From: Rhodospirillales bacterium
GTDB taxonomy: Bacteria; Pseudomonadota; Alphaproteobacteria; Bin95
Direction: 5' to 3'
NCBI GenBank assembly: GCA_008081395.1
Contig: VMCJ01000073.1
Coordinates: forward strand, 1-36,254
DNA: 36,254 nucleotides
The notes beneath the pieces are model-generated. The model saw only the letters and a program-made list of their open reading frames with translations, made no database searches and was not told where the DNA came from. The position numbers and the translations under genes are program-made. Every line of letters begins with the position of its first letter. The stretch's first letter is position 1. Below are positions 1 to 36,254 of this stretch, one piece after another.

Positions 1-72
1 TGAATTCTGAGCCGAGACATAGCAAAACAGTAGCAGCGATCCGCACCCACTTTGGGAGCAGGAGATAACACG

Positions 73-993
73 ATGACAAATTCCTCCATTTCCTTGATTA
101 AGTCGCGGATGCGGATTCCAGCGATTTGCGCTCCAATGTTTTTAGTCACTGGACCACAGATGGTAATCAGGGCCTGTAAATCAGGGGTGATGGGCTGCTT
201 TCCTACAACTAACGCCCGCACAAGCGATGAGCTTCGAGTTTGGCTAGACCAGATGTCTGAAATGGTTACGGATCAAGACGTGCCTTGGGCGATCAACATG
301 ATCACGCACACCAGCTATGGCCGTTTTGATAATGAGTTAGCCTTAGTCGAACAATATCAGCCTGAATTAGTCATTACTGCCTTGGGCGGGCCGCATCGGG
401 TAACAGGTGTGGTGCATGGCTACGGCGGTTTGGTCTTTGCTGATGTCAATTCCCCCAGCTTTGCGCGTAAGGCTTTAGACAAAGGGGCCGATGGCTTAGT
501 TCTTGTCTGTGCAGGGGCTGGTGGTCATACGGGGGAATACGCCATGATGCCCTTTATTGACGAAGTGCGTTCGTTTTTTGATGGCCCATTGATCGTTGGT
601 GGAGGTATTTCCACTGGCCGTGCCATAAAAGCGACTGAGATTTTAGGCGCAGATTTTGCCTATCTTGGAACACGGTTCTTGGCCTGTGAGGAAACCTTAA
701 TCAATGATGCCTATCGTCAGATGGTCTGGGACAGCAGCATGCAAGATTTGATTGCGTCACGAGCGATCACAGGCGCTTTAGGCAATTGGATGCGCGCTAG
801 CGTAGAAGCTGCGGGCTTCAGCCCGGAGGACATGACCAGCACGGCTAAGATTGATTTTTCTCAAGACATGCATGAAGGTTCTAAGGCATGGAAGACCGTT
901 TGGAGCGCGGGGCAGGGCGTGGGAAGCGTAGTGCATCGTGAAACCATCGCTCAAGTGGTAGAGCTGCTTGTAAGAGACTATGACGGGGCGTGA
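73..993 (+). CDS. Nitronate monooxygenase / NAD(P)H-dependent flavin oxidoreductase family
   Basis: This is an FMN-binding TIM-barrel enzyme of the nitronate monooxygenase (2-nitropropane dioxygenase-like) family, about 306 residues, the usual length. The N-terminus carries the family pattern 'PMFLVTGPQMV', the middle has the 'AGAGGHTG' loop with the conserved His near residue 152, and the phosphate-binding part reads 'VGGGIS' followed by 'GADFAYLGTRF'. The ATG at 73 is preceded by AGGAG at 60-64 with 8 nt spacing, so it is preferred over an in-frame TTG at 52. The stop lies within the start region of the Rieske oxygenase downstream, so the two are probably co-transcribed. Family members oxidise alkyl nitronates, but many act as generic flavin reductases or unsaturated acyl oxidoreductases; the true substrate cannot be read from sequence. 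Confidence 0.85.
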   Translation: MTNSSISLIKSRMRIPAICAPMFLVTGPQMVIRACKSGVMGCFPTTNARTSDELRVWLDQMSEMVTDQDVPWAINMITHTSYGRFDNELALVEQYQPELVITALGGPHRVTGVVHGYGGLVFADVNSPSFARKALDKGADGLVLVCAGAGGHTGEYAMMPFIDEVRSFFDGPLIVGGGISTGRAIKATEILGADFAYLGTRFLACEETLINDAYRQMVWDSSMQDLIASRAITGALGNWMRASVEAAGFSPEDMTSTAKIDFSQDMHEGSKAWKTVWSAGQGVGSVVHRETIAQVVELLVRDYDGA

Positions 994-994
994 T

Positions 995-2149
995 ATGAGC
1001 ATTTCCGCTGAAGAACGCTATTTAATTGAGGAAACTCTGCGGATCGCAGAGGCGCGTACCACCCATATGGTGCCTGAGGTCATGGACAACCCGATAGCTA
1101 AATACACAGACCCCAAACAATATGAAGCCGAGGTTAACACTCTCTTTCGTAATTTCCCCATAATAATTGGCCACGTGTCTGATTTGGCTGAGCCAGGAGA
1201 TTTCATCACTCATGACCACTTTGGGGTGCCAATCCTTGTGACTCACGCGCAAGACGGCAACGTGCGGGCATTTTTGAATGTCTGTCGTCACCGCGGCGCA
1301 AAACTGACCAAAGAACCCTGCGGTAAGGCACGCACGATTTCATGCCCTTATCATGCGTGGACCTATAGTTTGGACGGTAAATTACGCGGTATTCCGCAGG
1401 CGTTCGGATTTGATGGAGTAGATAAATCAAAACGAGGCTTGGTCGAATTGCCTGTATTTAATCGCTTTGGTTTGATTTGGGTGGTGCCATCTGTCCAAGA
1501 TCACACTATCGACATCGATACATGGTTGCAGCCTATGGCGGAACAGATGACTGGCTTGGATATGAGCAATCAGCATGTGTACCGCAAATGGACTCTGGAA
1601 AAGAAAATGAGCTGGCGTTTCTTACTAGAGGCGTTCCAAGAAAGTTATCATTTTTGCTATGCCCACCGTGATACGGCTTGCGCCGGGTATTTGGACAACC
1701 AAAGCGTTCAGATAAATTTTGATCCGCATGTGCGCCACGCTGTTCCGTTGCCCAAGGTTTTAGACCTGCGCGATCAGAATCCGGATACATGGGATTATCG
1801 ATCAAATTTCATGACGCAGAATTATATATTCCCTGCTAACTTTGTGCAGGTAATGACAGACCACATCTATATCCACACGATCATTCCAACAGGAATTGAT
1901 ACCTGTGTGTTCCAATGCATGATGTTGATTAATGAAGTGCCACAGACCGAAAAAGCCGAGCGGTACTTCCAGAAAAACTATGATCTTATCCGTCAGGTCT
2001 TTGAAGAAGATTTTGAGATCGGCGAAGGCATCCAAGCAGGACTGCACTCTGGAGCAAATACTGGATTTATTTTTGGTACCTATGAATGTGGTCTGCATTT
2101 TGGTCAAAAAGCGATTGACGCGGCCTTGGCGGGCAAGATCAGGGTCTAA
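995..2149 (+). CDS. Rieske non-heme iron oxygenase, alpha subunit type
   Basis: Catalytic component of a ring-hydroxylating or demethylating Rieske oxygenase. The Rieske [2Fe-2S] motif is complete: C97-x-H99 ('CRHRGAKL') and C117-xx-H120 ('CPYHAWTYSLDG'). The mononuclear iron site shows as 'ESYHFCYAH' with H219 and H224 (numbered from the ATG at 995). Length about 384 residues fits the family. An in-frame ATG at 980 would overlap the upstream gene by 14 nt; the ATG at 995 sits one base after that gene's stop (TGATATG), so translational coupling is likely either way. No ferredoxin, reductase or beta subunit is adjacent, so electrons must come from elsewhere, possibly from the upstream flavoprotein (inference). 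Substrate unknown. Confidence 0.88.
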   Translation: MSISAEERYLIEETLRIAEARTTHMVPEVMDNPIAKYTDPKQYEAEVNTLFRNFPIIIGHVSDLAEPGDFITHDHFGVPILVTHAQDGNVRAFLNVCRHRGAKLTKEPCGKARTISCPYHAWTYSLDGKLRGIPQAFGFDGVDKSKRGLVELPVFNRFGLIWVVPSVQDHTIDIDTWLQPMAEQMTGLDMSNQHVYRKWTLEKKMSWRFLLEAFQESYHFCYAHRDTACAGYLDNQSVQINFDPHVRHAVPLPKVLDLRDQNPDTWDYRSNFMTQNYIFPANFVQVMTDHIYIHTIIPTGIDTCVFQCMMLINEVPQTEKAERYFQKNYDLIRQVFEEDFEIGEGIQAGLHSGANTGFIFGTYECGLHFGQKAIDAALAGKIRV

Positions 2150-2198
2150 TCCTCAATCATTTTTGATAAAACCTCGGTCTAATGGCTCTGTTCCTGTA

Positions 2199-3239
2199 CT
2201 AGGAAGAAAACCCTTTGAATGGCGTATCTATTTTGTTTAGGTCCTGTATGAGTTCGGGAGGCAAATCAGAGGGTAATGCTGAATTTGCACTCGCATAGAC
2301 TGTGTCTGTCATCGACCCTAAACGTTTTTCTATAACGCTTTTAATCTCATCATGGCGACCGGATATCGCAAACAGCTCCAAAACATCATCCGAAATAACT
2401 TCCTGTAATTTGTCCCATTCTCCATCTTTGGTCATACGGTTTAACTTCAAGCCTAGGTCTTTCAAGTCATGAGCTTCTAACACTGGATAGTAAGCGGGCG
2501 TTGAACCATAAAATCCTACCCGATACCGGATCCATTCTCGGATTTCATGAACCTTTGCGTCGTTTGGGCCAGTGGCAATGAAACCACCACCGGTGATCTC
2601 AAATGTTTCTCGCGAACGTCCTCCTCTTTCCATCCCTTTTTTGAGCTCGGGTAAAACGGTCTCTGATAAATATTTTGGAGTGCAAAAAGGATGCAGGCGG
2701 GCACCGTCAGCTACCTCCCCAGCAACGCGAAGCATAGCAGGCCCAACTGCCGCGAGTGTTACAGGTGGTAGTCTAAGACCAAGACTTTCTGGATTGAAGT
2801 ATGGTGGCATTAATGTGAACTGGTAATGCTGCCCCTCAAATTTAAGATCATCACCAAACCGCCAACAACGCCAAATGGCCTTCAGAGCTTGAATATACTC
2901 CTTCATTCGAGGAGCTGGCGGGCTCCATGGGACTGAAAATCGTCTCTCATTGTGAGCTTTAACCTGGGTGCCCAATCCTAATATAAATCGACCTCGGCTC
3001 GCTTCGTTCAAATCCCAACTTAAGTTGGCAGTTGCCATTGGTGAGCGGGAAAATGAAATAGCAATTGCCGTGGCTAACTCTATAGTTTCCGTCTCTACCG
3101 CGGCTATAGCCAGAGGAAGATACGGATCGTGTTTATTTTCCATAGTTGTTATGATGTTATATCCGTCAGCTTCTGTTGACTGGGCAGCTGTTTTTACCTT
3201 TCTGAGGTCATCTTGGGGCACTGTGGTAGCGACGCGCAT
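2199..3239 (-). CDS. LLM class flavin-dependent oxidoreductase (F420-type)
   Basis: Luciferase-like monooxygenase fold protein of 346 residues. Typical family segments are 'ASRGRFILGLGTQVKAHNERRF', split here as the 'RGRFILGLG' core, then 'YIQALKAIWRCW' and 'LAAVGPAMLRVAGEVADGARLHPF'. The family binds F420 or FMN and catalyses hydride transfer or oxygenation; this subgroup resembles the proteins annotated as F420-dependent in actinobacteria and marine alphaproteobacteria. An AAGGA Shine-Dalgarno lies 9 nt before the ATG. The gene converges on the Rieske gene (50 nt between stops) and diverges from the small gene at 3315. A second LLM gene lies at 26279-27187. Cofactor and substrate are not determinable here. 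Confidence 0.85.
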   Translation of the reverse strand: MRVATTVPQDDLRKVKTAAQSTEADGYNIITTMENKHDPYLPLAIAAVETETIELATAIAISFSRSPMATANLSWDLNEASRGRFILGLGTQVKAHNERRFSVPWSPPAPRMKEYIQALKAIWRCWRFGDDLKFEGQHYQFTLMPPYFNPESLGLRLPPVTLAAVGPAMLRVAGEVADGARLHPFCTPKYLSETVLPELKKGMERGGRSRETFEITGGGFIATGPNDAKVHEIREWIRYRVGFYGSTPAYYPVLEAHDLKDLGLKLNRMTKDGEWDKLQEVISDDVLELFAISGRHDEIKSVIEKRLGSMTDTVYASANSALPSDLPPELIQDLNKIDTPFKGFSS

Positions 3240-3314
3240 TTTGACTGGTCCTTTTTACCTTGCATTGGTTATATATAAGGTGTCGTTGCCTAACTCTACG
3301 AGGTTAGATCAAAA

Positions 3315-3548
3315 GTGGTAGGTACAGAAAATTGGAAAGAAGCACTGCCTCAGGATTGGCTTGGGCCTGATGGAGAGAAAGTCGCTTGTACTGAAAAGTT
3401 GAAGGTTTTAGAGGAAAATATTGCCGAGCTTGCTGAGCTGGCGCAGGAAGCATTAGAGGATGCAGTTCTTATGGGAGTTGATGAGCGCGAGCTTAGAGAT
3501 ACCCTATCTCGTCTGGTCAGTGGGCTGATAAACCCATACAAGAAATAA
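3315..3548 (+). CDS. Small conserved hypothetical protein (77 aa)
   Basis: A 77-residue acidic, probably alpha-helical protein with no signal peptide, membrane segment or cysteine pair. It reads 'WKEALPQDWLGPDGEKVACTEKL' in its first third (split core 'DWLGPDG', 'CTEKLKVL'), followed by an amphipathic helical stretch rich in Glu, Ala and Leu, and ends in 'GLINPYKK'. The start is GTG, supported by GAGGT at 3300-3304 with 10 nt spacing. From memory, similar short proteins of unknown function occur in Rhodospirillales, which supports a real gene, but I cannot name a family. It converges with ptsN, and its stop lies 18 nt from the ptsN stop. Confidence 0.7.
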   Translation: MVGTENWKEALPQDWLGPDGEKVACTEKLKVLEENIAELAELAQEALEDAVLMGVDERELRDTLSRLVSGLINPYKK

Positions 3549-3566
3549 GATGGGTGCTATATCTTG

Positions 3567-4025
3567 CTAAGCAGCGAATGCCTGTTGCTTCTTTGCCAAA
3601 ATTTTTCGGATGCTGCCCGCATCCTCTGCAGTTCTCAACTGTTCCCTTATGTCATTATTTCTTAATACCCTTGAGGCCATGGATAACGCCTTGAGGCAAG
3701 CGGACCCGGCGTCTTCTGGAGCCAGAAGCATCAATATTAAGTCTACTGGTTGTCCATCAGGGCTTTCATACTCTACTGGGGATTTAAGGCGGCCAAAAGC
3801 TACAGCCAGTTTATTTAGGCCTGCGACTCTGCCATGAGGCATAGCAACTCCACCACCAACACCAGTTGCCCCAAGTTGCTCTCGTGCGAGAAGCAGATCC
3901 ATCACTAACTGTGGATCTAAGCCGTTATCAGCTGATAACTTCTCGGATAATTCCTGTAGCGCTCTGCGTTTGCCATTTGCTTCAATGGCAGGAACGATAG
4001 TCGCATCTAAAAAAAGTTCGTCCAT
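3567..4025 (-). CDS. ptsN: PTS IIA-like nitrogen-regulatory protein PtsN (EIIA-Ntr)
   Basis: EIIA-Ntr is the terminal phosphoacceptor of the PTS-Ntr chain (EI-Ntr, NPr, PtsN), which links nitrogen and potassium status to regulation in the cytoplasm. The protein is 152 residues, the usual length for a single PTS_EIIA type-2 domain. The phosphorylated histidine is H64 in 'GGGVAMPHGRV', and the downstream 'PVDLILMLLAPEDA' is typical of the fold. A distant AAGGA lies upstream of the ATG. It is the last gene of the minus-strand rnd-lptCAB-rpoN block, about 200 nt after rpoN. In most relatives an hpf gene sits in that gap; here none is present. Confidence 0.93.
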   Translation of the reverse strand: MDELFLDATIVPAIEANGKRRALQELSEKLSADNGLDPQLVMDLLLAREQLGATGVGGGVAMPHGRVAGLNKLAVAFGRLKSPVEYESPDGQPVDLILMLLAPEDAGSACLKALSMASRVLRNNDIREQLRTAEDAGSIRKILAKKQQAFAA

Positions 4026-4227
4026 TAATTAAGAACGTCCTTCATTTCTACGTGCCTTTTTTGATTTGAATCTTTAGTCATCATAGGAAACATGATCGTA
4101 ACTGTTTGCCGGGTCTAAGGTATCCAATGCCAGTTTTTCAGCTTACCTTTACACAAAAGTCCCACATAAAGTTCAAGAACGGCGTTATTGTCCTGACTTG
4201 GCAAAGAGTCAAGATATCAAGAGCAAT
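4026..4227. other. rpoN-ptsN intergenic gap without hpf
   Basis: These 202 bases hold no reading frame long enough for the ribosome hibernation factor Hpf that usually separates rpoN and ptsN in proteobacteria. A weak 5-bp inverted repeat (TGACT/AGTCA) lies around 4195-4212. On the minus strand it overlaps a TTGACT that could be a -35 element for a separate ptsN promoter, but the matching -10 is poor. Nothing else is supported. Confidence 0.5.
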
Positions 4228-5712
4228 CTACTGTTTATAAGATAAAGACGGTGATTGTCGTTTTCTTTGCGCAGACGTTGGGATGAACATTGATTCACGA
4301 TATTTAGCTACGGTGCGACGGGCGATTGAGATCCCTTCGACGCTTAACAATCTGGCAATACTTTCATCTGACAGCGCATTTGTTCTGTTTTCGGCTTCGA
4401 TTAGTTCTCTGATCCTATGTCGAACTGATTCAGCAGATGAAGCAGTGCCATCTTGATTTTGAAGAGCAACGGAAAAAAACGATTTGAATTCCTTTATACC
4501 CATCGGTGTATCAATATACTTGCCGTTAATAGTTCGACTGATCGTGCTTTCATGAACTTCTAATTCTTGCGCTATGTCTTTCAGGGTCATAGGCTTTAGA
4601 GCAATTACTCCCTCTCGAAAAAAGTTTTCCTGTTTTCGAACAATTTCTTCTGCAACTTTTAGTACTGTAGAAGCGCGTTTTTCTAGTGCCCTTATTAGCC
4701 ATTTTGCTGATACAAGGTTATCGGAAATAAATTGTCGCTCTGTTTTGTCTCGAAGAGCTTTTCGCGCGTCTGCTGAGTAATCAGTATTTAAGAGAATGCT
4801 TGGGAAGGCCTCAGGGTTTAATTCAACATGCCAGGAAGGATCTTTTTCTGATTTCTTCCGCATCAAAACATCCGGAATCACAACTTGAATACTGGATTGC
4901 TCAAATGATGATCCAGGGTTTGGGTCAAGGTGCCGGAGTTCCTCAATCATCTCTGATAATTTTTCTGAGCTTACCCCACACAGCTTTTGAAGTTCTTGAT
5001 ACTTCCGTTGTGATAGAAGACGGAGATTATCTAGCATAATCTTCATTGGTGGATATAACTGATCGATTTCCTTCAATTGCAGAGCAAAACATTCACCAAG
5101 ATTGCGAGCTCCAACACCAGTTGGTTCTAAAGTTTGTATGCGTTCCAGCACGTTAAGAACAGATATTTGATGCTTGCCTAACTCAGTTGCGATTTCGTTT
5201 ATATCTGTCCTTAAATATCCATCATTATCAATAGCATCTATAAGCCTGGCAGCAATCATCGCTTCATCATTGGTATGACGCTCTAGATTAAATTGCATAA
5301 GCAAATGTTCCTGAAGCGAATTACCTTGAGCGAGTCTATCGGTGATAGAGTTAATTTCATTATTTTCTTCGGTTTTTTTAAACTGAGTATCTCGTGAATT
5401 TGTCTCAAAGGTTTTGGGTTCCCAAGACGATTTATTCGAAGAGACCGATTTAACCTTTTGTTCGGAAAACTCACTTTTTTCTAAAGTCGGATTTAACTCT
5501 TTTCTGAGATCATTAGAATTTTCATAGCCTTCGGTTTCAGCAGTTTCGGTGTTGATAACCTCATCTAAAAATGGATTTTTTTCTATTTCATCTTTTACAA
5601 ACGCATTTAGTTGATGATTTGTCATCTCAAGCAACTGAATGGATTGCTGTAACTTGGGAGTCATGACGAGGCTTTGAGCCTGTCTAAGATGGTGTGTTTG
5701 TTTAAGTGCCAT
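4228..5712 (-). CDS. rpoN: RNA polymerase sigma-54 factor RpoN
   Basis: Alternative sigma factor that recognises -24/-12 promoters and needs AAA+ activators. All three regions are visible: the glutamine/leucine-rich activator-interacting N-terminus (residues 1-50, 'LVMTPKLQQSIQLLEM'), the acidic variable linker (about 55-125, rich in Glu, Ser and Asn), the core-binding domain (about 130-330), and the DNA-binding C-terminus with the helix-turn-helix 'VHESTISRTINGKYI' and the RpoN box 'ARRTVAKYR' at 464-472. Length of 494 residues is normal. It follows lptB by 42 nt and is probably in the same transcript. I found no clear -24/-12 promoter in the intergenic parts of this window. Confidence 0.96.
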   Translation of the reverse strand: MALKQTHHLRQAQSLVMTPKLQQSIQLLEMTNHQLNAFVKDEIEKNPFLDEVINTETAETEGYENSNDLRKELNPTLEKSEFSEQKVKSVSSNKSSWEPKTFETNSRDTQFKKTEENNEINSITDRLAQGNSLQEHLLMQFNLERHTNDEAMIAARLIDAIDNDGYLRTDINEIATELGKHQISVLNVLERIQTLEPTGVGARNLGECFALQLKEIDQLYPPMKIMLDNLRLLSQRKYQELQKLCGVSSEKLSEMIEELRHLDPNPGSSFEQSSIQVVIPDVLMRKKSEKDPSWHVELNPEAFPSILLNTDYSADARKALRDKTERQFISDNLVSAKWLIRALEKRASTVLKVAEEIVRKQENFFREGVIALKPMTLKDIAQELEVHESTISRTINGKYIDTPMGIKEFKSFFSVALQNQDGTASSAESVRHRIRELIEAENRTNALSDESIARLLSVEGISIARRTVAKYRESMFIPTSAQRKRQSPSLSYKQ

Positions 5713-5754
5713 GGACTAATCGACTTCGATTAAAAAATCTTAAGAATCTTTCTT

Positions 5755-6537
5755 TTAAGACTTAAAAGTGTCTCCCAGATACACACGCTTAACATCAGGA
5801 TTATCAATTACTTGTTGGGGTGTGCCCTGCATCATAATCGAACCGTCATGCAAGATATAAGCACGGTCAACAACATCAAGTGTATCTCTAACATTATGAT
5901 CTGTGATTAGTACGCCAACCCCCATTTCAGTTAGCTGCTTTACCAAGGATCGAATTTCAGAAACAGCTACTGGGTCAATTCCTGCGAGGGGTTCGTCAAG
6001 AAGTAGAAAATTAGGTCGAGCGGCAAGGGCTCTTGCAATTTCCATTCGTCTCCGCTCCCCGCCCGATAAGGCTTGAGCTGGTGTCTTACGGATATGCTCC
6101 AGCCCGAAATCAGATAGTAGATTATCTACTAATTCACGGCGCTTTGTGCGCGCAGGTTCTACAAGTTCGATTGCGGCTAATAGATTTCCTTCAACAGACA
6201 TACCGCGAAAAGCTGAAGGTTCTTGCGGAAGATATCCCACACCAAGTCGGGCTCGCCGGTAAAGTGGGAGTTTTGTGATATCAACGCCATCTAACAAAAC
6301 TTGTCCGCTGTTAGGACTAGAAAGGCCACATAATATATAAAAACATGTGGTTTTTCCTGCTCCATTTGGCCCTAGCAAGCCGACGGCTTCACCTCGTTTA
6401 ATTTCGAGACTTACATCATGTAAAACTGGCTTTTGACGCCAATATTTACTGAGGGCACGAGCCCTTAGACCATTGTTTGATGCCTCTATGTGCCGATCGT
6501 GAATAATAAGCTTTTCGTTCGTGGAATCGATTGGCAT
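5755..6537 (-). CDS. lptB: LPS export ABC transporter ATP-binding protein LptB
   Basis: ATPase of the LptB2FG complex, which extracts lipopolysaccharide from the inner membrane and drives it across the LptC/LptA bridge. Walker A 'GPNGAGKT' is at 56-63, the ABC signature 'LSGGE' at 157-161, Walker B 'LLLDEP' at 178-183, and the switch His in 'LITDHNV'. The 260-residue length includes an N-terminal extension of about 20 residues typical of alphaproteobacterial copies. The start codon overlaps the lptA stop, indicating translational coupling. The permeases LptF/LptG are not in the window. Confidence 0.95.
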   Translation of the reverse strand: MPIDSTNEKLIIHDRHIEASNNGLRARALSKYWRQKPVLHDVSLEIKRGEAVGLLGPNGAGKTTCFYILCGLSSPNSGQVLLDGVDITKLPLYRRARLGVGYLPQEPSAFRGMSVEGNLLAAIELVEPARTKRRELVDNLLSDFGLEHIRKTPAQALSGGERRRMEIARALAARPNFLLLDEPLAGIDPVAVSEIRSLVKQLTEMGVGVLITDHNVRDTLDVVDRAYILHDGSIMMQGTPQQVIDNPDVKRVYLGDTFKS

Positions 6538-7232
6538 TAAGGCTTACCTTGAGGTGAAATTACGCCCCGAACTCGGCCACTAGAAGAGGGGTTCTTGGTA
6601 TTGGATCCTGAAATTCGACTGATTCCAGACTTAAAATCAAAACTGGCCATTGCCCCTAAAAGTACATTATTGCCACGTGTAATCCGTATATTGCCGAAAA
6701 CTTCAGCAAATTGTTGTTCTAAATCGTAGACAACTTCCTCAGCCTTAATAACTTCGCTAGCTGTACTTATCTCGATGCCTCCGCGCGCGAATGCCCGTTG
6801 GTCATTTGTGTGATACTCAATTTCTTCATTGGCAATGAGTTTAATATTCTTATTCCAATATGAGGTGTTTTTTCCAGAAAGTATTATCGAACCAGTATCT
6901 GTATCAATTTTTGCAAAATTGCTTGTTGCTCTGTCTTCCTTATTTTTTATTTCAATATTTCCTTCAGCGATAATTTGATAAATTTCAATTTTTTTATCTT
7001 TACCGTCTCTGTAATTCGCTGAGATCTTATTTGCTTTTAAAATTAAGTCTCCCCTACTAACGACTGCTTTTCCGGCCGCCAAAAACGTGCGTTTTTTTTG
7101 ATCCCATTCGACACTGTCTGCCGCGTCTAGAGATATTGAACTATCTCCTGAAGGAAGAAATCTCTCTGCATTTGATGGGTGCGTAAGGGCGGTTAGGGCG
7201 AATAAGAGTATTACTGCTCCATATACCTTCAA
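6537..7232 (-). CDS. lptA: Lipopolysaccharide transport periplasmic protein LptA
   Basis: Periplasmic OstA-fold (beta-jellyroll) protein forming the LPS bridge between LptC and outer-membrane LptD. A Sec signal peptide covers residues 1-22 ('LLFALTALTHPSNA', cleavage after the Ala-type site). The mature part shows the repeating short beta-strand pattern of OstA domains ('LILKANKISANYRDG', 'IIAEGNIEI'). It ends in a Gly/Ser/Pro-rich tail. Its ATG overlaps the lptC stop by 4 nt and its stop touches the lptB start. Length of 231 residues is a little above the E. coli protein and common in this class. Confidence 0.92.
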   Translation of the reverse strand: MKVYGAVILLFALTALTHPSNAERFLPSGDSSISLDAADSVEWDQKKRTFLAAGKAVVSRGDLILKANKISANYRDGKDKKIEIYQIIAEGNIEIKNKEDRATSNFAKIDTDTGSIILSGKNTSYWNKNIKLIANEEIEYHTNDQRAFARGGIEISTASEVIKAEEVVYDLEQQFAEVFGNIRITRGNNVLLGAMASFDFKSGISRISGSNTKNPSSSGRVRGVISPQGKP

Positions 7233-7867
7233 TTTTGATTTCCTCTCATTGAGATGGGGCCCTTAAGGAGGACTTTTTGTGTGGCAGTATCTATTGAAAA
7301 ACCTCTGGAATTTATTGTGATCGAGGGGTCTTCAATCTTGGCTAGGCCTGAACCACGAGCGATTATGCCATTTGAGCCACTCCAAATTTCTACAGCCTGC
7401 GTTTTGATTTTTCTGCCGTCGGAGTGCTCAGCTATTACCTCACCTTCAAGCCAAAGACGATTTTCTGATTGTACAAGCTTTCCAGTTTGAGCTGTTATTC
7501 TAACCAGAGCATTTTTATCTAAGTTATAAAATGCATCTAAGTCTTGCATTACCAACTCGTTATTGCCTTTGTCTGCAATTGTGCCTTGTTCGGCTGCAAA
7601 GGTGAAAGCGTTTCCCGAACTTAGACGACCATGCACTTTGGGTTCTTTAATTTCAATTAAATCTGGGATCATTCCTTTAGAGACAGAAACAGGATCAGAT
7701 AGACGGCCGGGTCCTGTGTTGAGTGTAATCAGCGTAAGTAAGATTAAAATTATTAGAAGGGTCCAGCGGAGCTTTCGCGTTATAGAGGACCAATAAATTA
7801 CTTTGGCACTATTCACTCCAGGCTCGGATGAATGACGCGTGTAAGTATTGTTGAATCCTTTAGACAT
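7229..7867 (-). CDS. lptC: LPS export system protein LptC
   Basis: Bitopic inner-membrane protein that passes LPS from LptB2FG to LptA. A single transmembrane helix lies at about residues 34-51 ('LRWTLLIILILLTLI'), preceded by a positively charged cytoplasmic stretch (KLR) and followed by a periplasmic OstA-like domain ('VHGRLSSGNAFTFAAEQG', 'EVIAEHSDGRKI'). Identification rests partly on position directly upstream of lptA, since LptC sequences diverge quickly. It starts 11 nt after the rnd stop. Confidence 0.9.
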   Translation of the reverse strand: MSKGFNNTYTRHSSEPGVNSAKVIYWSSITRKLRWTLLIILILLTLITLNTGPGRLSDPVSVSKGMIPDLIEIKEPKVHGRLSSGNAFTFAAEQGTIADKGNNELVMQDLDAFYNLDKNALVRITAQTGKLVQSENRLWLEGEVIAEHSDGRKIKTQAVEIWSGSNGIIARGSGLAKIEDPSITINSRGFSIDTATQKVLLKGPISMRGNQN

Positions 7868-7878
7868 GCGCTTTCATA

Positions 7879-8511
7879 TCAAGAATGTGCGAAGATATCG
7901 ACATTCTCCCAACCAGAAAGGTCTAGAGCAGCCCTAGTTGGAAGGTATTTAAAGCTAGCTTCTGCAAGGTCCATTCTACCTTCGCGTAAAAGCATTTCCT
8001 GAAGTTTTGATCTGAGTGCATGTAGATGTAAAACATCACTAGCTGCGTAGCCAATCTGTGCATCGCTTAATTTTAAAGAACCCCAATCTGAAGATTGTTG
8101 CTCCTTAGATATTGAGACCCCAAGGAGTTCACTGCAGATATCTCTAAGGCCATGACGATCAGTATATGTACGGACGAGTTTTGATGCTATTTTTGTACAG
8201 AAGACGGGGCTTGCCTCTAACTCAAGGTCACGAAGCAAAACCATGATGTCAAATCTCCCAAAATGGAAGATTTTTTCAACTTTCTTATCACTTAGTAATT
8301 TGCGAAGTCGTGGAGCCGAGTAATCAGGCTGAAGACCATTTTTTTTTCGTGGAAACTGCACCAAATGAGCATCACCATCCCCGGCAGAAAGCTGCACAAG
8401 GCATAGTCGGTCACGTTTTGGGTGAAGGCCGGTTGTTTCGGTGTCGACAGCAATGGCACTACCAAATGCAAGTCCGTCTGGAAGATCGTCTATATGGAGA
8501 AAATTTGCCAA
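7879..8511 (-). CDS. rnd: Ribonuclease D-like 3'-5' exonuclease (DEDDy), HRDC-less
   Basis: 3'-5' exoribonuclease of the DEDDy group, involved in 3' maturation of tRNA and other small RNAs. Exo I 'VDTETTG' has D23 and E25, Exo II 'HFGRFD' has D88, Exo III 'YAASD' has Y155 and D159. The 210-residue protein contains only the nuclease domain; the C-terminal HRDC domains of E. coli RNase D are absent, as is normal for the short alphaproteobacterial form. The start is TTG, supported by GGAG at 8518-8521 with a 6-nt spacer. The gene begins 23 nt after the CCA end of a tRNA-Leu on the same strand and runs into lptC. Confidence 0.9.
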   Translation of the reverse strand: MANFLHIDDLPDGLAFGSAIAVDTETTGLHPKRDRLCLVQLSAGDGDAHLVQFPRKKNGLQPDYSAPRLRKLLSDKKVEKIFHFGRFDIMVLLRDLELEASPVFCTKIASKLVRTYTDRHGLRDICSELLGVSISKEQQSSDWGSLKLSDAQIGYAASDVLHLHALRSKLQEMLLREGRMDLAEASFKYLPTRAALDLSGWENVDIFAHS

Positions 8512-8534
8512 AGTTTGCTCCGTCGGTGAAGCAT

Positions 8535-8621
8535 TGGTGCCCAGGAGAAGACTCGAACTTCCACGACCTTTCGGCCACAGGTACCTGAAACCTGCGCGTC
8601 TACCAATTCCGCCACCTGGGC
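8535..8621 (-). tRNA. tRNA-Leu (anticodon CAG)
   Basis: An 87-nt class II tRNA folds well. The acceptor stem is GCCCAGG/CCTGGGC with A as discriminator. The D arm contains AATTGGTAGA, the anticodon stem is CAGGT/ACCTG around loop TTCAGGT (anticodon CAG, reads CUG), the long variable arm is GGCC-GAAA-GGTC, and the T arm carries TTCGAGT. The terminal CCA is encoded in the DNA at 8535-8537. It lies between the transporter gene and rnd, on the same strand as both. Confidence 0.95.
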
Positions 8622-8634
8622 TAGGGCAGTCAAA

Positions 8635-8663
8635 AACAATCTGACTGATCGGAGCGGCGTCAA
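8635..8663 (-). promoter_or_regulatory. Candidate sigma-70 promoter for tRNA-Leu (and rnd)
   Basis: On the minus strand TTGACG (8663-8658) is followed after exactly 17 nt by ATTGTT (8640-8635). TTGAC is the strongest part of alphaproteobacterial -35 elements. The -10 is a poor match to TATAAT, but the predicted start point near 8628 is 7 nt upstream of the tRNA 5' end, which is good geometry. Confidence 0.4.
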
Positions 8664-8685
8664 TAACGCTTAGAATGGAGGATTG

Positions 8686-9897
8686 TCAACGTATTCGCAT
8701 AAGCAAAAATGCAAGAAGACCTAACGAAGGATATAATGCAACCAATATCGGCATTAACTGACCAGGAGGGTAGGGGACAATAAGAATTATTAATCCGGCC
8801 GTAGCACCGGCTGACATTTGTAAAAAACCAATAAGTGCTGAGGCGGAGCCAGCCATATCTCGAAATGGTGATATAGCTCCTGCGATGCTATTGGGTCTTA
8901 ATATCCCCATCCCAAACATCACGACCATCATTGGTAATATGATGGCCGTCCAATGATTGGTATCAATTAACCAGGCGATAGCCATAGCCCATCCCCCCAA
9001 GGTTGAAGCTATGATCCCAACCAACATTGACTTTTGCAAACCAAGTCGAGGGGAAAATCTGGTTGATAGAGTAGCGCCAATAACTAATCCGATCATGACG
9101 CCTGCAAACATGAAACCAAATTCTTGTGTAGAGGCACCTAAATCTTCTTGGAGAGCAAATGTTGCGGAAGCTAAAAAGGTGAATAGCGCACCGCCTGCAA
9201 AGAGAGAAGGTAATGCATATGCTAAAAATTCACGATTTAGACATATCGTTTGGTATCGCTTAGCCAAAACATTAAAATTCAAGGACTGAGTCTTTTTATT
9301 TATTGGTCTTGTCTCTGAAAGAAGCAGTGCAACAAGGCATAACATGATCCCACCGCTTGCTGCTAATGTCCAAAAGATACCCCGCCAATCTGAAAATTCT
9401 AAAACTAGAGAACCAATTGAGGGCGCTAAAATTGGTGCAAATCCCATTCCGGCAGTAACAATTGACATAGCCTTTTGCATCCCCGGGCCATCATGAATAT
9501 CTGCTACGATCGCTCGGGCTGCTACCGGCGCTGTGCAGGCAGCTATCCCTTGCAAAAGACGGGCTGCAAGGAGTGTTTCTAGGTTGGGCGCAATGGCGCA
9601 TAGGACTGAAAAAACTAAATATAAAAGTAGACCTGCCAATAAGACTAAGCGCCGACCGTAGCGATCTGATATGGGACCAACAACAAGCTGCGCGATTGAA
9701 AAACCAAGCAGAAAAATACCGACCATCAATTGGGCTTGTGAAGAATTTGAATTGAGAGCAATTGCTAAGGCTGGGAGTGCCGGTAAAGCCATATCAATAG
9801 AAAGTGGCGTTACTCCAGTTAATAAGGTGAGGATAACAATTACGGTTAACGACGTTCCCTTAACAGCAAAAGGTGCTTTTTGGGAAAATTTTATCAG
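8686..9897 (-). CDS. Bcr/CflA family multidrug efflux MFS transporter, probable CTG start
   Basis: Twelve-helix major facilitator of the Bcr/CflA drug:proton antiporter family. It has the loop 2-3 motif ('GPISDRYGRRLVLLAG') and the 'AARLLQGIAACTAPVAARAIVAD' family signature (core 'RLLQGI', 'RAIVAD'). The first ATG (9792) would remove the first half of helix 1. The 35 in-frame codons before it encode a good helix-1 start ending in 'LTGVTPLSID', the family's usual sequence before 'MxLPALP'. That stretch has no ATG, GTG or TTG; it opens with CTG at 9897-9895, which overlaps the upstream stop (CTGA), and in-frame stops lie just before it. With CTG the protein is about 403 residues, the family norm. 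A weak TGGA is the only Shine-Dalgarno-like sequence. A base error or mutated start remains possible. Confidence 0.85.
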   Translation of the reverse strand: MIKFSQKAPFAVKGTSLTVIVILTLLTGVTPLSIDMALPALPALAIALNSNSSQAQLMVGIFLLGFSIAQLVVGPISDRYGRRLVLLAGLLLYLVFSVLCAIAPNLETLLAARLLQGIAACTAPVAARAIVADIHDGPGMQKAMSIVTAGMGFAPILAPSIGSLVLEFSDWRGIFWTLAASGGIMLCLVALLLSETRPINKKTQSLNFNVLAKRYQTICLNREFLAYALPSLFAGGALFTFLASATFALQEDLGASTQEFGFMFAGVMIGLVIGATLSTRFSPRLGLQKSMLVGIIASTLGGWAMAIAWLIDTNHWTAIILPMMVVMFGMGILRPNSIAGAISPFRDMAGSASALIGFLQMSAGATAGLIILIVPYPPGQLMPILVALYPSLGLLAFLLMRIR

Positions 9898-10727
9898 TTT
9901 GAGTGTCCAGTTTTATCATCAGCATCAACATTTAGAGCATCTGCTCGTGCTACAGCTGCGGCCAATTTTTCTTCCTGGGATTTTAAATTTTTCTTTGCAT
10001 CCTGAACGTAGGCAGTCCATCGAATTCCAGTCATGAAAATGTGATGAACACACCGGCCCCAAAAACGCATGGGACGGTCAACGTCTAGGAGAAGGACTAC
10101 GCGGCGTTCATCAGTGTCATTGTGGACTTCGTGGTCAAAGGTGTCGTCAAAAACAAGGCACTTGTCGGCTTTCCAGGAAACTTGTTGATCGTGGATTCTG
10201 ATCCAGCAATTCTCAGTATCGTTTGGAACTATAAGAGCTAGATGGCCACGGATTACGCCCTTAGTGACCCCTTTGTGGGGAGGAATTCGGTAATTAGGTG
10301 CAAGAATTGAGAAGAAAGCAGTTCTAAGATGTGGAATTTGCTCTAGAGCACGAGTGGTTTCCGGGCACCTTAAACAGTTAGCTTCCGATTTATATCCAAA
10401 ACCAAATAGCACAAATGTTTGCCAGTTTTCACCCTTGGAAATCTTAGCTTGATCAGGGGATACCTCATGAAAGTAAGGAATGTTAGCAGGAGTTTCGAGT
10501 ACACTGAGTAATTCTTGTCGGATAATATCAACTTTAGCTTCCAGAGATTTTGCCCAATCAAAGTTTTCAGTTTGAAAAACGGGCATGTCGCCAACCGTTG
10601 ACTGCTTTCCAAGGAAGCTACCAAGCTGGCGAATAAGCTTTTTGCCTGTTTTTTTGATAAAGCTACGCCGGCTTCGACGGATTTTTTCGACTAAGTTATG
10701 CTCTGGTGTCATATTGGCATTGTCCAT
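9894..10727 (-). CDS. Aspartyl/asparaginyl beta-hydroxylase family dioxygenase (LpxO-like)
   Basis: Fe(II)/2-oxoglutarate-dependent hydroxylase of family Asp_Arg_Hydrox. The double-stranded beta-helix signature is complete: 'YRIPPHKG' followed by 'RGHL' with the first iron ligand H162, 'DDTFDHEVHN' with the second iron ligand H199, and the 2-oxoglutarate-binding Arg in 'ERRVVLLLDVDRP'. The N-terminus (20-35) is strongly basic and lacks a clear transmembrane helix. Bacterial members include LpxO, which hydroxylates lipid A acyl chains, and peptide hydroxylases; proximity to the lpt genes makes a lipid A role tempting but is only inference. The start is weak, with no clear Shine-Dalgarno; an alternative ATG lies five codons later. 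It is followed by the MFS gene with a 4-nt overlap. Confidence 0.85.
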   Translation of the reverse strand: MDNANMTPEHNLVEKIRRSRRSFIKKTGKKLIRQLGSFLGKQSTVGDMPVFQTENFDWAKSLEAKVDIIRQELLSVLETPANIPYFHEVSPDQAKISKGENWQTFVLFGFGYKSEANCLRCPETTRALEQIPHLRTAFFSILAPNYRIPPHKGVTKGVIRGHLALIVPNDTENCWIRIHDQQVSWKADKCLVFDDTFDHEVHNDTDERRVVLLLDVDRPMRFWGRCVHHIFMTGIRWTAYVQDAKKNLKSQEEKLAAAVARADALNVDADDKTGHSN

Positions 10728-10836
10728 ACCAAAAAAACTCGCTGATTAGAAACTTTGCGGGGAGAACATGGAGAAGGCTGCGTGCTAACGCAAGTCGCCT
10801 TATGTATTTATTTTGCAATGCCAAAGTGGTGAGAGC

Positions 10837-11802
10837 GTGATTGAAAATTTTGAAGTCTTAGCGCATGCAGACTGGTCAGTGCGCAAATCGGGCCGTTGGC
10901 TCGTGACAGCTGAGCCTTTTAAGGGAAAGTGGCGCATACATGAGCCCGTTATGGTGAATGTGAAGGGGCTGTTGGGTGAAGATATTGGGAGCCGCGGAAT
11001 GCTTGGGGTCGATGTACCTATCGGTGTTCCAATACACTGGGCTAAGTCAGTCAAAATAGACTGTTTCCTTAGAGCTTTAAAAAATTTTGGCGAGGACCAC
11101 TGGGTGGATACACTCCATCCAGCTGTTACAGCGGATCAGATCAGCCTATTCCGTCCTTTTTACCCGCAAAGACCTGGTGGCGCTAAGCAAGCGCATATTT
11201 TAAAAGCTTTGGACGCTAGTCATATAAATTTACTTCGCAGACACTGTGATTTTGACGAAGCAGGAAGACCCGCTGCTTCACCGCTTTTCTGGACTCTTGG
11301 CGCCGCTCAAGTGGGTAAAGCAGCCATAGATTTTTGGCTCAATGTACTTAGGCCAGCAGTGCTAGCTGAGCTAGTCCATGTGTGGCCATTTCATGGCACG
11401 CTTTTGGAGCTTGCAAATGGGGCCAAACCTATTGTCGCCGAGACTTATCCTGGTGAAGCGTACTCCTGGTTTAACCTAGAAATTACTAAAAACAATAGGA
11501 GTAAAAGACGGGTTGAAGATCGAGCGCTTGATTCACAACGCCTTCTGGAAGTTGTTTCAAAACTTGATTTTGATTTGGAGCCAAACGCTGAAGAGCAGGT
11601 AATCAATGGCTTCAAAAATGGTGGTGAAGACGCTTTTGACGCATTCATTGGATTGCTTGCTGTTGTATCTGTTGTAAAAGGTCATCGACCAGAGCAGGTG
11701 ATCTGGGATGACGCTGTTAGGCAAACTGAAGGTTGGATATTAGGCCGGAGGCCGGGACCGCGTACTTTCAGCATGATGAGTGAAGAACGTAACTCTGTAT
11801 AA
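10837..11802 (+). CDS. DUF429-like predicted RNase H-fold protein
   Basis: A soluble protein of about 321 residues that resembles DUF429, a predicted RNase H-like nuclease family of unknown function. The sequence shows the expected acidic pattern: 'HADWS' (D12), 'GVDVPIGVP' (D59), 'AETYPGEAY' (E202) and 'EDAFDAFIGLLA' (D265, D268). The match is made by eye and is moderate. The start is uncertain: GTG at 10837 or an in-frame TTG at 10813, neither with a convincing Shine-Dalgarno. It is followed after 20 nt by the DegT-family aminotransferase gene and is divergent from the hydroxylase, so it probably heads a two-gene operon. No known pathway joins these two families. Confidence 0.65.
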   Translation: MIENFEVLAHADWSVRKSGRWLVTAEPFKGKWRIHEPVMVNVKGLLGEDIGSRGMLGVDVPIGVPIHWAKSVKIDCFLRALKNFGEDHWVDTLHPAVTADQISLFRPFYPQRPGGAKQAHILKALDASHINLLRRHCDFDEAGRPAASPLFWTLGAAQVGKAAIDFWLNVLRPAVLAELVHVWPFHGTLLELANGAKPIVAETYPGEAYSWFNLEITKNNRSKRRVEDRALDSQRLLEVVSKLDFDLEPNAEEQVINGFKNGGEDAFDAFIGLLAVVSVVKGHRPEQVIWDDAVRQTEGWILGRRPGPRTFSMMSEERNSV

Positions 11803-11822
11803 CTAAACTAGGAGAGCTGCCA

Positions 11823-13058
11823 GTGTGGGCTCGAGTAAAGCTTAAAATTGGTTGGTTGGATTTAGCGTATACCTTGTACTCCGCACTTCGTGGCGGAAAC
11901 AGGGAGCGGCTCAGCGAAGCATTAGAGAAGTACTGGTCCTCAAAAGGCGAGGCCCTGGTTTGCTTCTCTGTCCGAGGCGGCTTTGATCTTCTTCTCCAAG
12001 CTATGCTTGCCGAAGGCCGTCTTAAAGAAGGCGATGAGGTTATGTTCTCAGCGTTAAATGTTAAGCAGATGGTTCGTGCGGTTGAGCGTTTAAACCTTGT
12101 GCCTGTTCCTGTTGACCTAGATTTAGACGATATGTCGCCTTCAATGGATGCTGCCGAACGTGCTGTGAATTCAAGATCAAAGTTATTTGTTGTGGCTCAT
12201 CTTTTTGGTGCACGAGTTGATCTAAGACCCTCTTACGAGTTTTCACAGAAACATGACATCCTCCTTATTGAGGATTGTGCTCAAGCCTATGACGGCAGCA
12301 TTAATAGGGGCTCGGAATTTGCGGATATTGCGATGTTTAGTTTCGGTCCAATCAAAACTAAAACCTGCCTCGGTGGAGCTATCTTAAGCGTCAAAGACGT
12401 TGCTTTACGGGAAAAAATGCGTGAAATCCTCGCGACTTATAATATTCAATCAAATCTAGATCATGCAAAACGGGCGATTGTTTTTGCCGCCCTAAAAATA
12501 GTAACTACACGCCCTATGTTTTGGCTTTTGGACCGTGCTTTTCGTTTAAAAGGCCGAAGCTTTGACGAAGGCCTTTCGAATGCTGTTCGTGATGTCGCTA
12601 AACAAAAAACACCTAAACAGTTGCGTCGCCAATGCTCCGCAGCGCTGCTTCGTCTAATGCTTAGGCGGCTCAAGCAAGATGTTTCTCAGGAGTTGGAAGA
12701 TAGAACCCGTTTAGGTCGTAAACTAAAATCATTAATTGGCCCCCATGGGTTTTTACCTGCTGCTAAGTCAAGTTATCATGATTATTGGGTTTTTCCTGCA
12801 ATAGTAGAGAACCCTCAAGCAACAATTTCGGCACTTCGCAAGGCGGGGTTTGATGCTTGTGATCTTCCACGTTCAGAAGCAATTAAGCCCCCGCAAGGTA
12901 GGGAAGATCTCAAAGCAGTAGTTGCTGAAGCAGCTCTTGCTAAGCTCATCGTTCTGCCTTGCTACTCCGGCATGCCAAATAAAGCATTGGAGGATGAAGC
13001 AGGGGTTTTTAATAAAGTTGCTGCAGATCCGTTAATACCAAACCCAGTTAGTAATTAG
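11823..13058 (+). CDS. DegT/DnrJ/EryC1/StrS family PLP-dependent aminotransferase
   Basis: PLP enzyme of the sugar aminotransferase family, 411 residues. The PLP-ring aspartate is D151 in 'LLIEDCAQAYDGS' and the Schiff-base lysine is most likely K178 in 'MFSFGPIKT', followed by 'CLGGAIL'. These enzymes aminate nucleotide-linked keto-sugars for surface polysaccharides or antibiotics; a few act on other ketones. No sugar-nucleotide or glycosyltransferase gene is nearby, so the substrate is open. The GTG start is supported by AGGAG at 11810-11814 with 8 nt spacing. It lies 20 nt after the DUF429-like gene. Confidence 0.88.
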   Translation: MWARVKLKIGWLDLAYTLYSALRGGNRERLSEALEKYWSSKGEALVCFSVRGGFDLLLQAMLAEGRLKEGDEVMFSALNVKQMVRAVERLNLVPVPVDLDLDDMSPSMDAAERAVNSRSKLFVVAHLFGARVDLRPSYEFSQKHDILLIEDCAQAYDGSINRGSEFADIAMFSFGPIKTKTCLGGAILSVKDVALREKMREILATYNIQSNLDHAKRAIVFAALKIVTTRPMFWLLDRAFRLKGRSFDEGLSNAVRDVAKQKTPKQLRRQCSAALLRLMLRRLKQDVSQELEDRTRLGRKLKSLIGPHGFLPAAKSSYHDYWVFPAIVENPQATISALRKAGFDACDLPRSEAIKPPQGREDLKAVVAEAALAKLIVLPCYSGMPNKALEDEAGVFNKVAADPLIPNPVSN

Positions 13059-13067
13059 GCTTGAGCC

Positions 13068-13105
13068 AAAAAGAAAAAAGCCGGCTACAAACTTTGTAAC
13101 CGGCT
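13068..13105 (-). terminator. Rho-independent terminator of the DJ-1-like gene
   Basis: AGCCGG (13079-13084) pairs with CCGGCT (13100-13105), with a further TACA/TGTA pairing inside. On the minus strand the hairpin is followed by a run of T interrupted by one C (complement of 13068-13078). It lies 28 nt after the stop of the minus-strand gene at 13133. On the plus strand there is no T run, so it may only partly serve the converging aminotransferase gene. Confidence 0.75.
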
Positions 13106-13132
13106 GAAACTATAAATTTTATGGGTGATTGT

Positions 13133-13720
13133 CTAAGCAGCTGCTTCTGATGAAGCCTCTTCTGCTGGACTAGCTTCTACACCTAAAGCTCCCTTAATTG
13201 CTGTAATAAAGTCCTCGGTCGCCTCTGTCTGCATGAGAGTGATTAACTGACCATCAATATGTAAAGGTGCATCGACTAAAGAGGCGCCAGCTTCTTGAAG
13301 CTTTTCTGCTACTGATTGGGGGGCACACACAGAGCGCCCTTTGGCAACTTCAGCATCCACAAGGAGCGTGGACGCGTCATCGGTAAGGGCAACTGGTTTA
13401 CCTGCCTCAAGCATCCCTTTTAGGACCCGCTTTGAGTGTGCGTTGCGCATCAATGTCTGCGTGGAACGCTCACCACCTGGAGTTAGGAGTAGATCAAATT
13501 GGCTTGGCAGTACGTCATTAATTTTTTCATCAACAAAGAAGTTATGCCCCCATCCTTCATCGTGCCATCCGTTGGCAACGCCTATTTCGGGTGAAACGAT
13601 TGAAGTTTGAGCGCCGGCGGCGATCAAGGCCTTTTGGACGGTAGTCATATGATGTTCGATGAAACCAGAAGCTACCATGATTGCAATTTTCTTGCCGGCG
13701 AGGGGTTTATTGCCCTGCAT
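13133..13720 (-). CDS. DJ-1/PfpI family protein lacking the nucleophilic cysteine
   Basis: A 195-residue class I glutamine amidotransferase-like (DJ-1/PfpI) domain. It begins 'GKKIAIMVASGFIEHHM', with the conserved acidic E22, and has 'LLLTPGGERS' at 77-86. At the nucleophile elbow, where PfpI or DJ-1 read like 'KPVAAICHGP', this protein reads 'KPVALTDDAST', so the Cys and following His are replaced by Asp114-Asp115. This resembles the non-catalytic C-terminal domain of large catalases. The C-terminus is an Ala/Glu/Ser-rich tail. The start has an excellent AAGGAGAT Shine-Dalgarno. Function unknown; a binding or structural role is more likely than protease or deglycase activity. Monocistronic, with its own terminator. 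Confidence 0.85.
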   Translation of the reverse strand: MQGNKPLAGKKIAIMVASGFIEHHMTTVQKALIAAGAQTSIVSPEIGVANGWHDEGWGHNFFVDEKINDVLPSQFDLLLTPGGERSTQTLMRNAHSKRVLKGMLEAGKPVALTDDASTLLVDAEVAKGRSVCAPQSVAEKLQEAGASLVDAPLHIDGQLITLMQTEATEDFITAIKGALGVEASPAEEASSEAAA

Positions 13721-13996
13721 ATATTATCTCCTTCTTGATATTGCCGCGCAGAATGGGCGCGGATTGAATTTGCTTTCAAACAGCCGTGTTACTTCTTTTC
13801 GCAGCACGTAGACGTGCGTTGGAGGCAAACAACCAACTCTGAAAGTGCTATTATTGGCTAATCAAAAACCCAAAAATGACGCCATCTACAATTTCCTTTA
13901 CCCTTCAGGTAAGGAAGCTCTGCAACGTCATTGAACACTAATTAGAGGCTAGTTAGCTTCTGGACAATAATATTGGCCTGCGTCTTGCCGACGCTG

Positions 13997-15214
13997 TTAA
14001 CGAGATTGGGATCCTTTAAGAGCGGCGATGCGTAATCTTAATGCGTTTAGCTTAATAAAGCCTTCAGCATCTTTCTGATCGTAAACAGTGTCTGCCTCAA
14101 ATGTTGCGTAGTCTGCATCATAAAGGCTGTTAGGAGATTTACGTCCTACAACAGATGCCAAACCTTTGAACAATTTTAACCTCACAACTCCATTGACCAG
14201 CTTTTGACTTTCATCAATTGCTGCCTGTAGCATTTTACGTTCTGGCGAGAACCAAAAACCGTTGTAAACAAGCTCGGCATATCTGGGCATTAGCTCATCT
14301 TTTTGGTGCATTGCCCCTCGGTCCAGGCACAATGTTTCAAGCCCACGGCGGGCCACGAATAGCACAGTGCCGCCAGGAGTTTCATATACCCCTCTAGACT
14401 TCATACCAACAAATCGGTTTTCCACTATATCCAGTCTACCAATTCCGTGTTTTCCACCCAGTTCATTTAACCGGGTAAGCAAGTCACTTGGAGACAAGCG
14501 AATACCATCTACTGCTACTGGGTCCCCAGACTTAAATTCAATTTCTACATATTGGGGAGTATTTGGTGCCTTTTCTGGGGCAATTGAGCGAGTGTACATA
14601 TCCTCATCTGCTTCAACCCATGGATCCTCTAAAGCCTTACCCTCGTAGGAAATATGAAGAAGGTTAGCATCAGTAGAGTATGGGGCCTCACCGCGCTTGT
14701 CTTTTGCAATTGGGATCTGCCGGGCTTCTGCATATTCTAGAAGTCTGGTTCGGGAATTAAGGTCCCATTCTCTCCATGGAGCTATCACTTTTATGTCAGG
14801 CTTAAGGGCGTAATAGCCAAGTTCAAAACGAATTTGATCGTTTCCTTTTCCTGTGGCTCCATGAGCAACAGCATCTGCACCTGTCTCGATAGCTATTTCG
14901 ATTTGTCTCTTTGCGATGAGGGGGCGGGCTATAGAGGTACCTAGCAAATAAGTTCCTTCGTACAGTGCGTTAGCTCTGAACATTGGAAAGACAAAGTCTC
15001 TAACGAATTCTTCTCTAAGATCATCAATAAAGATCTCATTAACGCCCATACTTTGAGCTTTTGCCCTAGCTGGCTCGAGTTCTTCTCCCTGCCCAAGATC
15101 TGCGGTGAACGTGACAACCTCAGCTTTGTATGTTTCACGCAACCAATGCAAGATTACAGAGGTGTCTAGACCTCCCGAATAGGCTAGGACTATCTTGCGG
15201 ACTGGTTCAGACAT
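13997..15214 (-). CDS. argG: Argininosuccinate synthase
   Basis: Cytoplasmic ligase that joins citrulline and aspartate using ATP in arginine biosynthesis. The N-terminal PP-loop '[11 protein letters not shown]' is intact, followed by '[13 protein letters not shown]' and '[16 protein letters not shown]', all typical of ArgG. The 405-residue length is standard. No argH is adjacent. It is divergent from the ABC ATPase gene, sharing about 160 nt of upstream DNA. The 276 nt between its stop and the DJ-1-like gene contain a short GCACG-TAGA-CGTGC hairpin (near 13803-13816) but no clear terminator and no gene. Confidence 0.97.
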
Positions 15215-15349
15215 TTGAAACTAACCTCTGATTATTAATTCTGTTTTATATGAAGTCGAAATACACCTAAACGGCGTTTGGCCATAGCAGTCGACGAGAG
15301 ACGCATTGTCTCAATGTATATTTATATGTTGAGAGTTGTTGTTGCGATT

Positions 15350-15368
15350 GAGAATGATTTGCAATAAC
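15350..15368 (+). promoter_or_regulatory. Candidate Fur-type operator
   Basis: GAGAATGATTTGCAATAAC matches 13 of 19 positions of the classical Fur box (GATAATGATAATCATTATC). It is embedded in a larger imperfect palindrome with TTGC/GCAA arms (15342-15364). It lies just upstream of the preferred start of an ABC ATPase of ferric-transport type, which fits iron-dependent repression. In Alphaproteobacteria the reader could be Fur/Mur or another FUR-family protein. Confidence 0.55.
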
Positions 15369-15377
15369 TTAAGTTTT

Positions 15378-16544
15378 ATGAATTTTCTCACCCGCAAAAA
15401 TATTGATTTAAAAGTCGCTGATGCGGTTAGTGGAGGCATTGCATCTAAGCTTGTGGAAAGATCGGATGTTTGCGGGCTTGATGCCGGGGTAGGCAAGCCC
15501 AGAGTATTAGAGGCCATGACTATCACGCATGGCTTCAGAGATGGCACAAAGGTGCTGCAGGACTTCTCTATTCAAATAGATGCAGGGGAAATTATATCCC
15601 TCTTAGGCCCATCTGGTTGCGGGAAAACAACGACATTACGTTTGATTGCAGGGTTGGAACCTCTTCAAAAAGGTACGATCAAGATTGGCGGTTCAACAGC
15701 GAGTAGTGAAGGCATCCATACTCCGCCAGAAAATCGAAACGTCGCAATGATGTTTCAGGACTATGCTTTATTTCCCCATTTGTCTGTGTTCGATAACGTC
15801 ATGTTTGGTCTTGGAAGGATTTCAAGAGAGGAGAGGCGGGATCGTGCCATTAAGGCCTTAGATGATGTTGGTCTGTCTGAATATTGGGACCGGAAGCCGG
15901 CAACCCTCAGCGGTGGTCAACAACAACGGGTGGCTCTAGCTAGGGCCATAGCGCCCAATCCTCAACTTCTGCTGCTTGATGAGCCATTTTCTGATTTAGA
16001 TACTGAACTCCGTCGTAAAGTGCGGACCGATACAATAAGAGTCTTGAAGTCTGCAGGAGTGGGGGCCCTTATGGTCACTCATGATCCTGAAGAAGCCTTG
16101 TATATGTCAGATAGAATTGCAGTGATGAAAGATGGCCAGATCGAACAAATTGGCCCGCCGATGGACTTGTATAATAATCCAAGGTCCCTTTACGTCGCGC
16201 GTCTGTTTAGTGAAATCAATGAGTTTTTGGGAATTGTAAAGAATGGAATGGTTGAGACTGCTCTAGGGTTAGCTCCTGCGTCAGAATTGAAGGATGGAGA
16301 GCTGGCCACAGTAATGATACGGCCAGAGCATGTGTTAATAGGAGATGAAGCTAAAGCTGTTCCAGGCGCAGTAGATGCTAGTTTGGACCTCTTAAAGTAT
16401 CTTGGTCGCGATGCGGTAATGCAGGCAAAATTAGATAACGGTGACGAAGTTATCATACGAACAGATATTAGAAATTTACCCTTAGACACATCATCAGTGC
16501 CGATTGCGCTGGATTTCAAGAATTCGATTAGCTTTAAAAAGTAG
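15378..16544 (+). CDS. ABC transporter ATP-binding protein, FbpC/PotA-like
   Basis: ATPase subunit of an importer in the iron/spermidine/thiosulfate (CUT1-like) group. From the ATG at 15378, Walker A 'GPSGCGKT' is at 77-84, the Q-loop is in 'MMFQDYALFPHLSVFDN', the signature 'LSGGQ' at 177-181, Walker B 'LLLLDEP' at 197-203, the switch His in 'MVTHDPEEAL', and a C-terminal TOBE-like regulatory domain occupies the last 110 residues. The ABC domain itself starts only near residue 44, so there is an unusual N-terminal extension with no known motif. Earlier in-frame starts (15336, 15354) would be inside or before the Fur-like box, which argues against them. No permease or binding-protein gene is adjacent. 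Substrate is inferred, not shown. Confidence 0.82.
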   Translation: MNFLTRKNIDLKVADAVSGGIASKLVERSDVCGLDAGVGKPRVLEAMTITHGFRDGTKVLQDFSIQIDAGEIISLLGPSGCGKTTTLRLIAGLEPLQKGTIKIGGSTASSEGIHTPPENRNVAMMFQDYALFPHLSVFDNVMFGLGRISREERRDRAIKALDDVGLSEYWDRKPATLSGGQQQRVALARAIAPNPQLLLLDEPFSDLDTELRRKVRTDTIRVLKSAGVGALMVTHDPEEALYMSDRIAVMKDGQIEQIGPPMDLYNNPRSLYVARLFSEINEFLGIVKNGMVETALGLAPASELKDGELATVMIRPEHVLIGDEAKAVPGAVDASLDLLKYLGRDAVMQAKLDNGDEVIIRTDIRNLPLDTSSVPIALDFKNSISFKK

Positions 16545-16685
16545 CGGAAGCACTGCCTGCGACGCCTCAGCGCGTTCTGCGAAAAGCTCTCGTCACATCA
16601 CCCTAGTTGAATTACTTTATTTGCGGTATTTAAAAAAATCTTCTTCGAGAACCCTTGTTTTAGCATAAGGTGAGGGAGCGATCTT

Positions 16686-16919
16686 ATGGGTATAAGCGTT
16701 TGGCAAGTCCTCCTTGTTGTTCTTATAGGTATCTTATTATTTGGGGCTGGAAGATTGCCGCGTTTGATGGGTGACATGGCCAAGGGAATAAAAAGTTTTC
16801 GTGAAGGCATGAAAGACGAAATTTCTGATAACCCGGAAGATGTTTCAAAGCTTGATAATTTAACAGACCGTGACAACCAGAACGTAGACCGTAATAAAGA
16901 CACCGCCGGCAAGAATTAA
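16686..16919 (+). CDS. tatA: Sec-independent protein translocase protein TatA
   Basis: Small pore-forming component of the twin-arginine translocase, which exports folded proteins. The 77-residue protein has one N-terminal transmembrane helix (residues 4-20, 'WQVLLVVLIGILLFGAGRLP'), the hinge 'FGAGRLP', an amphipathic helix 'LMGDMAKGIKSFREGM' and an acidic polar tail. The GAGGGAG Shine-Dalgarno precedes the ATG. It heads tatABC-serS-surE-pcm-nlpD. Confidence 0.95.
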   Translation: MGISVWQVLLVVLIGILLFGAGRLPRLMGDMAKGIKSFREGMKDEISDNPEDVSKLDNLTDRDNQNVDRNKDTAGKN

Positions 16920-16955
16920 TACCGGTGGAGCAGACTATTTTGGTTAACCCCAGAC

Positions 16956-17351
16956 ATGTTTGACTTGGGCTGGAGCGAGTTTCTGCTAGTCGGGTTAGTC
17001 GCGTTGGTTGTTATTGGGCCGCGCGAGCTGCCGGCTGCTCTGCGAACTCTTGGTCAGATTGTGGCGCGCGTTCGATTTCTAGTGGATGAATTTCGAGCAG
17101 GCATAAATGATTTTGTCGGTCAAGCAGAGGATGGAATGCCGTCGATAGACCCTAACACTTTCACTCCAATACCTGCTAAGAATTCAGACAAAAGACAAGC
17201 AGTCAGTGAAGAATATGCCAGCAGTGCTCCACATGATAAGAATTTAGAGTCCATTGAGCGCGATATAAAAAGCTCAAACGTCGATACTTCCAGAGATGAT
17301 GAAAGTAGCCCCAGTTCCTTGAGCGCTGATGGAAAGGGGCCGTCAACATGA
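16956..17351 (+). CDS. tatB: Sec-independent protein translocase protein TatB
   Basis: TatB works with TatC in twin-arginine signal recognition. It starts 'MFDLGWSEFLLVGLVALVVIGP' (membrane helix 6-21, with the conserved E8), then 'RELPAALRTLGQIV' as the amphipathic helix, and a long polar Ser/Asp-rich tail. The FDLGWSE start and 'IGPRELP' hinge identify TatB rather than TatA. Its stop overlaps the tatC start by 4 nt (ATGA). Confidence 0.95.
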   Translation: MFDLGWSEFLLVGLVALVVIGPRELPAALRTLGQIVARVRFLVDEFRAGINDFVGQAEDGMPSIDPNTFTPIPAKNSDKRQAVSEEYASSAPHDKNLESIERDIKSSNVDTSRDDESSPSSLSADGKGPST

Positions 17352-18124
17352 TCGAAGCAGAGACGGAGCAAAAAATGCCTATTTTAGAGCATTTGATTGA
17401 GTTGCGCCGCCGCCTTCTCTGGTCCGTAGTAGCTTTACTTGTTTCGTTTGCTTTGTGTTGGAATTTTGCAGGTCAAATTTTTGAATTCCTAGCGCGACCA
17501 TTAATCGAGGCGTTTGGAGATAAAGCAGATGCTAAATTAATTTACACTAGCTTAACGGAAAAATTCTTCGTTGATATAAAAGTTGGGTTTTACGCTGCGC
17601 TATTCATAACGTTTCCCATTATTGGAAATCATCTATGGAAATTTATAGCGCCTGGGTTGTATAAAAATGAGCGGGGAGTCTTGCTGCCATATCTGATCAT
17701 TTCTCCAGTCTTATTTTTTCTAGGAGGTATGGTTGTTTATTTTGGTATTATGCCTTTAGCTTGGAAGTTTTTCTTGAGTTATCAGTCAGTTGCGCAGCAA
17801 GGGGGGAATGAAAACTTTGTTGAAATTGTTGCGCTTCCAAAGGTTTCAGAATATCTCAGTCTGGTAATAAAATTAATTTTTGCTTTCGGCCTTTTTTTCC
17901 AGCTGCCGGTGGTTCTGTCTCTGCTAGCTAGGGCTGGTATTGTAACTGCAGAATGGTTAGCCAAAAGAAGAAGGTATGCAATTGTCTCTTTATTTTTACT
18001 GGCGGCTATCCTTACGCCTCCTGACATAGTTAGTCAGATAGGTCTCGCTGTACCAGGTATATTACTGTACGAGATTTCTATCTTGTGCGCGCGCAGGATT
18101 GAGCGTAGTCGGGATCATTCTTAG
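17348..18124 (+). CDS. tatC: Sec-independent protein translocase protein TatC
   Basis: Six-helix inner-membrane receptor for twin-arginine signal peptides. The N-terminal cytoplasmic 'MPILEHLIELRRRLLWS' contains the conserved glutamate and arginines that read the RR motif, and 'FYAALFITFPIIGNHLWKFIAPGLYKNE' (loop core 'FIAPGLYKNE') is the family hallmark. The C-terminal part 'RRRYAIVSLFLLAAILTPPDIVSQ' is also typical. Length 258 residues is normal. Translationally coupled to tatB. Confidence 0.96.
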   Translation: MIEAETEQKMPILEHLIELRRRLLWSVVALLVSFALCWNFAGQIFEFLARPLIEAFGDKADAKLIYTSLTEKFFVDIKVGFYAALFITFPIIGNHLWKFIAPGLYKNERGVLLPYLIISPVLFFLGGMVVYFGIMPLAWKFFLSYQSVAQQGGNENFVEIVALPKVSEYLSLVIKLIFAFGLFFQLPVVLSLLARAGIVTAEWLAKRRRYAIVSLFLLAAILTPPDIVSQIGLAVPGILLYEISILCARRIERSRDHS

Positions 18125-18218
18125 CCCTCTTTAGATACCTCCACGTGAATACTCCCTAGACGACAGAGGTTATGGACGTTAGACAACATGAAATACGAGT
18201 TATTTAAGGGTCGAGTTC

Positions 18219-19496
18219 ATGTTGGACGTGCGCTGGGCAAGGGATAATCCCGAAGCATTAGACAAAGCGTTAGCAATGCGTGGTGCTGCCCCAATTTCTT
18301 CAAAAGTTCTTGAATTAGACGCGTCACGTCGAATTGCGCAGACAGAATTTCAAGAAGCCCAGAGTCAAAGACGGGAAGCTTCAAAACTCATTGGTCAGGC
18401 AAAAGCGCGCGGAGATGATGCAACAGAGGCTCTTGCTCTGGTCGCTAAGCTTAAAGAGACCGCTGAAGACGCTGAGGCAGCAGAAAAACGTTTTTCAAAA
18501 GAACTGGATGATTTGCTTGCCGGACTTCCAAATTTACCAATGGACGATGTTCCGTTTGGTGCAGATGAAAGTCAGAATATTGAAATTCGTAAAGTAGGAG
18601 CTCCTCGAGAGTTTGATTTTAAACCGAGAGATCATGTGGCTTTAGGAAGTCCGTTGGGAATGGACTTTGAAGTCGGTACAAAACTTTCAGGTGCTCGCTT
18701 TGTCGCGATGCGAGGTGCAATGGCTCGTTTAGAGAGGGCTCTTGCTCATTTTATGTTAGACCTACATGTTGCAGAGCATGGGTTCACGGAAGTCAGACCT
18801 CCATTATTGGTCCGTGACGAGGCAATGTTCGGCACTGGCCAATTACCCAAATTTTCTGAAGATCTGTTTCAAACAACCGATGGGCGGTGGTTAATTCCAA
18901 CTGCTGAGGTACCACTCACCAACATGATCGCCGGAGAAATTCTTGACCCTGCACAACTACCGATACGCATGACGGCTCATACGCCTTGTTTTCGTTCTGA
19001 AGCTGGTGCAGCTGGGAGGGATACTCGCGGAATGATCCGAATGCACCAATTTGATAAGGTGGAACTTGTCAGCATAGTAGAGTCTGGTGAAGGGGTATCA
19101 GAACTCGAACGGATGACAGCAGCAGCGGAAGCAGTTCTTAAACATCTGGACCTTCCATATCGTACAGTCCTTCTATGCACTGGTGACATGGGATTTGGTG
19201 CTCGCAAGACATACGACCTTGAGGTTTGGTTACCATCTCAAGAAACATATAGGGAAATTTCTAGCTGCTCATTTTGTGGTGATTTTCAGGCACGTCGGAT
19301 GAATGCGCGGGTTCGGCGGGTAGGAGAAAAAGGTACGGTATTTGTGGAGACCTTGAACGGTTCAGGTGTAGCTGTAGGGCGCGCGCTTGTGGCAATCTTA
19401 GAAAACGGGCAGCAAGCGGATGGTTCAGTTATTCTCCCAAAAGCTCTGCATCCTTATATGAACGGCCTTGAGCGCTTAACTCCAGGTGAGGTCTGA
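18219..19496 (+). CDS. serS: Seryl-tRNA synthetase
   Basis: Class II aminoacyl-tRNA synthetase charging tRNA-Ser. Residues 30-100 form the antiparallel coiled-coil arm that contacts the long variable arm of tRNA-Ser. Motif 2 is '[17 protein letters not shown]' followed by 'RMHQFDKVE', the serine pocket includes 'TAEVPLTN', and motif 3 is '[17 protein letters not shown]'. 425 residues is the usual length. The next gene starts 2 nt after its stop, and its end supplies the Shine-Dalgarno for surE. Confidence 0.97.
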
Positions 19497-19498
19497 TA

Positions 19499-20293
19499 GT
19501 GTCCAAGCCAGTTTCATGGCAGATCAATCTGCAGGGTTCTAGGGTTCTGCTACTTAATGATGATGGGATTAATGCCCCTGGTTTAAAGGTTCTTAAGGAT
19601 CTACTGCAGCCGCATGTTGGAGAGCTCTGGATAGTGGCTCCTGAAAAGGAAGAGAGTGGGACTAGTCACGCAATTTCCCTACATCGTCCATTACGTATTA
19701 GGGAAATTGGAGAGCGCTGTTTTGCGGTAGATGGATTACCTGCAGATGCAGCAATTTTGGCCTTAGGTCATATAATGAAAGACAGTACTCCTGACATAGT
19801 TATCTCTGGCGTTAACCGTGGAGCTAATCTTGGAGATGATGTCGGCTACTCTGGGACAGTAGGGGCAGCTATGGAAGCAGCTCTTTCTGGTCTACCAGCG
19901 CTATCTTTGAGCCTCTGCCGTACCCCACCTGCAAAGACAAGATGGGATACGGTAGAAAAGCATTTAGTGTCGACATTAAATTGGGTTTTATCAGAGGCGT
20001 GGCCGCTAGGGGCCGTGCTTAATATAAACTTTCCAGATGTGGATCCAACGGACATTAAGGGTAAGCGTTATACCCGATTAGGCCGTCGTAAACCTGGTGG
20101 CGAAATTGTCGAGCGTACTGACCCAGCTGGAAGGACCTATTATTGGATAGGATCTAAAAGGGTATTAGGTGAGGTTTTTAATGATACTGATATCGCGGCG
20201 ACTGATCAGGGCTATATTTCCGTTACCCCTTTAACTTTTGATTTAACCGACAAGGAAGCGCTTTCAAAAGTACAACCGAGCATGGTGATATGA
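19499..20293 (+). CDS. surE: 5'/3'-nucleotidase SurE
   Basis: Metal-dependent survival phosphatase acting on nucleoside monophosphates. The N-terminal metal site 'LLNDDGINAPG' carries the paired aspartates, and 'SGVNRGANLGDDVGYSGTVGAAMEA' (core 'NRGANLGDDV') is the SurE signature. It starts with GTG behind AGGTGAGG and overlaps pcm by 4 nt. The surE-pcm pairing is conserved across proteobacteria and is associated with stationary-phase survival. Confidence 0.96.
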   Translation: MSKPVSWQINLQGSRVLLLNDDGINAPGLKVLKDLLQPHVGELWIVAPEKEESGTSHAISLHRPLRIREIGERCFAVDGLPADAAILALGHIMKDSTPDIVISGVNRGANLGDDVGYSGTVGAAMEAALSGLPALSLSLCRTPPAKTRWDTVEKHLVSTLNWVLSEAWPLGAVLNINFPDVDPTDIKGKRYTRLGRRKPGGEIVERTDPAGRTYYWIGSKRVLGEVFNDTDIAATDQGYISVTPLTFDLTDKEALSKVQPSMVI

Positions 20294-20946
20294 ACTTGGA
20301 TGGTCGTCGTATCCGCATGGTCATGGAATTGCGCCGTCTTGGTGTGACGGATCCGCGGGTGCTTGGAGCTATGGAGCGTTGTCCGAGAGAAGACTTTTTA
20401 TCTTCAGCATGGATAGATCAAGCATACGATGACCGGCCTCTGCCTATTGGGCATGAACAGACTATAAGCCAGCCCAGTATCGTTGGTCATATGCTTCAGG
20501 CTCTAGATTTACATCCTAATCACCGAGTGCTCGAAATTGGGGTTGGCTCGGGGTATCAAACAGCGCTTTTATCTAGTTTATCTAGGGCTGTGTATGGAAT
20601 TGAGAGAATTAAGATTCTTCTCGATAATGCAGAGAAACGGTTGTTAGATCTTGGAGTAAGAAATGCATTTCTTAGATGGAGTGATGGTGGTCTAGGTTGG
20701 CCAGAAGCAGCACCCTATGATCGAATTATAGCAGCGGCAACTGCGGATGACCTGCCTGGCGCATTGGCTGATCAACTAAAGCCTGGTGGGATTATTGTTC
20801 TTCCCATAAAAGAGGCGGGGGGTGACCAAAATATTTGGCGTGTTTCGCGTCACGAAAATGGCTTTAGGACAGAAAGTGTCTGCAAGGCACCGTTCGTTCC
20901 ATTATTATCGGGTGTGGTTAGTAGTGAATACAGGGAAGGTGCCTAA
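20290..20946 (+). CDS. pcm: Protein-L-isoaspartate O-methyltransferase
   Basis: SAM-dependent repair enzyme that methylates isoaspartyl residues in damaged proteins. It shows 'QTISQPSIVGHMLQAL', the family-specific stretch before the SAM site, then motif I 'VLEIGVGSGYQTA' and 'YDRIIAAATADDLP'. The 218-residue length is typical. It overlaps surE upstream and shares one base with the following lipoprotein gene, so the three form a tight operon. Confidence 0.96.
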   Translation: MNLDGRRIRMVMELRRLGVTDPRVLGAMERCPREDFLSSAWIDQAYDDRPLPIGHEQTISQPSIVGHMLQALDLHPNHRVLEIGVGSGYQTALLSSLSRAVYGIERIKILLDNAEKRLLDLGVRNAFLRWSDGGLGWPEAAPYDRIIAAATADDLPGALADQLKPGGIIVLPIKEAGGDQNIWRVSRHENGFRTESVCKAPFVPLLSGVVSSEYREGA

Positions 20947-21974
20947 TGGAATGCACTCGGACTATTATTGCATTTTCACTCTCACTCGCCCTCGTAGCTT
21001 GCGGTTCAGTGGAGTTTCAGGCTGATCCAAACGAAAGGAAGCCTAGTTCAAGATCGGCTTTTGTTTTTGAGTTGAGCCCTGGCGGGGAAACTATAACGGT
21101 TCAAACTGGAGATACGGTTAGCGAGCTTGCGGAGAGATATGACGCTACTGCTCGGCAAATTATCATAATCAACAATATTCGCCCCCCATATCAAATTCAG
21201 TCGGGGCAGAGACTTCGTCTACCGCCATCACAAAGATTATATCGAGTTCAAGAAGGTGACTCATTAAGTGGGATTGCGGCTAAGTTTCGGGTTAATTCAG
21301 AAGAGATCGCGGTTATCAATTTCTTGCCTCCTCCATACAGGTTGAATGAAGGAGATTGGCTTGGAATACCCTTGTCTGATCGCGAAAACCTGGCACAAAA
21401 CAAAGATTTACTATCAGGACAAAAGAAGTCATCAAAAAATCTTAAATCAGATAGTGTAATAGTTACGACTGAGGATCTTAAACCTCTATCGCTAGGTCGG
21501 AAACCGCTGGTATCGAGCAAAAAGGCTATCGTCAGTAAACCAGAAAGAAAATTTGCGGCATCTAGTGAAAGGGCTACAAAAGCTAGCGGATTAGAGAAAG
21601 AGTTTCTTACGCCGTTGGACGGGCCGGTCATTTCAGACTTTGGTAGTCAGGCAGACGGGCGCCGCAATGACGGTATCAATATTTCAGCACCAAGGGGAGC
21701 TCCCGTGCGCTCTGTCCAAGATGGTGAAGTAATTTATTCAGGAGATGCCTTGCAGGGTTATGGTAACCTTGTGCTGATTAAGCATCGGGATGGTTACGTC
21801 TCTGCGTATGCTCACATGGAGAGTATTTTAGCAAAAAGAGGTGTAACGGTGTCAAAAGGGCAAACCATTGGAACAGTAGGATCCTCGGGCGGGGTCCCAA
21901 GCCCTCAACTTCATTTTGAACTCAGAAAAAATAATGTTGCTATAGACCCTGCAGCGTTGTTTCCTAACAGGTGA
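20946..21974 (+). CDS. NlpD-like LysM/LytM lipoprotein, catalytically degenerate
   Basis: Predicted outer-membrane lipoprotein with lipobox 'LVAC' (C19), two LysM peptidoglycan-binding repeats (about 50-94 and 98-142), a charged linker and a C-terminal M23/LytM domain (about 222-340). The LytM zinc site is broken: where active enzymes have H and D in 'HxGxD', this protein has N241 and N245 ('RRNDGINI'), and the second motif is 'QLHFE' (Q321) instead of 'HLHFE'. H290 and H323 remain. E. coli NlpD is degenerate in the same way and activates the amidase AmiC, so an amidase-activator role in cell separation is the best inference. Position after surE-pcm matches nlpD in other proteobacteria. Confidence 0.88.
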   Translation: MECTRTIIAFSLSLALVACGSVEFQADPNERKPSSRSAFVFELSPGGETITVQTGDTVSELAERYDATARQIIIINNIRPPYQIQSGQRLRLPPSQRLYRVQEGDSLSGIAAKFRVNSEEIAVINFLPPPYRLNEGDWLGIPLSDRENLAQNKDLLSGQKKSSKNLKSDSVIVTTEDLKPLSLGRKPLVSSKKAIVSKPERKFAASSERATKASGLEKEFLTPLDGPVISDFGSQADGRRNDGINISAPRGAPVRSVQDGEVIYSGDALQGYGNLVLIKHRDGYVSAYAHMESILAKRGVTVSKGQTIGTVGSSGGVPSPQLHFELRKNNVAIDPAALFPNR

Positions 21975-21977
21975 TAT

Positions 21978-22901
21978 TTAGGCTACTTGGGCCAGTTTAA
22001 GAGCGGTTTCACGGGGCATTTTCCGCACGTGGCTCGCTTCTATTGCTGAAGGTATCGAAGCTGCGATATCGCTTGCAAGCATTAATTTTTCTAGGTCGAT
22101 CCCAGTCTGCATTCCCATTCTATGTAATAGATAGATAACATCCTCACTCGGAATATTGCCTGATGCTCCAGGCGCATAGGGACATCCCCCCAAGCCTGCA
22201 ACAGAGGTGTCAAAGCTTCTGAGTCCAGCCTCTAAGCCAGCAAGAATATTTGCAATGCCAAATCCTGATGTGTCGTGGCCATGAAACACGAAGGTTGCTG
22301 AATCCCCAAAGTGTTTTAATGCCTGTTTAGTCAATGATTTTACAGCTTGAGGAGTTGCCATCCCAGTCGTATCGGCCAGTGCAAACTCTAATCCACTGCG
22401 GAAGGTTAACATTTTCTCTATATTATATAGTGTTGTTGCTTCTGGTGTTAGGCCCTCAAATGGACAATGAAAAGACGTAGCCAAGCCAATGCGAAGATTG
22501 AGTTTTGCCTCTGGATCTACTTCGGAGAGAAGATAATTCAGGTCATCAAGGGACGCTGATGTGGGGCGTCCAACATTACTATTGTTGTGCCCATCGGTCA
22601 TTGAAATGACCATCTCTAAATCTTTGATCCCATGAGAAAAAGCACGACGAGCACCTTTGGAATTAGGCACCAATGCCATTTTTACGATGTTTGGCATGGG
22701 GCGAAGGCCCTGCACCACAGCATCCATATCTTTCATTTGTGGGATTGCCTTTGGACTGACAAACGATCCAATTTCCATCCTTGTCACACCAGCGTCTGCT
22801 ATTGCATGTATTAAGGAAATTTTAGTTTCAGTTGGAACAAAGTCAGGAATGTTTTGAAGACCGTCGCGCGGACCAACTTCAACAATTTCGACTTTATCCA
22901 T
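21978..22901 (-). CDS. Hydroxymethylglutaryl-CoA lyase
   Basis: HMG-CoA lyase-type enzyme cleaving HMG-CoA to acetyl-CoA and acetoacetate in leucine degradation. It begins 'VEIVEVGPRDGLQN', with 'FHGHDTSGFG' providing metal-ligand histidines (207, 209) and 'GLGGCPYAPGASGN' carrying catalytic C240, the lyase signature. The 307-residue length is usual. It is not accompanied by methylcrotonyl-CoA carboxylase genes; instead it is divergent from a family III CoA transferase gene. A related acyl-CoA lyase specificity cannot be excluded. Confidence 0.9.
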   Translation of the reverse strand: MDKVEIVEVGPRDGLQNIPDFVPTETKISLIHAIADAGVTRMEIGSFVSPKAIPQMKDMDAVVQGLRPMPNIVKMALVPNSKGARRAFSHGIKDLEMVISMTDGHNNSNVGRPTSASLDDLNYLLSEVDPEAKLNLRIGLATSFHCPFEGLTPEATTLYNIEKMLTFRSGLEFALADTTGMATPQAVKSLTKQALKHFGDSATFVFHGHDTSGFGIANILAGLEAGLRSFDTSVAGLGGCPYAPGASGNIPSEDVIYLLHRMGMQTGIDLEKLMLASDIAASIPSAIEASHVRKMPRETALKLAQVA

Positions 22902-22979
22902 GATGAAGTTCTCCTTTTATTGCCTTGATCATTCGAGGGTATCATTAATACTAGTGGAAATATACGAATACGGAATCTA

Positions 22980-24140
22980 ATGACAAACATCCAACCAACA
23001 CAGCCACTATCAGGATTTCGGGTTATTGACCTAACACGCGTCCTTTCCGGTCCGTTTGCCACCCAAATACTAGGAGATCTGGGGGCCGATATTATTAAGA
23101 TTGAAAGCTCTGAGGGCGATACCGTTCGCACCCAAGGAGATAAGATCGATGGGTTCAGTTGGTACTTTGCGGGTTTCAACCGAAATAAGCGCTCCGTGGT
23201 GCTTAATCTCAAAGCCGAGGGTGACAAAAGGCATTTAGAGGATCTGATTAAATCGGCTGACGTACTGATAGAAAATTTTCGTCCAGGGGTCATGGATAGG
23301 TTAGGCCTTGGACCGGAACGACTGTCAGAGTTGCGGCCAGGACTGGTGACTTGCTCCGTTACAGGCTTTGGATCCTATGGTCCATACTCAAAGCGGCCAG
23401 CTTTTGATTTCATTGCTCAAGCGATGAGTGGTTTTATGAGTAGTAATGGTCGTGAAAGCGATCCACCTATGCGCACGGGCCTACCAATCTCTGATCTTGT
23501 CACCGGCATATATGCAGCTTTGGGAGTAACAGCAGCTCTACTGCGAAGAGAACGAAATGGTGACGGCGACCACGTCGATGTCAGTCTTACAAATTCAATG
23601 ATTTCGTTATTGGCTTACTTGGCATCAAATTATTTTGCATCAGGTCGAATAACGCCACGCAGTGGAAATGACCATCCAATTGCCGCCCCCTATGGCCTAT
23701 TCGAAACAGCAGATACACCAATTGCTGTTGCGCCGAACGACGATGTTTTCTTTGGGCGACTCATGGATGCGTTGGAACTATCTGATTTAAAAACTGATCC
23801 AGAGTTTGCCAATAACCACCTTCGGGTCGAAAATCGGGATCGCCTAAATGCGTTTGTTCTTGGTCGCCTCACTACCAACACTGCTAACTACTGGGTTGAA
23901 AAGTTAAATGATGCTGGGGTGCCATGCAGTCATGTTTATGACATTAATGGTGTCTTTCTAGATCCACAGGTTCAAAGCCAAGAAATGTCTATGCCGCTTC
24001 AGCACCCAAAATACGGGGAAATTAAGGTTCTTGGATTCCCAATGAAATTTAAAAATGCCCCGTGCCAAATAAGATTTCATCCACCAGATTTAGGTGAGAA
24101 TACAGCCGATATACTGAACGAGGTGCGAGAAAATACGTAG
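22980..24140 (+). CDS. Family III CoA transferase (CaiB/BaiF)
   Basis: Enzyme of 386 residues that moves CoA between carboxylic acids. Family features: 'RVIDLTRVLSGPFATQILGDLGAD' at the N-terminus (core 'LSGPFATQ'), 'NRNKRSVVLNLK', and catalytic D172 in 'GLPISDLVTGIYAALG'. It is divergent from the HMG-CoA lyase gene (78 nt) and its stop is 2 nt from the stop of the convergent SDR gene. The donor and acceptor acids are not predictable; context suggests activation or CoA recycling in branched-chain or aromatic acid breakdown. Confidence 0.88.
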   Translation: MTNIQPTQPLSGFRVIDLTRVLSGPFATQILGDLGADIIKIESSEGDTVRTQGDKIDGFSWYFAGFNRNKRSVVLNLKAEGDKRHLEDLIKSADVLIENFRPGVMDRLGLGPERLSELRPGLVTCSVTGFGSYGPYSKRPAFDFIAQAMSGFMSSNGRESDPPMRTGLPISDLVTGIYAALGVTAALLRRERNGDGDHVDVSLTNSMISLLAYLASNYFASGRITPRSGNDHPIAAPYGLFETADTPIAVAPNDDVFFGRLMDALELSDLKTDPEFANNHLRVENRDRLNAFVLGRLTTNTANYWVEKLNDAGVPCSHVYDINGVFLDPQVQSQEMSMPLQHPKYGEIKVLGFPMKFKNAPCQIRFHPPDLGENTADILNEVRENT

Positions 24141-24142
24141 AT

Positions 24143-24889
24143 CTAAACGTGCTGGCCACCGTTTATGTGAACCTCAGCTCCGTTAACGTATGAAGCTGGC
24201 CCGGTGCATAGAAAATATATTGTTGCCGCTACTTCTTCAGGCTTACCTAGTCGTTTCATAGGTATTTCGCGATTCACGAGTTCTTCTGTGCCGGGTGAAA
24301 GGATAGAAGTATCGATTTCACCTGGTGCAATAGCATTCACTCTAACTCCGCGTTCTCCAAATTCCGCAGCCATTTCTCTGGTTAATGCAGCTAGGGCAGC
24401 TTTTGAAGTTGCGTATGCAGCACCGGCAAAAGGGTGTACTCGTGTTCCGGCGATAGATGTCACGTTGACTATAACACCTTTCGCAGCAGTCAATTCTTCG
24501 ATCAGACTTTGACCTAACATCGCTACTGAAAAAAAGTTTACCGCAAAAACCTGCCTCCAAGCCGCTAAATCTGTGTTAAGAACACCCATTCGGCTGCTGT
24601 TAGGTAACTTGGGAGAGATTGCTGCATTATTAACCATTGCATCTAATCTACCGCTTGGAAGTCTTTCCTTTATCGAAGCAATTGCTAACGGTAGGGCGTC
24701 AAGGTCTGAAAGGTCCAACTGAATATGATTATCTCGACCGCCATCCCATGGGCAGTCCTCGGAAAATGGTTGCCGAGACACAGTTAGCACTCGCCAGCCT
24801 GCCGCACCAAAACGTTTTACAGTGGCGTGGCCAATACCGCGACTGGCCCCTGTCAAAAGTATGGTGCGTAACGGCTCGTTTGAATTCAT
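24143..24889 (-). CDS. SDR family NAD(P)-dependent oxidoreductase
   Basis: Classical short-chain dehydrogenase of 248 residues. The cofactor loop 'TGASRGIG' is at 13-20, 'VNNAA' at 85-89, and the catalytic triad is S144, Y158 and K162 ('YATSK'). The C-terminus 'YVNGAEVHINGGQHV' is typical of FabG-like classical SDRs. Basic residue S37-R38 after the second strand suggests NADPH preference (inference). It lies on the same strand as the flavin monooxygenase upstream, separated by 43 nt. Confidence 0.9.
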   Translation of the reverse strand: MNSNEPLRTILLTGASRGIGHATVKRFGAAGWRVLTVSRQPFSEDCPWDGGRDNHIQLDLSDLDALPLAIASIKERLPSGRLDAMVNNAAISPKLPNSSRMGVLNTDLAAWRQVFAVNFFSVAMLGQSLIEELTAAKGVIVNVTSIAGTRVHPFAGAAYATSKAALAALTREMAAEFGERGVRVNAIAPGEIDTSILSPGTEELVNREIPMKRLGKPEEVAATIYFLCTGPASYVNGAEVHINGGQHV

Positions 24890-24932
24890 GATGTTTGCCG
24901 TTTTCGGTTAGTATTTTAAGTTATCGATACTC

Positions 24933-26201
24933 TCATTTCGATGATTGCGCTACCTTTGAAACAGTGGCGTGATCAAATCCGGCGAGTTGTTTATATTTTG
25001 CAGCTATTTGTTCTCTTTCTTCTTTGCTAATCACATCGTCTAGGTTTTTGAACCCATTAGGTGCTCTTTCGTGAACAATTTGCATTATTTCGTCGGGTCC
25101 TTGTCGTCGATTGGCAGCTACTATTGCAGCCGTAGCTGGAAGACGCTTAGCCTCATAATTTTTAAGAGCTCCCGGGATATCGAGTTTATCCTCCGCGATG
25201 AAATTTGCTAAAGTTCTAGCATCGATAATTGCTTGGCTCGCACCGTTTGAACCTATCGGATACATTGGATGAGCAGCATCGCCCAATAAAGTAACTGGAC
25301 CAAAACTCCAAGCTTCCACAGGGTCTCGGTCAACCATTGGGAATTCAAAAATTTCGTTGGTGCTATCAGCCAGCATGGGATAGTCCAACCAATCGTAAAC
25401 CCATTCCTTAAATTCTGGCAGAAAATCTTCTTTCTTACCTGCTTTGTTCCAGCTCTCTTTAGTCGGAGCTGGGTCGCCAGATTGGCCAAGAGTTAGTTCT
25501 GCTATCCAATTTGTATAGCTTTTGCCGCGTTCGAAGGCATTTCTTGAGATTGGGTAGATCACTATTTTTTGGTCAGCATGGCCTGCCATTATCATTGATC
25601 TACCAGAAAGAAATGGAGCACTTTCAACCGCAGCGCGCCATAGAACCGCTCCTGACCAGCGGGGTGGGCCCTCGTCAGGATAGAAGCCTGCTCGAACTGC
25701 TGAATGAATCCCATCTGCACCAATCAGCGCATCAGTGATCAAGGGGCCAGTCAATTTGTTAGTGTTACGATCTTCAAACCAGACAGCGACCTTACCGGAA
25801 GTCGTTATTGTGTGTCTTTTATAGCTTAGACCAAACCTAATGCTGTCTTTTGCAAGTCTTTGTTGAGCCGCTTCTAGAAGAATTTTTTGGAAATGTCCGC
25901 GGTGAATGGAAAATTGTGGAACAGGATAGCCAGCAGCTATACCTCTTGGCTCACGCCAAATTTCTTGTCCAAATTTGTTGAAGTAACATAATTCCTTAGT
26001 CTCTATTCCGGTTTCACGAAGTCGGTCTTGCAGCCCGAGATCAGTCAGAATTGCAGTTGCATGTGGGAGAACATTTATACCCACTCCCAAAGGCTTTATT
26101 TCACGAACAGACTCATAGATCGTCGCGTTAATACCTTTTTCAAGAAGAGATAGAGCAAGAGATAAACCTCCAATTCCTGCACCGATAATCATGACGTCCA
26201 T
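24933..26201 (-). CDS. FAD-dependent monooxygenase, salicylate hydroxylase-like
   Basis: Group A flavin monooxygenase of 422 residues. It has the dinucleotide fold 'IIGAGIGG' at 5-12, the 'DALIGADGIHSAVR' DG motif near 160-174, and the 'VTLLGDAAHPMYPIGSNG' GD motif near 302-319. The organisation matches aromatic hydroxylases such as salicylate or 3-hydroxybenzoate hydroxylases, acting with NAD(P)H and oxygen. The substrate is unknown. It is divergent from the LLM oxidoreductase gene and upstream of the SDR, forming an oxidative pair. Confidence 0.88.
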   Translation of the reverse strand: MDVMIIGAGIGGLSLALSLLEKGINATIYESVREIKPLGVGINVLPHATAILTDLGLQDRLRETGIETKELCYFNKFGQEIWREPRGIAAGYPVPQFSIHRGHFQKILLEAAQQRLAKDSIRFGLSYKRHTITTSGKVAVWFEDRNTNKLTGPLITDALIGADGIHSAVRAGFYPDEGPPRWSGAVLWRAAVESAPFLSGRSMIMAGHADQKIVIYPISRNAFERGKSYTNWIAELTLGQSGDPAPTKESWNKAGKKEDFLPEFKEWVYDWLDYPMLADSTNEIFEFPMVDRDPVEAWSFGPVTLLGDAAHPMYPIGSNGASQAIIDARTLANFIAEDKLDIPGALKNYEAKRLPATAAIVAANRRQGPDEIMQIVHERAPNGFKNLDDVISKEEREQIAAKYKQLAGFDHATVSKVAQSSK

Positions 26202-26278
26202 AGTTTGAAGTTTCCCTCGTGACTGACCGACTTAATGGCGTTAGTTTTATGGTTAAACATATCTTTGGGTTTTTGAAA

Positions 26279-27187
26279 ATGTCACATGCAAAACCAGCTC
26301 TCGCTTTAACTCCAGTTCCTGGTCGCCGTCGGCTTGTAGTTGAGGCGGCAAAAGAAATGGAGGAGCGAGGTTATGCCGGGCTTTATTGCCCTTCTACCCT
26401 TGGCGGCATGTCTTTGGTGGAAGCATTGGCTTGGAACACCCAAAGTATGCCTTTTGGCATCACCGTTGCACCTATTTATGCCCGTGTTCCTGAGGATTAC
26501 TCAGAAACATCAGCTTGTATTCATGAGATTTCTGAGGGTCGTTTTAGGTTGGGTGTTGGTGTTAGCCACGGGCCTACTCAAAAACGATTTCGGACACCTG
26601 TGGGCAAGCCAATAAGTGATATGCGAGATTTCGTGGTTCGTTACAAAGAATGGGTGGGCGCCGGAGATCCCGCACCATTAACCCTAGCTGGGATGCGGCC
26701 GCGTATGATTAAGCTGGCAGGGGAAATGGCTGATGGTCTTGTTTTTGCAAATGCAGCTCTCAGTCAGGCTTCAAAATCACTTGCGCTTCTCCCGGCTGAT
26801 AAGTTGAAGAATGACGAGTTTTTTATCGGTTGCATGACGCCTACATGCATTAGTGACGATGTTGAGGCGGCAAAAGCTGTTCATAAAAGGACGCTCGCAC
26901 GCTATGTGCAACTCCCTTACTACCGTGAATACTGGCGTGAGTCTGGTTACGAAGAAGAGATGGCTGAGATCGATAAGTTGGTTGATACCGGTGAGACGGC
27001 AGCAATTTTTGATAAGCTCTCGGATCGGTGGTTAGACGATGTTACACTTTTTGGGCCGGCAAACAGAGTTCTTGAAAAACTTGAGGCCTGGCGTGAAGTT
27101 GGGATTAAGACCCCAATATTGGTTCCATCCTCTGCTTCTGGAAATCAACTAAAGGCTGTCCAAGAGATTTTCCAAATTTTTGGGTAA
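26279..27187 (+). CDS. LLM class flavin-dependent oxidoreductase (F420-type)
   Basis: Second luciferase-like oxidoreductase in the window. Hallmarks are 'EISEGRFRLGVGVSHGP', 'YKEWVGAGDPAPLTLAGMRPRMIKLAGEMADGLVFANA' (core 'LAGEMADGLVF') and a C-terminal 'GIKTPILVPSSA'. Family members use F420 or FMN. The ATG at 26279 places the barrel's first strand ('PALALTPVPGRRR') at the N-terminus; in-frame starts at 26219 (GTG) and 26249 exist, and none has a good Shine-Dalgarno. It shares an upstream region with the divergent flavin monooxygenase. Sequence differs clearly from the first LLM gene, so the two are not recent duplicates. Confidence 0.83.
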   Translation: MSHAKPALALTPVPGRRRLVVEAAKEMEERGYAGLYCPSTLGGMSLVEALAWNTQSMPFGITVAPIYARVPEDYSETSACIHEISEGRFRLGVGVSHGPTQKRFRTPVGKPISDMRDFVVRYKEWVGAGDPAPLTLAGMRPRMIKLAGEMADGLVFANAALSQASKSLALLPADKLKNDEFFIGCMTPTCISDDVEAAKAVHKRTLARYVQLPYYREYWRESGYEEEMAEIDKLVDTGETAAIFDKLSDRWLDDVTLFGPANRVLEKLEAWREVGIKTPILVPSSASGNQLKAVQEIFQIFG

Positions 27188-27336
27188 TTTTTCTTAAGTC
27201 CAGTTCATGCAAATTGAGTACGAACAATTCTTTCCATGTTTTTAATTGAAATTAACGTGATAATTTTAAGTGCTGTGCTTCCCGAATGAGGAAATTGGGC
27301 TAACTTCAAGCCCTCACAGAAGGATAAATTCTTATA

Positions 27337-27534
27337 ATGAACGCTTTTCTTGCATTCCTGGTACCCGCAGCAATCATCGCGACCGCCATTGTATTGATTA
27401 TTGGGCTTGGCGGTTTTGCTGGTGGTGGTAATTTCAATAAAAAATATGGAAATAAGCTCATGCAGATGCGCGTCCTGCTCCAAGGTGTGGCTATTGGGCT
27501 TATCGTCATTTTGATAGTGGCGACGTCATCCTAA
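27337..27534 (+). CDS. HIG1-domain twin-transmembrane protein
   Basis: A 65-residue membrane protein with two hydrophobic helices (about 5-27 and 47-64) separated by a basic loop 'KKYGNKLMQMRVLLQ'. This layout and the 'N.LM..R...Q' motif match the HIG_1_N (hypoxia-induced gene 1) family, which in mitochondria associates with cytochrome oxidase. Alphaproteobacterial copies are common and short. An AAGGA lies 12 nt upstream, preceded by a small GGGCT/AGCCC hairpin near 27298-27314. Its stop is 3 nt from the convergent aat stop. Confidence 0.8.
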   Translation: MNAFLAFLVPAAIIATAIVLIIGLGGFAGGGNFNKKYGNKLMQMRVLLQGVAIGLIVILIVATSS

Positions 27535-27537
27535 AAA

Positions 27538-28233
27538 TTAAATACTTAACGTATATAGAAATCGATCTAGTGCCTCTGGGGGAAAGCTCTTAGGCCATTC
27601 AGCTGGTCTATCTAAAGCCTTATCTAGCAAAACTTTAAATTTATTCCGGGTTATTTCTTTCGCACCAAATTGCTCGAGATGTGGATTGGGAAATTGGGCG
27701 TCTAGTAAGGTAAACCCACCATAATGCAGTCTAGCCGCTAGGTGGACGAGCGCAATTTTTGATGCATCCCGATCTCGGCTGAACATGCTCTCACCAAAAA
27801 AGGCACCACCTAAAGATAGTCCATAGAGGCCGCCAACTAGCTGGTCCCCATTCCAGCATTCCACTGTATGGGCGTGCCCAAGATCGAAAAGTTCTCGGAA
27901 AAGTTTTTTAATAGGAGAATTAATCCAGGTATCCTCGCGTCCGCGAGAGGGAGCGGCTTCCGCGCATCCGTCTATAACTTGATCGAAAGCTGTATCAGAT
28001 CTGATCTTTAACGAGGTGTTTCGTATTGTCCTTCTGAGTCTTCTTGGCACCTTGAATTTCTCAAGCGGTAAAATACCTCTGGTCCTTGGATCCACCCAAA
28101 AGACTGTTTCGCAATCTTTTTCTTCAGCCATGGGAAATATGCCGATGGCATATGCGCGTAGCGCCAGATTAGCCGTTAATTCTAGTTGCTCTCCAGCTTT
28201 ACCTTTTTCTCCCAATTCTAATATCTCTTCCAT
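27538..28233 (-). CDS. aat: Leucyl/phenylalanyl-tRNA--protein transferase
   Basis: Aat attaches Leu or Phe to N-terminal Arg or Lys of proteins, marking them for ClpS/ClpAP under the N-degron rule. The family core is clear: 'LRAYAIGIFPMAE', 'VFWVDPRTRGILPL', 'EDTWINSPI', 'GHAHTVECW' and 'GGLYGLSLGGAFFGESMFSRDRDASK' (core 'FFGESMFS'). In 'DAQFPNPHLEQFGA' the more usual sequence is 'DTQFVTEHL..FGA'. ATGs occur at 28254 and 28233; the shorter form is preferred because family proteins usually begin close to 'LRAY' and because a small frame overlaps the region upstream. Neither ATG has a clear Shine-Dalgarno. Confidence 0.93.
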   Translation of the reverse strand: MEEILELGEKGKAGEQLELTANLALRAYAIGIFPMAEEKDCETVFWVDPRTRGILPLEKFKVPRRLRRTIRNTSLKIRSDTAFDQVIDGCAEAAPSRGREDTWINSPIKKLFRELFDLGHAHTVECWNGDQLVGGLYGLSLGGAFFGESMFSRDRDASKIALVHLAARLHYGGFTLLDAQFPNPHLEQFGAKEITRNKFKVLLDKALDRPAEWPKSFPPEALDRFLYTLSI

Positions 28234-28334
28234 TCGGGCTGCCCAGTGCCCCATAAATTTCGAAAATCCCGCATTGTTTTAGGCGCATGCTTGCCACGCT
28301 CAAGTAATTCCCAGTGCAGCTTTCTCCGAGACAT
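28218..28334 (-). CDS. Possible small protein (38 aa) overlapping the aat start
   Basis: An ATG-initiated frame encodes 38 residues beginning 'MSRRKLHWELLERGKHAPK' and ending in 'GTGQPEWKRY'. It is strongly basic, contains three Trp, and has a protein-like composition rather than that of random intergenic DNA. It ends 16 nt inside the preferred aat frame. There is no strong Shine-Dalgarno and I do not recognise the family. It could be a conserved small protein upstream of aat, or chance. Confidence 0.35.
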   Translation of the reverse strand: MSRRKLHWELLERGKHAPKTMRDFRNLWGTGQPEWKRY

Positions 28335-28428
28335 ATAAAATCTTTTTTAAGAAGGTTAGAAAATAGCTAGTGTTCTAGGTTTATCTGGGATTAATCGCAT
28401 TTGGTTATCCTTGAGTTCTGGATCGTTT

Positions 28429-29655
28429 TCAAATGGCAGATGGCCCTTTGACAATGTGTCTATCGTGCAGGTCGCCAATAGAACTCGCAGTTAATCCAAG
28501 GATATCAGCAAGCACCTCATCAGTATGCTGGCCAAAACGTGGAGCGGGGGCAGGCTCAAGCCTTTTTAGATCCTCAAACCACATAGGTGCACCAGGAATT
28601 GGAAACGCCACCCCGTTTAAATTAGGCTGTGCAACAGTCTTGAAAAGAGGATTATCCGCATAGAGATATGCATCGTTAAGAGATTGACGAAACGATTGAT
28701 ATCCCGACCAAAGAGCTCCAGCGTTTTCTAAAGTGGTTGCAACTTCGGTATAATCCCTAGTGCCTATCCAAGTGCCTACTATTGATTCGACTTCGACACG
28801 CACCTGATAACGAGATGCTTCATCTTCTAATTTAATTCCGTGTTTAGCCTCAATTTCAGCGAAACTTCCATCACTTCCCATAATGTCTTTGACAGCTTTC
28901 ACATGCCTAGGAGTGAACATACAAAGCATTATCCATTGGCCATCCTTTGTTTTGAACGTCTGTCCAAATGTTCCAAAAATTTGATTTCCAAGTCTCTCAC
29001 GGTCACTTTGATTTACAGATGCTTCCCCGACGTAACCTAAATTTGCGGTTGTCCATAAAGCAACATCGAGAAGTGAGAGCTTTATAAGCGAGCCAGCTCC
29101 AGTTCGTGACCGCCGACGTTCGGCTGCTAGAAGACTTGTAGAAATAGTAAGCCCGGCACCGATGTCCCACGCAGGTAGAACATTATTAACAGGGCCATCT
29201 GCTTGTGTAGGACCAGTTACCATTGGGAAACCAGTCATAGCATTGACTGTATAATCAACGTGAGGGGCGCCATCTCGGGCTCCTGTCAAGGCAACCATGA
29301 TCAGATCGTCGCGTCGAGCTTTAAGATTTTCATAAGCAGACCAGCCTCGAGCTGGAAGGTTGGTTAGGAACATACCTGCGTCTGCCCCCGGAGCTGTTGC
29401 TATAGCTGTTAAAAGCTCTCTCCCTTCCTCTGATCTTACATCAACAAGTATAGACTTTTTGCCTTTATTCATTCCTGCCCAGTAGAGTGACTGTCCATCA
29501 GATGTGACTGGCCAGCGTTCATGATCAAGGCCACCATTGATGTCATCGAATCTTATTACGTCTGCTCCGAGCTGTGCGAGTGTCATCCCACCAAGAGGAG
29601 CTGCTACAAACGCAGATCCTTCAAGGATGCGCATACCAGAGAGAAGATCGTACAT
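28429..29655 (-). CDS. mct: 2-methylfumaryl-CoA isomerase-like family III CoA transferase (Mct)
   Basis: A 408-residue family III CoA transferase with the specific sequence style of mesaconyl-CoA C1-C4 CoA transferase of the 3-hydroxypropionate bicycle. The pattern 'EGSAFVAAPLGGMTLAQLGAD' (core 'FVAAPLGGMTLAQLG'), 'RWPVTSDG', 'WAGMNKGKKSI' and 'LPARGW' agrees with what I recall of the Chloroflexus enzyme. Catalytic D164 sits in 'LPAWDIGAG'. Mct moves CoA within 2-methylfumaryl-CoA, so no second acid is needed. No mesaconyl-C4-CoA hydratase or malyl-CoA lyase gene is adjacent. An alternative is another intramolecular or succinyl-type CoA transferase. AGGA lies 10 nt before the ATG. Confidence 0.75.
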   Translation of the reverse strand: MYDLLSGMRILEGSAFVAAPLGGMTLAQLGADVIRFDDINGGLDHERWPVTSDGQSLYWAGMNKGKKSILVDVRSEEGRELLTAIATAPGADAGMFLTNLPARGWSAYENLKARRDDLIMVALTGARDGAPHVDYTVNAMTGFPMVTGPTQADGPVNNVLPAWDIGAGLTISTSLLAAERRRSRTGAGSLIKLSLLDVALWTTANLGYVGEASVNQSDRERLGNQIFGTFGQTFKTKDGQWIMLCMFTPRHVKAVKDIMGSDGSFAEIEAKHGIKLEDEASRYQVRVEVESIVGTWIGTRDYTEVATTLENAGALWSGYQSFRQSLNDAYLYADNPLFKTVAQPNLNGVAFPIPGAPMWFEDLKRLEPAPAPRFGQHTDEVLADILGLTASSIGDLHDRHIVKGPSAI

Positions 29656-29869
29656 TTTGGGAGTGTCCTAATTTATAATTACAATGAAATTTTAGCTGCA
29701 CTGAACACAGCCTTAATTTGCGAAAAATTCAAGATAATCTGAAATTCTTTTTTACTATTTTTACCCAGAATTGGCCGAATGGTAAAAAATTTTAAATTCG
29801 TGAGCGTAATAATGTGTTTTTGCACGTTCTAGTGTAACGTTGAGATCATGAAACAAAGCAGGAGGGGGC

Positions 29870-30685
29870 ATGTACGTTGTTCTTGCGCCAGTTACTGAAT
29901 CTGGCTTGGAAAGTATTTGTTCTATTGCCTTGCATTGTGGAAACCATATTGCGGTGTCTAGCGTGGAGGGTCTTCATGTTAGAGCGGAGCCGAGTGTTAT
30001 TTTGGCTGCTGATGAGACTGGGGCTGCAACTCCCGCATTAATAAGAAACTTAGAGACAGAAGAGGCAGAGAGAAGCAACCGCGTTCGTCAGGCTTTTGAA
30101 GCTTCAATGTCTAGACAGACAGACATTCGAGTCTCGTGGACGGAACTGCGTGCAACAGATCTTGATCTGGGAGCATATGCTCGACTTTTTGACTTCGTAA
30201 TTCTTTCTCGGCCTGATCAAGCTAATGATACCCCGTCCATGGGCCTCATTGAGGCAGCTCTTTTTGATAGTGGACGTTTTTTAATCATTGCCCCCCCTGA
30301 ACCAGTAACAACGTTTGCGGATCGTATAGTGATTGCGTGGAATGGTGGAGCTGAAACAGCAAGATCTATCGCTTGTGCGCGACCATTTTTACGGCAGGCA
30401 TCTGATGTTACTTTACTCCAGGTGGAAGAGGGTATGACCCCGGGGCCTGATGCAGATGATGTAGCAGTGTACTTGGCGGGAATTGGTATCAAAGCGCAGG
30501 TGCAAAAGATAAAATCTGGAGTCCTTAGTGCAGGTGCAGCAATCCTTGAGGGAGCTACTGAATTAGGCTGTGATCTACTTGTTAAGGGTGGATATACCCG
30601 CAGTAGATTGAGGCAAACAATTTTTGGTGGTCCCACAGTCCATATCCTGCAAAATGCAGAAATGCCCGTGTTGATGTCACGGTAA
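29870..30685 (+). CDS. Universal stress protein, tandem UspA domains
   Basis: A 271-residue cytoplasmic protein with a degenerate N-terminal Usp half and a well-conserved C-terminal Usp domain. The latter shows 'IVIAWNGGAETARSIACARPFL' (core 'AWNGGAETARSI') and the ATP-binding tail 'CDLLVKGGYTRSRLRQTIFGG' (core 'GGYTRSRLRQ') followed by 'MPVLMSR'. Family proteins bind ATP or AMP and help stress survival. The start has a very strong AGGAGG Shine-Dalgarno, only 4 nt from the ATG. It precedes the exonuclease gene by 20 nt and may share its transcript. Confidence 0.9.
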   Translation: MYVVLAPVTESGLESICSIALHCGNHIAVSSVEGLHVRAEPSVILAADETGAATPALIRNLETEEAERSNRVRQAFEASMSRQTDIRVSWTELRATDLDLGAYARLFDFVILSRPDQANDTPSMGLIEAALFDSGRFLIIAPPEPVTTFADRIVIAWNGGAETARSIACARPFLRQASDVTLLQVEEGMTPGPDADDVAVYLAGIGIKAQVQKIKSGVLSAGAAILEGATELGCDLLVKGGYTRSRLRQTIFGGPTVHILQNAEMPVLMSR

Positions 30686-30705
30686 AAAGGGCTATCTGCT
30701 ATTAA

Positions 30706-31713
30706 ATGCAGGGAATTAAATTTGATTGGCTGAAGTCGTGTCCTGAGGGTCTGTATTGTCAGCCTGCGGACTGTTTCATCGATCCTGCAAGAGCAGTCCC
30801 TCGCGCTTTGATAACGCATGGGCATGCGGATCACGCACGACCAGGGCATGAAAAGGTTCTTGCAACAAAAGAAACCTTGAAAATTATGAAGGTTCGGTAT
30901 CCTTCAGATTTGGCTCAGCACCAACAATTAAATTTTGGTGAAAAAATTCGAATAGGCGAGGTTACTGTTTGGTTAGCACCGGCCGGACATATTCTAGGCA
31001 GCGCTCAGGTGGTAATGGAATATCAGGGGCAACGCGCTGTCGTGTCGGGTGACTACAAACGTCAAGCTGACCCTACAGCTATTCCTTTTGAGCCTATTAC
31101 CTGCGATCTTTTCGTTACCGAGGCTACCTTTGCGCTTCCAGTTTTCAGGCACCCAAAACCGGAATCGCAGCTTGAAAAGCTTCTTTCCTCCCTTCAAGCT
31201 TTTCCTGAGCGCCCTCATTTATTGGGGGTTTATGGGCTTGGTAAGTGTCAAAGAATACTGCTTTTGCTGCGGGACCTTGGCTTCGATGCTCCTATATACT
31301 TGCATGGAGCACTTGTTGGATTGACAGAACTTTATCGCTCAATGGGTTTTGACTTCGGTAATCTTTTACCTGTTCAAGGGGTTGCCAAGTCTGATTTATC
31401 ATCAGCTCTAGTATTAGCGCCACCATCCGCCACGATAGATCGTTGGTCTCGACGCTTTACCGATCCGCGCATAGGTATAGCTTCTGGCTGGATGCAGGTT
31501 CGTGGCAGGGCACGTCAGCGTAGGGCGGAGATTCCTCTGATAATATCTGACCATGCTGATTGGGATGACCTGCTTCGAACTTGTAATGAGACTCAGGCAG
31601 AAACTGTTTGGATTACTCATGGGCGGGAGGATGCGCTTGCATATGAGTTGGGCAAGCGAGGCCAAAAGGCTATTCCTCTTCGTTTAAGTGGTCGCCAAGA
31701 AGAGAGCGAATAA
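30706..31713 (+). CDS. DNA ligase-associated exonuclease (MBL fold)
   Basis: Metallo-beta-lactamase/beta-CASP type putative 3' exonuclease of the ligase-associated family, 335 residues. The metal motif 'HGHADH' is at 38-43, with further ligands in 'AGHILGSAQV', 'SGDYK' and 'SDHADW'. The family is known from its fixed pairing with an ATP-dependent DNA ligase, as here, and is thought to process DNA ends for repair. There is no strong Shine-Dalgarno before the ATG. The neighbouring Lhr-type helicase and PdeM-type phosphoesterase found in many such clusters are absent. Confidence 0.9.
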   Translation: MQGIKFDWLKSCPEGLYCQPADCFIDPARAVPRALITHGHADHARPGHEKVLATKETLKIMKVRYPSDLAQHQQLNFGEKIRIGEVTVWLAPAGHILGSAQVVMEYQGQRAVVSGDYKRQADPTAIPFEPITCDLFVTEATFALPVFRHPKPESQLEKLLSSLQAFPERPHLLGVYGLGKCQRILLLLRDLGFDAPIYLHGALVGLTELYRSMGFDFGNLLPVQGVAKSDLSSALVLAPPSATIDRWSRRFTDPRIGIASGWMQVRGRARQRRAEIPLIISDHADWDDLLRTCNETQAETVWITHGREDALAYELGKRGQKAIPLRLSGRQEESE

Positions 31714-33313
31714 ACGGAGGAAACCAATAGAAACTTTTTCACGCCTTCTTGATAGCTTGGTATTCAGCAGCTCAAGGAATGAAAAACTTAGGCTCATTCA
31801 GAAATATTTACGTATGACTCCGGACCCTGCACGGGGTTACGCTCTTGCAGCCTTGACTGGTGATCTAAAAATTCCCGCTGCTAAAAGCGCCACTATTCGG
31901 TCTCTTGTAGAAAAGAGGATGGATGCGGAGCTTTTTGCCATGTCCTATGATTATGTAGGGGATATGGCTGAAACCGTGGCTCTGATTTGGACAGATGTAA
32001 ACTATTCTCCTCCTAAATTTACTGAAGTTGTTGAGGAGCTACAAAAATCTAACAAAGCATCTGCTGCTATCGCATTAGAGAAATGGATGGACCGTTTGGA
32101 CACCACCGGGCGATGGGCATTACTGAAGCTTGCAACCGGAGGGTTGCGTGTTGGGGTGTCTGCAAGGCTTGCGAAGATGGCTCTTGCTCAAGAATTTGAA
32201 GCTTCTGTAGATGAGGTAGAAGAAATCTGGCATTCGATAGAACCGCCCTATGATGATCTTTTTAGGTGGCTGGAAGGGTCGGGGGAAAAACCTAATTATG
32301 CTTTAGGCGCAGGATTTAGACCTGTAATGCTAGCGAACCCCTTAGAGGAGGGGCTGCTCAGCCAGCTTGACCCATTGAGCTACGTGGCTGAATGGAAATG
32401 GGATGGTATTCGCGTTCAAGCCATTTCCAGGGATGGCAAGAAGAAACTCTATACCAGAACGGGTGAGGATATTGGGTATAGCTTTCCTGATATTCTTAAT
32501 AGCCTTGATTTTGACGCCGTGATTGACGGTGAGTTACTTATAAGGGATCAAAAATCAAATAAATTACAAGAGGCTGCGCCCTTTTCTACGCTTCAAAAAA
32601 GGCTAGGCCGTAAACGTCCCAGTACTAAAATTATTTCTGAAATGCCTGCTTTTATCAGAGCTTATGATCTTCTTTTTGAAGGTGAAGAGGATTTAAGAGG
32701 TTTTGCTTTTGAAGATCGACGCAAGCGACTGGAGATTTGGGCTAAGAACGCTCCAAGCACAATTGATATTTCGGCAACAATTCCCTTCAAAACATGGCAG
32801 GAGTTATCGAAGATCCGCTCTGAAGCGCGAGAAACCGGCATTGAGGGGCTAATGTTAAAGAGAAAATCCTCTTTCTACCTGCCAGGGCGCCCAAAAAATC
32901 AATGGTATAAATGGAAAAGGGAACCTCTCACTCTGGATCTGGTTTTGATGTACGCTCAACGGGGGCACGGTCGTCGGTCTTCGTACTACTCTGACTTTAC
33001 ATTAGGCGCTTGGAGCGACGCTGAGACGCTTGTTCCTGTTTGTAAAGCCTATTCTGGATACACAGATAAGGAATTAGTAAAGATCGATAAATGGGTGCGT
33101 GAGCACACAAATGATCGATTTGGCCCAGTGAGATCTGTTACACCGGGCCTCGTTTTAGAAATCGCATTTGACGCTGCTCAATATTCAAAACGGCATAAGT
33201 CTGGCGTTGCCCTGCGTTTTCCCAGAATAAAACGTTTAAGATGGGATAAACCGATAAGTGAGGCTGAAACACTTCAACATGTGAAAAGCCTAATCCAAGA
33301 ACCACAGTCTTAG
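31688..33313 (+). CDS. ATP-dependent DNA ligase (LigC-like, exonuclease-associated)
   Basis: Single-polypeptide ATP-dependent ligase of about 540 residues. It has an N-terminal alpha-helical DNA-binding domain (residues 15-200), a nucleotidyltransferase domain with adenylated K237 in 'EWKWDGIRV', 'IDGELL' (motif III), 'EGLMLKRK' (motif IV) and 'WYKWKRE' (motif V), and a C-terminal OB fold. The start is a problem: the coordinates use GTG at 31688, which overlaps the exonuclease by 26 nt, but the only Shine-Dalgarno (GGAGG 31716-31720) points to ATA at 31727, where relatives begin with Met before the same 'F..LLD.LV' sequence. The role is probably auxiliary repair alongside the NAD-dependent LigA. 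It overlaps the convergent Lrp gene by 4 nt. Confidence 0.92.
   Translation: MVAKKRANKRRKPIETFSRLLDSLVFSSSRNEKLRLIQKYLRMTPDPARGYALAALTGDLKIPAAKSATIRSLVEKRMDAELFAMSYDYVGDMAETVALIWTDVNYSPPKFTEVVEELQKSNKASAAIALEKWMDRLDTTGRWALLKLATGGLRVGVSARLAKMALAQEFEASVDEVEEIWHSIEPPYDDLFRWLEGSGEKPNYALGAGFRPVMLANPLEEGLLSQLDPLSYVAEWKWDGIRVQAISRDGKKKLYTRTGEDIGYSFPDILNSLDFDAVIDGELLIRDQKSNKLQEAAPFSTLQKRLGRKRPSTKIISEMPAFIRAYDLLFEGEEDLRGFAFEDRRKRLEIWAKNAPSTIDISATIPFKTWQELSKIRSEARETGIEGLMLKRKSSFYLPGRPKNQWYKWKREPLTLDLVLMYAQRGHGRRSSYYSDFTLGAWSDAETLVPVCKAYSGYTDKELVKIDKWVREHTNDRFGPVRSVTPGLVLEIAFDAAQYSKRHKSGVALRFPRIKRLRWDKPISEAETLQHVKSLIQEPQS
31716..31729 (+). promoter_or_regulatory. Shine-Dalgarno pointing to an ATA codon of the ligase gene
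   Basis: GGAGG (31716-31720) starts two bases after the exonuclease stop codon and is followed after 6 nt by ATA (31727-31729), in frame with the ligase. The spacing is ideal for initiation. ATA is a very rare initiator, so this is either a non-canonical start or a G-to-A change or error in an original ATG. Confidence 0.6.
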
Positions 33314-33780
33314 TCTTGATCAAGACTTATGGGTACGCCAGCGAGTCTCTTCGACGTTTGAATAATGGGAAAAGACGTTACTTTCAAAACATCCGTGATA
33401 CTTGTGAGCCTCTGTGTTAATTCATTTTCATGATTTGTGTCCCGGGCGATAATTCTAAGAAGAAAATCACCACCTCCGCGGATCATGTGACATTCTCGTA
33501 CTTCTTCCCAAAGTGAAACAGCTGTTTCAAAGGCTTTAAGCCTATCCAAGGCTTGGCTTTCTAATCCAACAAGAACATAAAATTCAGCCTCATACCCAAG
33601 CATGCTTGGCTCAAGATCTGCGTGATAACCTCTTATATAACCCTCATCCTCTAATAATCTAAGGCGGCGAAGACACGGGGGCGGTGAGATGCCAGCATTG
33701 GTTGCTAATTCAACGTTAGAAATTCGGCCGTCGTTTTGAAGATCAGATAGGATCTTTCTGTTAATTCGGTCTAATTTCAT
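33310..33780 (-). CDS. Lrp/AsnC family transcriptional regulator
   Basis: A 156-residue regulator. The N-terminal winged helix-turn-helix reads 'DRINRKILSDLQNDGRISNVELATNAGISPPPCLRRLRLLEDEGYI' (core 'GRISNVELA', 'CLRRLRLLEDEG'), followed by the ligand-binding alpha/beta RAM domain ('YVLVGLESQ', 'MIRGGGDFLLRI', 'TSITDVLKVTSFP'). Such proteins respond to amino acids and often control their own gene or neighbours. It is divergent from trxB across 162 nt and converges on the ligase gene. Confidence 0.93.
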   Translation of the reverse strand: MKLDRINRKILSDLQNDGRISNVELATNAGISPPPCLRRLRLLEDEGYIRGYHADLEPSMLGYEAEFYVLVGLESQALDRLKAFETAVSLWEEVRECHMIRGGGDFLLRIIARDTNHENELTQRLTSITDVLKVTSFPIIQTSKRLAGVPISLDQD

Positions 33781-33942
33781 ATTCTACTGTCCTTCATTTC
33801 ACAGCCAATCTTCAATTTACCAATTTAAAACACTTTTGCAGCTGAATTGGATCAAATTATATCTTGTCAGAAGACACTACGGATTGTTCCTGGCATCATA
33901 CAATTATTCTTGATTCGTTAGTGTTTACGAAAGGTTTGAGTA

Positions 33943-34911
33943 ATGTCGGCCCAGCATACCACAAAGGTTCTAATTATCGGATCCGGTCCGGCTGGCTACA
34001 CCGCTGCGATATATGCAGCGAGAGCAGGGTTAGAGCCTGTCCTGGTGCAAGGTCTGGCACCAGGTGGACAACTGACCATTACGACAGATGTTGAAAACTA
34101 TCCTGGCTTTGGAGATGTAATCCAGGGGCCATGGCTGATGGACCAAATGCGGGAGCAGGCAGAAAAAGTAGGCACTCGTCTGGTCTATGATATTATTAGC
34201 GAAGTGGATTTTTCTAAACGTCCGTTCGTGTGCAAAGCAGATTCTGGTGATGAGTTCGTTGCTGATAGTGTTATTATTGCAACGGGAGCTGAAGCTAAGT
34301 GGCTTGGTCTAGATAGTGAACAGAAATTTATGGGATTTGGAGTTTCTGCTTGCGCTACATGTGATGGTTTTTTCTTTAGAGATAAAGAAGTAGCGGTAAT
34401 TGGCGGAGGTAACACCGCTGTAGAGGAAGCACTGTATCTTACAAACCACGCGAAAAAAGTCACGGTGATTCACCGACGTGGAGAATTTCGAGCTGAAAAG
34501 ATTCTTCAAGACCGCCTTGCTCGCAATCCCAAAATTAAAGTGATTTGGGATAGTGTGCTTGATGAAGTAAAAGGTGATGATAACCCTCTTGGTGTAACAT
34601 CTATTTCAATCCGAAATGTTAAGACAAATGAGCTTAAAGACTTACCAGTTGATGGTGTTTTTGTAGCGATTGGCCATCGTCCAAATACAGATGTTTTCCA
34701 AGGCAAGGTGGATTTAGATGCCGAGGGGTATATCCAGCCAGTTGATTCATCAACACGAACAAATGTACCCGGTGTCTTTGCAGCTGGAGACGTCCGAGAC
34801 AAGGTTTACCGTCAGGCTGTGACCGCCGCAGGTATGGGCTGCATGGCCGCTCTAGATGCAGAAGGCTGGCTTGCTGAGCAAGAGGACGCGGTAAGCGTGG
34901 CTGCAGAATGA
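33943..34911 (+). CDS. trxB: Thioredoxin-disulfide reductase
   Basis: FAD flavoenzyme that reduces thioredoxin with NADPH. The FAD-binding 'IIGSGPAGYTAAIYAARAG' lies at 11-29, the redox-active disulfide is C137/C140 in 'CATCDG', and the NADPH fold is 'VIGGGNTAVEEA' with 'HRRGEFRAE'. The C-terminal 'GVFAAGDVRDKVYRQAVTAAGMG' (core 'FAAGDVRD') is typical. 322 residues is standard. AAAGG precedes the ATG. Its stop overlaps the LysR-type gene start by 4 nt, so the two are co-translated. Confidence 0.95.
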   Translation: MSAQHTTKVLIIGSGPAGYTAAIYAARAGLEPVLVQGLAPGGQLTITTDVENYPGFGDVIQGPWLMDQMREQAEKVGTRLVYDIISEVDFSKRPFVCKADSGDEFVADSVIIATGAEAKWLGLDSEQKFMGFGVSACATCDGFFFRDKEVAVIGGGNTAVEEALYLTNHAKKVTVIHRRGEFRAEKILQDRLARNPKIKVIWDSVLDEVKGDDNPLGVTSISIRNVKTNELKDLPVDGVFVAIGHRPNTDVFQGKVDLDAEGYIQPVDSSTRTNVPGVFAAGDVRDKVYRQAVTAAGMGCMAALDAEGWLAEQEDAVSVAAE

Positions 34912-35858
34912 AGTCACGTATGGACTGGGATAAACTTCGCGTCTTTCATGCGGTTGCCGACGCTGGAAGTTTTACCCATGCCGGTGATACTCTTTCACTA
35001 TCCCAATCAGCAGTTAGTCGTCAGGTACATGCTCTAGAAGAAAGCTTGGGGGTGATGCTTTTCCACAGGCATGCGAGGGGCCTGATCCTAACTGAGCAAG
35101 GAGAGCTGCTGTATCGAAGCGTGCATGATGTATTTCATCAGCTTGCAATGACCGAGGCTGTCCTCACAGACTCCAAAGAACGACCTGAAGGTCCTCTTCG
35201 CATAACCACAACTGTTGCGTTTGGTTCAACTTGGCTTACCCGCGTAATCAAACGTTTCATTGATGATTATCCAGGAATTGAGGTCAGCTTAATCCTCGCC
35301 GATACAGATTTAGATATTACTATGCGTGAAGCTGATTGTGCGATCAGATTTGCTATGCCCACCAGAGGCGATCTTATTCAACGACATTTGCGGACTGTTA
35401 GATCAAGGCTATACGCCTCTCCAGATTATCTGAGGACCCATGGAATGCCGAAGTCGTTGGAGGACTTAGATGGTCATTTGATAGTATTTGGCGATGATGG
35501 CCCAGTTCCCACTCCATCAATAAACTGGCCTTTAGCGCTTCAGGTTCAAGACCATGGTTTGAGGCCAGTCCTCAAAGTCAACAACATCTATGGGATTTAT
35601 CGCGCTGTGGTATCCGGTTTAGGAATTGCCTCGTTACCTAGTTACATGGCACGCCTAAGCCCAGAACTTGTTCATGTTTTGCCTGATTTAGTTGGCCCAG
35701 AAATCGATATGTATTTTGTTTATCCAGAGGAATTGCGTGACTCTATGCGGATATCGATGTTTCGTGATTTCTTAGTCCGTAGCTTAAATGAAGCGTGGGC
35801 AGCACCCCCTGTGAGAGAAAAGGCACAAGGTAATGTAGCTGCAAAAAATAGGTCGTAA
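34908..35858 (+). CDS. LysR family transcriptional regulator
   Basis: A 316-residue LTTR. The N-terminal helix-turn-helix is 'FHAVADAGSFTHAGDTLSLSQSAVSRQVHALEESLGVMLFHR' (core 'LSQSAVSRQVHALE'), followed by 'LTEQGELL' and a periplasmic-binding-like effector domain. Co-transcription with trxB (ATGA overlap) is a recurrent alphaproteobacterial arrangement, I believe, and suggests a redox or stress link, but the effector is unknown. An alternative ATG lies four codons later. Confidence 0.92.
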   Translation: MKSRMDWDKLRVFHAVADAGSFTHAGDTLSLSQSAVSRQVHALEESLGVMLFHRHARGLILTEQGELLYRSVHDVFHQLAMTEAVLTDSKERPEGPLRITTTVAFGSTWLTRVIKRFIDDYPGIEVSLILADTDLDITMREADCAIRFAMPTRGDLIQRHLRTVRSRLYASPDYLRTHGMPKSLEDLDGHLIVFGDDGPVPTPSINWPLALQVQDHGLRPVLKVNNIYGIYRAVVSGLGIASLPSYMARLSPELVHVLPDLVGPEIDMYFVYPEELRDSMRISMFRDFLVRSLNEAWAAPPVREKAQGNVAAKNRS

Positions 35859-36254
35859 TTTTGCTTTCTGTCTTGGGTGGAGGCTTTAAAAGTTTTTGAG
35901 TTATGCGTTAACCGCATGGCTCATTCCCTTCACAGCTCTACCTCGAGCTGATGAGTGGGTATATACAATATATAGATCGTGAGTTTTCGATTACGGAAGA
36001 TATATGCGTTTTTGTGCATAATTCATCCGGGCGTCTTATGACGTTAGCCTCCCTGTTCTATTGACGCCGGGCCCTCGGGTCCGGCTTTTTTTGTGTGTTT
36101 TTCAAGAAATACTCTGTGGGTCTTACATCGCCTACTGTCCTAAGTGCGCTATCAGGCCAGCAAAGACTAACAACAGACTATTTTAAAAGCTTGTTTGGGG
36201 GCGTTTTTCACAAGAACAAAATTCCCTGAGTCCAGATAAAGTGCGTTTTCAGTG
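35859..36254. other. Gene-free 396-bp region with hairpins
   Basis: No coding frame is supported here. Two hairpins lie close to the LysR gene: ATGCG/CGCAT (35903-35917), then a nested structure with CTCAT/ATGAG (35920-35924 with 35951-35955) enclosing AGCTC/GAGCT (35934-35938 with 35945-35949). A T/A-rich stretch with -10-like sequences follows (35960-36022), then the terminator at 36066. The last 160 bases show nothing recognisable. The region could encode a small RNA or just the operon's 3' UTR. Confidence 0.5.
36066..36092 (+). terminator. Rho-independent terminator
   Basis: A GC-rich hairpin of GCCGG (36066-36070) with CCGGC (36081-36085), extended by GCCC/GGGT pairing around a small loop, is followed directly by seven T (36086-36092). 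It ends either the trxB-lysR transcript (about 210 nt after the last stop) or a small RNA encoded in between. Confidence 0.85.

Follow-up and report, generated by a model that had tools for sequence, protein, structure and literature searches.

The exonuclease and ligase genes

The window, the whole stretch of 36,254 nucleotides that was analysed, is contig 15 of the draft genome G000 (2.57 Mb in 176 contigs, 96% complete). It is compared here with the genome of a sister species in the same genus (G001) and with those of three further genus members (G002, G003 and G004). The features at the locus are as follows.

30706 to 31713, + strand: gene for the ligase-associated DNA damage response exonuclease, the 5' partner of the ligase gene (TIGR04122, 441 bits against a cut-off of 325)
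31688 to 31690, + strand: GTG, alternative start candidate within the exonuclease gene, without a Shine-Dalgarno (SD) sequence; GTG at the same place in G001
31688 to 31726, + strand: basic extension of 13 codons implied by this GTG; 26 of its 39 nt overlap the exonuclease end
31711 to 31713, + strand: exonuclease stop codon TAA, 13 nt 5' of the ATA
31716 to 31720, + strand: SD sequence GGAGG, read from the sequence, with a 6-nt spacer to the ATA (−9.5 kcal/mol against the anti-SD)
31727 to 31729, + strand: ATA, most likely the ligase initiation codon, aligned with the ATG or GTG start of relatives; ATA also in G001
31727 to 33313, + strand: coding sequence of the ATP-dependent DNA ligase (TIGR04120), 528 amino acids counted from the ATA

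The ligase matches TIGR04120, the cisplatin damage response ATP-dependent DNA ligase, with 736.4 bits against a curated cut-off of 400, from position 2 to 526 of the 526 positions of the profile. The KWDGIR motif, which we take to be the nucleotidyltransferase KxDG motif of the ligase, is intact at residue 224 counted from the ATA in G000 and G001 alike. The ligase proteins of these two genomes are 71% identical and their exonucleases 73.7% identical. The dN of the ligase between them is 0.21, and its dS is saturated and not computable. Because the KWDGIR motif is kept, the frame is full length in both genomes and dN is 0.21 against a saturated dS, the ligase protein is intact and under constraint. 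It is hardly credible, for the same reasons, that the ligase gene is decaying through loss of its start, although the ligase (71%) and the exonuclease (74%) are both below the median identity of 86% for 347 ortholog pairs of at least 100 amino acids. The DEXH partner protein (TIGR04121), which is encoded on contig C17 of G000 and scores above its cut-off in all five genus genomes, also argues against decay. A frameshift or fusion between the exonuclease and ligase genes was considered as well, and no evidence for it was found.

Conservation of the ATA codon and its surroundings

The first-pass annotation of this DNA reported a GGAGG sequence and a 6-nt spacer in front of an ATA codon located where members of the family have their initiating methionine. 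This arrangement is confirmed by the sequence and by the alignment of relatives. The GGAGG begins two bases past the exonuclease TAA. The GTG at 31688 is the sole canonical in-frame codon 5' of the ATA, and no in-frame ATG, GTG or TTG lies between it and the TTG at 31757. This TTG and the ATG at 31814 are the next canonical codons 3' of the ATA, and initiation at either of them would remove conserved residues. A GGAGG is found 16 to 4 bases 5' of the start at 21 of the 290 ATG starts common to G000 and G001, as compared with 14 of 1450 in-frame positions chosen at random inside genes; an SD energy of −9.5 kcal/mol or better is found at 22/290 and 25/1450 respectively. The GGAGG motif favours a start at the ATA about 4- to 7-fold and is not decisive alone. 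All SD energies given here assume the usual anti-SD CCUCC, from which the 16S end of the host may differ; no 16S match is present in the G000 assembly.

The codon aligned with the ATA was compared in 92 rows, which consist of the best 80 of 199 confirmed matches, these 80 being from named genomes, 11 loci from 14 family genomes (three of which gave none) and our own locus for a second time. The 11 family-genome loci include our own, and counting our own genome once leaves 91 distinct loci. The aligned codon is ATG at 79 of these, GTG at nine, ATA at two and CTG at one. The two ATA codons are those of G000 and G001; G002, G003 and G004 carry ATG here. Most simply, the ATA would have arisen once, in the ancestor shared by G000 and G001, from the ATG that the other three have kept. 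The GC content of G000 and G001 is 47-48%, and that of the sampled stretches of G002-G004 is 61%. The single CTG (L049:2001) belongs to the ligase of a Xanthobacteraceae MAG and is placed at the start position by extrapolating across three residues; the closest canonical codon in the same frame of this gene lies 32 codons 5' of the CTG.

Four-fold degenerate sites are identical between G000 and G001 at 13,548 of 37,734 positions (36%) overall and at 56 of 179 (31%) in the ligase gene, and 358 of 1181 ordinary internal ATA codons of G000 (30%) are still ATA in G001. Synonymous sites of the two genomes are near saturation, with an identity close to chance. The first-pass annotation raised the possibility of systematic consensus errors, in which case the true codon at 31727 would be ATG. 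The window does come from a fragmented draft of 176 contigs, but the same ATA is present in G001, and it is not an error there and here, because G001 was separately assembled and its synonymous sites have diverged from those of G000 nearly to saturation. This explanation is largely refuted and is very improbable.

The region from 31721 to 31743, which extends from 6 bases before the ATA codon to 14 bases beyond it, is identical to that of G001 at 22 of 23 positions. Among 80,160 interior windows, 2.5% are as conserved as this. The two other places in the ligase gene with this level of conservation overlie the KWDG and PGRPKNQW motifs. The same level is reached at 15 of 290 ATG starts, so that the stretch around the ATA is merely mildly unusual. 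The GGAGG is absent before the ATA of G001, where the SD energy is weak (−3.3 kcal/mol). None of the G001 partners of the 18 ATG genes of G000 with an SD energy of −9.5 kcal/mol or better is as weak as this, whereas 26% of 259 ATG starts of G001 are at −3.3 kcal/mol or weaker. The weak SD of G001 counts against the ATA, yet it does not disqualify it, because about a quarter of the ATG starts of that genome are equally weak or weaker. In G001 (L003), an ATG frame of six codons shares bases with the exonuclease stop codon (ATGA), and its terminal TAG in turn overlaps the ligase ATA (ATAG). This frame could aid re-initiation; its ATG is missing in G000.

The ligase could instead have moved its start upstream, such that the GTG at 31688 initiates translation, the protein carries a 13-residue basic tail and the old start is read as a plain isoleucine. 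In favour of this, a canonical codon is the safer assumption, G001 has a GTG equally far upstream and a second GTG two codons later, the frame is open in both genomes, and the ATA of G001 lacks a good SD. However, the absence of a ribosome-binding site for this extension (31688-31726), already pointed out in the first reading of the sequence, is borne out by an SD energy of −1.5 kcal/mol at the GTG in G000 and is repeated in G001 (0.3 kcal/mol). Only 7 of 259 ATG genes are as weak as this in both genomes. The GTG overlies the Ser-Gly codons (AGT GGT) of the exonuclease, which constrains 26 of the 39 extension bases. Conservation of the extension and of its GTG in relatives had been named beforehand as evidence against the ATA. 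The outcome is mixed. The GTG is indeed kept in G001, but only 7 of the 13 extension residues are identical, 26 of the 39 bases encode exonuclease, the residues just past the overlap differ (KRR in G000 and DWN in G001), and G002-G004 have ATG where G000 has ATA. The relatives outside G000 and G001 do not need the extension, since they have ATG, GTG or, once, CTG at this position. Initiation at the GTG alone is thus rather unlikely. Use of both codons, with some long form made from the GTG, some short form from the ATA and a low total expression, would fit the retention of each codon in both species; we consider it unlikelier still.

The alignment of relatives, the SD of G000 and the ATA shared with G001 point to the ATA at 31727 as the main start of the ligase, to which we assign a probability of about 0.62. 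The ATA start is real and probably functional, and AUA starts in bacteria, although uncommon, are already in print. Initiator tRNA is able to start at AUA with formyl-methionine, but with low efficiency. From the arrangement of the locus, we infer a coupling of the two genes, in which ribosomes that end the exonuclease at the TAA (31711-31713) would be held or re-recruited by the GGAGG, such that the ATA is set in the P site. The ordinary initiator tRNA would then start at the ATA with formyl-methionine despite the mismatch at the third base. Such initiation is expected to be inefficient and to be censored by IF3, so that the ligase would be produced at a fraction of the level given by ATG, and its amount may track IF3 activity, as that of the infC product does. 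The ATA start probably keeps the ligase scarce.

Unusual start codons elsewhere in the genus

The first-pass annotation likened the ATA of the ligase to the start of infC, and this comparison is apt. The E. coli infC gene autoregulates its own product. In this genus, infC itself has an ATA start preceded by (A)GGAG in each of the four genomes that yielded the gene, G001, G002, G003 and G004 (L093, L094, L095 and L096), with SD energies of −6.5 to −7.7 kcal/mol before the ATA. A stop codon is located two codons before this ATA in G002 and G004, where the next ATG follows 20 codons downstream. Because infC has ATA in all four members where it was found, it is very likely that ribosomes in this genus start translation at ATA. 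The G000 assembly yielded rplT but no infC; in G001, as read by eye, infC adjoins an apparent threonyl-tRNA synthetase gene and not rplT. A gap in the assembly is the likelier reason for the missing infC of G000. Loss of IF3 in G000 as the cause of the ATA was rejected, because G001 has infC and yet the same ligase ATA.

The ATA of the ligase had also been described as the second non-canonical start in 36 kb, with no place given for the other, and relaxed initiation in this organism had been proposed. A scan of the 37 open reading frames of the window reveals no other obvious case. Two surveys of G000/G001 pairs were made beyond the window. In the first, restricted to pairs of at least 100 amino acids, a canonical codon was sought between codons −60 and +22 relative to the position where the alignment begins. 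It was missing in 10 of 272 pairs, of which rlmH and an NAD-dependent epimerase gene were judged on reading to be real cases; the remaining failures have an ATG further in or are apparent antisense frames. In the second, 1.32 Mb of G000 was compared with 0.99 Mb of G001, and 406 of 846 pairs were left after overlapping frames were removed. These comprise 334 with a common ATG, 47 with another canonical codon near the start and 25 with none, and among the last group rlmH alone looks, by eye, like a real gene that needs another codon. The rule of this survey is lenient, in that the epimerase passes it by means of codons deeper in the gene and the ligase by means of its GTG.

The rlmH gene of G000 and G001 has TCG at the position concerned, followed by CGT or CAT and then ATT, and that of G003 has TCG CGT CTG, where G002 and G004 have ATG CGC CTC. 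A stop codon precedes the TCG position by five codons in G000 and by one in G003, and neither genome has a usable ATG, GTG or TTG for this gene; G001 has an in-frame TTG and GTG further upstream. An SD-like stretch is present before the TCG in G000 (−5.8 kcal/mol; L219, contig C25), G001 (−8.3; L221, C105) and G003 (−9.5; L218, C74), and the first shared near-cognate codon is the ATT or CTG located two codons after the TCG. The epimerase gene (L222 on C7 of G000 and L223 on C100 of G001) likely starts at a CTG. This codon occupies the same position in the two species, 5-6 nt past the stop codon of the upstream gene; G002 and G004 have an ATG further upstream.

These cases suggest an excess of genes without a canonical start in G000 and G001, which form a single genome pair considered without a control pair. 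The proposal of relaxed initiation is supported in part: rlmH and the epimerase gene appear to lack a usable canonical start in G000, but most of the surveyed genes share ordinary starts. A general loosening of start choice in the G000/G001 branch, as could be read from infC (ATA in G001), the ligase, rlmH and the epimerase, is possible rather than probable. If start choice is loosened in this branch, the output of the repair ligase would rise or fall with IF3 activity.

Comparison with known AUA starts

A gene finder restricted to ATG, GTG and TTG would place the ligase start at the unlikely GTG and would thereby give the protein a wrong N-terminus. If the ATA start is true, the few genes known to start naturally at AUA would include a DNA-repair enzyme, in a lineage whose infC also starts at ATA, and a testable tie between initiation fidelity and repair capacity would be obtained. 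In the openly accessible literature, we found neither an ATP-dependent DNA ligase with a non-canonical start codon nor an ATA start codon in Alphaproteobacteria.

Excerpts of PMC13009471 describe AUA starts of the infC, ccpN and citZ genes of S. aureus that were seen by ribosome profiling. According to these excerpts, AUA reporters yield about 10% of the AUG level in poor medium, and that of ccpN up to 30% in rich medium; the discussion of this paper states that IF3 modulates such starts. Replacement of the ATG of rpoS by ATA lowers RpoS up to 5-fold, as reported in an excerpt of PMC12864459.

With regard to the TIGR04120/TIGR04122 systems, the families, the neighbourhood and the motifs are the same at our locus, but the start codon is ATA here and ATG or GTG there. 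The infC gene resembles the ligase in that an AUA lies behind a good SD and is expected to be weak and sensitive to IF3. It differs in that no link between the ligase and IF3 is known, that the ligase has the GTG as an alternative and that its ATA occurs in only two of the five genus members. The ccpN and citZ genes of S. aureus, as far as the excerpts describe them, are ordinary genes with a natural AUA start, an SD and a lower yield, as the ligase would likewise be. Their starts were demonstrated by profiling and reporters and have a strong, extended SD, whereas that of the ligase is known from its sequence alone and has an SD that is not conserved. The ligase probably works like the AUA-start genes of the infC type, although its SD is not conserved together with the ATA. 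It is said to work like these genes, rather than to be a proven member of the group, because the SD is present in G000 (−9.5 kcal/mol) and weak in G001 (−3.3 kcal/mol).
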